Shown here: positions 1-64,000 of the stretch, in pieces
How the letters are laid out: the number at the start of each line of letters is the position of its first letter
How positions within the stretch are numbered: position 1 is the stretch's first letter
Assembly (NCBI RefSeq): GCF_024170465.1
Contig: NZ_JALJYF010000002.1
Location: 496,001 to 560,000 of the forward strand
DNA from: Natronospira proteinivora
GTDB taxonomy: Bacteria > Pseudomonadota > Gammaproteobacteria > Natronospirales > Natronospiraceae
DNA length: 64,000 bases
Reading direction: 5' to 3'
Made by a program: the position numbers and the translations under genes
Notes under the pieces: model-generated
Database searches by the model: none
What the model was told of the DNA's origin: nothing
The model's input: the letters and a program-made list of their open reading frames with translations, nothing else

Positions 1-158
1 CGCCATTGCAAAGTCCTTTGCATGTCGTTCATTGAACCTGCCTCTTCCGTCGAGGGTAGAAAATAGGGCCTCCTGCCCGCTCCGCCACCCCCCATGCTTT
101 GGCAGAGTCCGGGATAATACTCCCATTCTACGATATTTTCTGGAGACTTGCCGGAGAC
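1..158. other. Left edge, no gene seen
   Basis: These 158 bases lie downstream of the first minus-strand gene. I see no convincing coding frame, tRNA or strong terminator. The short and long plus-strand open frames starting here are antisense shadows of the glycosyltransferase gene. Confidence 0.5.
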
Positions 159-1226
159 TTAGTGCCGCTGAGCCTGCTGAAAGTGCCCGTCAATCCAGAA
201 ACCTGTTGCCACCAGAATGACCAGAGCCACCGCGCTCACGCCCAGCCCGGGCAGGACGGAGGGCAGGACAGAGGCCAAGCCGGCGCCGAGCAGAGCCAGG
301 CCGCCACACAAGACCATCAGGGCATAGAAGACCAGGGCCGTGCCCCGGTGGCCGACGCCGGAGCGGACCAGGCGCTGATAGAAATGGCTGCGGTGGGGCC
401 GCCAGAAGGCTTCCCGATTGAGGATGCGGCGCAGCAGGGTGACGCTGGCATCCAGCCAGAAGGGGGCGAAAGGCAGCAGGGCCAGCCAGGGGGCCAGGCC
501 GGTTTCCAGAAACAGCATCAGGGCGAAGGCCCCGGCCAGAAAGCCCAGGGGGATGGCGCCGGCATCGCCCAGAAACAGCCGCGCCGGGGGGAAGTTCCAG
601 CAGAGGAAACCGGCGCAGACACCGGAGATGGCGAGACTGGCCAGGGCGATCTGGGGGGCATCCTGGATCAGGGCCAGGGCGGCGATGGCGGCGAAGCCGA
701 TCAGGCCCTGGCCGCCGGCCAGGCCGTCGGCGCCGTCCATGAAGTTGTAGAGGTTGGTCATCCAGGCCAGGCCCAGGGTGAACAAGACACCCCAGAAAAG
801 CATCCAGCCGGGGGCATCACCGAGCAGCCGGGTGGCCTCGGGGGTATCGCGCAGACTGAAGACCATGGCCGCGCAGAGCAATAGATAGAGGGACAGGCGC
901 GGGCCCACGGGCAGGGGGCGACGATCATCCCAGGTGGCAATAACCATGAGCCCGGCCGCCAGGCCCAGGGCCAGGGCCAGGACGGGGCTGCCCACGAAAC
1001 TGGACGGGATCAGCAGCAGGGTCAGGGCGAGGGCCAGGGCCATGGGCAGGCCCCCGGCGCGGACCATGGGCTCGGCATGCAGGGAGCGCTCGCTGGGGTA
1101 ATCGAGAAAGCCGAAATAACGGGCCAGGGGCCGCCAGGCGGTGCAGGCCAGGGCTGAGAAAACAGCCGCCAACAACCAGCTCAGGGGCCAGATGGCGCTG
1201 CCTTGTATGGGTAACTCCCATGGCAT
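159..1226 (-). CDS. WecA/WbpL-like phosphosugar transferase
   Basis: This 355-residue polytopic membrane protein belongs to the MraY/WecA (glycosyltransferase family 4) superfamily, which moves a sugar-1-phosphate from a UDP-sugar to undecaprenyl phosphate at the inner membrane and so starts O-antigen or capsule synthesis. Family signatures are visible: SERSLH and RAGG near residues 45-59, the Asp pair of WDDRRPLP near 100, NFMDGADGLAGG at about 161-172, GDAGAIPLG at about 220 and HRSHFYQR at 278-285. The last is typical of WecA/WbpL-type enzymes rather than MraY. The ATG follows GGAG and lies three bases after the stop of the upstream epimerase, so the two are cotranscribed. A WbpV-like epimerase beside a WbpL-like transferase suggests an N-acetyl-6-deoxyhexosamine initiating sugar. 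The exact sugar is inferred. Confidence 0.9.
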   Translation of the reverse strand: MPWELPIQGSAIWPLSWLLAAVFSALACTAWRPLARYFGFLDYPSERSLHAEPMVRAGGLPMALALALTLLLIPSSFVGSPVLALALGLAAGLMVIATWDDRRPLPVGPRLSLYLLLCAAMVFSLRDTPEATRLLGDAPGWMLFWGVLFTLGLAWMTNLYNFMDGADGLAGGQGLIGFAAIAALALIQDAPQIALASLAISGVCAGFLCWNFPPARLFLGDAGAIPLGFLAGAFALMLFLETGLAPWLALLPFAPFWLDASVTLLRRILNREAFWRPHRSHFYQRLVRSGVGHRGTALVFYALMVLCGGLALLGAGLASVLPSVLPGLGVSAVALVILVATGFWIDGHFQQAQRH

Positions 1227-1229
1227 TGG

Positions 1230-2186
1230 CTATTTCTCCTGCATGGCCTGGACCAGGCACTGATAGGTCTCGGGTGACGCCGGCAGGGCCCGGGGAGATT
1301 GAGCCAGGGCTTCGCGGCTGACCTGATTATCCACGATCAACGAGCCGGTGAGGGAATCCATCATGGCCTGACGTGCTGTGATGCGGGCGCCCAGGCGCAG
1401 CAGTGACACCGGGCAGGGCCAAAGACGGGCCGGCTTGCCCAGGCCCTCGCCCAGGGCACGGGCCATGTCCGGGGTTGAGATGGGGTGATCATCTGACACG
1501 GCCAGGGCCGGGGGCAATTGGCGAAAAGCCTCGGGGCTCAGGGCCAGGGCGGCGAGGAGGATGTGTGCCAGGTGCTCCACGCCGATCAGGCTGCGTTGGT
1601 TACGGACCCAAGCCAGGGGCAGCGGCCAGCCCCGTTCCACCGCGGCTTTGAGGCGGGCCAGGTTGCCCGGGGCGCCGGGGCCGTAAACCATGGGTGGGCG
1701 CAGACTGAGGCTGTCCAGCCGGCCCTGTTCCCGGCGCTCGGCCAGATCGGCCTCGGCCCGGGCCTTGGCTGTGCCGTAAGGGGTGGTGGGGCGGATGGGG
1801 GTGTGTTCGGTGATGGGTTCGTCGCTGGCGTTTAAGCCGTGGACGGACAAGGAGCTCATGTGGATCAGGCGCTGCACGCGGCCTTCGCAGGCCTCGGCCA
1901 GGCGGCGGGTGGCCTGGTGATTGATGGCCTCGTGGGCCTCGGCTTCGCCGGGGCCGTCCGGATGATGGGCGCGGCCGGCCAGGTGAATCACCGTGTCGAT
2001 GCCGTCCAGTGCCCTGCCCCATTCGGTGTCCGGACCGATCTCGCCCACCACCACGGATTGCTCGGCCGTCTCCGCCCCGGGTTGACGCACGGCCAGGCGC
2101 AGGGAATAGCCGGCCTGTTGCAGGGGCGGAATCAGGTGACGGCCGACAAAGCCGGTGGCGCCGGTGATCAGGATGGTCTCGGGCAT
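1230..2186 (-). CDS. NAD-dependent epimerase/dehydratase (WbpV-like)
   Basis: This 318-residue cytoplasmic protein of the extended short-chain dehydrogenase family probably makes or reduces a nucleotide sugar. The Rossmann motif GATGFVGRH is at residues 9-17, the active-site Ser lies in MSSLS near 112, and the catalytic Tyr-x3-Lys is Y137 to K141 in YGTAK. It sits immediately upstream of the phosphosugar transferase with a three-base gap, a pairing known from O-antigen loci such as wbpV-wbpL, where the epimerase-like protein completes a 6-deoxy-HexNAc donor. Plain UDP-glucose 4-epimerase activity cannot be excluded. The family call is firm and the substrate is inferred. Confidence 0.88.
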   Translation of the reverse strand: MPETILITGATGFVGRHLIPPLQQAGYSLRLAVRQPGAETAEQSVVVGEIGPDTEWGRALDGIDTVIHLAGRAHHPDGPGEAEAHEAINHQATRRLAEACEGRVQRLIHMSSLSVHGLNASDEPITEHTPIRPTTPYGTAKARAEADLAERREQGRLDSLSLRPPMVYGPGAPGNLARLKAAVERGWPLPLAWVRNQRSLIGVEHLAHILLAALALSPEAFRQLPPALAVSDDHPISTPDMARALGEGLGKPARLWPCPVSLLRLGARITARQAMMDSLTGSLIVDNQVSREALAQSPRALPASPETYQCLVQAMQEK

Positions 2187-2231
2187 TCCTTGGCTCGTTG
2201 GGTTGGTGGTGATGGGGGGATTCTAATGGGT

Positions 2232-2491
2232 ATCGCGAATAAATTCGCTCCTACGGGGTGGGGGGTCTAGCCGTAGGAGCGAATTTATTCGCGATAGGGG
2301 GATTTGGAACACGGAGGGGTGGTGTTGTTGTGGGAAGCTAGATGGAAATCGCGGCGGACGCCGCTCCCACAGGCGATGCCTGTCCCTATTTACCCCTCCG
2401 TGATCTCTGTGGATCCTCCGTGTCCTCCGTGTTCTTAAAACCAAACCCGCTACAACCGCGCACGCCAATCGCGGATGAATCCGCTCCTACG
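2232..2491. repeat. REP/REPIN cluster with CACGGAG array
   Basis: This gap holds an inverted REP pair (2232-2255 and 2272-2294, head GTAGGAGCGAAT) and a variant REP with head GTGGGAGCGGCG (2348-2370). A composite unit follows at about 2394-2491: a CCTCCGTG tandem array, then a linker containing AAACCCGCTA, then a REP at 2468-2491. GTAG or GTGG tetranucleotide heads followed by a hairpin are characteristic of REPs mobilised by REP-associated tyrosine transposases. No such gene is in this window. Confidence 0.85.
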
Positions 2492-2505
2492 GGTGGGAGG
2501 CCGAG

Positions 2506-2712
2506 CTACAATTTCCAGTGTTCGCCTCGCATGGGGCGGATGGGCCCTGGCCTGTGCAGCCGGGCGGCTTCGGTGGCGAAGCGGATATAGCGCATGCGTG
2601 CTTCCGGCGTGGGCGCTACCAGCTCAACATCCTGAGCCGAGGCCGGTTGCTGCGGCGGCCATTCCGCGGCCGCTTTCAGAGCCTGCTTTTCTTCCTCACT
2701 CAGCCGCGCCAT
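2506..2712 (-). CDS. Small hypothetical protein (68 aa)
   Basis: I do not recognise this 68-residue soluble protein, but it looks real. Its ATG is preceded by GGAG at seven bases. It opens with a charged helix (MARLSEEEKQALKAAAEW), has a proline-rich middle and an Arg-rich tail, and its composition does not look like translated repeat DNA. It has no signal peptide, membrane segment or Cys. It is flanked on both sides by REP clusters and lies between surface-polysaccharide genes. No function is proposed. Confidence 0.6.
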   Translation of the reverse strand: MARLSEEEKQALKAAAEWPPQQPASAQDVELVAPTPEARMRYIRFATEAARLHRPGPIRPMRGEHWKL

Positions 2713-2792
2713 ACCAAGACTCCAAGGTCGTCAATTCATCCTGCTTTTCAAATAGAGTTTAGCGTGTTTGTTTAAGCTGTGGGAGCGGCGTG

Positions 2793-2902
2793 CCCTCCGT
2801 GATAAAAAACCAAACCCGCTACAGCCGCGCACGCCAATCGCGGATGAATCCGCTCCTACGGGGTGAGGGGTCTAGCCGTAGGAGCGGATTTATCCGCGAT
2901 TC
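2793..2902. repeat. Composite repeat unit plus REPIN
   Basis: A truncated CCTCCGTG array leads into the AAACCCGCTA linker and a REP at 2837-2861. An inverted REP follows at 2877-2901, so the two form a REPIN downstream of the glycosyltransferase gene. The stretch from the linker through the first REP is nearly identical to 2434-2491, which suggests recent duplication. Confidence 0.85.
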
Positions 2903-2911
2903 AGGGGTGGA

Positions 2912-3676
2912 CTAGCCGAGGTATTTGAAGGCGGCGCGGGTGGCGTAGTTGGCTAAATGCCAGAGGCTGGCGGAGGCGGAGAGGCCTTCGTGGTCCCGGT
3001 AGAGGCGCCAGGTGTTGTAGAGGGCGGAGAACTTGTTATCCGACAGCGAACCGGGGCGCTTGCAGATGGTGGCTACGGGGCTATCCACCACGCCATGGGC
3101 CCAATCGGTGCGGCGCAGCAGTTTGAGCCAGAGGCCGAGATCCTGGCGCTTGCGGATCTCGGGCATGTAGACCCGGCCGCCGAAGGCCTCCCGATCATAC
3201 AAGGCGGTGGAGGTGGCAATGATGGTGGCGTTGAGCAGGCCCCGGTAATGGATGCGGGCCTGGGGGGTGATGGTTTTTTCCCGGGATGGCGCGCTGTTTT
3301 CCTTGCGCAGGGTATAGGCGCCGTAGACGAAGGCCGCGCCCTGCGCTTCACAGAGGGCCAGCTGGCGTTCCAGCTTGTCCGGGGCCCAGAGGTCATCGCT
3401 GTCCAGGAAGGCGATGTAGCGACCCCGGGCCTTTTCGATGGCGGTGTTGCGGGCCACGGCGGCGCCCTGGTTTTGGGATAGATAAATGGGCCGGATGCGG
3501 GCATCGTCCTCGGCGCGGGCCGCCATGCGTTTGCGGCTGTCATCGCTGGAGGCATCATCCACCAAGATCAGTTCCCAGTCCTCCCGGGTCTGGGCCTGGA
3601 CGGAATCAATACAGGCGTCCAGGAAGGCGGCGCTGTTGTGAACCGGGGTGATGATGGAGGTGGTGGGCGTGGTCAT
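2912..3676 (-). CDS. Family 2 glycosyltransferase
   Basis: This 254-residue cytoplasmic GT-A fold glycosyltransferase is likely to add a sugar to a lipid-linked surface polysaccharide. The N-terminal start TSIITPVHNSAAFLDACIDS is typical of family GT2. The nucleotide-binding LVDDASSDDS is near residues 38-47 and the metal-binding DxD-type motif LDSDDLW is near 91-97. It lacks membrane segments. It stands alone between a REPIN and the protease terminator, near the epimerase and phosphosugar transferase, which suggests a shared envelope-polysaccharide role. Donor and acceptor cannot be read from the sequence. Confidence 0.9.
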   Translation of the reverse strand: MTTPTTSIITPVHNSAAFLDACIDSVQAQTREDWELILVDDASSDDSRKRMAARAEDDARIRPIYLSQNQGAAVARNTAIEKARGRYIAFLDSDDLWAPDKLERQLALCEAQGAAFVYGAYTLRKENSAPSREKTITPQARIHYRGLLNATIIATSTALYDREAFGGRVYMPEIRKRQDLGLWLKLLRRTDWAHGVVDSPVATICKRPGSLSDNKFSALYNTWRLYRDHEGLSASASLWHLANYATRAAFKYLG

Positions 3677-3771
3677 TGGACTCCGGCTGATATTGAAAAC
3701 GTTTCAGCGAAGGGAGGATTTTATGGGATAGCGCCGGGAATGTCTCTCTTGCGGTGGGCGGTGATGGGGGC

Positions 3772-3818
3772 TATATAAAACCGGGCCCACCGGTGATGTC
3801 GCTCACCGATGGGCCCGG
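3772..3818 (-). terminator. Intrinsic terminator of S8 protease 1
   Basis: A strong two-part hairpin pairs CCGGGCCCA with TGGGCCCGG and, inside it, CGGTGA with TCACCG. On the minus strand it is followed by TTTTATATA. It starts about 28 bases past the protease stop. Confidence 0.85.
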
Positions 3819-3846
3819 GGTTACAAGGGAAGTTTACAGGAGCCGG

Positions 3847-6800
3847 TCAGGCCCTTCGACGCAGTACAAACAGTCCGGCCAGTAGCAGCAGCCACGGCAG
3901 GGTCGGGTCCACGGGGCTGCGCCCCTCACCCAGGCTGCAACCACTGCTACTGGAGGACGACGGTGGCTCCGGCGTGGCCGGGCAATCCTCCGTGGAGACG
4001 CTGCTGGTCTCGGATTCCGCGCTGACGGATTGATCGTTCTCCGCACGGGCGCGGAAATGGAAGGTGCTGCCACACTCCAGCCCATCCAGCTCGGCACTCA
4101 GCTCACCGCTCTCGGTATGGGCATCCAGGGTGCCGGCTTCCAGGGTTTCATCCAGTGACTCACTGCTGTCACCCCATTCGAAGACCACGTTGGTCTCACG
4201 TTCCCGGGGCGCCACTTCGGCCACCAGGGTCAGGCTATCCTCGTCCCTATCGCGGGCTTCAACCTGGACGATTTCGGGTGTGGTGGGGACCATTTCGATC
4301 TCCTCGTCAGCGATGATCTGGCCTTCTTCCTGGAACTCAAAGCCGTCACCGCCGCCATCCGCAGTCTGCGACTCATAGCCGAAGCCTTCCACCCGGATCT
4401 CGGGGTAATGGGCTTCGTGGCTGACATCCAGGGTGAAGGGATCCACCCCGTCGCCGGATCCGGTCACATGATGGGGGCCCAGTTCTTCTTCATCCGCGTC
4501 CGTCGGGCTCACCAGCAGATAGAGGCTGACCGTTTCCTCAGCCAGCAGGCCCAGCAGATCACCCTGAATTTCCGCCGTTGACTGATACAGGGTCACGGTG
4601 CACTGGGGTGAGCTGCCCTCGCAGTCGATCGCATCCAGCTGGCGACTGACATAGCCGGACAGACTGGCAGACAGCTGGCGGGACTCATCCTCTTCCAGCG
4701 ACGGCGCGGTGAAGGCAAAGACCCCGTCGGCATCACTCTCGGCCGAGTAATAGCGTTCAGCGGGGCCCACCGGCTCGGCGGTGGAAACCATGGCGCCTTC
4801 CAGGGGCGTCTGGCTTTCATCCTGAATCCAGCCGGCATAGGGCTGACCTTCATCGGCCTCCATGTCATGGGCCACGGCATCATAGCTGCCGTCTTCCGGT
4901 GTGACCTCGACGGCGAAGGCCTCCACGCCGTCAGCCTCTTCCACCGTCACCTGGGTGAGGGCCGGGTTGGCGGCTTCGGCATCGTCACTGGCATCGGCCT
5001 GCTCCGGATCCACCGAGGCAATGGACGAGGCCGCCCCATCGGCGGTGACCTGGAAGCTGAAGCCATAATCCGGGGTGGCCCCAAGAACGCGCATGGCTTC
5101 GGATTCATCCACCACCAGATAGCGGCGGTCGGATTCGGTTTCCAGGTCCACGATCACATCAAAGCTGTCAGTGGCGCCGGTAGCATTGTCAGTGACCGTG
5201 ATCCGGTAGCTGCCGGCAAAGGCGCCCTCCTCGGGCACGGTGAAGCTGCCTTGCTCACCGTCTACATCCAGCTCGCCTTCCACGCCGGACACGGCGTTGG
5301 GGTCGGCCTCCACCTGGGTCTGACCACTGCCGCCAGCCACCTGAAACTCGACGGTCTCACCGGCGGCGAGGGAGGGATCGCCCATCTCTTCGCCGTCCTC
5401 GCTTTCAAAGACCACGGCCGGATGGAAGTGGTAATCTGCTTCCACCACGGGCGAGGCTTCCAGTTCCTCGTCATCGGGCAGGGCGATGGCCTTCAAAGTC
5501 AGATCCTCGTCCACCATCACGGTCTCACCGCTCTCAATCTCGTTGCCGTTGTCCGGCCCCGGGGTGCTACCGTCCAGGGTGTAGCGAATCACGGCCGGCG
5601 GCTCGGGGCCGGTGATTTGCACGGCCAACGCGCCCTCTTCTTCCACGAAGTCACCGCCATCCGGTGCCAGACTCGGCGACGGCAATTGGGTGGTAAAACC
5701 GATCTGTGAATCGTCAATCAGCAAACCGTATTGCAGCCCGAGACCGAAGCTGCTCCAGAGGCGGACCTGCCAGATACCGTTGGCACTTTCCCCCTGGAAG
5801 TCATCGATGCTCTGGGCGTCGCTGACCACGGCATCGCCCTCATTGGGCCAGCCCAGCACATAATCCAGCTCTTCACTGGGCAGGGCGCCGGCGCTGTTTT
5901 CACGGCCACCGACCCGAATCACCGTACCGTCGGGGGACTCGATCTCCATGCGGAATTCATCGGCCTGGCCATTGCCCTGGGCGGCGTCATAGACCAGGTC
6001 CCACTGGAAACTTCCCACCAGCTGATCGGGGCCGACAAAACGCAGGGTCTTGTACTCACTGTTGGTCTGTCCGGCACCGGGTACGGCAATGCCGTCCAGA
6101 TCCAGCTGGGTCATGCTCTGGGGACAGGCCTGTTCTTCGCCCAGGTCATAGGCGAACATCTCATCCTGCCCGGGATGGCTGAGCCAGAGCCGGTTATCAC
6201 AGGCCAGGTGAATATCGGCCTGATTGAAATCACCAAAGACAGGGTTGCCGTCACTGTCGCGCAGGGCATAAACCATCAGTGGTTCCAGCTCATCACGACT
6301 ATCCAGCACGGCCACATCGAAGGGTTCATCGCCCTCGTTGGAGACGTACAACTGCCCGGACAATGGCGCCAGGGCCAGACCGGCCACACTGTAAGACGTG
6401 TCGTGGCTGGCCAGCACCTCGCCATCGTGATTGATCTGATGGATATTGCCGTCGGCACCACCGGCCCAGAAGACCCGTTCATAAGGATCATGGGTGACGG
6501 CGCGAACCGGCTCCGGCCAGTCAGGACAGATGACTTCGCCGGTGGCACCTTCATCGGGGCGCCACTCGTGCAGACAATTCCCCGGTTCCGTCTCCAGTTG
6601 CCAGTAGCTCTCGCTGTTGACCGAATAGGTGATGGCGGCCGGCCAGGCATCGTCGCTCAACCAGTCCACCGTAACGACATCACCGGTGGCCGAGAGGGTC
6701 TCGATATCAAAGCCATGCAGTTCATTGCCCTCGCCCTGCTGTTCGGCGGTTCCCAGCCATAGCTCGCCGAGATGCTGATCCCGCCCGGCGGCGATGCCAC

Positions 6801-9150
6801 GGGCACCCGACAGGCCGGTATCGGCCTCACGCTCGGCATCCACCGCCACGGGACCGGCCAGGTCATTGATGGCCATGGGCAGGCGGGCATCGGGATGGTT
6901 GCCACTGGTCTCGCTCAATGTGAGCTCGGCAAAGGCCCAGCTGTCATCGGGCACAAAGCCCAGGGCGGTCACTTCAATCTCCTGGGATTCACCGACCTGA
7001 AGAGTGAAGCTCTGGGGGGAGACAGTGATTTCGAAATCGCTGTTGTCATTATCCACCAGGACTTCCCAGCTGCCCTCCGCCGTGGCGGTCACGGTGCGGG
7101 TCCATTCACACTGCAGGGTGCAGGCAAGCGCACTCAGATAGGGCACATTCAATTCATGCAACTCCAACTCCGCCAGTTCCGGATCGGCGGCCTCGAAGTT
7201 GTCGATGGTCTCGTCCATGACCAGCCCGGCCTGGACCGCCGCGGCCAGATCCAGGCGACCACTGCCCCGGTCGAAGATATCGGCCGGGGTCTGGCCATCC
7301 TGCTTGCGCATGGGGTCGGGCTTGGCAGTCATCATCAGGGCGGACTGAATCTCCGGGGGCGTCCAGTCCGGATAGAGCGAGCGCATCAGGGCAAGACCAC
7401 CGGCGGCATGGGGAGAAGCCATGGACGTGCCGCTGATGATATTGAAGTCGTCCTGCTCTTCGTACCAGGGGGCCAGGATATTGGTCCCCGGTGCGGCCAC
7501 ATCGGGACCGGGAATCTGGTTATAGGGTGCCTGCCCGGGACCGATGGAACTGCTGGGGCTCATCACATCGGCGGCTTCATCCACGAACACGGCTGACACG
7601 GCCTGGCTGAAGAACACCGTCGCATCGTCTTCACTGGCCAGCCAATCACGGATGGCATCGCCATCGTCGCGGTCGATCATGGCCGCTGGAATGGCATCGC
7701 TCAGCCCGCCCATGGCGATGGGGGCGCCTGGAATATCATTCACCACGATCATGGCAATGGCGCCGGCTGCTTCCAGATTGGCGGCCTTGACATCGAACTG
7801 GCATTCACCCCGAACGGCCACGCCCACGGCACCCGACAGGCTGTCATCGGGAAGTGACTCGCATGCCAGCTCATCACCCAGTTCCCCAACGTCAACAATG
7901 GACGCATCGATATCACTGTCGGGGTGGGGGTTATCACCGGGCAGGCCATTGATCTCCACCAGCTCATCGGGAATATCACTGCCCGGACCGGTAATGCTGA
8001 TCTCATGGGCCATCATGCCGTCGTGGGAGCTGTTGGCCACGGTCAGATTCCAGGGCGCAAAATTGGAGATGGTGCCGGGCTCACCGGCATTACCACCTGC
8101 GGCTGCCACCAGTACACCGGCTTCGCTCAGGGAAAGAAAGGCCTGGGCGGATTCCTCGGCATAGGGGTCACCGCCACCAAGAATCGGGCCGATGGAGAAG
8201 TTGACTACATCCACCACGCCGTCGGCCAGGATGTCTTCGGCCACATCCAGCACGCCGGTGCAGCCACCGTCACAAATCTTGAAACTGACAATGTTGGCGC
8301 GGGGGGCCACACCGGAAACAGCTTCACCGTCAGGGGTGGTCATTTCATTGCCCGCAGCGGTACCGGCCACGTGACTGCCATGACCGTCATTATCAGCGGC
8401 CCCGGAACCGGTGTAGTCATAGGCACCGATCAGTTTGTCATTGCAGGAGAGATCTTCTTCATAGTCCGGATGGTCCGGGTCACATGCCCCCAGATAATTC
8501 CCCTCTCCCAGGGGATTGTCATGTTCATAGCCATCCGCCGGGGCGGTGCCGGCAAATGAATCGTGGCCAAGGTTAACGCCAGAGTCGATGATGCCGACAA
8601 CAATCCCTTCACCCCGGGTCTCGGTAACGGCGCCTTCAACCCCTTCCCAGACATCCGTGCCACCCACATGGTCCGGGCCTGCGAACGTCAGGGGGATCAG
8701 TTCCTGTTCCTCGAATACCCGGCGCACGCCGGAGAGCCGTTCCACCTGCTCTGCCTGCAGGGCACTCATGGTGATGGCAAAGCCATTGGCGGCCAGTTGC
8801 CACTGGCGCTCGGCCTCGGCCGGCAGACCGGTCAGCTCACTGATTCTGCCCAGCACGTCTTGCTGGCGCTGTGCCAGGTGACTGCGATACACCTCCACTT
8901 CCGGAGCGTTCGCATCGAATTGCCGATCATCGCGGCTTTTGGCACTGGTGGCCATGTATCCCGCAATGCCCCCGCGATACCGTGCTGCGGGCGGCTCGCT
9001 GAGCATGACAATCCAGGTGCTGACTTCATCCGGATCGGCTGAGAGGCTGTCTTCGCTGAAGGCATGAATTGGCTGTGTGCCGCCCAGCAAGACCAGACCC
9101 AGCATGGGCAGGAGCAACAGTGAGGTAAGCTTTCGCAGTACTTGAGACAT
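3847..9150 (-). CDS. Giant secreted S8 serine protease 1
   Basis: This exported subtilase has 1767 residues from the ATG at 9150, where a signal peptide (LTSLLLLPMLGLVLLGG) begins; the open frame extends further upstream without one. An I9-like propeptide covers about 40-155. The catalytic triad is Asp189 (GIIDSG), His257 (GHGSHVAG) and Ser576 (GTSMASPH), with a PA-type insert at about 415-520. Downstream come an Ig-like domain, a propeller-like region (about 780-1010), a P/homoB-like region (about 1040-1165), a CHB_HEX-like segment with RYTLDGSTPG, more Ig-like domains and a carboxypeptidase-regulatory-like domain. The C-terminus is Ser-rich, then GCSLGEG, VDPTLP, a hydrophobic stretch and RRRA. 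It is a paralogue of the proteases at 43.4-53.0 kb and probably degrades extracellular protein while held at the surface. Domain limits are by eye. Confidence 0.93.
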   Translation of the reverse strand: MSQVLRKLTSLLLLPMLGLVLLGGTQPIHAFSEDSLSADPDEVSTWIVMLSEPPAARYRGGIAGYMATSAKSRDDRQFDANAPEVEVYRSHLAQRQQDVLGRISELTGLPAEAERQWQLAANGFAITMSALQAEQVERLSGVRRVFEEQELIPLTFAGPDHVGGTDVWEGVEGAVTETRGEGIVVGIIDSGVNLGHDSFAGTAPADGYEHDNPLGEGNYLGACDPDHPDYEEDLSCNDKLIGAYDYTGSGAADNDGHGSHVAGTAAGNEMTTPDGEAVSGVAPRANIVSFKICDGGCTGVLDVAEDILADGVVDVVNFSIGPILGGGDPYAEESAQAFLSLSEAGVLVAAAGGNAGEPGTISNFAPWNLTVANSSHDGMMAHEISITGPGSDIPDELVEINGLPGDNPHPDSDIDASIVDVGELGDELACESLPDDSLSGAVGVAVRGECQFDVKAANLEAAGAIAMIVVNDIPGAPIAMGGLSDAIPAAMIDRDDGDAIRDWLASEDDATVFFSQAVSAVFVDEAADVMSPSSSIGPGQAPYNQIPGPDVAAPGTNILAPWYEEQDDFNIISGTSMASPHAAGGLALMRSLYPDWTPPEIQSALMMTAKPDPMRKQDGQTPADIFDRGSGRLDLAAAVQAGLVMDETIDNFEAADPELAELELHELNVPYLSALACTLQCEWTRTVTATAEGSWEVLVDNDNSDFEITVSPQSFTLQVGESQEIEVTALGFVPDDSWAFAELTLSETSGNHPDARLPMAINDLAGPVAVDAEREADTGLSGARGIAAGRDQHLGELWLGTAEQQGEGNELHGFDIETLSATGDVVTVDWLSDDAWPAAITYSVNSESYWQLETEPGNCLHEWRPDEGATGEVICPDWPEPVRAVTHDPYERVFWAGGADGNIHQINHDGEVLASHDTSYSVAGLALAPLSGQLYVSNEGDEPFDVAVLDSRDELEPLMVYALRDSDGNPVFGDFNQADIHLACDNRLWLSHPGQDEMFAYDLGEEQACPQSMTQLDLDGIAVPGAGQTNSEYKTLRFVGPDQLVGSFQWDLVYDAAQGNGQADEFRMEIESPDGTVIRVGGRENSAGALPSEELDYVLGWPNEGDAVVSDAQSIDDFQGESANGIWQVRLWSSFGLGLQYGLLIDDSQIGFTTQLPSPSLAPDGGDFVEEEGALAVQITGPEPPAVIRYTLDGSTPGPDNGNEIESGETVMVDEDLTLKAIALPDDEELEASPVVEADYHFHPAVVFESEDGEEMGDPSLAAGETVEFQVAGGSGQTQVEADPNAVSGVEGELDVDGEQGSFTVPEEGAFAGSYRITVTDNATGATDSFDVIVDLETESDRRYLVVDESEAMRVLGATPDYGFSFQVTADGAASSIASVDPEQADASDDAEAANPALTQVTVEEADGVEAFAVEVTPEDGSYDAVAHDMEADEGQPYAGWIQDESQTPLEGAMVSTAEPVGPAERYYSAESDADGVFAFTAPSLEEDESRQLSASLSGYVSRQLDAIDCEGSSPQCTVTLYQSTAEIQGDLLGLLAEETVSLYLLVSPTDADEEELGPHHVTGSGDGVDPFTLDVSHEAHYPEIRVEGFGYESQTADGGGDGFEFQEEGQIIADEEIEMVPTTPEIVQVEARDRDEDSLTLVAEVAPRERETNVVFEWGDSSESLDETLEAGTLDAHTESGELSAELDGLECGSTFHFRARAENDQSVSAESETSSVSTEDCPATPEPPSSSSSSGCSLGEGRSPVDPTLPWLLLLAGLFVLRRRA

Positions 9151-9228
9151 GATGGACTTCCAACTGAATAGGGACCGAGGGCGGGATACGTTCCGGCAGA
9201 GCCTTGACGCCCCCGGCTGAATCACAAG

Positions 9229-9260
9229 GGGGATGGAGCGGTCTTCACCGCCCCATCCCC
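9229..9260 (-). terminator. Hairpin between propeller lipoprotein and protease 1
   Basis: GGGGATGGAGCGGT pairs with ACCGCCCCATCCCC around a CTTC loop. The minus-strand sequence after it lacks a good T-run, so it may only partly stop transcription from the lipoprotein gene into the protease gene. Confidence 0.5.
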
Positions 9261-9297
9261 TGCTTTGATGATCAAGCAACGCTTGTTCAATGGGGGT

Positions 9298-11163
9298 TTA
9301 TTCGATCGCCCAGATCTTGCCTTCTATATCCGGGTCAATGTCCCAGAAATTGGCAAAGTAGATGGTGCCGTCAGAACCAATGGCGGGCGAAGAGTCCACC
9401 GCCAGGATGCTCGTGTTGTAGGTCCACAGCTGGCGATCCCCTTCCGGTTCCACGGCCGGATCGATGGCGTGCAGATTGCCGTCATTGCCACCGATATAGA
9501 CGGTTCCGTCAGCACCGATGGTGGCGGCACTTTCCATTCCGTTTTGCGCCTCATACCGCCACAGCAGGCGGTCAGCGGCACTGTCGGCATTCAAGTCCAG
9601 CGCATTCAATGCCCCGTCACCACCCCGGGAAGCGATGTACAACACACCGTCCTCGCTGATGATGGCGGAGGCGTTGATGGCTCCCTGGGCATCAAAGCGC
9701 CAGAGCTCACGCTCATCATTGCTGAGCTGGTCCCGGCTGGGATCAATGGCATACAGGAAACCATCGTAGGCCCCGACATAGAGGGTGCCATCCGGCGCAA
9801 TGGCGGCACGCCCACGGATACGCCCTTCGGTTTCAAAGCGCCAGAGCTCACGATCCGCGTCACTCAGATCCGCATGGCTCGGGTCCAGGGCATACAGGTT
9901 CTGATCCCGTGAGCCCACGTAGATGGTGCCGTCGGCCCCGATGGTGGGGTTCTCCGGCACATCGCCGGCTTCGAAACTCCACAGCAGGCGGTCTTCATCA
10001 TCCAGATCTTCGGCACTGGTATCCAGGGCATACAGGTGGTTGTCGATGGAACCAAAGTAGACAACACCTTCCGCGCTCAGAACGGCAGAAGAAATGATAT
10101 CGCCACCATCGCCCAGCTCGTAGCTCCAGACAACGCGATCGGCATCATCGGCTTCAGGGTCCAGGGCATACATGGTTCCGCCCATGGTGCCCACATACAG
10201 AATGCCGTCCTCATCAATCACCGGCGTGCCGCGCACGTTGCCGTCGGTTTCAAAGCTCCACAGCAGGGGGTCTTCCGGATCACTGGGGTCCGGGTGCAGG
10301 GCATAGACATGATCATCATCACCGCCGATAAAGACCGTGCCGTCCTCGCCAATGGAGGGAGAAGCCTGCACCATACCGCCGGTTTCAAACTCATAGCGCA
10401 GCTCGCCTTCGGCCACATCACTGGGTTCACCATGACGGGCAAGGCCCTGAATGTTGCCACCGAAGACTTGCCAGGCACCGATGCTTTCCGCTGAAAAACC
10501 GATATGGCTCTCGGCGGAGTTGCCCACGGCATCTTCCACATAAGCAACGGCCTGATAGTCACCGCCCAGGCCCGGGTTGGACCAGACAAACTGCTCACCC
10601 ACTTCACCAAAGTCGGAATCACTGACGTTCCAACGGATCGGATCCAGACGCATGCCATCCTTGTTGAAGGCCATGGCGGACATGACCGCTTCGTCTGTCA
10701 CCGGCAGATCGGAATCGATGCTCATTTCGGAGATGGCCGGTCCACCCGTTGCCACCAACATGGTGCCGCTTGCCTGACGCTCGCCGTCATCCACCACGAC
10801 TTCAACGGTGCCCGAGTTGGCTTGTTCGTCCGGTGCTGTCATAACCAGCACATCGGAATCCGATTCGCCGGACCAGCCCTCGGGAACCTCCCAGCTATAA
10901 CTGAGATCATTGCCTTCCGGGCTATTGGCGGAGACAAGAATCTGAACCTGACTACCCGGGCTGGCAGGCAAACCTACGGAAGACATGGAGGAAACCACCG
11001 GGCCCACCGGACCTTCCGGTCCCTGAGACCCTTCAGGACCTTCCGGTCCTTGTGCCCCATCACTGCCGTCATCCCCTTCCAGGAAACAACCCGTTAGAAA
11101 GGCCGGCGATACAAGCAACATGGAAAGCAAAACCAGACCGCGTTTATGAGAATGCATAGGCAT
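9298..11163 (-). CDS. Beta-propeller lipoprotein with collagen-like stalk
   Basis: This is a predicted lipoprotein of 621 residues from the ATG at 11163, which has GAGGAG eight bases upstream; a GTG three codons earlier is the alternative. The signal peptide ends in the lipobox FLTGC with Cys26 to be lipidated. From residue 30 there are nine consecutive Gly-X-Y triplets (GDD GSD GAQ GPE and so on), a short collagen-like stalk. Two Ig-like domains follow. The C-terminal part is eight or so PQQ-type propeller repeats of about 50 residues with the pattern IGxDGTxYVGxxDxxLYALDP. It resembles BamB-like or quinoprotein-like repeats, but no dehydrogenase residues are evident, so binding or scaffolding is more likely than catalysis. 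It lies directly upstream of protease 1 on the same strand. Function unknown. Confidence 0.85.
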   Translation of the reverse strand: MPMHSHKRGLVLLSMLLVSPAFLTGCFLEGDDGSDGAQGPEGPEGSQGPEGPVGPVVSSMSSVGLPASPGSQVQILVSANSPEGNDLSYSWEVPEGWSGESDSDVLVMTAPDEQANSGTVEVVVDDGERQASGTMLVATGGPAISEMSIDSDLPVTDEAVMSAMAFNKDGMRLDPIRWNVSDSDFGEVGEQFVWSNPGLGGDYQAVAYVEDAVGNSAESHIGFSAESIGAWQVFGGNIQGLARHGEPSDVAEGELRYEFETGGMVQASPSIGEDGTVFIGGDDDHVYALHPDPSDPEDPLLWSFETDGNVRGTPVIDEDGILYVGTMGGTMYALDPEADDADRVVWSYELGDGGDIISSAVLSAEGVVYFGSIDNHLYALDTSAEDLDDEDRLLWSFEAGDVPENPTIGADGTIYVGSRDQNLYALDPSHADLSDADRELWRFETEGRIRGRAAIAPDGTLYVGAYDGFLYAIDPSRDQLSNDERELWRFDAQGAINASAIISEDGVLYIASRGGDGALNALDLNADSAADRLLWRYEAQNGMESAATIGADGTVYIGGNDGNLHAIDPAVEPEGDRQLWTYNTSILAVDSSPAIGSDGTIYFANFWDIDPDIEGKIWAIE

Positions 11164-11497
11164 GAATATCACTCCTCAGGTGATTACTTCAGGGGAGATG
11201 GTCTTGTTGGGAGGGAGACCATCGGCTTACGAATTTGCTGGCCTGAACCTAGCACGCAGTTAGGGAGCTTTGAACGCAAGAGACAAAATTAGAACCATTC
11301 CAGGCATGCAAGGCATTGAACTGCCTGACATTAGATGGGCTATGGGGAGAAGGAACCAAGGTTCTAGGAAACCCGAATATTCACGGGATTAATGAATATA
11401 GACGGTTATTGAGAATCAACTACGGATGCGTATGCGGTGCAACTGCCAATGGGACGCATTAAGAGGGGGGTGTTCCTGCCCCGTAGCGGGGCGGGAG
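11164..11497. promoter_or_regulatory. AT-richer upstream region of the lipoprotein gene
   Basis: This stretch is visibly richer in A+T than its surroundings and codes for nothing I can support. It contains short inverted repeats, such as GGAACC/GGTTC near 11352 and CCCG/CGGG around 11381-11396. It probably carries the promoter of the minus-strand lipoprotein gene, but I cannot assign a convincing -35/-10 pair. Confidence 0.4.
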
Positions 11498-11614
11498 ATC
11501 GCGAATGAATTCGCTCCTACGGGGGCGCTATGCAGTGGGGGCTTTTTGCAGTGGGAGCGGCGGACGCCGCTCCCACTGCCTGTGTGTGTATCGGGACAGG
11601 AATGTCCCTCCCAC
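11498..11614. repeat. REP group with a 15-bp-arm perfect palindrome
   Basis: Three REP variants lie side by side: the GTAGGAGCGAAT type (11498-11522), the GTGGGAGCGGCG type as a perfect palindrome with 15-bp arms and a two-base centre (about 11548-11579), and the GTGGGAGGGACATT type (11591-11614). They lie downstream of ssb. The palindrome has no T-run on the ssb strand, so I do not call it a terminator. Confidence 0.8.
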
Positions 11615-11636
11615 AGCAGGGTAGCCACGGGGGTCT

Positions 11637-12101
11637 TTAGAACGGGATGTCGTCGTCGAAGTCGGTGTCGCCCATGCCGCCGCTCTGGTTGGCGGGTTGC
11701 TGGCCCTGGTTCTGGTTTTGATTCTGGGCCGGGGGGCGCTGGGTGAATTCGCCGCCGCCACCACCGCGAGAATCCAGCATCTGCATTTCATTGGCGACGA
11801 CTTCGGTGGTGTAGCGATCCTGGCCGTCCTGGCCCTGCCATTTGCGGGTCTGGATGCGGCCTTCGATGTAAACCTTGGAGCCCTTGCGCAGGTATTCGGC
11901 GGCGACCTCGGCCAGGCGGTTGAACATCACCACCCGGTGCCATTCGGTGCGCTCCTGCATTTCCCCGGTTTGCTTGTCCTTCCATTGGTCGGAGGTGGCC
12001 ACGCTCAGGCGGGTGACCGCCGAGCCGGAGGGGGCATATTTGGTGTCGGGATCGGCGCCCAGGTTGCCGATGAGGATTGCTTTGTTGATGCCTCTGGCCA
12101 T
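11637..12101 (-). CDS. ssb: Single-stranded DNA-binding protein
   Basis: This 154-residue SSB coats single-stranded DNA in replication, repair and recombination. The OB-fold domain fills residues 1-110 ([18 protein letters not shown] and the [13 protein letters not shown] core). A flexible linker rich in Gln, Asn and Gly follows, then the acidic partner-binding tip DFDDDIPF. Length and layout match gammaproteobacterial SSB. Related genomes often have ssb beside an MFS gene and uvrA. Here the MFS gene is 1.8 kb away with ugd between them, and uvrA is not in the window. Confidence 0.97.
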
Positions 12102-12239
12102 GGTGTTTCCTCGTGTCTGGCTGGAATGTTGCTAATGCGGAGATTCTACGGGATTCCTCGGGGGGAATCATTAGGGGGATGTCGATGGGGGGTGTCGGGG
12201 GAGGATTACAGGGGGCGCTGTGCCGTGATTTCGGCTTAT

Positions 12240-12456
12240 GGGGCTGTAGCGGGTTTGGTGTTGAGAACACGGAGGAAGGCAAATGGGGTGTATTTGTTGG
12301 CTGTAGGATCGGATTCATCCGCGATCAGGGTCGGAATCTGCCCCGAATCGCGGATGAATCCGATCCTACGGGGTGGGGGGGGGTCTAGCCGTAGGAGCGG
12401 ATTTATCCGCGATTTCCAGGTAGCTGGCTATTGATCGCGGCGGACGCCGCTCCCAC
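12240..12456. repeat. REP cluster upstream of ssb
   Basis: A partial composite unit (TGTAGCGGGTTTGG then AACACGGAGG, about 12244-12276) has lost its REP. It is followed by REPs at 12303-12325, 12347-12371 and 12391-12413, and by a GTGGGAGCGGCG-type REP at 12434-12456. The middle pairs form REPINs. Confidence 0.8.
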
Positions 12457-12477
12457 AGGCTAGGTTATTAGCCCAAA

Positions 12478-13815
12478 TTAGTTTTTGCGGCCGATGCCCT
12501 GGTATTCGAAGCCGAGTTTTTTCATCAGGGCCGGGTCGTACTGGTTTCGGCCATCGAAGATGATCTTTTGCTTAAGGCGCTCGGCCAGGGTGTCGAAATC
12601 GGGCTGGCGGTAGGGCTTCCACTCGGTGACCAGGATCAGGGCATCGGCACCGTCCAGGACATCGTATTGGTGCTCGGCCAGTTTCAGCCGGCCGGATTCG
12701 AACCACTCGGCCGGCAGCTCGGTCCGGGCCATGTCCATGGCTTCCGGGTCGTGGGCGGTGACGGTGCCGCCGGACTGGATGATGTGGGCCAGCACCTCCT
12801 TGGAGGGGGCTTCACGCATGTCGTCGGTGCCGGGCTTGAAGGCCAGGCCCCAGAGAGCGAAGTGATGGCCGGTAAGATCGTTGCCGAAGCGGGCGCTGAT
12901 CTTTTCACTGAGGCGCTGCTTCTGGGCGGCGTTGCGGCGTTCCACGGCATCCAGGATGGCGGGGTCGAAATCCTGCTCCCGGGCAGTCTGGATCAGGGCC
13001 TTGACGTCCTTGGGGAAGCAGGAGCCGCCGTAGCCGCAGCCGGGATAGATGAAGGAATAGCCGATGCGCGGATCGGAGCCGATGCCGTGGCGGACCTGCT
13101 CGATGTCCACGTCCAGCTTCTCGGCCAGGCTGGCCATTTCATTCATGAAGGAGATCTTGGTGGCCAGCATGGCGTTGGCGGCGTACTTGGTCATTTCCGC
13201 ATCACGCCGACCCATATAGAGGACACGGTCGTTCTTGGCGGTGAAGGGGGCGTAGAGTTGACCCATCACGTCCCGGGCCCATTCGCTGTCGGTCCCGATG
13301 ATCACCCGGTCGGGCTTCATGAAGTCGGCCACCGCCGCGCCTTCCTTGAGGAATTCCGGGTTGGAGATGACTTCGAATTCGATGTTCTCGCCACGCTTTT
13401 TCAGGGCATCAAGCACGGTGGCTTCGACCTTCTCGCCGGTACCCACGGGCACGGTGGATTTGTCCACGATGATGGCCGGGCGCTGGATGGTTTCGCCCAG
13501 TTGACGGGCCACGGCCATCACGGCGGAGAGATCGGCGGAGCCGTCGGCGGCGGGGTTGGTGCCCACGGCGATGAAGAAGATATCAGCCGTTTCGGCGGCC
13601 TCGGCCAGGGAGGTAGTAAAGCGCAGGCGACCTTCTTCGATGTTGCGGGGCAGCATTTCCGGCAGGCTGGCTTCGTAGATGGGGCATTCGCCCTGGCGCA
13701 TCCGTTCGACCTTCTCGGCATCCAGGTCCACGCAGATCACCTGATTGCCCATTTCGGCAAAGCAGGCTCCGGTAACCAGGCCCACATAGCCCGTGCCGAC
13801 GACAGCGATCTTCAT
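12478..13815 (-). CDS. ugd: UDP-glucose 6-dehydrogenase
   Basis: This 445-residue cytoplasmic enzyme oxidises UDP-glucose to UDP-glucuronate with two NAD+, supplying glucuronate for capsule, exopolysaccharide or modified LPS. The N-terminal Rossmann motif is GTGYVGLVTGACFAEMG, the conserved STVPVGTG is near residue 120, EFLKEG is near 155, and the catalytic Cys is C266 within YGGSCFPKD. The C-terminal UDP-binding region includes WGLAFKPGTDDMREAPS. Length is normal for the family. It has its own gap on both sides and sits among other polysaccharide genes. Confidence 0.97.
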   Translation of the reverse strand: MKIAVVGTGYVGLVTGACFAEMGNQVICVDLDAEKVERMRQGECPIYEASLPEMLPRNIEEGRLRFTTSLAEAAETADIFFIAVGTNPAADGSADLSAVMAVARQLGETIQRPAIIVDKSTVPVGTGEKVEATVLDALKKRGENIEFEVISNPEFLKEGAAVADFMKPDRVIIGTDSEWARDVMGQLYAPFTAKNDRVLYMGRRDAEMTKYAANAMLATKISFMNEMASLAEKLDVDIEQVRHGIGSDPRIGYSFIYPGCGYGGSCFPKDVKALIQTAREQDFDPAILDAVERRNAAQKQRLSEKISARFGNDLTGHHFALWGLAFKPGTDDMREAPSKEVLAHIIQSGGTVTAHDPEAMDMARTELPAEWFESGRLKLAEHQYDVLDGADALILVTEWKPYRQPDFDTLAERLKQKIIFDGRNQYDPALMKKLGFEYQGIGRKN

Positions 13816-13883
13816 TCCTGGCCTCTCCCTGATGGCGGTGTTTGGAAAGGGGGGGATTGTACAAGATTGTGGGGCTATTGGCC

Positions 13884-13907
13884 GTAGGAGCGGATTTATC
13901 CGCGATT
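13884..13907 (+). repeat. Single REP
   Basis: One GTAGGAGCGGAT-type REP lies between the end of the MFS gene and the start of ugd. No partner copy is adjacent. Confidence 0.85.
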
Positions 13908-13921
13908 GGGCGCCGGGGTGT

Positions 13922-15106
13922 TCAGTCCCGGGGGCGGCAGGTGGTGGCCATGAAGGCGAGCCAGAGGGCGACCAGGGCGGCGGCGCTGCCGAGGGTAACG
14001 GGCAGGCTGGTAAAGCCCAGCAGCAGGCCGCCGCCGGCGCCGCCCACGAAGGCGCCCAGGAACTGGGCGCTGGAATACAGGCCCAGGGCCGTGCCGCGCT
14101 GGGCTTCGGGCACCACCTGGCTAACCCGGGCGGGCAGATGGGCTTCCATGAAGGTAAAACCGATGAAAAAGACCCAGAGACCGGCCACCACGCCCCAGGC
14201 GGTCTGGATGGTAAAGGCCATCAAGGCCAGGCCCACGGCCACCTGGGCCAGGGCCAGCAGCACCATGCCGTGGGCCCGGGTGCCGCGCTCGGCCTTGAGC
14301 ACCATGGGTACCATACCGGCCACGGCGGCAAGCAGAACCGGGAGATAGATCTGCCAGTGCTGGGAAACGCCCAGCCCGGTGCTGTCACGCAGCAGGCCGG
14401 GCAGGATCACGAAGGCTGCGGTGAGCACCAGATGGAGGACAAAAATACCGATGGTCAGACCGGCAAAGCCCGGCTCACGGAACAGGGCCAGACCGAGCCC
14501 CGTCCCTTCCGCTTTCGGCTTGACCGGCAGATTGGGCACGGTGAGCAGCAGCCAGGCGATGGCGGCCACGGAGAGCACGGCGGTGAGCAGGAAGATTCCC
14601 GGTACGCCGATCACTCCTTCCAGCAGTGGGCCGAGCACCATGGACAGGCCGAAGGCCCCGCCGATGCTGGCCCCGATGATGGCCATGGAGCGGGTGCGCA
14701 GATGGGGCGGGGTGACATCGGCCACCAGGGCGGTGATGGCGGCGGCGATGGCCCCGGCCCCCTGCAGGGCGCGGCCGGCGATCACCCCCCAGATGGTGTC
14801 GGCGCTGGCGGCCAGCAAGCTGCCCAGGGCAAAGATGATCAGGCCGACCACAATCACCCGGCGGCGGCCAATGCGATCAGAGAGCGCCCCCATGGGGATC
14901 TGGAAGAAGGCCTGGGTGACGCCATAGACCCCCAGAGCCAGGCCGATCAGGGCCGGGGTGGCATCGGGCAGGTCTTCGGCCCAGATGGCGAGCACCGGAA
15001 AGACCATGAAGATGCCCAGCATGCGCAGGGCAAAAACACCGGACAGGGCACCGACGGCACGCCAGTTGGCTTGCTCGGGGGTGGGTTGTTGATTGCTGGT
15101 ATTCAC
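13922..15106 (-). CDS. MFS transporter
   Basis: This 394-residue inner-membrane protein of the major facilitator superfamily has about twelve hydrophobic segments in two halves. The loop 2-3 signature is GALSDRIGRRRVIVVG (motif A). The first helix carries RMLGIFMVFPVLAIWAEDLP, as in YajR-type drug/H+ antiporters, but the C-terminal soluble domain of YajR is absent. An efflux role is the best guess and the substrate is unknown. Confidence 0.9.
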   Translation of the reverse strand: MNTSNQQPTPEQANWRAVGALSGVFALRMLGIFMVFPVLAIWAEDLPDATPALIGLALGVYGVTQAFFQIPMGALSDRIGRRRVIVVGLIIFALGSLLAASADTIWGVIAGRALQGAGAIAAAITALVADVTPPHLRTRSMAIIGASIGGAFGLSMVLGPLLEGVIGVPGIFLLTAVLSVAAIAWLLLTVPNLPVKPKAEGTGLGLALFREPGFAGLTIGIFVLHLVLTAAFVILPGLLRDSTGLGVSQHWQIYLPVLLAAVAGMVPMVLKAERGTRAHGMVLLALAQVAVGLALMAFTIQTAWGVVAGLWVFFIGFTFMEAHLPARVSQVVPEAQRGTALGLYSSAQFLGAFVGGAGGGLLLGFTSLPVTLGSAAALVALWLAFMATTCRPRD

Positions 15107-15141
15107 GGGGGCGGAAGTTTATCAGAATCGGTGGGGATTTG

Positions 15142-15270
15142 ATTCGCGGCGGACGCCGCTCCTACAGGGGTGGATTGCTGTAGGAGCGGATTTATCCGCG
15201 ATTGGTGGTTCGGGGTTGTAGGGGGTTTGGTTTTTTGGACACGGAGGGCACGGAGATCACGGAGGGGTGG
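15142..15270. repeat. REP pair plus CACGGAG composite unit
   Basis: A GCGGCGGACG-type REP (15142-15165) faces a GTAGGAGCGGAT REP (15180-15203). The latter begins a composite unit that continues with the linker TGTAGGGGGTTTGG and the array GGACACGGAGGGCACGGAG, ending near 15270, just past the stop of the O-antigen-ligase-like gene. Confidence 0.85.
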
Positions 15271-15278
15271 TTCGGGGG

Positions 15279-17006
15279 TTACCAGAATTTCAGGCGGTTG
15301 CGGGTCCAGTCGGGGGGTTGTTTGCCTCGCCGGGTAAGGTAGAGGGTCAGGCTCATGAGCAGGCCAACGGTAACGGTGACCAGGTTCATGGAGAGGCTGG
15401 CCTCGGTCACCAGGGCAAGGGAGAACGCCACCCAGACTGCGGCGAAGGGAATCCCGGGGTGAAAGGCGTTCTTGGTCTGGCCGGGACCGGGACGCATGGC
15501 AATGTAGATCAGACCGAGCAGCCACAGTACCAGCGTGGCAAGCCCCAATAACCCACGGGTCGCCAGGGTATCCAGGTATTCGCTATGGGCATGGGAATAG
15601 GTTCGGATGGCCTCGGCCGACAAGCCCTGTTCGATCAATGGTTCGGTCAGATGATGGAAACGCCCGGTGCCGTGACCGACCAGAGGATTCTCCCGAAAAC
15701 CCTGCCAGGCAACACTCCACATTTCCAGACGCTGGGGCATGGAGCCCACCACGTGGGGATAGCGGTAATCTCCCATGCGGGAGGCCAGTGGCACCCATTC
15801 CACCCAGCCCCCATCCCGGACCCACCAATCGATACGGGTGCCGGGGCGCAAGGCGGTTTCCAGCTCATAGAGACGGAATTCTCCGTCCACGCGCTGCCAC
15901 TCCCCGTCGCCCAGGCGAACCCGGGCGCCCTCGCCACGGGCTTCAAGGCGCAGAGGCCGGGGTGCCAATTCCACCTGCACGGAACGATCAAAGGCAGCCC
16001 GGGCATTGGCGGTTTCAGCGCTCATGCGAAAGCGGTGACCATACTCGCAATGCTCTGTAGCAGGCCCATCCACTACCACCACGCTAACGGGGCCGGAAAG
16101 GGACACCCCATAGCTCCCCAGCCAGGCTCTCAGCAACCGGTCATCATCCTGGCAGCCCATGCGGACTTCACTGCGCGGCGGCATGGCGGCTTCGGTTTCG
16201 TAATAGCGCTTTACTTCCTCTACCCCCGCGGAAAATCGCGCGGTCACGCCTTCATGGGCCAGGACCAGGGCCACGACGACCAGCAGGGCCGGCGAGCCCA
16301 GAAACAGCACAGCGCCCCGGCGATCACCGAACCAGGCAAACAACACCGCCAGCATGGCAATGCCGCCGGCCAGCCCCAGGATGGCGGCCCGCACGCCGGT
16401 AGTCACCACCCCCACCAGGGCCAGCATGGCCCCCACCGCCAGCAACAAGGCAAACAAACGTTGCCCCCGATGCTGCCAGGCCGCGCCCACCAAGGCGGTG
16501 AAGATCAGGGCGCTGATGAGGCCGTAGCTCATTACATGGGCATCTCCCTCCACCCGATGGGAGAGCCCTTCACCGGAGAGCCAAACCTCTATCAGGCCAC
16601 CCAGGCCGATCCCCATGCCGGCGACCGCCAGGGACAGCCAGATCAGGCGGGCCGGCGGGCGGGCCCAAATGAGGGTGATCAGCCAGGGCAGAAAGAACAG
16701 TACACGGAAATGGCGGTCCAGGCGGTCCGAGCCGACCTCAGGGAAGCCGCTAATCCCCCAGGACAGTACACCGGCGGCGAGAAAGGCCCAGACCAGCCAA
16801 AGCCAGCGATGACCATCGCGGCCGATGAACTGGCGAAAGCCCACACGAAAGCCGAACCAGAGGCCCGGCAAACCGGCCAGCAACAGGGAAAGATTACGGC
16901 CGTCGCGCCAGAGCAGTAACAGCAAGGGGGAAACCAGGAGACAGACAATAAAGAAACGCTGAGCATTGCTCAGCGCCGACCACCATTCCCTGGTTTCCTG
17001 GATCAT
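15279..17006 (-). CDS. O-antigen ligase / Wzy-like membrane protein
   Basis: This 575-residue polytopic inner-membrane protein belongs to the WaaL/Wzy_C superfamily, which transfers or polymerises undecaprenyl-linked glycans on the periplasmic side. About ten N-terminal membrane segments come first. A periplasmic loop of roughly 170 residues follows, starting near ARFSAGVEEVKRYYETE and extending to the Wzy_C signature GHGTGRFHHLTE and YSHAHSEYLDTLATRG; the conserved His lies in SHAHSEYL. Three more membrane segments close the protein. The loop is longer than in simple WaaL proteins. Ligase and polymerase cannot be told apart from sequence alone. Confidence 0.85.
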   Translation of the reverse strand: MIQETREWWSALSNAQRFFIVCLLVSPLLLLLWRDGRNLSLLLAGLPGLWFGFRVGFRQFIGRDGHRWLWLVWAFLAAGVLSWGISGFPEVGSDRLDRHFRVLFFLPWLITLIWARPPARLIWLSLAVAGMGIGLGGLIEVWLSGEGLSHRVEGDAHVMSYGLISALIFTALVGAAWQHRGQRLFALLLAVGAMLALVGVVTTGVRAAILGLAGGIAMLAVLFAWFGDRRGAVLFLGSPALLVVVALVLAHEGVTARFSAGVEEVKRYYETEAAMPPRSEVRMGCQDDDRLLRAWLGSYGVSLSGPVSVVVVDGPATEHCEYGHRFRMSAETANARAAFDRSVQVELAPRPLRLEARGEGARVRLGDGEWQRVDGEFRLYELETALRPGTRIDWWVRDGGWVEWVPLASRMGDYRYPHVVGSMPQRLEMWSVAWQGFRENPLVGHGTGRFHHLTEPLIEQGLSAEAIRTYSHAHSEYLDTLATRGLLGLATLVLWLLGLIYIAMRPGPGQTKNAFHPGIPFAAVWVAFSLALVTEASLSMNLVTVTVGLLMSLTLYLTRRGKQPPDWTRNRLKFW

Positions 17007-17028
17007 TCGACCGTCTCCCGACCTTGGT

Positions 17029-18375
17029 TCACGAAGCCTGCTTCACCGCATCATCACTTAATCGACCGCGCAGGCTGTTGGGCATGGCTTCGGTGATCAC
17101 CACATCCACGAATTGGCCAGTCAGGGATTCGGGGCCGTCGAAGTTAACCCAGCGCATGTTTTCGCAACGCCCGGCCATCTGATTGCTGTCTTTCTTGGAG
17201 GGGCGTTCCACCAGCACCCGCTGGGTGGTACCCACCATGGACTCGCTGATGGCCCGGGCCTGCTTGTTGACCCGATCCTGGAGCAGGGCCAGGCGACGTT
17301 TCTTCTCGTCCAGGCTCACATCATCTTCAAAGCTGGCGGCCGGAGTGCCCGGACGACGGCTGTAGATGAAGGAAAAGCTCTGGTCGAAGCCGATATCGGC
17401 AATCAGCTTCATGGTGTCATTAAAGTCTTTCTCGGTTTCGCCGGGGAAACCGATGATGAAATCCGAGGAGATGCTGATATCCGGTCGGGCTTCCCGCAGC
17501 TTGCGGATCTTTTGCTTGTATTCCAGCACCATGTGGCCGCGCTTCATGGCCGCCAGTATCCGGTCGGAACCGCTCTGCACCGGCAGGTGCAGATAATTGG
17601 CCAGCTCGGGCACGTCCCGGTAGGCCTCGATCAGGTCATCGGTGAATTCCACCGGGTGGGAGGTGGTGAAACGGATTCGTTCAATGCCGTCGATCTGGGC
17701 AGCAAAACGGATCAGCAGGCCGAGACTGGCGGTGGCGCCGTCAGCCATGGGGCCCTGGTAGGCGTTGACGTTCTGCCCCAGAAAGGTGATTTCGCGCACG
17801 CCCTGCTCGGCCAGCTGGACTGTCTCGGCGATGACATCGTCAAAGGGTCGGGAGATTTCCTCGCCGCGGGTGTAGGGCACCACGCAGAAGGTGCAGTACT
17901 TTGAGCAGCCTTCCATGATGGACACGAAGGCGGTGGGGCCTTCGGCACGAGGTTCGGGCAGATTGTCGAACTTCTCGATTTCGGGGAAGGAGACATCCAC
18001 CACGGGCTGTCGGGTTGCCCGGGCCTCTTCCACCATGGCCGGCAGGCGGTGAACCGTCTGGGGACCGAAGACCATGTCCACGAAACTCGCCCGCTGGGCG
18101 ATGGCCTCGCCTTCCTGGCTGGCCACGCAGCCGCCCACGCCAATCACCAGATTCTCATTGGCCTGCTTGAGGTCCTTCCAGCGGCCCAGCTGGGAGAAGA
18201 CCTTTTCCTGGGCCTTTTCCCGCACCGAACAGGTGTTGAGCAGGATGACATCCGCTTCGCGGGGGTCCTGGGTGACGGTCATGCCATGGGCGTCGACGAG
18301 CACGTCCACCATCTTGCTGGAGTCGTACTCGTTCATCTGGCATCCGTGGGTCTGGACGAAAAGCTTGCCGGACAT
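17029..18375 (-). CDS. miaB: tRNA-2-methylthio-N6-dimethylallyladenosine synthase
   Basis: This 448-residue radical-SAM methylthiotransferase converts i6A37 to ms2i6A37 in tRNAs that read UNN codons. The N-terminal domain carries the auxiliary cluster cysteines C12 ([10 protein letters not shown]), C49 (NTCSVREKA) and C83. The radical SAM motif CxxxCxxC is C157/C161/C164 in [15 protein letters not shown] domain ends the protein ([11 protein letters not shown] onward). All expected cysteines are present and the length is normal. It is divergent from the ElyC-like gene. Confidence 0.97.
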
Positions 18376-18488
18376 GATGACCTACCGCGGTTGGGAAATA
18401 TGACCCGCTATTTTATCGCACTGGCAGCGGCCCGGGCCAGCGGGCCGCATGGCCGGGACCAGAATGACCACCGAAAGGGGACAGAACG

Positions 18489-19304
18489 GTGATGGCAGCG
18501 GTAGAATACGCCTATCTCAACCCAAACACAGCAACCCTCATGACGCTGAATCACATTTTGGGTGCCATCATCACCCTACTCTCTCCCCTGCCCCTGGTCA
18601 TGCTGCTGGCCATGGCCGGGCTGGTATTGCTGGTACTGGGGCGGAGACGGCTGGGCGGGGGCCTGGTGCTGAGCGGTGTGTTGTTGCTGGGGCTGTTCAG
18701 TAATGAGCCGGTGGCGCGCTTGCTGCTCTCGCCGCTGGAGGACCGTTATCCCCCGCTGGAAAACCTGGCTGAACTGGAAGGGGTTCATTCGGTGGTGGTG
18801 CTGGGGTCCTATGCTTCGGATATAGCCAGCCGCCCGGCCACCACCCGGCTGTCGGGGGTGGCCAGCCTGCGACTGATGGAGGGGATTCGCATTCACAAGG
18901 CTTTGCCGGACAGTGAACTAGTGCTCACCGGCGGCACGGTGTTTGCGGGCAGCCCCAGCGCCACGGTGATGAGCCGGGCGGCCCTGTCACTGGGGGTTAA
19001 TCCTCTCCGCCTGCGCACCTTCCCGGGACCGGAGAATACCCGGGAAGAGGCTCGCATTCTGAGTGAATCGCTGGGGGATGCCCCCTTTGTGCTGGTGACA
19101 TCGGCCTCGCATATGCCCCGGGCCATGGCCCTGTGCGAAAAATTGGGGCTCAATCCCATTCCCGCCCCCACCGTCTGGCGGGCCAGTTCCCGCAGCGATC
19201 CGCGCCGCTTCGCTCCCTCCTCCGCCGCCCTGGCCATGACCGAACGGGCCATCCATGAATACCTGGGCCTGGCCTGGTCGAAACTGCAGGGCGATATTGA
19301 CTGA
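18489..19304 (+). CDS. ElyC/SanA/YdcF-family (DUF218) envelope protein
   Basis: This 271-residue protein has two N-terminal membrane helices (about 25-75) followed by a periplasmic DUF218 domain. Signatures are VVVLGSYASD, SELVLTGG, PENTREEARIL and VLVTSASHMPRA. ElyC of this family takes part in peptidoglycan and lipid-carrier metabolism, but the chemistry is not settled. The GTG at 18489 (with an ATG directly after it) follows GAAAGGGG. A later ATG at 18540 has no clear ribosome site but would give a more typical N-terminus, so the start is uncertain. Confidence 0.85.
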   Translation: MMAAVEYAYLNPNTATLMTLNHILGAIITLLSPLPLVMLLAMAGLVLLVLGRRRLGGGLVLSGVLLLGLFSNEPVARLLLSPLEDRYPPLENLAELEGVHSVVVLGSYASDIASRPATTRLSGVASLRLMEGIRIHKALPDSELVLTGGTVFAGSPSATVMSRAALSLGVNPLRLRTFPGPENTREEARILSESLGDAPFVLVTSASHMPRAMALCEKLGLNPIPAPTVWRASSRSDPRRFAPSSAALAMTERAIHEYLGLAWSKLQGDID

Positions 19305-19315
19305 TTCGGAACGCT

Positions 19316-20230
19316 TCAGTCGCCCACCGGCAAACGAATGCCGACAATCTCCCGGCCAGGCAGTCGCCAATACTCACCCAGATGAAAATCCATTGAGGGA
19401 TCGACAAAAAGGCGGCGGCCGGAGGCCGGGTAGCAAGTCAACTCGCCCAGGTAGATGCGTCCGGCCACGCAGTACATATCCACGCGCATGAAATCGAAGG
19501 GCGCGGCCAGTTGTTGGGCCAGCCGGGCCATGGTCCCAAGTTGCTCCGGTGCAGACAGACGATCAGCCTCAGGTAGATCCCGGGTTTCGTGAACCGGACG
19601 CCAATCCATATCAAACTCTTGACGCTGAGACTCGGCGAAACGCCCCAGATGGACCTGGATCAGGCGAATCCGACCGTGGAAAACCAGGAACTTGTAGTCG
19701 GGGGCCGGTGTGTTGGCCTCGCCAATGAAGGACTCCACCATGAGGCGGGGCTTTAGTGTCTGATAGGCCCATTCATGGTGAGTGGAATGATAAGGGGGTT
19801 CCCGGAACCAGCGACGACATTCCTTCTGGATGCCGGACAGTGTCCATTGTCGGCTGTTTCCCAGCCCTTCGGGCAGCAGAATCACCCGGCCCGATGAATG
19901 GGTGGGCTTGATCACGCAGGGCTGCTTGAGACTATCGGCCTGAAGCTGTTCGGCCTTATCCAACACGGCCAGGACCGGGGGCAGATATTGCTCGGCTTGG
20001 GCCTGACCCAAGCGCTCAACAATGTAGCCGCGAACCAGCCATTTGTCGGTAACCCGGGGAAATAGCGGATTGCGATCAAACAGTTTTCGCCAGACAATCT
20101 TTTCATTATAGGAGCGCGGTCGCAGCAATGACGGTGCATAGCCCAGCTTGCGGCGAAAACGATGACGCTCTACGGGATAGCCCAGCATACGATCCAGCCA
20201 GGCCTCCACTCTTCCCCCCAGTAATTTCAC
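19316..20230 (-). CDS. TupA-like ATP-grasp protein
   Basis: This protein of about 304 residues resembles the ATP-grasp TupA family found in polysaccharide and teichuronopeptide loci. Features are the N-terminal SYNEKIVWRKLFDRNPLF and VTDKWLVRGYI, a nucleotide-binding CVIKPTHSSGRVI, WAYQTLKPRLMVESFIG, DYKFLVFHGRIR and the C-terminal FDFMRVDMYCVAGRIYLGELT, which holds the metal-binding acidic residues. I chose the GTG at 20230 because a G-rich ribosome site abuts it. The upstream ATG at 20380 would overlap the divergent marR gene and encode an unlikely N-terminus. It probably ligates an amino acid or similar group onto a surface glycan. The substrate is unknown. Confidence 0.78.
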   Translation of the reverse strand: MKLLGGRVEAWLDRMLGYPVERHRFRRKLGYAPSLLRPRSYNEKIVWRKLFDRNPLFPRVTDKWLVRGYIVERLGQAQAEQYLPPVLAVLDKAEQLQADSLKQPCVIKPTHSSGRVILLPEGLGNSRQWTLSGIQKECRRWFREPPYHSTHHEWAYQTLKPRLMVESFIGEANTPAPDYKFLVFHGRIRLIQVHLGRFAESQRQEFDMDWRPVHETRDLPEADRLSAPEQLGTMARLAQQLAAPFDFMRVDMYCVAGRIYLGELTCYPASGRRLFVDPSMDFHLGEYWRLPGREIVGIRLPVGD

Positions 20231-20352
20231 TCCCCCCCCTTCGGGCCATATTCTGACCCTATTTCGATCAGCATCCGGAACTGACAAGTATGGGGCGGAA
20301 GCGGTACTCTTGCAAAAGAACCCATCCGAGACGGCCACCGGACAGATACATA

Positions 20353-20826
20353 ATGAGTGATAAGCAGGCAGAAGACGCACCCGACAACACCATGCAGGCG
20401 GCGCGGGAACCCTTCATGACCTTGATCCGGGAGCTGGTCCGCACTTACCAGGCCTTTGAATCCTACGCCATGCCGGATATTCGCAGTCACGGTTTCAACC
20501 CGGCCGAATTCGATGTGCTGGTGACCCTGGGCAATACCAGCGGCATGACCCTGACCGAGCTGGGAGACAGCACCCTGCTGTTCAAGACCACCCTGACCAG
20601 CGTGGTGGACCGGCTACAAAAGAAGGGCCTGGTGGAACGCATCCCCTGCGATACCGACCGCCGCCGGACTTACGCCCGGCTCACCGAGGCAGGCGAACAC
20701 CGCTTTGAGGAGGTTTTCCCGGCCCATATCGCCCATCTGAAAAAGCGGGTGGGCCGTATTCCCAAGCGGGAGCGGGACCGCCTGGTCCGCGCCCTGCGTG
20801 AGGTGCGCTCCTACCTGGACGGCTAA
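20353..20826 (+). CDS. MarR-family transcriptional regulator
   Basis: This 157-residue dimeric winged-helix repressor has dimerisation helices (REPFMTLIRELVRTYQAFESYA), then the DNA-binding part EFDVLVTLGNTSGMTLTELG, TTLTSVVDRLQKKGLVERI and the wing with DTDRRRTYARLTEAG. The ATG at 20353 is preferred over an upstream start because the extra residues look non-coding. It lies 100 bases upstream of the pirin gene, with a 22-bp palindrome between them, so it probably represses pirin. There is no conserved redox Cys near the N-terminus, so it is not an obvious OhrR. Confidence 0.9.
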   Translation: MSDKQAEDAPDNTMQAAREPFMTLIRELVRTYQAFESYAMPDIRSHGFNPAEFDVLVTLGNTSGMTLTELGDSTLLFKTTLTSVVDRLQKKGLVERIPCDTDRRRTYARLTEAGEHRFEEVFPAHIAHLKKRVGRIPKRERDRLVRALREVRSYLDG

Positions 20827-20850
20827 GCCCCCACGAATTTTCCAACGCGC

Positions 20851-20897
20851 TTGATTCGGGCGAATATTGCCCTCAGATAGTACGATATCGTACCATC
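20851..20897 (+). promoter_or_regulatory. Palindromic operator and promoter of pirin
   Basis: The core GTACGATATCGTAC is a perfect 14-bp palindrome at 20880-20893. It extends to 22 bp (20876-20897) with a single mismatched pair. TTGATT at 20851 can serve as -35, with a weak -10 falling on the palindrome. The site starts 30 bases upstream of the pirin ATG. Assignment to the adjacent MarR protein is inference. Confidence 0.75.
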
Positions 20898-20926
20898 TAT
20901 TGAACGCGTTGCGCCGGGAGGCTGAC

Positions 20927-21808
20927 ATGAGCCAGGAAAGAAAGGTTGTTCTGAATTACGAGGCGCCGGAAGGCCGTGAGGGAGAAGGTTTTGTGGTCCA
21001 TCGACCCTTCCCCGGCCCCCGCCTGTCGCTGGTGGATCCGCTGTTGCTGTTTGATGAGATGGGTCCCTCGGATCACGGCCCGGGCGAGGCCATTGGCACC
21101 GCGCCCCATCCCCACCGGGGCTTTGAGACCCTGACCTATGTGATCGCCGGGGGCATCGCGCACCGGGATTCCTTTGATAACCAGGGGGTGGTGCATGCCG
21201 GCGGTGCCCAGCAGATGACCACCGGGGCGGGCATTGTGCATGAGGAAAAGCCCTCCGATGCCCTGCTGCGGGACGGTGGCCGCATGCATGCCATTCAGAT
21301 GTGGATCAATCTGCCCCGGGATCAGAAGATGATGGCCCCGGGGTATCGGGATATTCCGGCCGAGCAGATTCCCGAGATAGTCCTGGGCGAAGGGGCCCTG
21401 GCTCGACTGGTGTCGGGGGAGATGGCGGGTCAGACCTCGCCGGTGCAGACGGTGGTGCCCACCCGAATTGTGGATCTACATTTGGAAGCCAGTGCCAGTG
21501 GCGCGGTGCCCATCCCCGAGGGCTGGAATGCCATGGCCTTTGTGGTGGCCGGCTCGGGCCGGGTGGGGAATAACCAGACCGCCCTGGAGCGGGGGCATTT
21601 CGCCCTGTTCGGCAATGACGGGGAGACAGTGCCGGCCAGTGCCGGTGAGGATGGCATGCGGGTGTTGATCGTGAGCGGTCAGCCCTTGTCCGAGCCGGTT
21701 TCCCGCTATGGGCCCTTTGTGATGAATGAGCCGGAGGAGATTGAACAGGCCATTCGGGATTTCCAGGCGGGCAAGATGGGCGCCATCAAGCCCCGGGAGA
21801 TGGCCTGA
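20927..21808 (+). CDS. Pirin family protein
   Basis: This 293-residue bicupin is of the pirin family, cytoplasmic proteins linked to quercetinase activity or redox-dependent regulation. The N-terminal metal ligands are all visible: H61 and H63 in PHPHRGFETLTYV, and H105 and E107 in AGIVHEEKPS. The C-terminal cupin and tail (YGPFVMNEPEEIEQAIRDFQ) are complete. The ATG at 20927 is favoured because the longer frame would run through the operator. It is likely controlled by the upstream MarR protein. Confidence 0.93.
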   Translation: MSQERKVVLNYEAPEGREGEGFVVHRPFPGPRLSLVDPLLLFDEMGPSDHGPGEAIGTAPHPHRGFETLTYVIAGGIAHRDSFDNQGVVHAGGAQQMTTGAGIVHEEKPSDALLRDGGRMHAIQMWINLPRDQKMMAPGYRDIPAEQIPEIVLGEGALARLVSGEMAGQTSPVQTVVPTRIVDLHLEASASGAVPIPEGWNAMAFVVAGSGRVGNNQTALERGHFALFGNDGETVPASAGEDGMRVLIVSGQPLSEPVSRYGPFVMNEPEEIEQAIRDFQAGKMGAIKPREMA

Positions 21809-21812
21809 GGAA

Positions 21813-21837
21813 ATCGCGGATGAATCCGCTCCTACGG
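21813..21837 (-). repeat. Single REP
   Basis: One GTAGGAGCGGAT-type REP in reverse orientation lies between the convergent pirin and TraF-like genes. Confidence 0.85.
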
Positions 21838-21863
21838 CGGAGGGGTTGCCCGCCCTCTATCCG

Positions 21864-23180
21864 CTAAAAACGGGTGCCGGCCTGGAGGGCGATGCCGAGG
21901 GAATCGCCGGTGTCGCCGCTGACGGCGAAATCAAAATGGGCATGGCGGGAATCCAGACCGAAGCCCAGCGAGGCATTGCCCTCATGCAGGACATTCTCGT
22001 AGCGATAGCCACCACGCAAGCTCAGCCAACGCATGGGCCGGTATTCCAGCCCTACGGTGGTGTAGCGCTTGGCCGGATCGAAACCGATGGCCTCGGTCTC
22101 ATTGAAATCCATGTCCACCGAAACGCTCCATCGCCGGGTCTGCCAGGCCAAGCCACCCCGCAGTGCCGGACGCAGGCGCACTTCATTGTCCAGTACGGTC
22201 TTGTAATCCCGACTGATGAGGTTGCGAACCATAATGGCGGCGGTCCAGTGCTCGTCCAGTTCATGAATCAAGCCCAGATCCAGGTTGGGGTCGCTGTGGG
22301 CCCGGCGGTGTTCATCGAAGTCGAAGTTATCGCTGTCGGCACTATCCACATCCACCCGCCAGTCCACTGTCTCCACATACAATGACTTGACCGTCACCCC
22401 CACCATGGTGCGCTCATTGCCGGGGATACGACCGGCCAGACTGACACCGCTGTCCCGGACCATGGCGCCCTGAAGGGCGAACTCGGAGGTGAACTGATCC
22501 ACCGGCCGGGGGATGACCACATCATCGGGCAATTCCCCGGTTTCCGAGATATCCACCAGAGTATCGATGAAGTTCAGTGTTTCCCGGATCCTCCGGCGGT
22601 CGGATTCGGAAACACGTACTTCCATGCCCACCGCCAGGTTCTGGCGAACATGCGCGCCGATGCCCCATTGATCGCCGGGGTAACCGACATTGAGTCCGGC
22701 GGAGGCAGCGGCCCGCAGGGGCTTGTCGGAGAGGGATTCATAGTCATCCAGCAGGGCATTGCCGGCATTGGTCACGTCCCGGAAATCCTGGCCGCTGGTG
22801 TTCTGATCGTCGATACGCTGTTGCAAATGCTCCAGGGCGCTGTCGAAACGGTCGTTGTTGTTGCTTTCCTGGTATTCATCCAGTGAGTTCAGGAAACTGT
22901 CCCGGTCGATCAGGCGAGCACCAAGGAAAAAACGGCCAAAGGGCCGGTCATCCCGGCGGGCCTGGACCCGGGGGTTGCCCGCGAAACGGGCCGGATTGAA
23001 ATGGCTGGCATTGTAGGGGCGCATGGTCGCCGCCCCGCCGCCCCCCAGGCTCATGGAGCGGGGGTCCAGGGCGGTGAAGGCGTCGGCCGAGACCAGCGCG
23101 GGAAACGCAAGCATCAAGGTGCCCAGGCCCAGGCAAATTCCCCAACCCGGGGGTTTGTCAGTCCTTGTCAGGCGGCACAT
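21864..23180 (-). CDS. TraF-like (PF13729-type) exported protein
   Basis: This 438-residue predicted exported protein has a hydrophobic N-terminus ([19 protein letters not shown]). It then has an outer-membrane-protein-like pattern: [28 protein letters not shown] near the mature start, alternating amphipathic strands, [20 protein letters not shown], and a C-terminal aromatic residue (TRF). It matches the family annotated as conjugal transfer protein TraF, members of which are often chromosomal and not linked to conjugation, as here. An outer-membrane beta-barrel is the structural inference. The ATG at 23180 overlaps the end of yggX by 23 bases, so translation may be coupled. Confidence 0.75.
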
Positions 23181-23436
23181 ATCCCTCGGGCTTGTCGACG
23201 GCTTCCTTGCTGAAGAAAAACTTTTCCATTTCCTCTTCCAGAAATTTCCTGGCCCCGGGCTCGATGGGCGAGAGCCGGTATTCATTGATCAGCATGGTCT
23301 GGTGATTCAGCCATTGCTGCCAGGCGGCCTTGGAGACATTTTCATACAGCTTTTTCCCCAGCTCTCCAGGGTAGGGAGGGCGATCCAGGCCTTCGGCTTC
23401 GGTCCCCAGCAGGACACAGTGTACCTTGCGGGTCAT
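23158..23436 (-). CDS. yggX: Fe(2+)-trafficking protein YggX
   Basis: This 92-residue small cytoplasmic protein protects iron-sulfur clusters and is linked to oxidative-stress resistance. The N-terminal [20 protein letters not shown] with Cys7 and [19 protein letters not shown] are diagnostic, and the length is normal. It is downstream of mutY on the same strand, an old gammaproteobacterial pairing, though here a REPIN and about 210 bases separate them. Confidence 0.96.
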
Positions 23437-23529
23437 GAAGAACTCCGTGTTGTGTCGGTGGTAGATGGGTTCTGATTGTAACGGATGATGGCGGGGGTTG
23501 TTGTGACTGGGGCTATAGACGGTTTGGTA

Positions 23530-23636
23530 ATCGCGGATGAATCCGCTCCTACGGCGATGGGGTGCACGATCGTAGGAGCGGATTTATCCGCGATTGGGTT
23601 TTCGGGTTCTAGTCGGAGCAGGAATGCCCCTCCCAC
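23530..23636. repeat. REPIN plus GTGGGAGGGGCATT-type REP
   Basis: Inverted REPs at 23530-23553 and 23572-23595 form a REPIN. A third REP of the GTGGGAGGGGCATT variant lies at 23613-23636. They fill the gap between mutY and yggX. Confidence 0.85.
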
Positions 23637-23650
23637 AGCCCTCTCCTCGG

Positions 23651-24697
<1,047 letters not shown>

Positions 24698-24725
24698 GAC
24701 CGCTCCGGTTGACGCGCTGGCCGAA

Positions 24726-27038
24726 TCATCGCCCGAATCGATCCCGCAACCTGTCTTCCACTTCATCCGCACGGTCCCGGACCCGATCCTCGGTGGCATC
24801 CCGGAGCATGGTCTCCACATCAAAGCGCAGCCGGGGCGACAGCGGCGTGCCGGTGATGCGGAAGGCAAACTCCCGGCCCCGAACGTTGAATTCATCCGCC
24901 CGCAGCTCGCTGCGGGCACCATCCAGAACCTGGGCCCGCATCTGATACTCCATGGAGAAATCCACCAGGCTCAGCCAACCATCACCCCGAATGGCGAGCT
25001 TATCCACCAGGAGACCAAAGTCTTCACTGGTCAGTCGTCCTTCTTGAATCTGGCCGCGCAGGGCCAGGGTGGAGAAAGGCGTACGCCCCCGATCGGGTGC
25101 GACGCTGCCATCATCGCGGAAGCGGGCCGTGGCCTCGGACAAGGCATGGGCCACATCCACCCCTTCGATGGCCCCCTCATCCAGACGCAAGCGCAAACGG
25201 CCATCCAGGGTGGGCCGCAACTCACCCACCGTATGGCCTTCTCCGGACAGTTCCATGAAAAGCTCAAGGCCGCCGCTGAACTGTTCGATCTGGAAGAGAT
25301 CATTCATCAGTCCCTGCATGCGCACGCCATCCAGCTCCTCGGTGAAGCGGATTTGCGGTACCTCGCCGCTGGCATCCACCTCCAGCTCACCCTGCTGGCG
25401 ACCGCCGTAGAGCCGGGCGTCGATGGGCGCCAAACGCAACACGTCGTCCCGGATGCGCACGCCGGTTTCCACTTCCTCCAGTTGCATGCCGGCCAGCATC
25501 AACGAATCAATACGAAGCCGACCTTCCAGGTCATGGCCGCGAATGGCCTGGGCCGGGATCTCGATGGCATCCAGGTCCAGCGGCTCGTCGCTATCCACCG
25601 GCTCGCCGTCTTCATCGGGGGCCATGTAGCGATCCAGGTCAATGGTGTCCAGGTGCAAATCAAAACGCAGGGCCAAAGGCTCGAGTTCGGGCAGGGTCAC
25701 CGCGCCCTGGATGCGGCTGTCATCCAGGGTCAGGTTAAGCTCGTTCAGGGCCAGCCCGGCCTGGCCATAGGATAAGTCACTGCGCAGGGCGAATCGCTCA
25801 AGCACTTCTGGATCACTGGTTTCGGGCAGCATGTCGGCCAGGCCGATGCGGGTCAGCAGTTGCCGGGGGGAGAAACCCGGGATTTCCAGGCGACCCGAGA
25901 CTTCCGGGGTCTCAGCGCCCAGTTGCTCCACCACCAGTGCCAGCTGGGCATCCAGCTCGTCCAGCCGCAGTACCCCTTCATCCAGGGTGAGGCGGTCCTC
26001 GGCGGTATCCAGATGGCCATTCAGGCGCCAGTTGACGGTTTCCACCGGTTCCAGATCCAGGCCCTTGGGGGCGTCCTCGCCCAGCAGGGACATCAGGGCC
26101 GCGCCGGGGAAATCACCGGAACCCAGCTCAAAGGCAATGCGCGGGTCGCTGGACAGGGCGTCAATGATGACATCGCCTCCAAAAGGCATTTCCGCCAACT
26201 GGCCGGTGAAATCTTCAAGGGTCAGGCGGTCGGCTTCGGGATCGAACAACAGCTCCCGCCAGGACAGCTGCACCGCCAGGGGGGAGACCGGCAGGATGTC
26301 GCCCTGACTGTCCAGCTCCAGCTCCATGGCATCAATGCGAATACGACCGTCCCCGGCCAGATCCGCCATCAGCCGGGCATTGGCTTGCAGCCGTCCCGAC
26401 AGTTCGGGTTCATTGAGATCAAAATCCAGCGCGGTTTGAAAGCTCAGGGGCTCACCGAGGCGAATCTCGCCCAGGGTCAGGGACCAATCATCCACACGGG
26501 CCCGCAGACCGCTGACATCATCCCGCCAACTGAGAGTGGCATTGCTGAGACTGAGCCCACCAATACGAATGCGTTCCAGATCACTGAAATCCAGCTCTGC
26601 GTCCACCTCTTCCTCAGGCCGGTCTTCGGCCTCCTCGGGGGCGACCAGATCATCCCAGTTACTCACGCCGTCTTCATTGACCGCCAGGTTCAGGCGCAAG
26701 CCATCCACCTGAATCTCGGCCACTTCCAGCTGGCGGCGCAGCAAGGGGATCAGGCGCAGCCGCATATCGGCACTGTCCAGGCTGAAGAAATCGTCTTCAA
26801 AACCTTCGGCATTGCCCAGGGTGACCCGACCGGTTTCCACCCCCAACCAGGGGAAGAAGGACAGGGATAGTTCATCCTGGATTTGCATATTCCGGCCGGT
26901 GGCATCGTAGACCGCCGCTTCCACGTCCTCGCGGTAATCATTGGGGTCGATGACCATCGTGATGATCACCACCGCGAGAACCAGCAGTAGAACCAGGGCA
27001 CGCAGGATGGATGCCAGTGCAATGAGGAGTCGTTTCAT
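24726..27038 (-). CDS. asmA: AsmA family protein
   Basis: This 770-residue envelope protein is anchored by one N-terminal membrane helix ([17 protein letters not shown]). The typical N-terminal AsmA segment [23 protein letters not shown] follows, then a long run of beta-rich repeats and the C-terminal [22 protein letters not shown] region. AsmA-like proteins are thought to bridge the periplasm and move phospholipid toward the outer membrane. The ATG at 27038 has AAGGA upstream and starts exactly before the anchor. The gene order asmA-mutY is widespread in gammaproteobacteria. Confidence 0.92.
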
Positions 27039-27142
27039 GATCGCCTTCCTTGATCCCGGGACATTCCGAACCGTCATTATGGCGCCCGGCCGGGGACAGG
27101 AAAAGCCCTGCGTCTTTCAAATTGATGACCCGACTTAGGTGC

Positions 27143-29452
27143 TCAACCCTCCTGCTCCAGCGCGACTCGAATCATCCTGGCCAGGTCTTCCCGGCGATAG
27201 GGCTTGGACAGCATCAGCCCATCCGATTCCAGGCGGCCACGGTGAAGAATGGCGTTTTCGGTGTAACCGGAGGTATACAGGACACGAATCTCGGGATGCA
27301 GGCGCCTGGCTTCGACCACTAGGTCCTGGGCGGCCATGCCACCAGGCATCACCACATCGGTGAACAAGAGATCAATATCATCCCGTGCTTCCAGCACCTT
27401 CATGGCGGAAGATCCATCGGTGGCTTCAACCACCTTGTAACCCATATTCTGCACTTGCTCGCTGGCATAGCGACGCACCAGATCATCGTCTTCTACCAGC
27501 AGTACGGTTTCACTACCTCGTGTTTCCATTGGTACAACCATTTCGCTCTCCTGCTGATCCTGTCCTTCGGTATCCCGTGGCAGATAACAGCGGACGGTGG
27601 TGCCCTGCCCCGGGCTGGAATCCACCCGCACATGACCACGGGATTGCTTGATAAAACCATAGAGCATGGGCAGGCCGAGACCACTGCCCTTGCCGGGTTC
27701 CTTGGTGGTAAAAAAAGGCTCAAACAACTGAGCCTGTGTCTTTTCATCCATGCCTTCACCGGTGTCGGAGACTGCCAGCATCACGTACTCCCCAGGCACC
27801 AGATCCGGGTCACTGCTGGCATCGTCCAAATCCAGCACGATATTGTCGCTTTCGATGGTCAGGCGACCGCCTTGGGGCATGGCGTCCCGGGCGTTGATGC
27901 AAAGATTGAGCAATGCCGACTCCAACTGACTGGGATCCACCCGGGCCGGCCAGGCCCCTTCCGTCAGCTGCAGTTCAACCGCCACATGCTTACCCAGGGT
28001 CCGACAAAGCAGATCCTGCATTTCCCGAACCATTTCATTGATATCCACCGTCCTTGGTTCCAGACGCTGGCGACGGGCAACCGCCAGCAGGCGCTGGGTC
28101 AGGGCCGCGCCCCGGCGAGCGGCGCCATCGATCATGTCGGCCAATGGATACAATCTCTGATCCCCATGCAATGCAGCCATCAACAGCTCGGCATTGCCCT
28201 GGATCACGGTGATCAGATTATTGAAGTCATGGGCCACCCCGCCGGTGAGGTGACCCAGCGCCTCCAACTGCTGGGCCTGCTGCAGTTGTTGTTGCAGGCG
28301 CCTTTGATCATCAATATCGGTGGCGCTGCCATACCATTTCCGGATCAGCCCCTCGCCATCCCTCGCCGCTTCGGCCCGGACCAGATGCCAGTGGTAGCGG
28401 CCATCATGACGTCGAAGCCGCAATTCCACCGTGTAGTTCCCGCCCTTCTTCACAGCGGTCTGCCATTGCTCGGCCGCATTATCCCGGTCATCAGGATGGA
28501 CCACACTCAGCCAGCCGTCCCCCATCAATCGATCCGAATCATTCACGCCGGTGAATACATGCAGATCCCGACTGAAGTAATCGACACGGCCCTCTGGATC
28601 GGCCGACCAGACGATCAAGGGGATGGCATCAACCAACCGCTGGAAGCGGCGCTCGCTCACCAGCAGGAGATTTTCGATTTCCTTCTGACGGGTGATGTCC
28701 TGGAAGGCCCCCAGGACCTCGACGGTTCGCCCCTCAGCATCACGACTGGCACGGGCGATACAGCGGGCCCAGCGCTGCGAGCCTTCACGCAGACGCAACT
28801 GGAATTGCTCGTCGAATCCTTCGCCCTTTTCTAGACACTGCTGGAAACAGGCCCGCATCCGGGCCCGGCTTTCCGGCGTGTAATAGTGCAAGATCGACTC
28901 AAGAGTCAGGCTTTCACCCGGCGGAAGCCCGTGCAACTCCATCACCAAGGGGGACAATTCCAGGGTATTGCTGTCCACCTGGTATGACCAGGCCCCCAGC
29001 AAAGCCATGCGGGCGGCCAGATCCATCTGTTCCAGGCTCTCCCGGCGAGCCTTTTGGGCGGCGAGCACCACCCGGCCTACCCGGCGATGGCGATGCAGCA
29101 AATGGGCCAGGACCAGGCCCATGAGGGTTGCCCCCAGAATCACGCCCAGGCTGAACAGGCGGTTGAGCAATGGCGGCAGAAATTCGGGAAGCTGTTCCAC
29201 CGAGGGAGAGAGGGCATAGCCAACGAGTACCAGCCCTGCCCCCAGGAGCCCCATTAACACCACGGCCCGGGCACTCCGGGTCAAGGCCACAAGCAGAACG
29301 GGAAAGACATACAGGGCCCCGACCGCATAGCCCAGGGGGGTGAGCAGATCCAGTATCAGCACCAGTAGGAGCACTACCGGGGCAATCCAGATCAACCGCC
29401 GTGAGGACCGTGGCCTGAGTAAGCGTTTAACGGCGTAACGCAGCAGTCTCAT
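27143..29452 (-). CDS. Hybrid sensor histidine kinase
   Basis: This 769-residue inner-membrane hybrid kinase begins with four membrane helices (about 20-120). Two PAS domains follow, at about 145-260 (with an unusual SYQVDSNTLELSP start) and 265-385. The dimerisation domain has H-box His408 (GGVAHDFNNLITVIQ). The ATPase has NLCINARDAM, DTGEGMDE and GKGSGLGLPMLYG. A receiver domain has phospho-acceptor Asp699 (LFTDVVMPGG) and the conserved Lys in LSKPYR. The ATG at 29452 is preferred over an upstream start that would add a non-signal-like extension. No response regulator is adjacent, so the output partner and the signal are unknown. Confidence 0.92.
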   Translation of the reverse strand: MRLLRYAVKRLLRPRSSRRLIWIAPVVLLLVLILDLLTPLGYAVGALYVFPVLLVALTRSARAVVLMGLLGAGLVLVGYALSPSVEQLPEFLPPLLNRLFSLGVILGATLMGLVLAHLLHRHRRVGRVVLAAQKARRESLEQMDLAARMALLGAWSYQVDSNTLELSPLVMELHGLPPGESLTLESILHYYTPESRARMRACFQQCLEKGEGFDEQFQLRLREGSQRWARCIARASRDAEGRTVEVLGAFQDITRQKEIENLLLVSERRFQRLVDAIPLIVWSADPEGRVDYFSRDLHVFTGVNDSDRLMGDGWLSVVHPDDRDNAAEQWQTAVKKGGNYTVELRLRRHDGRYHWHLVRAEAARDGEGLIRKWYGSATDIDDQRRLQQQLQQAQQLEALGHLTGGVAHDFNNLITVIQGNAELLMAALHGDQRLYPLADMIDGAARRGAALTQRLLAVARRQRLEPRTVDINEMVREMQDLLCRTLGKHVAVELQLTEGAWPARVDPSQLESALLNLCINARDAMPQGGRLTIESDNIVLDLDDASSDPDLVPGEYVMLAVSDTGEGMDEKTQAQLFEPFFTTKEPGKGSGLGLPMLYGFIKQSRGHVRVDSSPGQGTTVRCYLPRDTEGQDQQESEMVVPMETRGSETVLLVEDDDLVRRYASEQVQNMGYKVVEATDGSSAMKVLEARDDIDLLFTDVVMPGGMAAQDLVVEARRLHPEIRVLYTSGYTENAILHRGRLESDGLMLSKPYRREDLARMIRVALEQEG

Positions 29453-29808
29453 GGACGCCCAGTCTTGTACCGTGGGCAAACAACTCCCGGTTTGGATGGC
29501 TCCGTCCGACCCTGTGTCCCATGGCCCGACAAACACGCTCCCTTTTGCATCCTGCAACCCTCACCGCAATTACTGCCTACCCAACAATGCAAGAACCTGC
29601 CACGATCAGGTGCAATTAAAAACGGCCTACAACAAGCCGACTTATGTCTGGATTTATCGTTAAATAACGTTTTCCCTGATATTGGCGAAATCAGGCCGGC
29701 CCGCAAGACAATTCGGGAAATTCGGCGACAGACGCGCGTGCTGTCAGGATGAATGGCGCCGGGCAAACCGGATTGGGGAGTGAGTGACTGAAGTATAGAC
29801 CAGGAAGG
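29453..29808. other. Gap upstream of the hybrid kinase
   Basis: I see no gene here. It is relatively AT-rich around 29590-29700 and contains the short inverted repeat CGTTA-AA-TAACG (29658-29669) and CCTGAT/ATCAGG (near 29675-29695). These could be regulatory sites for the kinase, but I cannot define a promoter or name a regulator. Confidence 0.4.
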
Positions 29809-29882
29809 TGGAGCGGGTGATGGGAATCGAACCCACGTTCTCAGCTTGGGAAGCTGATGTTCTACCATTGAACTACACCCGC
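29809..29882 (-). tRNA. tRNA-Gly (CCC)
   Basis: This is a 74-nt cloverleaf including an encoded CCA. The acceptor stem pairs GCGGGTG with CACCCGC with discriminator T, the D arm is GTTCAATGGTAGAAC, the anticodon stem TCAGC/GCTGA holds loop TTCCCAA with anticodon CCC, and the T arm contains GGTTCGATTCC. It closely resembles E. coli glyU. Confidence 0.97.
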
Positions 29883-29967
29883 ATCGCCCTCAATTCTATA
29901 GTAGGCGGGCATTGCGGGAAAGCCCTCGCTGAGTGCCGCTAACGGCCCCGCCCTGTTCCCGCTCTGA

Positions 29968-29976
29968 TGTTAAAAT
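29968..29976 (+). promoter_or_regulatory. Extended -10 promoter of thiS
   Basis: TGTTAAAAT matches an extended -10 (TGn followed by TAAAAT, 5 of 6). It lies about 27 bases before the thiS start, whose ribosome site is GGAG. No -35 is evident. No thiamine pyrophosphate riboswitch elements are present upstream. Confidence 0.5.
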
Positions 29977-30003
29977 GCCATTTTACCCCGATGGAGTTCA
30001 GGC

Positions 30004-30204
30004 ATGCGGCTTGAGGTTAACGGCGAAACTCGAGAATTCGATGGCGAACCCACCATCAGCGAATTGCTTGAAGCCCTGGCCTTCACCGGCCGCCGGGTGG
30101 CTGTCGAGCGCAACGGCATGATCGTCCCCCGTAGCCAGCATGCCGACACCCGGCTGGCGGACGGCGACCGCCTGGAGATCGTCCAGGCCGTCGGCGGCGG
30201 TTGA
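30004..30204 (+). CDS. thiS: Sulfur carrier protein ThiS
   Basis: This 66-residue ubiquitin-fold protein carries sulfur as a C-terminal thiocarboxylate for thiazole synthesis in thiamine biosynthesis. It begins [20 protein letters not shown] and ends in the required Gly-Gly (QAVGGG). The [15 protein letters not shown] segment is typical. It precedes thiG, which uses it, although a REPIN has entered the gap. Confidence 0.96.
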
Positions 30205-30224
30205 AGGGGCCAATCCGCGCTTTG

Positions 30225-30286
30225 ATCGCGAATGAATTCGCTCCTACGGTGGCTCCTCGTCCGTAGGAGCGGATTGATCCGCGATT
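30225..30286. repeat. REPIN between thiS and thiG
   Basis: Inverted REPs at 30225-30248 and 30263-30286 fill much of the 153-base thiS-thiG gap. A transcript through both genes would carry this hairpin, which could stabilise or partially attenuate the thiG part. Confidence 0.88.
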
Positions 30287-30357
30287 ACGCTGGAGCCTAG
30301 TCACACCGCGATCATGGATTCGCCCGACAAGAGCAACCCTTTTCCTTTGGAGTCACA

Positions 30358-31161
30358 ATGAGCGATAACGAGAACACACCGACCCTGAAACCGCTGGTGA
30401 TTGCCGGGCGGGAATATCAATCCCGGCTGCTGGTGGGGACCGGCAAGTACAAGGATTTCCAGGAAACCCGGGAAGCCATTGAAACCAGTGGTGCCGAGAT
30501 CGTGACTGTGGCCCTGCGCCGCTCCAACATCGGCCAGAAATCCGATGAGCCCAATCTGCTGGATGCGGTGCCGCCATCGAAGTACACCATCCTGCCCAAC
30601 ACCGCCGGTTGCTACACGGCCGAGGATGCGGTGCGGGTCTGCCGCCTGGCCCGGGAGCTGCTGGACGATCATCGCCTGGTGAAGCTGGAGGTGCTGGGGG
30701 ATGAGCGTACCCTCTACCCGGATATTCCGGCCACCCTGGAAGCGGCCAAGACCCTGGTGGACGAGGGCTTCGAGGTGATGGTCTATACCAATGACGATCC
30801 CATCATCGCCAAGCGCCTGGAGGAAATCGGCTGCGTGGCAGTGATGCCCCTGGCGGCGCCCATCGGTTCTGGACTGGGGATTCAGAACCCCTACAACATC
30901 ATCACCATTGTGGAGAATGCCAAGGTGCCCATTCTGGTGGATGCCGGCGTGGGCACGGCCTCGGATGCCTCGGTGGCCATGGAGCTGGGCTGTGACGGGG
31001 TGCTGATGAACACCGCCATCGCCGGCGCCCAGCACCCGGTGCTGATGGCCTCGGCCATGCGCAAGGCGGTGGAAGCCGGCCGCGAAGCCTTCCTGGCCGG
31101 ACGCATCCCCAAGAAACGCTTCGCCTCGGCCTCCTCCCCGATTGAAGGAGTAATCCGCTAA
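30358..31161 (+). CDS. thiG: Thiazole synthase ThiG
   Basis: This 267-residue TIM-barrel enzyme condenses deoxyxylulose 5-phosphate, dehydroglycine and ThiS thiocarboxylate to the thiazole phosphate of thiamine. Conserved segments are [53 protein letters not shown] (Schiff-base Lys region), [15 protein letters not shown] and [20 protein letters not shown]. Length and N-terminus are normal. The start follows a clear ribosome site. Confidence 0.97.
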
Positions 31162-31167
31162 TCACCC

Positions 31168-31430
31168 GTAGGAGCGGATTTATCCGCGATTGGCCCAGAA
31201 ACGTTGGGGCGGTTTCAGCGTCAAGGATTTAGAGAACATTTAATGCGGTAACACGAAGGACACGAAGAAAAGCACGAAGGGCACGAAGGAAAATCTGATG
31301 GGGTGGGCCAGAAGTGGGAGCGGCGTCCGCCGCGACTAATGGCAAGCTAGCTGGAAATCGCGGCGGACGCCGCTCCCACATTCTTGTCCTTCTTCGTGTC
31401 CTTCTGCCTTTCTTCGTGTCCTTCGTGCAA
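31168..31430. repeat. Nested palindrome of CACGAAG arrays and REPs
   Basis: After a single REP (31168-31191), a CACGAAG array (31250-31291), a GTGGGAGCGGCG REP (31314-31336), its inverted partner (31357-31379) and an inverted array (31383-31430, ending TTCGTGTCCTTCGTG) form one nested inverted repeat of about 180 bp. The right-hand array contains the CTTCTGCCTTTC interruption also present in the elements at 41.9 and 63.1 kb. No target duplication is clear here. Confidence 0.8.
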
Positions 31431-31468
31431 CGCTTTTATACCTCCACCTCCCCAAAAGGACCCCCTGA

Positions 31469-32158
31469 ATGACTGAGCAGGAAAAGAACTGGCGGCCGAT
31501 ACGGAGTTTTGTGCGGCGGGAGGGGCGTTTGACGCCCGGGCAGCAGAAGGCGTTGGATCGCTTTTTTCCCCGTTACGGCATTGAATTTCAGGCCGAGCCG
31601 CTGGATTTCAACGTCCTGTTCGGTCGCAAAGCGCCGGTGACCCTGGAGATCGGTTTCGGCAACGGGGATCTGCTGGCGACACTGGCGGTCAGTCACCCGG
31701 AACGGAACTTCATGGGGATCGAGGTCCATCGTCCTGGTGTGGGGCGGCTGCTCAATCAGCTGGACGAGCAAGGCCTGGAGAATGTACGGGTCTCGACCCA
31801 CGATGCGGTGGAAGTGCTGCGGGAGCAGATTCCACCCAAGAGCCTGGATCGGCTGCTGATCTTCTTCCCTGACCCCTGGCCCAAGAAACGCCACCACAAG
31901 CGCCGCCTGATTCAGCCGGCCTTTGCCGAGCTGGCGGCCAGCCGGCTCGCCCCCGGTGGCCGGCTGCACCTGGCCACGGACTGGGAAAACTACAAGGACC
32001 ACATGCTGGCGGTGCTGGATGCCTGCCCGGCCCTGTCCAATACCGCTGGCGATGGTGGCACCGTGCCCCGGCCGGATGACCGCCCGGTGACCCATTTCGA
32101 ACAACGCGGCAAGCGCAAGGGGCATGGGGTTTGGGATCTGGTTTATGAGCGGGTTTAG
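31469..32158 (+). CDS. trmB: tRNA (guanine-N7)-methyltransferase
   Basis: This 229-residue SAM-dependent enzyme makes m7G46 in tRNA. The SAM site is LEIGFGNGDLLATLA, followed by NFMGIEVHRPGVGRLL. The catalytic region FFPDPWPKKRHHKRRLIQP and the C-terminal TKFE-like THFEQRGKRKGHGVWDL are clear. The order thiS-thiG-trmB is common in gammaproteobacteria, although REP-rich DNA now separates thiG and trmB. Confidence 0.97.
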   Translation: MTEQEKNWRPIRSFVRREGRLTPGQQKALDRFFPRYGIEFQAEPLDFNVLFGRKAPVTLEIGFGNGDLLATLAVSHPERNFMGIEVHRPGVGRLLNQLDEQGLENVRVSTHDAVEVLREQIPPKSLDRLLIFFPDPWPKKRHHKRRLIQPAFAELAASRLAPGGRLHLATDWENYKDHMLAVLDACPALSNTAGDGGTVPRPDDRPVTHFEQRGKRKGHGVWDLVYERV

Positions 32159-32188
32159 GGCTGTTGGGGGTGTAGAGGGCTGGGTATT

Positions 32189-32801
32189 TGGAACACGGAG
32201 ATCACGGAGGAGTCACGGAGAACACGGAGGGGATAGGTATTGCCGTAGGAGCGGATTTATCCGCGATCAGGTTTTGGGGATGTAGCGGGTTCGTTTTTTT
32301 GGAACACAGAGGACACGGAGAGCACGGAGGGGGTGTTGTTGGGAAATAGCAGTGTCTTGTGGGAGCGGCGTCCGCCGCGATCTATAGCTGGCTAGCTGGA
32401 AAGTCGGGCCAAGAATGCCCCTCCCACAGCTTCTACAGGCCCCATTGCCTTCCTCCGTGTCCTCCGTGATCTCCGTGTTCCAAAAAACGAATCCGCTATC
32501 GCCCCCTCGTTCGAATCGCGAATGAATTCGCTCCTACGGCCACGGCATTCATCCCTCCGTGACCTCCGTGGCTTCTCCGTGATCTCCGTGTTCCAAAAAA
32601 CGAACCCGCTATAACCGCTTCGCTCGAATCGCGAATGAATTCGCTCCTACGGCCGCGACATTCATCCCTCCGTGACCTCCGTGGATTCTCCGTGATCTCT
32701 GTGTTCAAAAAACCGAACCCGCTATCGCCCCTCGTTCGGATCGCGGATAAATCCGCTCCTACGGACAATGGGCCGCCGTAGGAGCGAATTCATTCGCGAT
32801 T
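32189..32801. repeat. Large composite REP/CACGGAG repeat cluster
   Basis: Nearly the whole 656-base gap is repeats. Reading right: a CACGGAG array (32189-32230); a unit REP-linker-array (32242-32331); a GTGGGAGCGGCG REP (32359-32381); a GTGGGAGGGGCATT REP (32403-32426); then three tandem direct copies of the unit in opposite orientation, starting at 32452, 32554 and 32667. A last REP at 32778-32801 closes a REPIN with the final copy. The linker is TAGCGGGTTCG then six or seven T and GGAACACGGAG. The cluster is therefore a nested inverted repeat with a triplicated right arm. Confidence 0.88.
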
Positions 32802-32814
32802 GGGTTTTGGGAGC

Positions 32815-34509
32815 TTAATAAACATCGGGGCTGCCTTCGCCGCGGGGGTCGGAGGCGGCTTCCAGCTCGCCGCTTTCCCGGTTCCAGATCACCATTTGCA
32901 GGTTGCCCCAGGGGCGGTCCCGGCTTTCCAGCTCATGACCCTTGGTCTTGAGCGCTTCCAATGCGGACGCCGAGATGGAATCGGGCTCATGGCTGATGTG
33001 ATCCGGGCGGTACTGGTGGTGGAAGCGCGGCTTGGCCACGGCGGCTTCGGCGTCGGCCCCGTCCAGATAGGCCAGGATGCCGGTGAGCACGGTGGTGATG
33101 ATGCGGCTGCCGCCGGGGCTGCCCAGGATGGCCACGCCCCGCTCGTCTTCCACGAAGGTGGGGGTCATGCTGGAGAGCATGCGCTTGCCGGGCTCGATGG
33201 CATTGGCCTTGGAGGACACCAGGCCAAAGCCGTCCGGGGTGCCGGGCTCGGATGAGAAATCATCCATTTCATTGTTGAGGATGACGCCGGTGCCTTCGGG
33301 CATGAAACCGGAGCCGAACCAGAAGTTGATGGAAAGCGTGGCCCCCACCCGATTGCCCTGCCGGTCCATGATGGAGAAATGGGTGGTCTGGGGCCCTTCC
33401 AGGGGACTGACCACATCGGGCAGGTGATCACTGGGGGTGGCCCGGTCCTGGCGGATGCTGGCCCGCAGGCCGGCGGCATAGTCGGCGCTGGTGAGCCGCT
33501 CGATGGGCATGTCCACGAAATCCGGGTCCCCCAGCCAGGCGCCCCGGTCCCGATAGGCGCGGCGCAGGGCTTCGCTGATTACGTGAATGCGGGTGGCCTC
33601 ATCCACGGCATCCAGGTCATAGCCTTCCAGGATGTTGAGCGTGGTGGCCAGGGCCACGCCACCGGCGCTGGGGGGTGAGGCGGCGGTGATGCGGGCACCG
33701 CGATACTCGCTGGTGATGGGTTCACGCTCGACCACCTGGTAGTCGGCCAGGTCCTGCAGCTGCCAGATACCCCCGGCCTCGCGCACCTGGGTCACCATTT
33801 GCTCGGCCAGTTCCCCTTCATAGAAGCCGGCCCGGCCCTGCTGGGCGATGCGTTCCAGGGTGTCGGCCAGGTCGGGTTGTTTCAGCGTCCAGCCTTCTTC
33901 GGGGACGTCCCCGTCATCCAGAAAGACGTCGGCGCCGGCGGGCCAGCGCTTGAGAATATCCTGCTTGAAGTCCACGCCGCGGATATAGCGTTCACCCACA
34001 CTAAAGCCTTCCCGGGCCAGGCGAATGGCGGGGGCCAGGTTGTCTTCCAGGCTGAGTTGGCCGTATTGCTCGGTGATGTGAATCAGGGCGGCGGGCTGGC
34101 CGGGGATGGCGGCGGCCAGGGGCCCGTTGCGGGAGAGGTCGTCATCCACTTCCCCGTCTTCGTCCAGGTACATCTCGGCATGGGCCTCGCCGGGGGCCGT
34201 TTCCCGGCCGTCCACCATGATACTGCGATCCTCGCCGGCTTGATGCAGCAGCCAGAAGCCGCCACCGCCCACGCCGGAACCGAAGGGTTCCACCACCGCC
34301 AGGACAGCACTCACGGCCACTGCGGCATCAAAGGCATTGCCCCCTTGCTCCAGGATTTCCCGGCCAGCCTGGGTGGCCAGAGGGTGGGCGGTGGCCACCG
34401 CGCCGCCTTCGCTGGTCGGGCTTGGTCCGTCGTTTGGTGACAGCCCGGCGCAGGCGGTGAGAAACAGGGCGGTCAGCAGGGTAATCAGCAGGCGTTGCAG
34501 TTTGAGCAT
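32815..34509 (-). CDS. ggt: Gamma-glutamyltransferase (lipoprotein)
   Basis: This 564-residue self-processing Ntn-hydrolase cleaves gamma-glutamyl bonds of glutathione and peptides in the periplasm. The signal peptide ends LFLTAC with Cys20, predicting a lipoprotein, whereas E. coli Ggt is soluble. The autocleavage nucleophile is Thr375 in PQTTHFSIMD, and the small subunit has GATLSINFWFGSGF, NNEMDDFS and GSPGGSRIITT. The ATG at 34509 is chosen because it begins the signal peptide; the 96 codons upstream are translated repeat DNA. Peptide salvage would suit an organism with several secreted proteases. Confidence 0.95.
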   Translation of the reverse strand: MLKLQRLLITLLTALFLTACAGLSPNDGPSPTSEGGAVATAHPLATQAGREILEQGGNAFDAAVAVSAVLAVVEPFGSGVGGGGFWLLHQAGEDRSIMVDGRETAPGEAHAEMYLDEDGEVDDDLSRNGPLAAAIPGQPAALIHITEQYGQLSLEDNLAPAIRLAREGFSVGERYIRGVDFKQDILKRWPAGADVFLDDGDVPEEGWTLKQPDLADTLERIAQQGRAGFYEGELAEQMVTQVREAGGIWQLQDLADYQVVEREPITSEYRGARITAASPPSAGGVALATTLNILEGYDLDAVDEATRIHVISEALRRAYRDRGAWLGDPDFVDMPIERLTSADYAAGLRASIRQDRATPSDHLPDVVSPLEGPQTTHFSIMDRQGNRVGATLSINFWFGSGFMPEGTGVILNNEMDDFSSEPGTPDGFGLVSSKANAIEPGKRMLSSMTPTFVEDERGVAILGSPGGSRIITTVLTGILAYLDGADAEAAVAKPRFHHQYRPDHISHEPDSISASALEALKTKGHELESRDRPWGNLQMVIWNRESGELEAASDPRGEGSPDVY

Positions 34510-34903
34510 GGTGTTCTTCAGGGCTTTGGCTTGCTTTGCAGGAGGGCACAGATTAACTGATTTTCCGGCAGGACGTGAGAGGGGGTTCTTCTGGTTCGCT
34601 AGGGATATGTGGTCAATCGCTTGCGCCCGTTTATCGAAGGGCAGGCATCTCACCACCCCCGATGTTTGAAGCCAGGAGGATTGATCCGGGGGTAGGCCTG
34701 AGCAGGATTGTCGAGAACAGGATGTTCTCGTCAAAGCCCCCAGGGATGGGTCCATGGCGTTCCTGGGCAAGGCTACCCCCGGATCAATCCGTGGCAATCA
34801 AGCAGAAACCCCACCGCACCATGGCGCCAAAGTGACCGGCCAGTGACTGGCCGAAGTCGTATGCCGCAATGTTTCAGCCAGGGGGGTTATCCCCCGCTGC
34901 CGT
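34510..34903. other. ggt-coaD intergenic region
   Basis: No gene is supported in this gap. Its main feature is the palindromic element at 34678-34790, described separately. The ggt promoter should lie in 34510-34670, but I cannot pick out convincing hexamers. Confidence 0.5.
34678..34790. repeat. 113-bp palindromic element with nested hairpins
   Basis: An 18-bp perfect inverted repeat (GGATTGATCCGGGGGTAG at 34678-34695 and its complement at 34773-34790) encloses two smaller hairpins, CGAGAAC/GTTCTCG around AGGAT and CCCAGG/CCTGGG around a GATGG-containing loop. No flanking direct repeat is evident. It lies upstream of ggt and downstream of coaD on the minus strand. Confidence 0.75.
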
Positions 34904-35425
<522 letters not shown>

Positions 35426-35465
35426 CTAGTGTATCAGGGCTGGTTTTTGGAATTCGGCGGGAGGC

Positions 35466-36007
35466 CGTAGGAGCGGATTTATCCGCGATTGATCTGCCGG
35501 GATATAGAAGGCTGGTGTGTTGGAACGCAGAGGACGCAGAGAATCCGCAGAGGTCACGGAGGAGATGAATGTCGCGGCCGTAGGAGCGAATTCATTCGCG
35601 ATTCGAGCGAGGCGGTTATAGGCGGGTTCGTTTTTTTGGAACACGGAGATCACGGAGAAGCCACGGAGGACACGGAGGAATGCAATTGGGCTTAGGTAGC
35701 TGTGGGAGCGGCGTCCGCCGCGATTTCCAGCTAGCCGGCTATTGATCGCGGCGGACGCCGCTCCCACAAGGCTATGTTACCTCCACATATAACCCCTCTG
35801 TGACCTCTGCGGATTCTCCGTGCCCTCTGCGTTCCAAAACTCCAACTCGCTACCCCCCCCAAACCCAATCGCGGATAAATCCGCTCCTACGGCGCTCCCG
35901 GCATTACCCCCTCCGTGGTCTCCGTGGCTCCTCCGTGATCTCCGTGTTCCTCATACCAAGCCCTCTATGGCCCCGCAGGCCTATCGCGAATGAATTCGCC
36001 CCTACGG
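35466..36007. repeat. Nested palindromic cluster of REP/array units
   Basis: Two composite units point one way (35466-35565 and 35579-35680, each REP, linker, GGAAC then a CACGGAG or CGCAGAG array). A GTGGGAGCGGCG REP (35702-35724) and its inverted partner (35744-35766) form the centre, with CAGCTAGCCGGCTA between them. Two units follow in the opposite orientation (about 35790-35892 and 35909-36006). The whole 540-bp block is a nested inverted repeat centred near 35735. It fills the coaD-rsmD gap. Confidence 0.88.
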
Positions 36008-36021
36008 GGGTGCAAGCGCGC

Positions 36022-36639
36022 CTAGGAAGTGGTGATCAGGCCGTAGGTGACGTCGCCGGCGGTGGATTGGCGGGTCCAGATCCAGGCCGGGGGGATCTCG
36101 GGGGGCGGGTTGTGGCTGCGGTATTCCAGGTAGATCTGGGCGCCGGGCTTGAGCCATGCCCCCGCTTGCAAGGCTTCGAGAACGGGGCCATAGAGGCCGG
36201 CGTCATAAGGGGGATCGAGAAAGACCAGGCCATAGGGGGAATCGGGCAAGGGAGATCCAAGATATTTCTCCACTTCCATGCCGTGCACGCTTGCCTTGTC
36301 TTCCGCCCCCAGCAGGTTCAGGTTCTGCTTCAGGGCCGCCACCAGGCGGCGGTCGCGCTCGACGAAATCCACTCGGGCCGCGCCCCGGGACAGGGCTTCC
36401 AGCCCCAGGGCGCCGCTGCCGGCGAAAAGATCCAGAGCGGATTCGCCGACCAATGTGGGGGCCAGCCAGTTGAACAGGGTTTCGCGCACCCGGTCGGGTG
36501 TCGGGCGCACACCACCGGCGTCGGGAAAGCGCAGTCGACGGCCGCCATGTTGCCCGGCAATCAGGCGCAGCTGGCCGGACCGGGGGGCCTCGCGAGTCCT
36601 TTTTCCGCGCCTCACCGCTTTGTGTCGTTTTTTTACCAC
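36022..36639 (-). CDS. rsmD: 16S rRNA (guanine-966 N2)-methyltransferase RsmD
   Basis: This 205-residue SAM-dependent enzyme methylates G966 of 16S rRNA. RLIAGQHGGRRLRFPDAGGVRPTPDRVRET is the usual N-terminal region, read here in parts as GQHGGRRLRF and RPTPDRVRETLFNWL. The SAM site is LDLFAGSGALGLEALSRGA and the catalytic motif is FLDPPYD. The basic N-terminal tail (KKRHKAVRRGKR) is expected. In many relatives it directly flanks ftsY; here a lipase gene intervenes. Confidence 0.96.
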   Translation of the reverse strand: MVKKRHKAVRRGKRTREAPRSGQLRLIAGQHGGRRLRFPDAGGVRPTPDRVRETLFNWLAPTLVGESALDLFAGSGALGLEALSRGAARVDFVERDRRLVAALKQNLNLLGAEDKASVHGMEVEKYLGSPLPDSPYGLVFLDPPYDAGLYGPVLEALQAGAWLKPGAQIYLEYRSHNPPPEIPPAWIWTRQSTAGDVTYGLITTS

Positions 36640-36848
36640 GCTGAATTCACTCGTACGCTTGTTTGAAAGCGCCCACCTACCTATAGTTGTCAGGGAGCCG
36701 TAATGAAACGGCTGGTACCTGCTTCGACGGGGAATACACGATGAAGCAGGCTGGCCATCCTAAGTGAGTGTGCCGAGGCACTCCAGTGTTGCATACTGAG
36801 CGTCGGCCCGGTTCATTCTGGCGTGTTTCGCCCTGGAGGGATAGAACA

Positions 36849-38918
36849 ATGTTTAAACGACTTTTGCCTGTCGCCGTTTTGCTGCCCCTGGTGGGCCTGA
36901 ATGGTTGTTTCGTGGATGACGAGGAATCCACCGAGCCGAAACCCACATTTCGAGCAGAGTTTATTCCCGCCGTGGGCCTACTGCCCTTCGGGAACGACCT
37001 CTATATTGATCAGGAAGACGGCACTGTGGACATCCCAAGTCCGCTAACGCCGATCAATACGGTCGATGGCTTCTCCACCACCGCCTCGACGGTCACCATG
37101 ACCACGGACACTGTGGACGAAGACAGCATCGTGGCGGGTGAGAATGCTGTACTGGTGGATATCACCAACCCCGCTGAACCAGCACCGCTGACACCGGGAG
37201 AGCACTATTCAGTGTCGGTTTCCCAGCTCGAGGGCACTGCCCAGCATCGCATCGACTTCCATGTCCACCAGCCGCTCCGGAGCGACATGCCCGATGGTGA
37301 AGGGGGTGTGATACCCGCTCGCTATATGGCCTTTCTGACTTCCGGCATCCAGAGTACGACGGGCAACAGCCTGGCGCCGGATACGGATTTCAGGACTATC
37401 CGGGATGCGGCCGTTGCTGATGAAGAATTGGCCAATGAGACCTTCGAAAATATCCGGCAGGCCATTCAGGGTCCGCTCCAATTGACCTCGGCACTGGGTG
37501 TCGATAGCGGTGATGTTGCCGTTCTCTGGACCTTCCAGACCGTTGGCACGCGCAACTCCATGGAAATGGTGGCTAATGAAACTGCTCCGGACATGGCAGC
37601 CATCAGCCCATCCGGCATGGACTCCGGCGATGTCGTTGACGGTTCACCGGGCTATGCCGATATTTGGGCTGGCTTTCTCGATGTAGCCTACTATCTCGAC
37701 CCGGAAGCGCCCCTGAGCGAGTTTTGGGTGGATGATGAGGGTCAGCCGCTAACCCGGGCTAATCCGATGCCCGCAGCGCGTGATCAAAAGTCCATTCCCC
37801 TGTTTGTCACCGTTCCAAGTCAGGAAGCGATTGATGACGCTAACTGCCCGGTATCAGGTGAGCCCGGCGATGGCTGGCCAGTAGTCATTTTCCAGCACGG
37901 CATCACCGGTGACCGAAGCCAGATGCTCGGCCTGGCCGACACGCTCAGTTGCCAGGGCTTTGCCATGGCCGCCATCGACCATCCCCTGCACGGGATCACC
38001 GACCCTGAAAGCCCGTTATTCGTGGGGCCAGGCTCCCCCTTGTATGAAGCCTTCGACGTACAGGAACGGCATTTCTACATGGTGCAAGGGCAGCCTTCTG
38101 ATCCAGCCGAGGTCATAGGCGAGGACGGAAGCTTCGACGGTTCTGGGGAGCACTACATCAACATCGCCAGCCTGCCCACCAGCCGGGACAATCTCCGCCA
38201 GTCCGTTGCCGACTTGTTGCAGCTTTCCGCTTCGGCGGGGGCCATCGTCACTCTGGATCAAGACGGGAATCCCGATGGACAGTTGGCCATTGATACGGAT
38301 GCCAAATTCTTCGTTGGCCACTCCCTGGGTGGCATCGCAGGCACCAGCCTAACCGGGCTGGACGAGAGCATTGTCGCTTCTGTACTGGCAATGCCCGGCG
38401 GCAAGATCACTGATCTGCTGCTGGAATCTGATGAGTTTGGTGACCGCATCCGAGATGGATTGGTGGCGGAAAACTCCAACCTGGTTGAGGGTACGACGCT
38501 CTTTGACCGTTTCTTCCGCCAAGCGCAGACCATCATTGATGCTGGGGACCCTGCCAATTACGGGAACTTGGCCGATGATCGGGATGTGTTCGTCATCGAA
38601 ATCGATGGGGATTCCGTGGTTCCGAACAGTGCGACCCAATACCTCTCCAATACCTTGGACTTGGCACAAGTTAGTACGACAGCCGATGGTTCCGATGGGC
38701 AGGGCTGGGTGCGCTATCTCGCCGGCAACCACGGTTCACTGCTACAGCCGGGCGCTGATGATCCAGAGAGCCAGGCAGTATGGGCCTCCATCCAATGCCA
38801 AACGGCGTTCTTCATCGCTACGGCGGCCAGCGGCAATGCCGTTATCGACGCAAGCGGCGAAGCGGAGCAGAGTCCGGACAACTGTGCTGCAGCAGCCAAC
38901 ATGGACTTGATCGAATAA
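36849..38918 (+). CDS. Lipoprotein alpha/beta-hydrolase (Pla-1/cef-like lipase)
   Basis: This 689-residue predicted surface or periplasmic lipoprotein has signal peptide RLLPVAVLLPLVGLNGC with lipidated Cys. The N-terminal FIPAVGLLPFGNDLYI and GTVDIPSPLTPINTVDGFST resemble the start of the Pla-1/cef/VolA family of extracellular lipases. The nucleophile elbow is GHSLGG with Ser492, preceded by VVIFQHGITGDRSQML, which forms the oxyanion region. The ATG at 36849 follows GGAGGG. The substrate is probably a phospholipid or acyl ester, inferred from family. It has inserted between the usual neighbours rsmD and ftsY and ends at a strong terminator. Confidence 0.85.
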   Translation: MFKRLLPVAVLLPLVGLNGCFVDDEESTEPKPTFRAEFIPAVGLLPFGNDLYIDQEDGTVDIPSPLTPINTVDGFSTTASTVTMTTDTVDEDSIVAGENAVLVDITNPAEPAPLTPGEHYSVSVSQLEGTAQHRIDFHVHQPLRSDMPDGEGGVIPARYMAFLTSGIQSTTGNSLAPDTDFRTIRDAAVADEELANETFENIRQAIQGPLQLTSALGVDSGDVAVLWTFQTVGTRNSMEMVANETAPDMAAISPSGMDSGDVVDGSPGYADIWAGFLDVAYYLDPEAPLSEFWVDDEGQPLTRANPMPAARDQKSIPLFVTVPSQEAIDDANCPVSGEPGDGWPVVIFQHGITGDRSQMLGLADTLSCQGFAMAAIDHPLHGITDPESPLFVGPGSPLYEAFDVQERHFYMVQGQPSDPAEVIGEDGSFDGSGEHYINIASLPTSRDNLRQSVADLLQLSASAGAIVTLDQDGNPDGQLAIDTDAKFFVGHSLGGIAGTSLTGLDESIVASVLAMPGGKITDLLLESDEFGDRIRDGLVAENSNLVEGTTLFDRFFRQAQTIIDAGDPANYGNLADDRDVFVIEIDGDSVVPNSATQYLSNTLDLAQVSTTADGSDGQGWVRYLAGNHGSLLQPGADDPESQAVWASIQCQTAFFIATAASGNAVIDASGEAEQSPDNCAAAANMDLIE

Positions 38919-38947
38919 GTCTTGGTTCAATGATCGAAGGCAGTTTG

Positions 38948-38977
38948 GCCGGGGCCCTTCAGGGCCCCGGCTTTTTT
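38948..38977 (+). terminator. Intrinsic terminator of the lipase gene
   Basis: GCCGGGGCCC pairs with GGGCCCCGGC around a short TTCA loop, followed by TTTTTT. It lies about 30 bases past the lipase stop and separates this gene from ftsY. Confidence 0.93.
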
Positions 38978-39074
38978 ATGGGCGAGCGCCGGGCAGGGGC
39001 GATTTTGCAGGGTGAACTTGGTAGGATGTGGCAACGTTTTTGACCATTCTCCATTGCAGGCACCAACCCATTCC

Positions 39075-40013
39075 ATGTCCGAGAAAAAAGGTTTTTTTGG
39101 CCGCCTCCGGGAACGACTGAACCGGGGCGACTCCCTCCTCACCAAGGACCTCACCGAACTGCTGCCCGGTTCCGGGCCGCCCGACGAAGACACCCTGGAA
39201 GAACTGGAGACCCGCCTGCTGATGGCGGATGTGGGGGTCTCGGCCACCCAGCAGATCATGGATGGTCTGCGTGAGCGGCTGAACCGCAAGGCCCTGGCCA
39301 ACCGAGATCAGCTGTTGCAGGGGCTGCGGCAAGAGGTTCATGCCATCCTGGATCCGGTGGAATCGGCCCTGGAGCCCAGGCAGCCAGGTGATGGGCCTTT
39401 CGTGATTCTGGTGGTGGGGGTGAACGGCAGTGGCAAGACCACCACCATCGGCAAGCTGGCCCGGCGTTTCCGGGACCAGGGCAAGTCGGTGATGCTGGCG
39501 GCCGGGGATACCTTTCGGGCGGCGGCGGTGGAACAGCTCCAGGTCTGGGGCGAGCGTAACGATGTGCCGGTGATCGCCCATGCCACCGGGGCGGATTCAG
39601 CAGCGGTGGCCCATGATGCGGTGCAATCCGCCCTCTCGCGGGATATCGACGTATTGCTGATCGATACCGCCGGGCGTCTGCATACCCAGGCCGGGCTGAT
39701 GGATGAGCTCAAGAAGGTCCGCCGGGTGATCCAGCGGGTGATGCCATCGGCCCCCCATGAAACCCTCTTGGTGCTGGACGGCAGCACCGGGCAGAATGCC
39801 ATTGCCCAGGCGCGTGAGTTTCATTCCGCGGTCGAGCTGAGCGGCCTGGCGGTGACCAAGCTGGACGGTTCGGCCAAGGGCGGGGTGTTGCTGGCCGTGG
39901 CCCGGGAGTTGAAGATTCCGGTGCGTTTTATCGGCATTGGCGAGGCGGCCGAGGATCTGGATGTGTTTCGGGCGGAGGATTTTACCCGGGCATTGCTTGA
40001 GGCTGGGGATTGA
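39075..40013 (+). CDS. ftsY: Signal recognition particle receptor FtsY
   Basis: This 312-residue SRP-receptor GTPase docks ribosome-SRP complexes at the inner membrane. The N and G domains are complete: G1 GVNGSGKTTTIGKLA, DTFRAAAVEQLQ, DTAGRLHTQ, and G4-G5 TKLDGSAKGG with GIGEAAEDL. The acidic A domain found in E. coli (about 200 residues) is reduced to some 25 residues. The ATG at 39075 gives the standard MSEKKGFFGRLRERL amphipathic start, which binds membrane. It heads ftsY-ftsE-ftsX. Confidence 0.96.
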   Translation: MSEKKGFFGRLRERLNRGDSLLTKDLTELLPGSGPPDEDTLEELETRLLMADVGVSATQQIMDGLRERLNRKALANRDQLLQGLRQEVHAILDPVESALEPRQPGDGPFVILVVGVNGSGKTTTIGKLARRFRDQGKSVMLAAGDTFRAAAVEQLQVWGERNDVPVIAHATGADSAAVAHDAVQSALSRDIDVLLIDTAGRLHTQAGLMDELKKVRRVIQRVMPSAPHETLLVLDGSTGQNAIAQAREFHSAVELSGLAVTKLDGSAKGGVLLAVARELKIPVRFIGIGEAAEDLDVFRAEDFTRALLEAGD

Positions 40014-40047
40014 GGGAACCGGGAGCCAACCGGGCCCGGGGGCCCGG

Positions 40048-40070
40048 TCGCGGATAAATCCGCTCCTACG
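40048..40070 (-). repeat. Single REP inside the ftsY-ftsE gap
   Basis: One reverse GTAGGAGCGGAT REP lies in the 77-base gap between ftsY and ftsE. Most relatives have these genes almost touching. Confidence 0.85.
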
Positions 40071-40090
40071 AGGACAGAGAAGGTGGATGA

Positions 40091-40759
40091 ATGATTCGCT
40101 TTGATCGTGTCAGCAAGAGTTATCCCGGGGGCAACCAGGCCTTGAGCGATGTCAGCTTCGAGCTGGAGCCGGCGGAGTTCGTCTATCTCACCGGCCATTC
40201 CGGGGCCGGCAAATCCACCTTGCTGAAACTGATTGCCATGCTGGAGCGGCCCACTCGCGGGCATGTGCTTTTTGACGGACGCAATCTGGGCAAGGTGGGC
40301 AAATGGGGTATTCCCTATCACCGCCGCAAGGTGGGCCTGATCTTTCAGGACCACAAGCTGCTGCAGGATCGCACCGTGTTCGACAATGTGGCCCTGCCCC
40401 TGGTGATTACCGGCATGGGGCATCGCGAGATTCGTCGCCGGGTTCAGGCGGCCCTAGATCAGGTGGAGCTGCTGCACAAGGAACACGCCCTGCCCGCCAC
40501 CCTCTCCGGCGGTGAACAGCAGCGGGTGGGCATTGCCCGGGCGGTGGTGGGCCGGCCCCCCATGCTGGTGGCGGATGAGCCCACCGGTAATCTGGACCCG
40601 GCCCTGTCCCGGGAAATCATGAGCCTGTTCGAACGCTTCCAGCAGGTGGGGGTGACCGTCATGGTGGCCAGTCATGATCATCGCCTGATTCGCGAGACCG
40701 GCCGCCGGGTGCTGACCCTGCGCGACGGACGAATGACCGACGCGGAGTTAATGGACTGA
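40091..40759 (+). CDS. ftsE: Cell division ATP-binding protein FtsE
   Basis: This 222-residue ABC ATPase partners FtsX at the septum and activates periplasmic peptidoglycan hydrolysis through EnvC-type proteins. Walker A is [12 protein letters not shown], the Q-loop is in [10 protein letters not shown], the signature is [14 protein letters not shown], Walker B is [12 protein letters not shown], and the switch His lies in ASHDHRL. The stop overlaps the ftsX start (TGATG), so translation is coupled. Confidence 0.97.
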
Positions 40760-41787
40760 TGGCCTCTCGACGCCCCAATCGACTTCGCCCGGACCGCTCT
40801 GCCCGCCGGCCCAATCCCCCCAAGCGCGACAAGAAGGGCGCCCGTCGCGGTGGTCTGGGCCTGATTGCCCGCTTCCAGGCCTGGTTGCTGCGTCACGCCC
40901 AGACCCTGGTCTTTACCCTGGGCCGAATCTCGCGCCGGCCCGGTTCCAGCTCACTCACCGCCGGGGTGATCGGCGTGGCCCTGGCCCTGCCGGCGGCCAT
41001 GTATGTGTTGGTGGAAAACACCAGTGGCCTGGCCGGCAATTGGGAAGGGGTTTCGCGGGTCTCGGTCTTCATGGAGCCGGGCAGCCCGGAATCCCGGGCG
41101 CGTTCCCTGCGGGAGGAGTTGGAGGCCCGCTCGGAAGTGTCCCAGGTGGAGCACATCAGTGCCGAGGCGGCCATGGAGGAGTTCACGGAGCGTTCGGGCT
41201 TCGGTGATGCCCTGGCGGTGCTGGAGGAGAATCCCCTGCCCCCGGTGCTGGTGGTGCATCCCACCGAGTCGGCGGCCACGCCGGAGGGGCTGCGGGCCCT
41301 GGTCTCGGAACTGCAGGACCTGGAGGAAGTAGACCTGGTGCAGGTGGATACCCAGTGGATTGAGCGGTTCCACGCCATGCTGGAGATTGCCGAACGGGGC
41401 ATTGCGGTTGTGGCGGCGCTGCTGGCCCTCGCGGTGTTGATTGTGGTGGGTAATACCATCCGCCTGGAGATCCAGAACCGGCGGGAGGAGATTGAGGTCA
41501 CCAAGCTGGTGGGGGCAACGGATGCCTTTATACGCCGACCCTTCCTCTATACCGGGCTCTGGTACGGAGTGTTTGGCGGGGTGTTGGCCTGTCTGCTGGT
41601 GACCGGGGCGGTCTGGGTGCTGCATGATCCGGTGCGTTCCCTGGCGGGGCTCTACGGCAGCGGTTTCCAGTTGTCCGGCCTGGGTTTTCTGCCCAGTCTG
41701 CAGGTGCTCGGGGTCGGGGCCTTGCTGGGCTGGGGCGGCAGCTGGCTGGCGGTGGCCCGCCACCTGAGTGAAATCGAGCCGGCCTGA
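40759..41787 (+). CDS. ftsX: Cell division protein FtsX
   Basis: This 342-residue inner-membrane partner of FtsE has a basic cytoplasmic N-terminus (RPNRLRPDRSARRPNPPKR), one membrane helix (GVIGVALALPAAMYVLV), a periplasmic domain (about 95-205) and three C-terminal helices. The conserved EIEVTKLVGATDAFIRRPF loop contacts the ATPase. Length and topology are normal. Start and stop codons of ftsE and ftsX overlap. Confidence 0.95.
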   Translation: MASRRPNRLRPDRSARRPNPPKRDKKGARRGGLGLIARFQAWLLRHAQTLVFTLGRISRRPGSSSLTAGVIGVALALPAAMYVLVENTSGLAGNWEGVSRVSVFMEPGSPESRARSLREELEARSEVSQVEHISAEAAMEEFTERSGFGDALAVLEENPLPPVLVVHPTESAATPEGLRALVSELQDLEEVDLVQVDTQWIERFHAMLEIAERGIAVVAALLALAVLIVVGNTIRLEIQNRREEIEVTKLVGATDAFIRRPFLYTGLWYGVFGGVLACLLVTGAVWVLHDPVRSLAGLYGSGFQLSGLGFLPSLQVLGVGALLGWGGSWLAVARHLSEIEPA

Positions 41788-41801
41788 TCAGAACAGCCCC
41801 C

Positions 41802-42073
41802 GTAGGAGCGGATTTATCCGCGATTGATCTGCCGGGATATGGTCCTCCGTGATCTCCGCGTAAAATATCCAGCCTGGGTTCGCCAAGCCGGCATCAATAT
41901 CCCGAAATCCAAGCAAATTAACCCTTCGTGCCCCTTCTGCCTTTCTTCGTGTCCTTCGTGCCATGTCTTTCTCTGGCTCTATAAAATCTAACACGAAGGG
42001 CACGAAGAAGAGCAGAAGGACACGAAGAAAAGAATGACTGCCATTCCCGCATCCGTAGGGGCGGGTTTATCCA
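41802..42073. repeat. REP remnant and paired CACGAAG arrays
   Basis: A REP (41802-41825) with a shortened composite unit ends near 41860. A TTCGTG-type array (about 41933-41961, with the CTTCTGCCTTTC interruption) and an inverted array (41991-42031) face outward around an AT-rich spacer. A degenerate REP, GTAGGGGCGGGTTTATCC, lies at 42054-42071. The gap separates convergent ftsX and rpoH. Confidence 0.75.
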
Positions 42074-42114
42074 GTCCTGCAGAAGGGGCAAAGCCTCGGA
42101 TAGGGCCGCCGGTG

Positions 42115-42996
42115 TTAGGCGGCCATGTAGCCCCTGAGTTTCTTGATGGCGCTGTTCTCGATCTGGCGGATTCGTTCGGCGGAGACGCCGTACTCGTCGG
42201 CCAGATCATGCAAAGTGGTCTTGCCATCCTCGCTCATCCAGCGGGACTGGACGATGTGACGGGAACGCTCATCCAGGCGGCTTAAGGCCTGGCTCAGGCG
42301 GCGGCTGCCGGAGTCACTCCAGTCATCGGCCTCAACGGCTACGGCCGGGTCACTGCTGCTGTCAGGCAGGTAGTGGGCCGGAGCGTAGCTGCCCTCCTCA
42401 TCGTCATTGGCGCCGGGATAGGGGTCAAAGGCCACGTCATGGTGGGCCAGGCGGCCTTCCATTTCCATCACCTGTTCGCTGCTCACACCCAGATCCCGTG
42501 CCACGTTGTCTACTTCGTCCTTGCTGAACCAGCCCAGACGATGCTTGGCCTTGCGCAGGTTGAAAAAGAGCTTGCGCTGGGCCTTGGTGGTGGCGATTTT
42601 CACAATCCGCCAGTTGCGGATCACGTACTCGTGAATCTCGGCACGAATCCAGTGCACGGCGAAGGAAATCAGGCGGACGCCAACACTGGGGTCGAAGCGC
42701 TTGACCGCCTTCATCAGGCCCACATTGCCTTCCTGGATCAGGTCGGCAAAGGGCAGGCCGTAGCCCTGGTAACCCCGGGCCACATGGACCACGAAACGCA
42801 GATTGGAGAGGACCAGGGTGCGGGCCGCATCCAGGTCGCCTTCGTCGTGGTAACGCACGGCCAGGTCGTGCTCTTCATCTTCGGAGAGCACGGGGATGCT
42901 GCTCACGGCACTGAGATAGGCGTCCAGGCTGTTGGACGGACCGGCCAGCGCCAATGCGGCATTGTTTTTGAGGGTTAAAGCTTTCTTATCCGCCAT
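42115..42996 (-). CDS. rpoH: RNA polymerase sigma-32 factor RpoH
   Basis: This 293-residue heat-shock sigma factor directs RNA polymerase to chaperone and protease promoters. Region 2 contains [27 protein letters not shown] (read as [12 protein letters not shown]) and [20 protein letters not shown]. The RpoH box is [12 protein letters not shown], and region 4 has [20 protein letters not shown]. The ATG at 42996 follows GGAGG. The gene lies convergent to ftsEX in the classic ftsY-ftsE-ftsX-rpoH block. A CIRCE site covers its promoter, so HrcA probably represses it. Confidence 0.97.
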
Positions 42997-43039
42997 CCCG
43001 TCGGCCTCCAAAAACGGTTCAGGGAAATTTCCACGCTCT

Positions 43040-43069
43040 ATTCTAGCACTCACCGGGTTGGAGTGCTAA
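43040..43069 (-). promoter_or_regulatory. CIRCE (HrcA) operator over the rpoH promoter
   Basis: On the minus strand TTAGCACTC, nine bases, GAGTGCTAG matches the CIRCE consensus in 17 of 18 arm positions with the exact nine-base spacer (43043-43069). TTAGCA as -35 (43064-43069) and TAGAAT as -10 (43040-43045) lie 18 bases apart, so the operator spans the promoter. The predicted leader to the ATG is about 37 bases. Confidence 0.9.
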
Positions 43070-43109
43070 TCCCGAAATGAGTTCCCAAGCTCACCGACCA
43101 AGCGGCCCA

Positions 43110-43270
43110 GGGCCGCTGGCCCGGGGGAATTCGAGGGCCTGGGCGGCTCTGGCGGCCGCTCGCGCCGGTATGGAGCGAGGTGCGTAGCCAAAGCTACGTG
43201 CCGAGTAAATACCAAGCGAGCGGTCGTCAGAGACGTCCAGGCGCCGAATCTCCCCCCGGGTCAGCGGCCC
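43110..43270 (+). other. 161-nt long hairpin, probable structured RNA or palindromic element
   Basis: Almost the entire stretch folds into one stem with a CAAA loop at 43189-43192. Paired segments include GGGCCGCTGG with TCAGCGGCCC, CCCGGGGG with CCCCCCGGG, the GCCTGG/CCAGGC region, CCGCTCGC with GCGAGCGG, GGTAT with ATACC, and GTGCGTAGC with GCTACGTGC. All six transition differences between the arms give G-U pairs in a plus-strand RNA and A-C mismatches in a minus-strand RNA. It lies between the terminator of protease 2 and the rpoH promoter. I see no clear promoter for it. Confidence 0.6.
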
Positions 43271-43271
43271 C

Positions 43272-43306
43272 AAAAAAAACCGCCCCCCGGCAAAGCCGGG
43301 GGGCGG
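43272..43306 (-). terminator. Strong intrinsic terminator, distal, for protease 2
   Basis: CCGCCCCCCGGC pairs with GCCGGGGGGCGG around AAA. On the minus strand it is followed by eight T. Confidence 0.93.
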
Positions 43307-43316
43307 AATCTTTTCG

Positions 43317-43350
43317 GTCAGACCCGCCGGCTAAGCCGGCGGGGACTGAC
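43317..43350 (-). terminator. Proximal hairpin downstream of protease 2
   Basis: GTCAG, CCCGCCGGC, loop TAA, GCCGGCGGG, CTGAC form a long hairpin 19 bases past the stop of protease 2. It lacks its own T-run and probably works with the stronger hairpin beyond it. Confidence 0.6.
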
Positions 43351-43368
43351 TATGGCCTTGGAAGGCCC

Positions 43369-46300
43369 TTACACACGGCGACGGGCCGCCAGACCCAGCA
43401 GTGCCAACAGGAACAGCGTCGGCATCAGCGGATCAATCGGTCCCTTGCCACTACCCATGGAGCAACTGAAGAAGCTGCTGCCACTGGGCCCACTTGGCTC
43501 AGCGACATCCTCATCTTCATCATCAACACAGGCAGCCGTGCTGACACTGAAGGCCTCGCTGGTGATATCCCCCGCCGAGGCGGCAATTTCGCCCTGGAAG
43601 TCGTAGGAGGCACCACACTCGAGTCCATCCACCACTTCCGTGTAGGTCTGGGGATAGAAGCTCGCCATCAGCTCGAAGCCTTCGGTCTGCTCACCATCAC
43701 CGTCGATGAAGTAGCCCGAGGGCGTTGCACCGAAGGTGTTGGCGGTCATGGTCAACTCGACCGATTCCTCATCAATGGCTTGACCATCGACACTCATCAG
43801 CTCGATCTCATCACCAAGACCTTCCAGCACCAGGCCACCGGCATCGATTACACCGGCAACCGCGCTGCCATCCCAGGTGGAGTACAGCTCAACGGTCCAT
43901 TCACCAGCGGCTTCTTCACCGGCGAACTCTTCCAGCAGCTCTTCCGCCGAATCGGTTCCGCCACCAGAGGCCCAACCCAGGTCATAGTCCAGCTCTTCAT
44001 CTGGATCTGCCCCGGTAGCACCGGCAGCACCGCCGATCAGAACTTCGGTTCCTTCCGGAGAAGTGAGATGCATACGGAACTCGTCCAGCCAGTCACCACC
44101 GGTAGCGGTATAGGTGATATCCAGCGTGGCACCTGCGGTCAGCGTACCGTCAATGCCATCCAGAGTGACCACAGTGGGATTACCGACACCACCGCTCACC
44201 TCAATACCAGCCAGGTTCAGCAGATTTGTGGTGCATGCACCGCGAGCATAGGAACGGTTGATGCCATGAGCCATACCCGTGATCTGGTTGGTGGCCCAGA
44301 TAGTACCATCACAGTCGATGGTGACATCCCGCACCGTATCCAGCAGTACACGCTCACCTGCTTCGTCGGCATAGACAATCTCATCAACGAAGGCATAGCC
44401 ATCGTTGAGGTCATGCACGAAGACATCGGCAGAGGTGTCCCGCTGATAGTCAGTGATGAAGATGCTGCCGGTAGCCGGATTGACGGCCAGGCCGCCAATG
44501 GCGTAACCGGTATCAACCGAGTTCAGCACTTCACCATCCAGGTTGACCTCGTAAATCCAGCCACCGCGGTCACCGAAGTACAGCAGCTCGCTGGATTGAT
44601 CGTAGGCAACCCCACGGAGACGGCCATCTTCCAGATCTTCCTGATCCAGGCAGATGGCGTTGCCGGTGGCTTCGCCTTCAGACGGATCCACTTCGTGCAG
44701 GCATTGATCACCACCCACATTCAGGTGCCAGAGCATGCCGCTTTCCGGATCGTAGGTCATACCTGCGGTCCAGTCACCGTCATCACCATCCGCATAGGGC
44801 TTGGTGGAGATGCTGCTCTCGGTGGGCGAACCATCGAAGTTGAAGCCGTGGATGTGATCGCTACCTTGATAAAGCTCGCGATCGGCCACCCAGACATTAC
44901 CACCACGCAGGGTGTGGGCAATGCCATAGCTACCCATCAGACCAGTATCGAAGCTGGCATCCACCAGATCCACACTGTCATCCGGCTCCGCCGCAATGGG
45001 CATGGCCATATCCGGGCCACCATTGTGGTCGGTGATCATCACACGACCAAAGTTGGTCGGCCCTTCACCCACCAGGCCGGCGCCGGCCATGGTCACGGTG
45101 ATTGCAGCCTGCTGTCCGGCCTCAAGGGTCAGTTCAGCGGGTTCAACGGAGACTTCCACATCACCCTGAACAGTCATCCCTTCAAAGCTGTAGGTCCCGG
45201 CACGGGTCGCCTTGAACGTACGGGTCCAGGAACAGCTGGCCAGACAATCCCGATTGGCCATACTGGCCAGGTTCAGCGTCCGGATGTTGCCGAACTCATG
45301 GGGATCGTTACCGATCATGTTGGCAATGCTTTCATCCAGTACCAGACCGGCATCAACGGCAGCGCCAACCCGGGCTTCGCCCGCACCCTGGTCATACCAG
45401 TCATAGCCTTCCAGGGCATAAGCGGTCAGCATCAGCGCCGACTTGACTTCCATCGGAGTCCAGTCCGGACGGCCAGCCATCACCAGCGCGGCGGCACCGG
45501 CCACATGCGGGCTGGACATGGATGTGCCACCAATGGCGTCGTACTCATCCACATCCTCGGTAGCACCCGCATAAGCGGCGAGAATACCCTGACCCGGCGC
45601 GGAAATGTCCGGCTTCAGGAGATCCGCCAATACGGGATCGGAGGTAATCGGCCCGCGGGAACTGAAGTTCGCCATTTGGCCACCGAACGCCTCGTCCACT
45701 TCTTCTGAGATGGAGGCCAGTCCGATGGAACCCGGCAGCGTGTCGCCATCCAGAGCTTCAATCAGTTCAGCACGGTCCGTGCTCAAGATATGAGCAGCCG
45801 GCAGTGGCGCACGCATATCAAGCAGTGTTTCGTCACCATCATCGTCGATAAAATAGATGGCGTCGGTGTTGGCATAGAGAACACCACCACCACCTGCCTC
45901 AAACACGTTGGCCAAGGCAGCATTCATCAGAGAGCCACCGAAAAGATCCGTACCGAGGTCGCAGAGGACGATTTCACCATCGAACTCATCCGGTGCGAAA
46001 ACCTGCCCCCCAAGAAGGGTGTCGGCACAAAATGCACCGTCATTCACACCGACATCGCCACCATAGATGATGTCTTCCTCGTAAGCACTGGTAAAGCCGG
46101 CACCGACGAGGTTGACTTCCTCACCTTCAGGGCCATAAGTCACATCCACCATGGATTCCAGCACCCGGTCATGGGTGTTGGCGGCCACGGAGCTGACCCA
46201 GGGCGCGGCCTTGGAGACGGTCCCTGCACCGGGGCCATCGTTGCCCGCGGATGCGGCCACGAAGATACCGGCATGGGTAGCACCTGCCCAGGCATCACTC

Positions 46301-47475
46301 ACCGGATCCGCATCTTCATCCCAGGGGTTGTTGGCGCCACTGATGGAGAAGTTGAGGATATCAACACCATCTTCGATGGACTGCTCTACAGCAGCCACCG
46401 AATCAGCAACCGGACAACCCGGTGCGCAAACGCGATAATTGACCAGGTTGGCTCTCGGCGCCACACCGGTCACGTTCCGCTCATAGGGCTCGTCAGTGCC
46501 GGCTTCCGGCAGCACATCGAAGGGCTCGTAGAACGGAATCATGGTGGCAACGGTCGGGTTACCCGCGGCCGTGCTGGCGACGTGACTACCATGGCCGTTC
46601 ACGTCAAAGCCGCCTTCACCAGCATAGTCGTAGGCGCCGATCAGCTTGCTGTTACAGGGATAGTCCGGGTTGTAATCCGCACTGGAGGGATCACAGACCC
46701 CAAGGTAAACCCCCTCGCCCATCGGGTTGACATGCTGATAACCATCGGGAGATTCAGCATCAAAGGAAGTGTGGAAGGGATTGATACCACTATCGATGAT
46801 ACCAATAACCACGCCTTCGCCACGGTTAGCTACTGCGGCGTCGTCATTATCCCAAACGCCATCGGCCCCAATACGGCCAGGACCCTGATCGGTATCCATC
46901 TCACGCACTTCGTCCGGTGTCACATAGCGAACACCGTCCATGCGATTGAGCTTCATGGCTTCATTGGGCGTGACCGTAATGGCCATGCCGTTCATGGCGC
47001 GAATGTATTGATGATCGACTTTGACATCGCGGCGAAGCTCATTACGCAGGGTGGACAGGAACTCGTCCTGCTGGCCCATCAGGTAATTGCTATATGCCTG
47101 AACGGCACTACCCTGGGTCTGCAAACGACTTTCGCCGGTCACTGCAGGGCTGGTGGCTTCAAAACCCTCAATTCCACCGGTATAGAGGGAAACGGCGGGA
47201 TCATCGAAGGCAACGATGAAACGCATCATTTCATCGCCCTGGTTCTGGACAAGCTCACGCAGACCCGGGTTCGGATCCTGACCCCGTTCGGCGGCGCGCA
47301 GCTTTTCATCGCTGAGACGAGGACTTACCAGCTCCCCATCAACGTTGTAGCCGATGCCGCCCTTGTATTCCGAAACCGGAATTGTGGTCGGTCCACTGGC
47401 GGTGGCAGTCGCCATGGCAACCCCCACAGCCAGACCGACCCCGGTCGCGACTGATAGTATTGGCCTCAATTTCAT
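43369..47475 (-). CDS. Giant secreted S8 serine protease 2
   Basis: This 1368-residue exported subtilase starts at the ATG at 47475, which has GGAG six bases upstream, with signal peptide ILSVATGVGLAVGVAMATATA. A propeptide covers about 75-190. The triad is Asp228 (GIIDSGI), His295 (GHGSHVAS) and Ser652 (GGTSMSSPHVAG), with a PA-like insert between about 440 and 590. Downstream come an Ig-like domain, a propeller-like region with MLWHLNVGGDQCLHEV and LYFGDRGGWIYEVN repeats, a P/homoB-like domain (LDYDLGWASGG and WTVELYSTW) and a short Ig-like segment. It is shorter than proteases 1 and 3 because the CHB_HEX-like and regulatory-like domains are absent. The C-terminus is SCSMGSGKGPIDPLMP, a hydrophobic segment and RRRV. 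Confidence 0.93.
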   Translation of the reverse strand: MKLRPILSVATGVGLAVGVAMATATASGPTTIPVSEYKGGIGYNVDGELVSPRLSDEKLRAAERGQDPNPGLRELVQNQGDEMMRFIVAFDDPAVSLYTGGIEGFEATSPAVTGESRLQTQGSAVQAYSNYLMGQQDEFLSTLRNELRRDVKVDHQYIRAMNGMAITVTPNEAMKLNRMDGVRYVTPDEVREMDTDQGPGRIGADGVWDNDDAAVANRGEGVVIGIIDSGINPFHTSFDAESPDGYQHVNPMGEGVYLGVCDPSSADYNPDYPCNSKLIGAYDYAGEGGFDVNGHGSHVASTAAGNPTVATMIPFYEPFDVLPEAGTDEPYERNVTGVAPRANLVNYRVCAPGCPVADSVAAVEQSIEDGVDILNFSISGANNPWDEDADPVSDAWAGATHAGIFVAASAGNDGPGAGTVSKAAPWVSSVAANTHDRVLESMVDVTYGPEGEEVNLVGAGFTSAYEEDIIYGGDVGVNDGAFCADTLLGGQVFAPDEFDGEIVLCDLGTDLFGGSLMNAALANVFEAGGGGVLYANTDAIYFIDDDGDETLLDMRAPLPAAHILSTDRAELIEALDGDTLPGSIGLASISEEVDEAFGGQMANFSSRGPITSDPVLADLLKPDISAPGQGILAAYAGATEDVDEYDAIGGTSMSSPHVAGAAALVMAGRPDWTPMEVKSALMLTAYALEGYDWYDQGAGEARVGAAVDAGLVLDESIANMIGNDPHEFGNIRTLNLASMANRDCLASCSWTRTFKATRAGTYSFEGMTVQGDVEVSVEPAELTLEAGQQAAITVTMAGAGLVGEGPTNFGRVMITDHNGGPDMAMPIAAEPDDSVDLVDASFDTGLMGSYGIAHTLRGGNVWVADRELYQGSDHIHGFNFDGSPTESSISTKPYADGDDGDWTAGMTYDPESGMLWHLNVGGDQCLHEVDPSEGEATGNAICLDQEDLEDGRLRGVAYDQSSELLYFGDRGGWIYEVNLDGEVLNSVDTGYAIGGLAVNPATGSIFITDYQRDTSADVFVHDLNDGYAFVDEIVYADEAGERVLLDTVRDVTIDCDGTIWATNQITGMAHGINRSYARGACTTNLLNLAGIEVSGGVGNPTVVTLDGIDGTLTAGATLDITYTATGGDWLDEFRMHLTSPEGTEVLIGGAAGATGADPDEELDYDLGWASGGGTDSAEELLEEFAGEEAAGEWTVELYSTWDGSAVAGVIDAGGLVLEGLGDEIELMSVDGQAIDEESVELTMTANTFGATPSGYFIDGDGEQTEGFELMASFYPQTYTEVVDGLECGASYDFQGEIAASAGDITSEAFSVSTAACVDDEDEDVAEPSGPSGSSFFSCSMGSGKGPIDPLMPTLFLLALLGLAARRRV

Positions 47476-47705
47476 AACAAGCTCCATTGCTGTTTTACAT
47501 TCACTCCTTTCGAGGACCCCCCCCAAACAGCGGGCCAAGTCCGCGAAAGTTTCCGTTGCCTTGCCTGGCAATTACAAAGCCCTTTCGGGCTCCTTATCCG
47601 ACGAAGAGACGTCCCCCATCAAGTCGCCCCCCACGCCGGACCATTCCTAAGTCAAGTACACGATCCTGCTTTTTTCAAGAAAGGACGTGTCCTTAAATTC
47701 TGAAT

Positions 47706-47734
47706 CCAGTCCGGGCCCCAAGGGCCCGGACTGG
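47706..47734 (-). terminator. Hairpin downstream of protease 3
   Basis: A perfect 13-bp stem (CCAGTCCGGGCCC with GGGCCCGGACTGG) with a CAA loop lies 13 bases past the stop of protease 3. The minus-strand sequence after it is AT-rich (ATTCAGAATTTAA) but not a pure T-run. Confidence 0.75.
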
Positions 47735-47746
47735 CCACATTTCAGA

Positions 47747-50700
47747 TCACACTCTCCGCCGAGCCGCCATCAAACCGACCATGGACAGCAGGATCAGCAA
47801 GGGCAGACTCGGGTCCAACCTTCCTTTGCCTGCCCCAATGGAACAGGTGCTCGAAGAGGAGGAGGAAGATGACGCACTAGGACAGGCATCCGTATCGGCG
47901 CTAACCACGTCGCTTTCATCTTCCATATCCCGGTCATTCACCGCGACGGCCTGCATTTCAAAGGAGCTACCGCAGTCGAGTCCGGCGATGGTGACCTCTA
48001 CCGCATCATCATCCGGGGCGAATTCCACGGCGTCGCTTTCGGAATCCAGACTTCCGACACTGCCATAGGAAACAGTGACCGTACCGGCCCGCTCATTGGC
48101 ATCCAGCTCCACGGTTACCGTGGCACTGTCATCACCAGCGGTAACGCTCACAGCCTGAATCTCCGGCGTGGTGGGAGTGGGCTCAAGCATTACACCGCTG
48201 ATCTCCTCGGAATCGCCTTCGAATGCATACCCCATCCCATCATTGTCTTCGGACAGGGGCTCATAGCCCGTACCGGTGACTTCGATGGCGGAATAGGCCC
48301 GGGAAGTCACGGCCGGCAGCACAAAGGCGTCTTCACCACTGCCATCGCCGGTGAGCATCATGGGACCGATACTGCTGCCGTCCCCGGAATCAACCAGTGT
48401 CAGAGCCACTTCCTCATCGGCCAGCAAGCCGGCCATTTGGCCACTGATTTCACCAGCGGCTTCCACAGTCAGATCACATTGCGGTTCGCTACCGACGCAG
48501 TCCGCACCACCCACATTGAGCATGGCAAAACCATCGGCCACGACCGTGAGCTCGTGTTCGCCATTCTCGGGAACCGGCGTGAAGAGGTGGAAAACACCCT
48601 CTTCATCGGTATATGCGCGATAACGGTCTTCGGCACCGTCCGGACCCACTTCTTCAGTGGTCTTGACCCGGGCACCAGCCAGAGGCTCGTCAAATTCACT
48701 GCGAACCCAGCCGGCATACTGACGGCTCTCGGCAATGGAGAAGCCATCTTCGGTAACGGTGTCGTAAGTACCACCACTGTCTTGCACCTGAACCTGGAAC
48801 TCCACTTCATCCGTGGTGTTGGCGCTGGCCATGGTCAGGGCTTCATTGCCCGAGTCCGCATCGTCCACGGCCTCGACTTCCACTGGATCCAGGATGGCGA
48901 CATCACTGTCATCGCCCGCATCATCCTGCACCGCCAGTTGGAGCACATACCCCGGTGTCGCACCACGGACAGCCAGGGATTGTGGCTCATCGCCCTGGAG
49001 GAGCAGATTGAAGTCAGCATCCACCAGCAGATCCACATCCACCGTGAAGCTGCTGCTCGACCCGGTCTCGTCGTCGGTAACCGTGACTTCATAGCTACCC
49101 GCGAAGGCACCGCTGGACGGGGCAGTGAAGGTCCACTCGCCATCGTCTTCGCTCAGCTCGCCCTCAACTTCCGACCCGCTGACGGTGTTCATGCCGGCAT
49201 CCACACTGTAGTCACCGGAGCCACTGGACGGCGTGAAGGTCACACCCTGACCGGCGGATACGCGGGGATCGCTGATGGGATCACCGTCACCATCTTCAAC
49301 CGAAACTTCGTCGTAGAAGGTATAGCTACGATTGAAGACGTCCGTATGTCCATCCGCGGTTTCCGCATAGGCGCGGAGCTCGACCGTGTCACCCGAGTCC
49401 GGATCAGCCGCACCAACATGCACGCTACCGCCGCTGGTAACCGAGTCGCTGTCACCGTCGGGCTCGCTTCCATCCAGGGTATAGCGGATGGTGTCGTTGT
49501 CGCCTTCACTGGAAGTGAGACTCACTTCAAGCGGGGCATCGTCGAGGAGATAGCCACCGCCATCGGGGGAGAAGGACACCGACATGCCAGCCAACTCAAG
49601 CTGAATCCGGCTGTCATTGGTCAAGTTGCCGGCGGTGGCACCAAAGGTACCCCAGACCCGGACCGTCCATTGGCCGGCAGCATCTTCGCCGTTGAAATCA
49701 TTGACGCTACGGCTGTCGCTATCGTCGCCAGTCTCTCCTGGCCAGCCAAAATCATAGTCGAGGTCGTCATAGGGATCCGTGAAACTTCCCACACCACCAC
49801 CGGCCATGATCACAGTGCCTTCCGGGCTTTCGATTTCCATGCGGAACTCTTCCAGCCAGGCCGACCCCTCCGTGGCGTAATTCAGCTCCCACATGAGCTC
49901 CTCGACCTCTCCACCCGGGGCGAGGAAGGTCAACACGGCTGCATCGTCTCGTGACTCACCGGGGACGTCACCATCCAGAAGGAGGGAGTCACTGGGGCAC
50001 ACCCCTTCGGCCGGCAAGTCAAAGGCATGGACATAGCCGGTGCCAGGGTCCGTGGCCCAGACCAGGCCATCGCAGCTGATGGTCAGATCACCCCGATCAC
50101 CTTCACCGAAGGCGGCGCTGCCGTCCTCGGCACTCAAGACATACTGGTTGATCAGAGAGAAACCACTATTGGTATCCAGTGCCAGAAGCTGGCCTTCTTC
50201 AGCCGCATCCTGCATCACATAGAGGATGCCGGAACCTTCGGCCAGTGCCAGACCGGTCACTGAATCATCCAGCTGCTCGGTGGCCAGAATGTCACCGCTT
50301 GAATCGATCTGCTGGAGCAGGCCCGATTCACCGGCGGCCCAAAGAGTGGAATCGCGACGATCGTAGGCCACAGCCTGGACCGACTCCTCCCAATCGGGGC
50401 AGATGGAAGCGCCCTGGTCGCCGTCGGCAGCGGTCCATTCGTGGAGACAGTTGTCACCACCCACCTCAAGCTGCCAGAAGCTGCCAAAGGCGGCGGTATA
50501 GACCAGACCACCGCCTTGGCCACCATCCAGCCAATCAGCGTCATGGCTGTTTCCGGTGGCGTTGAAGTCCAGGTCAAACTCATGAACCTGATCATCAGCG
50601 CCGATCCAGACACCATCGGCATTTTCCAGAGCCTGGGTAATACCCCAGGGCCCGGTCAATTCGGTATCGATGCTGCTGACAGCGTCGATCTCCGCAGGGC

Positions 50701-53029
50701 CTTCAATGGTGAGCACGGAAATGGGCAGGCGAGCATCAGAGGCCTCACCACTGGATTCGCTGATCAGCAGCTGACCGAAGACCCAATCACTTTCACCTCG
50801 AGGCCCGTCAACGGTGACCGTCACTTCCACTTCGTCCCCTGTACTGAGGGTGGCGGAAGCCGGCTCAACCTCACCGCTGACATCACCGTCGACAGTGAAC
50901 TCGTAAGTGCCGGCCTGAACGGCCTTGAAGGTCCGCGTCCAGGTACATTCCTCGATACAGCCTTCCTGGCTCAAAAAGGCAATGTTCAGCTCATGCAACG
51001 CCAGATCACCCACACTGGGATTGGCGTCCTCGAAACGGTCACGGGTCTCATCCAGCACCAGTCCAGCCTGAGCCGCCGCACCCACATCGACCCGGCCATT
51101 GCCACGATCGAAGGGATCTGCCGGGGTCTCGCCATCTTCCTTGAGCACCGGATCCGGATAGCCGGACATCATGAGCGCCGACTGGATTTCCTGCGGGGTC
51201 CAGTCTGGATAAAGGTCCCGCATCAGGAGAATGGCGCCGGCCACATGGGGCGAGGCCATGGAAGTGCCACCAATGGTGTCGTACTCCTGCTCGCCACCAA
51301 TCCAGGCGGCGAAAATACCGTCACCGGGGGCAACCACGTCAGGGCCGTGGAATTCAGTGTAGTTACCACTCCCGGGACCGCGAGAACTGGAATCGGCCAT
51401 CACGTCGCCGTCGAAAGAGGCGACGAAGGTATCCACGCCGATTTCGGCGCTTGCATCATCGTTCGCGGCGATCCAGTCATACAGGGCATCGCCATCCTCA
51501 AGGCTGATCATCACGGCGGGCACGGCAAAGGGATCATCACCGCCCATCACAATGGGGGCGCCGCTCTCATGATTGGTGATCACCGCAGCAATCGCGCCGG
51601 CATCAGCCAGGTTCGAGACCTTATCCGTAAAGGGACAATCACCGCGGCTGGCCACGCCGATGGCGCCGTCCATGCTGTCGGCATCCAGGGCATCACAGGC
51701 CAGTGGATCGCCCACATCGCCGGCATCCACCAGGTCGCCGTCGATGGCGGCGCTAATATCAAATTCGGCACTGGGCACACCGCCCATGTTCTCGAGGGCT
51801 TCATCCACATCACCCGGGCCGGTCACGGTCACCGGGTTGACGATGGCGCCACCGTGATTGGAGCTGGCCACCGTCAGGTTCCAGGGTCCAAAGTTGGAGA
51901 TGCTCCCGGCACCCGGCCCCGAGTTACCCCCGGCAGCCGCCACCAGAACACCGCCTTCGTTCAGGCTGAGGAAGGCCTCGGCGGAGGCTTCCCCGTAGGG
52001 ATCGCCGCCACCCGTTTGGGGGCCAATGGAATAGTTGACCGCATCCACCAGATCGCCTCGACTCAGGATGTCTTCAGCGACGTCGGGCATGCCGGAACAG
52101 CCCGGCGCACAGATGCGGTAGTTGATGATGTTGGCGCGGGGCGCCACACCGGAGATATCGAAGCCGTCCGACGTGGTGAGCTGATTACCCGCCGCCGTAC
52201 CGGCCACGTGACTACCGTGGCCGTTGTCATCATGGGCATTGGTAGCCGGTCCAAAGCCGAATGCGCCGATCAGCTTGTCATTGCACTGATAGCTATCATC
52301 GTATTGCTCATGATCGGGATCACAGGCACCGATGAATTCACCGGAACCCAGCGGGTTCTGATGCTCGTAGCCATCTTCGGCCACTTCGGCAAATGACTCA
52401 TGGACATCATTGATGCCGCTATCGACGATAGCGACGACCATGTCTTCGCCCTTGCTCTCCACGCCCGTTGCATTACCTTCCCAGATTTCCGGGGCGGCAA
52501 TATGAGTCGGGCCGGCAAAGGTCATGGGCTCGTAGACAATCTCACGCTTCACATGCCGGACTTCCGGCATGGACTGGATCTTGCGAGCGGTGGCGGCATC
52601 AGTCTCGATGGCAAAGCCATTGAGGGCCAGCTGCCAGCGGCGTTCCGGGTTGAAGTTCCGGCCGGTGTGCTGGGTAATGCCGGCGAGGATTTCATCCTGG
52701 CGTTGGCGCAGATAATTCTGATAAATGCTTACCGCCGGATTATCGACATCAAAACGAGCGTGGCCGGTGGCTGAGGGACTGGTGGCCTCCAGGCCGGGGA
52801 TCCCGCCCCGGTAGCGAACGGCCGGGGGCTCATACAAGCGGATAATGAAAGTATCCAGCTCACCCTCTCCCTGCTTGGCATCCTTGCTGATATCAAGGTG
52901 CCGGTCCAAGGGCTTATCCGCATAAGCCATGGATTCGGAAGAAGATGCAGCCGTCAAACCACCGGCCGCCAGTGAAAATGTCAGTGACAGTGCCAATGCG
53001 GCCATGCGGGATTGGGTAAGTACCTGCAT
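47747..53029 (-). CDS. Giant secreted S8 serine protease 3
   Basis: This 1760-residue exported subtilase starts at an ATG at 53029 with GGAG five bases upstream and signal peptide MAALALSLTFSLAAGGLTAA. An I9-like propeptide covers about 55-170. The triad is Asp203 (AIVDSGI), His271 (GHGSHVAG) and Ser590 (GGTSMASPHVAG), with a PA domain at about 400-530. Then follow an Ig-like domain, a propeller-like region, a P/homoB-like domain (LDYDFGWPGETG, QWTVRVWGTF), a CHB_HEX-like IRYTLDGSEPDGD, Ig-like repeats and a regulatory-like domain (YAGWVRSEFDEPLAGARV). The C-terminus is a Ser run, TCSIGAGKGRLDPSLP, a hydrophobic segment and RRRV. It matches protease 1 domain for domain and is probably an old duplicate, also secreted and surface-linked. 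Confidence 0.93.
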   Translation of the reverse strand: MQVLTQSRMAALALSLTFSLAAGGLTAASSSESMAYADKPLDRHLDISKDAKQGEGELDTFIIRLYEPPAVRYRGGIPGLEATSPSATGHARFDVDNPAVSIYQNYLRQRQDEILAGITQHTGRNFNPERRWQLALNGFAIETDAATARKIQSMPEVRHVKREIVYEPMTFAGPTHIAAPEIWEGNATGVESKGEDMVVAIVDSGINDVHESFAEVAEDGYEHQNPLGSGEFIGACDPDHEQYDDSYQCNDKLIGAFGFGPATNAHDDNGHGSHVAGTAAGNQLTTSDGFDISGVAPRANIINYRICAPGCSGMPDVAEDILSRGDLVDAVNYSIGPQTGGGDPYGEASAEAFLSLNEGGVLVAAAGGNSGPGAGSISNFGPWNLTVASSNHGGAIVNPVTVTGPGDVDEALENMGGVPSAEFDISAAIDGDLVDAGDVGDPLACDALDADSMDGAIGVASRGDCPFTDKVSNLADAGAIAAVITNHESGAPIVMGGDDPFAVPAVMISLEDGDALYDWIAANDDASAEIGVDTFVASFDGDVMADSSSRGPGSGNYTEFHGPDVVAPGDGIFAAWIGGEQEYDTIGGTSMASPHVAGAILLMRDLYPDWTPQEIQSALMMSGYPDPVLKEDGETPADPFDRGNGRVDVGAAAQAGLVLDETRDRFEDANPSVGDLALHELNIAFLSQEGCIEECTWTRTFKAVQAGTYEFTVDGDVSGEVEPASATLSTGDEVEVTVTVDGPRGESDWVFGQLLISESSGEASDARLPISVLTIEGPAEIDAVSSIDTELTGPWGITQALENADGVWIGADDQVHEFDLDFNATGNSHDADWLDGGQGGGLVYTAAFGSFWQLEVGGDNCLHEWTAADGDQGASICPDWEESVQAVAYDRRDSTLWAAGESGLLQQIDSSGDILATEQLDDSVTGLALAEGSGILYVMQDAAEEGQLLALDTNSGFSLINQYVLSAEDGSAAFGEGDRGDLTISCDGLVWATDPGTGYVHAFDLPAEGVCPSDSLLLDGDVPGESRDDAAVLTFLAPGGEVEELMWELNYATEGSAWLEEFRMEIESPEGTVIMAGGGVGSFTDPYDDLDYDFGWPGETGDDSDSRSVNDFNGEDAAGQWTVRVWGTFGATAGNLTNDSRIQLELAGMSVSFSPDGGGYLLDDAPLEVSLTSSEGDNDTIRYTLDGSEPDGDSDSVTSGGSVHVGAADPDSGDTVELRAYAETADGHTDVFNRSYTFYDEVSVEDGDGDPISDPRVSAGQGVTFTPSSGSGDYSVDAGMNTVSGSEVEGELSEDDGEWTFTAPSSGAFAGSYEVTVTDDETGSSSSFTVDVDLLVDADFNLLLQGDEPQSLAVRGATPGYVLQLAVQDDAGDDSDVAILDPVEVEAVDDADSGNEALTMASANTTDEVEFQVQVQDSGGTYDTVTEDGFSIAESRQYAGWVRSEFDEPLAGARVKTTEEVGPDGAEDRYRAYTDEEGVFHLFTPVPENGEHELTVVADGFAMLNVGGADCVGSEPQCDLTVEAAGEISGQMAGLLADEEVALTLVDSGDGSSIGPMMLTGDGSGEDAFVLPAVTSRAYSAIEVTGTGYEPLSEDNDGMGYAFEGDSEEISGVMLEPTPTTPEIQAVSVTAGDDSATVTVELDANERAGTVTVSYGSVGSLDSESDAVEFAPDDDAVEVTIAGLDCGSSFEMQAVAVNDRDMEDESDVVSADTDACPSASSSSSSSSTCSIGAGKGRLDPSLPLLILLSMVGLMAARRRV

Positions 53030-53382
53030 GAGATCTCCAGCCTTTATAGGTTGTTGTTTAAGCGATGAAACGCCGGACACGCCAAGGTGTCCAGAAGTCG
53101 GGAACGCCGGGGAGGCAACAGACGGTCAATCGCCGGCTGAACAATGCTTCCCATACGCACCAACTCCTCCCTGGTCAGGACAAGCCGGCCTGAGGCTGGC
53201 CTGTCGCCATATCGGAAAGCGTGAAAACGCGGGGCTGGGGTCTGGTACCCCCCTGGGTAGGAGTCTTGCTCTGGCTCCCTCCCGTGCCACAGAGCGATCG
53301 AACTGATCGTTTGGCGGCTCACATCCCCCCAAGGATGAAAACATCCGAGCCGTCTTCACATCTTTCGTGTTCGATAAATCAA
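53030..53382. other. Long 5' leader of protease 3
   Basis: I see no gene in these 353 bases. If the promoter near 53400 is right, this is a long untranslated leader with several GC-rich inverted repeats. I looked for cyclic-di-GMP, TPP and other common riboswitch cores on the minus strand and found none. Confidence 0.45.
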
Positions 53383-53436
53383 GTCACGGTTTATACCGTG
53401 ACGTTATGAAATAGCATGAGCTCCGGGCGGTGTCAA
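53383..53436 (-). promoter_or_regulatory. Promoter and palindromic operator of protease 3
   Basis: On the minus strand a perfect -35 TTGACA (53431-53436), 17 bases, and TATTTC preceded by TG (an extended but otherwise weak -10, 53408-53413) make a plausible sigma-70 promoter. The predicted start is about 53400. GTCACGGT, four bases, ACCGTGAC (53383-53402) is a perfect 8+8 palindrome lying at the start site, as expected of a repressor operator. Confidence 0.55.
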
Positions 53437-53716
53437 AACTGTACAACAGCGTTGTCTATAAACAACAGGCGTGATGGAAGGTGGCCGGAAAGGGATGAAT
53501 GGCTTATCTCGTTGATTTGAGCATTTTTATGTCAAAGGACATGGAACAGGAAGGGATAAAATGCGGGATCAAAAAATTTCGGGTGCGGGAGCTTGTAAAA
53601 GCTTTCAGAAGAAAGGTAGCAGGAAGGCTGCGCGAGCCATCACGTTCAACACGACCAAACAAGACGTATTCACCACAGAAGAATCGAGATATTTACCCCA
53701 TTTCCATGGAATTCGT
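53437..53716. other. Gap upstream of protease 3 and downstream of ctaB
   Basis: No gene is supported here. An ACAAC-AGC-GTTGT inverted repeat (about 53443-53455) lies just upstream of the protease -35 box and could bind an activator. The small plus-strand frame over this gap runs into the antisense of ctaB and is not convincing. Confidence 0.45.
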
Positions 53717-54610
53717 TCAATTCGCAAGCCATATGGTCAAGTAGTGATCCACCATGAGAGCGGCAAACAGCAGGATCAAATAGGTAATGGAGAAGCCGAA
53801 GGTTTTCATGGGCCAAAGGCCATCCGGATCCCGCTTCAGCGCAATGGTGTAGGCGAGAAATGCCACACCCAAAATCACCGCCGAGACGAGATAAAGCAGA
53901 CCGGACATGCCGGTTAACCAGGGCAGCAAGGTAACCAGCAACAGCAGGACGGTATAGAAAATGATATGCCAGCCGGTGAAGCTCACCCCATGGGTGACCG
54001 GCAGCATGGGCATGTCCACCTTGGCGTACTCTTCCCGGCGATGGATGGCCAGGGCCCAGAAATGGGGCGGCGTCCAGGTGAAGATAATCAGGAACAGCAG
54101 CAAGGCGTGGGGATGGACCTCGCCGGTAATGGCCGCCCAGCCGAGCACGGGGGGTGCGGCACCGGCGGCCCCGCCGATTACGATATTCTGGGGTGTGGCC
54201 CTCTTGAGAAAGACCGTATAGATGATGGCATACCCCACCAGTGAGGCCAGGGTCAGCACTGCGGTCAGGGGATTGACCAGAAACCACAGCAGGGCCATGG
54301 CGATCAGGCCCAGTACGGCTGCGAAGCTCAACACCTGCCAGCCTTTCAGATGGCCGGTGGGCAGGGGCCGCTTGCGGGTTCGTGCCATCTCGGCATCGAT
54401 CTTGCGATCAATATAATGATTGATGGCAGCGGCCGAGGCGGCGGCCAGGCCGATCCCAATGGAGCCCAGGATGAACAGGTCAATGGGCACCATGCCCGGC
54501 ACGGCCAGCAACATCCCCACCATGGCGGTGAAGACGATCAGGGCCACGACCTTGGGTTTGCAGAGATCCAGGTAGTCGGCCGCCACGGCTTGGAAACCAG
54601 GCTTGCTCAT
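53717..54610 (-). CDS. ctaB: Protohaem IX farnesyltransferase (haem O synthase)
   Basis: This 297-residue polytopic UbiA-family prenyltransferase (also called CyoE) attaches a farnesyl group to haem b to make haem O, the precursor of haem A. The two Asp-rich motifs are [21 protein letters not shown] (NxxxD-type, near 64-83, quoted in parts as [12 protein letters not shown]) and YTLKRD-like [10 protein letters not shown] near 265. About nine membrane segments are present. It is 27 bases downstream of ctaA, the next enzyme of haem A synthesis. Confidence 0.95.
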
Positions 54611-54636
54611 ATCAATTCGATCCGGCTGGGTCCGTC

Positions 54637-55674
54637 TCAGGGGCGCCTACCATACAGGGTCCACAGAGCGGTGACCATGGCGAGGGTCAACAGGGCCGCC
54701 CCGGCGTTGTGGGCCGTAGCCAGCCACAGGGGCAGACTGAAGATCACCACGGTGACGCCGATCAGCAGCTGTACCGTGAGCAGTCCGGCCACGACATAGG
54801 CCATGCGCCGCATGATTCGCTGCCCCCAGGCCCAAAGGAAGGCGACAAAGGCCCCGATGGCCAACAGGGCGGCAATGGCACCCAGGCGGTGGGTGTAATG
54901 GATGGCGGTGCGGGCCTGGTTATCCAGCACGCCGTATTCATAATTCTTGCCCAGCTCCCGCCAGAGGGTGAAGCCGTCTTCGAAATCCATATCGGGCCAG
55001 TACTGGCCATGGCAGGTGGGGAAATCCGGACAGGCCAGGGCGGCATAGTTGGTACTCACCCAGCCGCCCAGGGCGATCTGGGCGATCAACACAACAAAGG
55101 CCACCATGCCCAGTTGCCGCAGGCGCTTAAAGCGGGTGGGCGGGATGTCGGCCACTTCCTTGGGCTTGCCCTTGTCGCGAGTGCGCAGGTACTGCAACCA
55201 AATCAGGGACAGGGTCGCCAATCCCCCCAGCAGGTGGGCCAGCACAATGGCCGGTTTCACCAGCAGGGTCACCGTCCACATGCCCAGGGCGGACTGGAAG
55301 ATCACCAGAGCCAGCAATAGCCAGGGTAACTTGACGGGCTGGTCGGGATCTCGCCGGTTGATCCAAGCCATCACCGCCAAGCCCAGAATCAGCAGACCCA
55401 GAAGTCCGGCCACATAGCGGTGGACCATTTCCTTCCAGGCCTTGGCCACCCAGGCCTCGTCTCCCCGGGCCAGGGGGGTGTCATCCCAGCCCTCCAGGGC
55501 ATAGCCAATCTGCTCCTCGGACTGGGGGACGGTGAGCACGCCGTAGCAACCGGGCCAATCGGGACAGCCCAGGCCGGCATCGGACAATCGAACAAAGGCA
55601 CCCAGGATCACCACGATCAGGGTGAGCACGGTGCCGAAAAGGGACAATCGGTTAAACAGCTGCAGACGTGTCAT
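54637..55674 (-). CDS. ctaA: Haem A synthase (COX15/CtaA)
   Basis: This 345-residue inner-membrane enzyme oxidises haem O to haem A for the aa3 oxidase. Eight membrane helices are visible. Signatures are [22 protein letters not shown] near the first helix (quoted in part as [15 protein letters not shown]), the helix with the haem-ligand His in [32 protein letters not shown], and [16 protein letters not shown]. Paired Cys residues in both periplasmic loops are typical of this group. It is 11 bases downstream of the SCO-like gene. Confidence 0.95.
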
Positions 55675-55684
55675 TTCTTTTCAC

Positions 55685-56305
55685 CTAGCCAATCTGGGAA
55701 GCCCGAAGCAGTCGCCGCATATCATCCATGAAATCATCGGGATCAAAGCCCGGCGGGAAATACATCATCAGATTATCCAGGGGATCGACAATATACAGAC
55801 GTCCTGACTCGGCCGGGACCTGGCCGTCCTCCAGTTCAAATTGTTCCAGAAATGCCTCGGCAGCGGGATGATCGATGGGGAAGACGGTGAGATCCGCATG
55901 CTCCTCGCGAAAGAATTCCAGTTGGGCATCGTTCTCCGGGGTCAGCAGCACGCGCTGGACCCGGCCCATGTCGCGACCCAGAGACAGGCGAATCTGACGG
56001 GTACCCCAGAGCACTTCCCGGCAATCCGCCCCGCAGCCGTCGGCGGCCAAATAGACCACCGTCCACTTGCGGCCATCCAGCACGGGACGCTCGCTCAATT
56101 CCTCCCGGGAGGCCAGCGCCGGCAATGTCACATCCTCCAAGGGCTGAGCGGGATGAATCAGCTCGCCCTTGTTGGTGGTATCGGTGATCTCGGGGGCCCC
56201 GCGAAAGGCAAAAAACAGCCAGGCAAGGATGAAGGGCCCCACGCAGACGAGGAACACCAGTATCAGGGTGAAACGGAAACGACGGGTCTTGGGATCCACA
56301 GTCAT
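55685..56305 (-). CDS. SCO-like membrane-anchored thioredoxin-fold protein
   Basis: This 206-residue protein has one N-terminal membrane helix (FTLILVFLVCVGPFILAWLFF) and a periplasmic domain. The domain carries a CxxxC pair, C91 and C95 in DGCGADC, and a downstream His146 in FPIDHPA, the arrangement of copper ligands in SCO-type proteins. The position between SURF1 and CtaA is typical for an oxidase assembly factor in gammaproteobacteria, where it is usually annotated hypothetical. A role in CuA maturation or thiol redox is inferred. Its ATG overlaps the SURF1 stop by four bases (ATGA). Confidence 0.75.
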   Translation of the reverse strand: MTVDPKTRRFRFTLILVFLVCVGPFILAWLFFAFRGAPEITDTTNKGELIHPAQPLEDVTLPALASREELSERPVLDGRKWTVVYLAADGCGADCREVLWGTRQIRLSLGRDMGRVQRVLLTPENDAQLEFFREEHADLTVFPIDHPAAEAFLEQFELEDGQVPAESGRLYIVDPLDNLMMYFPPGFDPDDFMDDMRRLLRASQIG

Positions 56306-57012
56306 GGGCGGCGTACTCGCTTTAAATTGACGACCAAAAATACAATAAAGACAGCCAGGGCCAAGGCACCCCATTGAAAGGCATACGCCAGGTGGCGTTC
56401 CGGCGGCATGTTGATGGGCTCGAAATCCCGGCGATAGCCGGGGCTTTCCTCCGGCGACATCATCAGGCGGCCATCGAAAACCACCGTATCCAGCTGTTCT
56501 TCCAGGTCGGCCCGGGTGGGGAAATAAATCCGCCGGGGCCAATCACCGCTGGGGATCGGCGCGGACAGGCGAAACCCCGGCTCCGGCAAGCTGTTGAGCT
56601 GTCCTTCCACCGTGCGGGCCTCCTCGCCGGGGGCCGAGGGGGGTGCGTCCTGCTCAACGATCCAGCCCCGGTCAACAATGACGATGGCGTCATCGTCTTG
56701 CAGCTTGAACGGGGTCCAGACGTGAAAACCCGGCTGGCCCTCTCTCAACATGTTCTCCAGGAGAAACTGCCGGTCGGAGAGGAAATGTCCCCTCAGGCGA
56801 ACATCGGCGTAGGGCGGCAAGCCTTCCAGGTCCTCCAGTGCCACCACCTCCCTGGCCGGGTGTTCATCCTGGAAATAGGCGAGAATCTCGCGCTTCTCCT
56901 CGGCCCGGTTCACCTGCCAAAACGAGAGGGCGGAAAACAGCAGTACGGTGAGCAGTGTCAGCAAGCAGGCCCAGACAGGCGGCTTGAACTGCCAGCGCCT
57001 CTGTTGTGTCAT
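56302..57012 (-). CDS. SURF1 family oxidase assembly protein
   Basis: This 236-residue inner-membrane protein with two membrane helices (about 12-32 and 210-230) flanking a periplasmic domain is implicated in haem A insertion into cytochrome oxidase subunit I. Typical segments are LSFWQVNRAEEK, VRLRGHFL, VIVDRGWI and HLAYAFQWGALALAVFIVF. The ATG at 57012 puts the first helix near the start; the longer frame is antisense to the DUF2909 gene. It is translationally coupled to the SCO-like gene. Confidence 0.93.
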   Translation of the reverse strand: MTQQRRWQFKPPVWACLLTLLTVLLFSALSFWQVNRAEEKREILAYFQDEHPAREVVALEDLEGLPPYADVRLRGHFLSDRQFLLENMLREGQPGFHVWTPFKLQDDDAIVIVDRGWIVEQDAPPSAPGEEARTVEGQLNSLPEPGFRLSAPIPSGDWPRRIYFPTRADLEEQLDTVVFDGRLMMSPEESPGYRRDFEPINMPPERHLAYAFQWGALALAVFIVFLVVNLKRVRRP

Positions 57013-57108
57013 ACTGCCTCCCGGCCGCAAGGCCGGTGTTAACAATGGGTGGGAATGCTGTCCCGCCTGGCTGACAAAAAATGCTTCACCCCAGCAAGAG
57101 ACCTTTCC

Positions 57109-57315
57109 ATGCGCCTGCTTATCCTGCTGATGATTCTGGCCATTCTGGCCAGCCTTGCCTCCGCCATGTTCTACCTGCTCAAGGACGGCGGCCATTCAAA
57201 ACGGACCGTCTGGGCCCTGACCTTGCGGGTCGGTGTCTCCATCGGCCTGTTCATGCTGCTTTGGCTGGGCTATGCCCTGGGGATTCTTCAGCCGTCCGGT
57301 CCGCCGGTGGGTTGA
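57109..57315 (+). CDS. DUF2909 twin-helix membrane protein
   Basis: This 68-residue protein has two hydrophobic helices (LLILLMILAILASLASAMFYLL and a second from LRVGVSIGLFMLLWLGYALG) joined by KDGGHSKRTVWAL. The shape and the location between subunit III and SURF1 match the DUF2909 family, found in oxidase loci of many gammaproteobacteria and probably involved in assembly. It is alone on the plus strand, divergent from SURF1, and ends at a terminator shared with the ctaE side. Confidence 0.88.
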   Translation: MRLLILLMILAILASLASAMFYLLKDGGHSKRTVWALTLRVGVSIGLFMLLWLGYALGILQPSGPPVG

Positions 57316-57374
57316 AAGTGAACAGGTGAAAGTTCCCAGTGAACAGATAAGGCGCGTTCGCGCGTCTATGGTGT

Positions 57375-57411
57375 AAGGGGCCTCAATGCTTGAACAGAGG
57401 CCCCTTTTCTC
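57375..57411 (+). terminator. Intrinsic terminator after DUF2909
   Basis: AAGGGGCCTC pairs with GAGGCCCCTT around a 12-base loop and is followed by TTCTCTT. The stem is symmetric, so it may also act weakly on minus-strand transcription leaving ctaE. Confidence 0.85.
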
Positions 57412-57424
57412 TTAACACCTGTTC

Positions 57425-58291
57425 CTACAGCCAGTAGACGAAGACGAAGAGCAGCAGCCAGACCACATCCACGAAGTGCCAGTACCAGGCGGCCGCTTCA
57501 AAGGCGAAGTGGTTCTCCGCCGTGAAATGCCCCTTCAGACAGCGGAAGTACACCACCAGCAACATCAATGCCCCCAGGATCACGTGCAAGCCGTGGAAGC
57601 CGGTGAGCATGAAGAAGGTGGAGCCATAGATGCCGGAATCCAGCCGCAGGTTCAGATCCACATAGGCGTGGACATACTCATACATCTGCACGGACAAGAA
57701 GATCAGGCCCAGTGCAATGGTGGCGAACAGGCCCCAGTTGAGGACCTTGCGGTTGTTTTCCTTGATGGCGTGGTGGGCAATGGTCAGGGTCACGCCGGAG
57801 GTCAGCAGGATGGCGGTATTGATCGCCGGCAGGCCCCAGGCACCCATGGTGCCGAACTCGTCGTGACGAGGCGCCGGGCCGTCGGTGGGCCAGCTGGCCT
57901 CGAAGCCTTCCCATAGCAGGAGATTGGTGAAGAAGTTAGCCCCTTCCCCCCCCAGCCACGGCACGGAATAGATGCGGGCGTAGAACAGGGCGCCGAAGAA
58001 GGCGGCGAAGAAGAACACCTCGGAGAGGATGAACCAGGCCATGCCCTGTCGGAAGCTGCGTTCCTCCTGGGGACCGTAGACGCCGGAAACACTCTCGTTG
58101 ATGACATCCCGGAACCAGCCCCAGACCATGTAGATGATGATCAGGCCGCCCACGAACATCACCGGGGTGCCCCACTGAATGCCATTCAGGAGCGCGGCGA
58201 CGCCCAGAACCGCCACGAACATGCCGATAGTACCCACCACCGGCCAGTGGCTTTCATGGGGAACGTAGTAACTACCCTTTTCCTGCGCCAT
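57425..58291 (-). CDS. ctaE: Cytochrome c oxidase subunit III
   Basis: This 288-residue integral subunit has seven membrane helices and stabilises the catalytic core of the aa3 oxidase. The start GSYYVPHESHWPVVG, the helix with SEVFFFAAFFGALFYARI, and ITIGHHAI-like LTIAHHAIKENNRK are typical. The C-terminal FHGLHVILGALML and AAWYWHFVDVVWLLLFVFVYW match the family end. The ATG at 58291 is chosen for its AGGAAG ribosome site seven bases upstream. Confidence 0.96.
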   Translation of the reverse strand: MAQEKGSYYVPHESHWPVVGTIGMFVAVLGVAALLNGIQWGTPVMFVGGLIIIYMVWGWFRDVINESVSGVYGPQEERSFRQGMAWFILSEVFFFAAFFGALFYARIYSVPWLGGEGANFFTNLLLWEGFEASWPTDGPAPRHDEFGTMGAWGLPAINTAILLTSGVTLTIAHHAIKENNRKVLNWGLFATIALGLIFLSVQMYEYVHAYVDLNLRLDSGIYGSTFFMLTGFHGLHVILGALMLLVVYFRCLKGHFTAENHFAFEAAAWYWHFVDVVWLLLFVFVYWL

Positions 58292-58358
58292 CTCGTTCTT
58301 CCTCAATCCTGCATTGGTTGATGCGATCGGCCGCCGATCAGAGCGGCCGGATCAGGAA

Positions 58359-58916
58359 TCATTTTTCGCCCACCTGGTCCCGGGCGTAGAAGGAATAGGA
58401 CAGAGTCACCGTGCCGATATTGGACGGGAGCTCCGGATCCACATAGAACAATACCGGCATGCGTCGGCTTTCCTCGCCGGCAAACAGCTGTTCCTCGAAG
58501 CAGAAACACTCCACCTTCTGAACATAGCGGGTCGCCCCGGCCGGCGCCACGCTGGGCACCGCATGACCAATCCGTTCCTCGGCACCCAGGTTTTCCGCAA
58601 TGTAATGGGTGGTATAGAGCTTACCCGGGTGGACCTCCATGCGGGTCTCTTCCGCGGAGAAGTTCCAAAGGTCCCGCTGGTTCAGGCTGGAGGCCAGTTC
58701 CACCGTCACCGTCCGGTCGTAATCGGGTTCCAGGGAAACCGGTTCCGCCGCCGCCGTGGTGGTACTGCTGCTACTGATGCCAGTGACTTCGCAAAAGACA
58801 TCATAGAGCGGGACCATGGCAAAGCCGAAGCCGAACATGGCCAGAGAGGCAAAGCCCAGCTTGACCACCAGGCTGGCATTGCTCTCGGGTTTTCTCTCAC
58901 GCTTGTCGTCGCTCAT
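58359..58916 (-). CDS. ctaG: Cytochrome c oxidase assembly protein CtaG (Cox11)
   Basis: This 185-residue copper chaperone for the CuB site of subunit I has one N-terminal membrane helix and an Ig-like periplasmic domain. GFGFAMVPLYDVFCEVTG after the helix is diagnostic. The copper-binding motif is VECFCFEEQ (Cys-Phe-Cys), and the C-terminal IGTVTLSYSFY is normal. It lies between the small oxidase protein and ctaE, as in most proteobacterial operons. Confidence 0.96.
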   Translation of the reverse strand: MSDDKRERKPESNASLVVKLGFASLAMFGFGFAMVPLYDVFCEVTGISSSSTTTAAAEPVSLEPDYDRTVTVELASSLNQRDLWNFSAEETRMEVHPGKLYTTHYIAENLGAEERIGHAVPSVAPAGATRYVQKVECFCFEEQLFAGEESRRMPVLFYVDPELPSNIGTVTLSYSFYARDQVGEK

Positions 58917-58934
58917 GACGTGAACCTCCGGGGT

Positions 58935-59057
58935 TCAGTACCGCGCATGAATCAAGAAGAAAATACCGACATAAAAGGCGATGGCTACACCGCCGATCGC
59001 CAGGGCCCAGTTTCGGGCCCGGCGCCGGTTTTTTCGGGTTCTTTCCTGATCGTCCAC
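58935..59057 (-). CDS. Small oxidase-locus membrane protein (40 aa)
   Basis: This 40-residue protein has a basic N-terminus (DDQERTRKNRRRARNW) and a single membrane helix (ALAIGGVAIAFYVGIFFLI). The start is a GTG with GGAGGG six bases upstream. The size, charge pattern and place between ctaD and ctaG match small proteins annotated as cytochrome oxidase small assembly proteins in other proteobacteria. A longer in-frame extension upstream overlaps ctaD and is not likely. Confidence 0.75.
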   Translation of the reverse strand: MDDQERTRKNRRRARNWALAIGGVAIAFYVGIFFLIHARY

Positions 59058-59101
59058 GATCAGCCCTCCAGGGGTGTCAATCTTCTTTCCAACGCGCTGT
59101 C

Positions 59102-60682
59102 TTATTTCACTTCCGGCGCAGTCTCGAAGGTGTGGTACGGCGCCGGAGACGGCACGGTCCATTCCAGACCATGGGAGCCTTCCCAGACCCGGTCGGTGGC
59201 GCGACCCACACCGCCCCGAATACAGCCGATGATCACGGCCACGAAGATCAGCTGGGAGATGCCGAAGACAAAGGCGCCGATGCTGGAGACGAAGTTCCAG
59301 TCGGCAAACTGCACGGCATAGTCCGGAATGCGTCGCGGCATGCCCGCCAGGCCCAGGAAGTGCTGGGGGAAGAAGGTCACGTTGATGGAGATGGTGGACA
59401 ACCAGAAATGGGTTTTACCCCAGAACTCGTTGTACATATACCCCGTCCACTTGGGTAGCCAGTAGTAGGCCGCCGCCATGATGGCAAATACCGCCCCCGG
59501 CACCAGCACATAGTGGAAATGGGCCACCACGAAGTAGGAATCATGGTATTGGAAGTCCGCCGGCACGATGGCCAGCATCAGCCCGGAGAAACCACCAATG
59601 GTGAACAGGAACAAGAAAGCCAGGGCGAACAGCATGGGGGTTTCAAAGGTCATGGCCCCGCGCCACATGGTGGCCACCCAGTTGAAGACCTTCACCCCGG
59701 TGGGTACTGCAATCAACATGGTGGTGAACATGAAAAACAGCAGCCCCGCCACCGGCATGCCCACAGTGAACATGTGGTGGGCCCAGACGATGAAGCTCAA
59801 GAAAGCAATGGCAGCAATGGCGTAAACCATGGCGCTGTAGCCGAAGAGCTTCTTGCGGGCAAAGGTGGGAATGATCTCCGAGATAATGCCGAAGGCCGGC
59901 AGAATCATGATGTACACCTCGGGGTGCCCGAAGAACCAGAAGATATGCTGGAACAGAACCGGGTCACCGCCGCCGGCGGCATCGAAGAAGGTGGTACCGA
60001 AGTACTTATCGGTGAGCAGCATGGTCACCGCGCCTGCCAGCACCGGCATCACGGCAATCAGCAGGTAGGCGGTAATCAGCCAGCTCCAGACGAAGATAGG
60101 CATCTTCAGCAGGCCCATGCCAGGCGCACGCATGTTCATGATGGTCACGATGATGTTGATCGCGCCCATGATGGAGGAGATACCCAGCACGTGGATGCCG
60201 AAGACCAAGAGCGGGAAGGCATCCCCGGTCTGCAGGGAAAGCGGCGGGTAGATGGTCCAGCCCGCTGCGGGCGCCCCCCCCGGCACGAAGAAGGTCATCA
60301 GCAGCAGGGTGAAGCCAATGGGCAGAATCCAGAAGCTCCAGTTATTCATCCGCGGCAGGGCCATGTCCGGCGCCCCCACCATCATGGGGATCATCCAGTT
60401 GGCCAGACCCACGAAGGCTGGCATCACCGCCCCGAAGATCATGATCAGGGCATGCATGGTGACCATCTGGTTGTAGAACATGGGGTCAACCAGATTCATG
60501 CCGGGCTGGATCAGCTCGGCACGGATCACCATGGCCATGGCACCGCCCACGAAGAACATGATCAGGCTGAACCAGAGGTACAGCGAGCCAATGTCCTTGT
60601 GATTGGTGGTAAAGAGCCAGCGGCGCATCCCGGATGCCGGGCCGTGATGTTCGTCGTGATGGGTATCGGTAGCAGTACTCAT
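59102..60682 (-). CDS. ctaD: Cytochrome c oxidase subunit I (aa3 type)
   Basis: This 526-residue catalytic subunit has twelve membrane helices holding haem a, haem a3 and CuB. The type A proton channel Glu is in [15 protein letters not shown] with the crosslinked His-Tyr region. The CuB histidines are in [10 protein letters not shown], and the haem-ligand pair lies in [13 protein letters not shown]. These mark an A1-type haem-copper oxidase. It is 24 bases downstream of coxB. Confidence 0.97.
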
Positions 60683-60706
60683 TTTCCCTCGACCTCCGGC
60701 TCAGTC

Positions 60707-61576
60707 TTACCGGGCCACTTCAATGGCGGAAAGCTGCATGGACTCGTCGTCTTCCTCAGCGGTCTGTTCTTCCCGCTGCTCTTCGAGCCAGGCTTCGTAT
60801 TCTTCTTCTTCCACGGCTTCCACCACAATGGGCATGAAGCCATGGTCACGGCCGCAGAGCTCGGCGCACTGGCCGCGATAGACACCGGGTTCAGTCACCT
60901 CGAACCACATCTCATTGACCACCCCGGGGATGGCGTCCTTCTTGCCCCCCAGCTCCGGTACCCACCAGGCGTGAATCACATCATCCGCGGTGAGCAGAAT
61001 CAGGACCTTCTGATTGATGGGCACCACCACCCGGTTGTCCACTTCCAGCAGGTAGTTGTCCACTTCCATGGGATTCAGCTCGCGGTGAGGTCGTAGCTGG
61101 CGGGCCCGGTTGCTGTCCCGGTCCAGACGGCTGTAGAAGGAGACATCTTCGCCGCGATAGTCGTAATGCCAGAACCACTGGTAACCAGTGACCTGAATAC
61201 TCATATCGTAGTCACGGTAATCTTCCAGCTCGATCAGGCTCTTGGCGGCGGGAATGGCCATGCCGATCAGAATCAGGAAGGGGATTACTGTCCAGACCAC
61301 TTCCACGGCCGTGTTGTGGTGCCACTTGGCCGGTTCCACGCCTCGGGATTTGCGGTGCATGAAGATGGAAATAATCATGGCCCCGAAAACCAGCACGGCA
61401 ATCACCACGCAGATCCAGAAGATCAGCATGTGAAGATTGTAAATGTCTTCACTCATGGTGGTGACGCCGCGGGGGAGGTTGATTCCCTCACGGAAGGCCA
61501 GGGCCTGGCCCGGCAACATCAAGAAGCCGAGCAAGAAAATGTGGCGGATGGCGCCAGAAAGCTTGGCTGTGAACAT
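60707..61576 (-). CDS. coxB: Cytochrome c oxidase subunit II
   Basis: This 289-residue subunit accepts electrons from cytochrome c at the CuA centre. A signal peptide (HIFLLGFLMLPGQALA) and two membrane helices precede the cupredoxin domain. CuA ligands are all present: His202 (DVIHAWWVPE), Cys237, Glu239, Cys241, His245 and Met248 in GQCAELCGRDHGFM. The aromatic electron-entry region is GYQWFWHYDY. No cytochrome c domain is fused to the C-terminus, which ends in an acidic coil. Confidence 0.97.
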   Translation of the reverse strand: MFTAKLSGAIRHIFLLGFLMLPGQALAFREGINLPRGVTTMSEDIYNLHMLIFWICVVIAVLVFGAMIISIFMHRKSRGVEPAKWHHNTAVEVVWTVIPFLILIGMAIPAAKSLIELEDYRDYDMSIQVTGYQWFWHYDYRGEDVSFYSRLDRDSNRARQLRPHRELNPMEVDNYLLEVDNRVVVPINQKVLILLTADDVIHAWWVPELGGKKDAIPGVVNEMWFEVTEPGVYRGQCAELCGRDHGFMPIVVEAVEEEEYEAWLEEQREEQTAEEDDESMQLSAIEVAR

Positions 61577-61665
61577 GCTTTCACTTCTCCTGCGTGGTTC
61601 ATCAAGCAGCCCGCTTTACCGCAGGCCACCGACCCCTCCCTTACGGAAGGGTTTGGGGAGTTCCC

Positions 61666-62145
61666 TCAACCTTCGGCCAGAAGGTCTCTTAACCTGTCCC
61701 GAAGCGAAATCTTCTCATCCTCGGTCAGGCAACGTCCGATCTCCCACTCGCTCTGCCCTTCGCGCAGAAACAGGCGGGCGGGGTAATGACGGTGTCCGGA
61801 AGGATCCAGCTCAACACGAACCCAGGCCGTATGAAAGTCCCGAACCGCCTGGGGCCGGCCAAAGCCACGCTCTATCCTGAGCCGATCCTTCTCCAGTGTC
61901 AGCACTTCCCGGTACCGAAGCCGGTGCTGAACCAGATACAAACAAATGGCCAGAACCAGCAGTTCGATGCCAGCATACGGCAACACCGGCCAGAAACCCC
62001 GCAGCGCCGCCACACCGGCAACCGCCAGCGCCGCCAGGGCCACCAATAAAAAAAAGACCAGCCGACCGCGGCTTCCCAGCGAGTCGTTGGGTTGGACCAC
62101 AATTCGATGGGGCCCTGCCCTGGCTGATCCCTTGACCTTGGTCAT
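61666..62145 (-). CDS. DUF2244 membrane protein
   Basis: This 159-residue protein has two membrane helices (about 30-75) followed by a soluble domain with LTLEKDRLRIERGFG, AWVRVELDPSG and FLREGQSEWEIGRCLTEDEK. The pattern is that of DUF2244, commonly encoded just upstream of coxB in proteobacteria. Function unknown; a supporting role for the oxidase is inferred from position. The ATG at 62145 is chosen because upstream residues are low-complexity and antisense to other sequence. Confidence 0.82.
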   Translation of the reverse strand: MTKVKGSARAGPHRIVVQPNDSLGSRGRLVFFLLVALAALAVAGVAALRGFWPVLPYAGIELLVLAICLYLVQHRLRYREVLTLEKDRLRIERGFGRPQAVRDFHTAWVRVELDPSGHRHYPARLFLREGQSEWEIGRCLTEDEKISLRDRLRDLLAEG

Positions 62146-62227
62146 GGACTTGGTCCGGGTTTCCGGAGGGCGAAATGGTACTTCAAGCCCCCCCGAGGCG
62201 CAACGGTGACAAGCGGCAGGATGCCTG

Positions 62228-62893
62228 CTAGAGGCGGGTGATATCGAATCTATCTGCCAGCTTTTCGGGTTTCGGCGAGGGGGTATGGTCCAGGCGACCC
62301 AAACAGGGTGCATCCAAATGGCACTCAAGTGTCTGGAAATTCTCGTCCAGACGGGATTGGCCGGGCTGGGGTTCGGTGGCCACCCAGCCGGTCAGGGGCA
62401 GGCCCACGGCTCTGATCCGATCCGCCGTCAACAGGGCGTGACTCAGACAACCCAGGCGCAAGGCCACCACCAAAATCACCGGGGCGCCGATGGCCAGAGC
62501 CAGGTCTTCCATGGTCTCGTGATCATTCAGCGGGACCCGCCAGCCCCCTACCCCTTCAATCAGGTGGTAGTCGGCCTGGGGGCGCGGGGTGATCCCGGAC
62601 AGCAGCCGCGAAACACTCAGTTCCCGACCAACGTCCCGGGCGGCAATATGCGGAGCGATGGCCGGTTCCAGCACCAGGGGGTTGATCTGCTCATAGGAAA
62701 ACCCCGTGCTGGATGCGGCCAACAGGGCCTGGCCATCTTCATTGCGCAACCCCTCGGGACGACGCTCGGCCCCGGAAGCCACCGGCTTGAGTCCCACCGC
62801 CGTCTCCCCCCGCCCCCGCAGGGCATGCAGCAAACTCGCCGTCACCAGCGTCTTGCCCACCTCCGTATCCGTTCCCGTTACGAAGTACTCCAC
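62228..62893 (-). CDS. bioD: Dethiobiotin synthetase
   Basis: This 221-residue ATP-dependent carboxylase forms the ureido ring of dethiobiotin. The P-loop is TGTDTEVGKT, followed by GLKPVASG, the conserved LVLEPAIAPHIAA and the EGVGGWRVPL motif. I choose the GTG at 62893, which has AAGGAG nine bases upstream and gives the standard VEYFVTGTDTEVGKT start. The ATG at 62935 uses bases belonging to the inserted repeat element and adds an odd lysine-rich leader. It is downstream of bioC. Confidence 0.92.
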   Translation of the reverse strand: MEYFVTGTDTEVGKTLVTASLLHALRGRGETAVGLKPVASGAERRPEGLRNEDGQALLAASSTGFSYEQINPLVLEPAIAPHIAARDVGRELSVSRLLSGITPRPQADYHLIEGVGGWRVPLNDHETMEDLALAIGAPVILVVALRLGCLSHALLTADRIRAVGLPLTGWVATEPQPGQSRLDENFQTLECHLDAPCLGRLDHTPSPKPEKLADRFDITRL

Positions 62894-62925
62894 GATTTTT
62901 TTCTCCTTGGATTGAGCTTGTTTGC

Positions 62926-63163
62926 TATCTGACATTAAAAATCGAACACGAAGGACACGAAGAAAGGCAGAAGAGCAGGAAGGAAAAATTGGCTGGCGGT
63001 TCTGCCCCCGTAGGAGCGGATTTATCCGCGATTGGGTCTCGGGGCGTATAGAAGGCTGGTTTTTTAACACGGAGGTCACGGAGGACGGGGCCACCAGCCA
63101 TTCCTTCCTTCGTGCTCTTCTGCCTTTCTTCGTGTCCTTCGTGTTCGATTTTTTGTATCTGAC
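62926..63163. mobile_element. MITE-like element with 8-bp target duplication
   Basis: A 222-bp element (62934-63155) is flanked by direct repeats TATCTGAC (62926-62933 and 63156-63163). Its arms are inverted repeats: from AAAAATCGAACACGAAGG inward they are identical for 41 bases and remain recognisable for about 60. They are built of CACGAAG repeats with the GGCAGAAG interruption. Inside lie a REP (63010-63033), the linker and a CACGGAG array in one orientation. No coding capacity is seen, so it is non-autonomous. It sits between bioC and bioD. Confidence 0.85.
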
Positions 63164-63173
63164 CTGCACCAAT

Positions 63174-64000
63174 TCAGGTTTTTTTCAATGCGGGTGCCCA
63201 GACGGTGCCGTAGACGACTTCGTAGGTGGCGGGGAGACGGCCGTCGTGGCGGTAGTCTTCATAGGCGGCCTGGAAGCGGGCCATTTTTTTGCGGCCCATG
63301 AGCCCCCGGGGACGGTTGCCGGTGACGTTGTGGGCGCCGATGCGCTTGATGTCGCGCATCAGTTCGGTGGTGGTTTCATAGGTCAGGGTGAAGTGCTCCA
63401 CGTCCATCACCGGCTCGGCCAGACCGGCCCGGACCAGACCGTCACCGATGTTGTGCATATCGGTGAAAACATTCACATGGCTTTTCTCGTCCACCGCCGA
63501 CCAGGCCGCCCGTAACTCCTTGAGGGTATCCGGGCCGAAGGTGGTAAACAGGAAAAGCCCCTGGGGTTTCAAGACCCGGCGCACCTCGCGAAACACCCGG
63601 TCCAGATCATCCACCCACTGCAGGCCCAGGCTGGAGAAGACCAGGTCCACGCTGTGGTCGGCGATGGGCAGGGCGGTCATATCCGCGCCCACCGGATGCA
63701 GACGGCGGAACCAGCCACCCCGACGGCGGGCTTGCTTGAGCATGGCCTCTGACAGATCCATGGGCAGCACCCGGGCCTTGCGATAACGCTCAAAGAGGGC
63801 CCCGGCCCCCTGGCCGGTGCCGCTGGCCAGATCCAGGATCACCTGGGGTTCGATGGTGGTGTAGTCCAGCCGTTCCAGGAGACGATCGCAGACTTCCCGT
63901 TGCAGCACGGCATGCTCGTCGTACTCGGCCGCGGCCCGATCAAAGGAGCGGCGCACGGCGGAACGCTCCGGCAGCTCCGGATGGGATTCGGGGCGGTCGT
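63174..64000 (-). CDS. bioC: Malonyl-ACP O-methyltransferase BioC (5' end outside window)
   Basis: This SAM-dependent enzyme methylates malonyl-ACP to disguise it for pimelate synthesis at the start of the biotin pathway. The SAM site is ILDLASGTGQGA, followed by VLPMDLSEAML and DLVFSSLGLQWVDDL. The C-terminal GPDTLKELRAAW and GAHNVTGNRPRGLMG regions are diagnostic. A GTG at 63956 could start the protein, but the frame stays open to the window edge with a plausible sequence (ELPERSAVRRSFDRAAAEYD), so the true start probably lies beyond 64000. Confidence 0.93.
   Translation of the reverse strand, partial: DRPESHPELPERSAVRRSFDRAAAEYDEHAVLQREVCDRLLERLDYTTIEPQVILDLASGTGQGAGALFERYRKARVLPMDLSEAMLKQARRRGGWFRRLHPVGADMTALPIADHSVDLVFSSLGLQWVDDLDRVFREVRRVLKPQGLFLFTTFGPDTLKELRAAWSAVDEKSHVNVFTDMHNIGDGLVRAGLAEPVMDVEHFTLTYETTTELMRDIKRIGAHNVTGNRPRGLMGRKKMARFQAAYEDYRHDGRLPATYEVVYGTVWAPALKKT

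What the first reader, a model, noticed from the sequence alone, without database searches (positions are those of the whole stretch)
43110..43270. 161-nt near-continuous hairpin with plus-strand-biased wobble pairs upstream of rpoH
The stem runs almost without break from 43110 to 43270 around a CAAA loop. All six transition differences between the arms become G-U pairs if the plus strand is transcribed and A-C mismatches otherwise, the pattern expected of selection on a plus-strand RNA. It resembles ERIC-like palindromes in size, or an independent structured RNA antisense to the 3' end of the protease 2 transcript.
Basis: partly seen in the sequence, partly recalled or inferred. Interest (0 to 1): 0.68.

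Follow-up and report, generated by a model that had tools for sequence, protein, structure and literature searches.

The report
Copy of a mobile RNA-hairpin repeat
The hairpin beside rpoH is one copy of a previously unlisted, patchily spread repeat element of Gammaproteobacteria whose long hairpin has been kept, base pair by base pair, in a form that folds best when one strand is read out; this points to an RNA (or single-strand) function of a mobile repeat and not to a regulator of its neighbours.

Summary
43110-43270 folds into a 67-pair hairpin (-136 kcal/mol, z -13) with seven G-U pairs on the plus strand. It is not specific to this locus. The same structure occurs in several dispersed copies in this genome, in two related Natronospira-genus genomes, and in about 6% of sampled gammaproteobacterial genomes (23 of 369, 18 families, 1 to at least 12 copies each), with no Rfam, plasmid, phage or viral-contig match. 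Stem sequences change almost freely while pairing, three internal loops and a GA/GA motif stay: 24 of 32 pairs show two-sided changes in 27 copies. The wobble bias holds family-wide (106 G-T against 12 A-C in 32 copies; 123 against 46 in 59 further copies). Outside Natronospira the hairpin sits in 245-289-bp elements with YTAR ends and terminal repeats like those of an IS1380-family transposon, so these are MITE-like. The window copy lacks those ends; the orthologous site in two sister genomes is empty. Verdict: an ERIC-like mobile palindrome by kind, but a distinct family with a conserved, strand-specific fold. The antisense-to-protease idea is not supported. Function is inferred; no expression data exist here.

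The parts
43110..43270 (+). whole hairpin element (this copy)
   Evidence: 67-pair fold; sister genome lacks it at the same place
43147..43232 (+). conserved structured core (covariance model R2)
   Evidence: R2 hit 80.7 bits, E 3.9e-17, the only one in the window; covariation
43164..43166 (+). 5' side of conserved internal loop GCC (opposite AA 43214-43215)
   Evidence: invariant or nearly so in A2 and A4
43172..43178 (+). 5' side of purine loop region GGA-GC-GA (opposite GA-GU-AA 43203-43208)
   Evidence: TGGA..GA / GA..GAA invariant in most copies, (these letters were part of the pattern)
43189..43192 (+). apical loop CAAA (AGC-like in most relatives)
43272..43306 (-). intrinsic terminator of the subtilase gene (stem 43280-43306, T8 43272-43279 on the minus strand); the hairpin lies just beyond it
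   Evidence: A-run and GC hairpin also present without the element in L176
43043..43069 (-). CIRCE-like operator overlapping the rpoH promoter (neighbour, not part of the element)
42115..42996 (-). rpoH (sigma-32-like), neighbour
   Evidence: ORF, Pfam Sigma70_r2/r4
43369..47571 (-). subtilase (S8) gene, neighbour (ORF limits; the true start may be further in)
   Evidence: Pfam

Best explanation
A copy of a dispersed, non-autonomous mobile repeat (MITE-like) whose conserved part is a long hairpin. SHOWN: several copies per genome at unrelated intergenic sites; an orthologous empty site; fold and internal loops conserved by compensatory change across many families of Gammaproteobacteria; strand-biased wobble pairs; outside Natronospira, YTAR-flanked terminal inverted repeats like those of an intact IS1380-family transposon. 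INFERRED: outside Natronospira an IS1380-type transposase moved the element in trans; in Natronospira the same hairpin spread with other ends, often landing just beyond intrinsic terminators; the plus strand is at least sometimes transcribed, and the hairpin then acts in cis as a stable RNA element (blocking, processing or protecting the transcript, or binding a host protein through its purine-rich internal loops). At this locus it is an insertion in the spacer between the subtilase terminator and the rpoH promoter, with no evidence that it regulates either gene.
For: Copies: own genome, 952364-952534 at 76% identity plus a truncated neighbour; three Natronospira-genus genomes; none in 16 others of the order; 22 contigs, all gammaproteobacterial; 23 of 369 genomes. 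Fold: 19 of 46 pairs with two-sided change in 6 copies, 0/500 shuffles; 24 of 32 pairs, 215 cells against 71 in shuffles; sliding the partner drops pairing from 94.8% to at most 42%; 85 distinct copies, 29 of 32 pairs. At one locus occupied in two species (maeA-dtd): 9 pairs changed on both sides, 2 on one side, none broken, no change at 14 loop positions. Wobble. Empty site. Element ends: (flanking tetranucleotides identical on both sides in 30 of 40 elements with TA on both sides). Intact IS with the same kind of end: L243, 516-aa ORF, PF13701 hit, CTAG at both ends and long matching terminal repeats. No family in Rfam 15.
Against: The window copy has no YTAR/CCCGCAT ends (one search finds only chance-level matches elsewhere) and its genome has no PF13701 transposase, so how the Natronospira form moved is unknown. 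No transcript data. G-T pairs are also tolerated in single-stranded DNA, so RNA is not proved. The internal fold is far better conserved than a plain MITE requires.
Confidence: 0.78

Rival explanations
1. The conserved fold is used as single-stranded DNA, not RNA: a plus-strand DNA hairpin formed during replication or transposition is recognised by a recombinase or transposase (as in REPIN/IS200-type or attC-type systems).
For: Fold and terminal repeats pair end to end in one strand; G-T pairs are tolerated in DNA; several hairpin families share one set of ends; the REPIN paper PMC3116915 describes ssDNA hairpins with compensatory changes.
Against: Ends match a DDE (IS1380-family) transposon with target-repeat-like flanks, which is not expected to need a strand-specific fold. 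Y1 transposase genes in carrier genomes are not flanked by these ends or by the hairpin (one degraded Y1 match in G282 merely shares a contig with a copy), and three of the 13 carriers searched have no Y1 match.
Confidence: 0.25
2. Independent regulatory RNA or antisense RNA of this locus, acting on the protease 2 transcript or rpoH.
For: Strong plus-strand fold; position between rpoH and the subtilase gene.
Against: Beyond the protease terminator and with no plus-strand promoter-like site; absent at the orthologous place in G001 and G002; copies sit beside unrelated genes such as maeA, a DUF4124 gene and a GGDEF/EAL gene.
Confidence: 0.05
3. Passive palindrome: arms stay alike by template-switch correction of quasi-palindromes during replication, without selection for a fold.
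For: Many pairs change on both sides with few one-sided changes, as arm-to-arm copying would give.
Against: Correction acts on both strands alike and would erase internal loops; here GCC/AA, GGA/GA and GA/GA persist and wobble is strand-biased 106 to 12.
Confidence: 0.08
4. Part of a transcription terminator or insulator maintained for this gene pair.
For: Right end abuts an A-run and GC hairpin at four independent Natronospira loci; strong stem.
Against: The A-run and GC hairpin exist without the long hairpin in G001; no T-run follows the long stem on the plus strand; elsewhere the elements are not next to such terminators.
Confidence: 0.07

Closest known systems
Bacterial MITEs with RNA-folding palindromes (ERIC/RU-1, NEMIS/Correia, bcr1, RUP, QMITE2)
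   Same: 100-300 bp, non-coding, intergenic, multi-copy, terminal inverted repeats (outside Natronospira), strong hairpin when transcribed (PMC10969869, PMC3733652).
   Different: No sequence match to ERIC primers; inner fold with fixed non-canonical loops conserved across about 18 families with covariation; clear strand bias; core found with different sets of ends.
IS1380-family insertion sequences (PF13701) and their MITEs
   Same: YTAR flanks and CCCG.AT.. ends as in the intact IS of L243.
   Different: The IS itself does not contain the hairpin core (R2 found none); carriers examined mostly lack an intact IS with these ends; the window copy lacks the ends.
REPs/REPINs mobilised by RAYT (GTAG-tagged repeats)
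   Same: Dispersed hairpins with compensatory changes (PMC3116915); GTAG REPs and a RAYT coexist in this genome.
   Different: Much longer; no GTAG foot; not flanking the RAYT gene.
Integron attC sites
   Same: Structure conserved over sequence, strand-specific fold (from general knowledge).
   Different: No cassette or integrase context seen; ends are YTAR-type transposon ends. Box motifs were not searched systematically.

Membership tests
ERIC | ERIC consensus sequence (two primer-site blocks) | tested here: not met
   0 matches with up to 3 mismatches, (primer sequences from general knowledge)
MITE (kind) | short, non-coding, dispersed multi-copy element | tested here: met
MITE (kind) | insertion shown by an empty orthologous site | tested here: met
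   L176 (G001) keeps A-run and terminator without the hairpin; L177 (G002) also lacks it, (between species, not strains)
MITE (kind) | terminal inverted repeats and target repeats | tested here: inconclusive
   met in elements of other lineages; not found for the window copy, whose stem itself is the only inverted repeat
IS1380-family MITE | ends shared with an IS1380-family transposon | tested here: not met
   window copy: no such ends and no PF13701 gene in G000; met for the relatives outside Natronospira
REP/REPIN | GTAG foot and RAYT association | tested here: not met
Any Rfam RNA family | score above gathering threshold | tested here: not met
   low-threshold
Transcribed structured RNA | expression of the plus strand | not testable with these tools
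   no RNA-seq available

The most novel reading that the evidence does not exclude
The hairpin is an undescribed class of mobile structured RNA: the fold itself is what is selected as the element spreads, either because a host or transposon protein binds the plus-strand RNA to promote its own spread or because the RNA acts in trans, and several unrelated hairpin families have adopted the same IS1380-type ends.
Probability: 0.15. Interest if true: 0.82.

Novelty: new variant of a known kind. Interest (0 to 1): 0.56.

Why it matters
Bacterial MITE hairpins are usually seen as by-products of inverted ends. Here the inner fold outlives the sequence over many bacterial families, with one strand clearly favoured, which makes the question 'are MITE hairpins selected as RNA?' directly testable. 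It also gives a covariance model that annotates an unlabelled repeat in about 6% of sampled gammaproteobacterial genomes and prevents such copies being mistaken for regulatory RNAs of neighbouring genes.

Tried and rejected
Rfam at gathering and relaxed thresholds: no family; low-threshold hits are unrelated. Plasmids and phages by blastn and viral contigs by pattern: nothing. First test for an IS1380 parent inside carrier genomes failed: fragments with other ends; a wider class search found intact or broken IS with the right ends. Search for long autonomous elements among TIR positions: only short elements. Y1/RAYT transposases as partners: not flanked by the element. R2 core inside IS1380 elements: none. 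ERIC sequence: none. Literature searches for the end sequence gave no paper. Whether YTAR is a 4-bp target duplication or part of palindromic ends could not be settled (both direct and inverted agreement, because CTAG and TTAA are palindromic).

Full report
THE OBSERVATION. The stretch 43110-43270 folds as a single hairpin: 67 pairs, loop CAAA, -136.1 kcal/mol on the plus strand with z -13.2, against -110.9 and z -7.8 on the minus strand. All seven wobble pairs are G-U on the plus strand, and the best of 300 random windows reaches only -101 kcal/mol. The breaks in the stem are few: GCC/AA, GGA/AA, GA/GA and small mismatches lower down.

COPIES. A DNA search of the own genome gave a second copy at C2:952364-952534 (76% identity) with a truncated neighbour. 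The sister genomes G001 and G002 gave one and four copies. A covariance model from six copies (R1) found further diverged copies in these three genomes and none in 16 other genomes of the order, including copies whose stems share almost no sequence (L080, L082).

FOLD CONSERVATION. In six copies 19 of 46 pairs show changes on both sides with pairing kept; no shuffle reaches this and sliding the partner abolishes it. A pattern built from the invariant loop letters found 22 contigs in the GTDB collection, all gammaproteobacterial: Woeseiaceae, Lysobacterales, Thioalkalivibrio sulfidiphilus and unnamed MAGs. In 27 copies aligned almost without gaps, 94.8% of cells pair, 24 of 32 pairs show two-sided change, and 215 cells carry it against 71 in shuffles. 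With 85 distinct copies the figures are 92%, 29 of 32 and 665 against 205 (that alignment was fitted to the model). Letters fixed by the pattern cannot serve as evidence of conservation, but the N positions can, and they show the covariation.

STRAND BIAS. Over 34 pairs in 32 pattern-found copies there are 106 G-T and 12 A-C oppositions; 30 copies lean to G-T, none to A-C. In 59 further model-found copies it is 123 to 46, 42 copies against 15; the exceptions cluster in a few lineages (such as G113, G170, G259) whose lower stems fit the model poorly. The model mildly favours G-U, so the first figure is the cleaner one. A mutational bias alone would have to be about ninefold and would not give paired two-sided changes.

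SAME-LOCUS COMPARISON. At the maeA-dtd spacer both G000 and G001 carry the element. There 9 pairs changed on both sides, 2 on one side, none was lost, and none of 14 loop positions changed. If this is one old insertion, the fold was maintained in place; replacement by a second insertion cannot be excluded. At a Lysobacterales locus (L097/L111) the structure is decaying instead (2 both, 3 one-sided, 4 lost or gained).

ELEMENT ANATOMY OUTSIDE NATRONOSPIRA. Copies are 245-289 bp (a few longer through internal insertions), begin and end with YTAR (mostly CTAG or TTAA) followed by about 20 nt of terminal inverted repeat such as CCCGCATATTGCACCAG, then the hairpin, then a spacer with ACAAACTGT-like sequence. 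The ends vary between genomes but left and right vary together. Flanking tetranucleotides are identical in 30 of 40 elements with TA on both sides. Other short elements with the same ends contain different long hairpins (L181-L197).

A LIKELY PARENT. An intact 1.77-kb IS in G182 (L243) has CTAG at both ends, long matching terminal repeats starting CTAGCCCGCTTTTCTCAC, and a 516-aa ORF that matches PF13701, the Pfam family of IS1380-type transposases. Broken relatives with ends such as CTAGCCCGCATATCTCACC lie in G065 and G148. That YTAR is the target of this IS family was not checked in the literature; it is read from the ends. No copy of the hairpin core lies inside these IS.

THE WINDOW LOCUS. 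In G001 the spacer upstream of rpoH has the CIRCE element, then the A-run and GC hairpin of the protease terminator, and no long hairpin; in G002 it is absent too. The window copy therefore looks like an insertion next to a pre-existing terminator. Three other independent Natronospira loci also have an A-run and GC hairpin at the right end of the element. No YTAR-type ends surround the window copy and no PF13701 gene is in its genome, so the Natronospira form is related through the core, and its mode of movement is unknown.

GENE CONTEXT. With a simple home-made gene caller, the gene downstream of the element lies on the opposite strand, its 3' end facing the element, in 50 of 70 cases; between two genes of one direction the element is antisense 29 times and sense 14 times. 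The window is of the antisense type. One reading is that a strong plus-strand hairpin is selected against inside mRNAs. This is suggestive only.

DISTRIBUTION. A model-based survey found the core in 23 of 369 gammaproteobacterial genomes from 18 families. The scan scored at most 12 candidates per genome, so copy numbers are minima. There was no match in viral contigs, plasmids or phages.

CONCLUSION. The finding is real and general. It is best filed as a new variant of bacterial MITE-like palindromic repeats, with an unusually conserved and strand-specific inner fold. RNA-level function is the most economical reading of the wobble bias, but it is inferred. Regulation of rpoH or the protease is unlikely.

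Noticed in passing
window 43043-43069: CIRCE-like operator (TTAGCACTC-N9-GAGTGCTAG on the minus strand) overlapping the rpoH promoter; conserved upstream of rpoH in G001, G002, G003, G005 and G007, suggesting HrcA control of the heat-shock sigma factor in this order.
   Followed up: partly
window, at least 12 copies (e.g. 2273, 15180, 35467): GTAG-tagged REP repeats GTAGGAGCGGATTTATCCGCGAT, with a RAYT-type Y1 transposase flanked by the same REPs at G000:C2:423060.
   Followed up: partly
L084, L085, L086, L089 and L074, L087, L088: Two further classes of long hairpins with conserved apical parts and unrelated stems in Natronospira genomes, found weakly by R1; one lies close to the SRP RNA gene.
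   Followed up: partly
L181-L184, L187, L192-L194; L191, L196, L197: Two other short element families with the same CCCGCATATCTCACC ends but different long hairpins; in each the more stable strand is the same in all copies seen. L183 itself holds the family described here.
   Followed up: no
L243 1241-3011: Intact IS1380-family insertion sequence with CTAG ends, candidate source of the ends of these elements.
   Followed up: partly
right ends of several elements, e.g. L123: The YTAR at the element end supplies the stop codon of the neighbouring gene, and in L123 the next gene's ATG follows directly, so elements can sit at stop/start junctions without breaking genes.
   Followed up: partly
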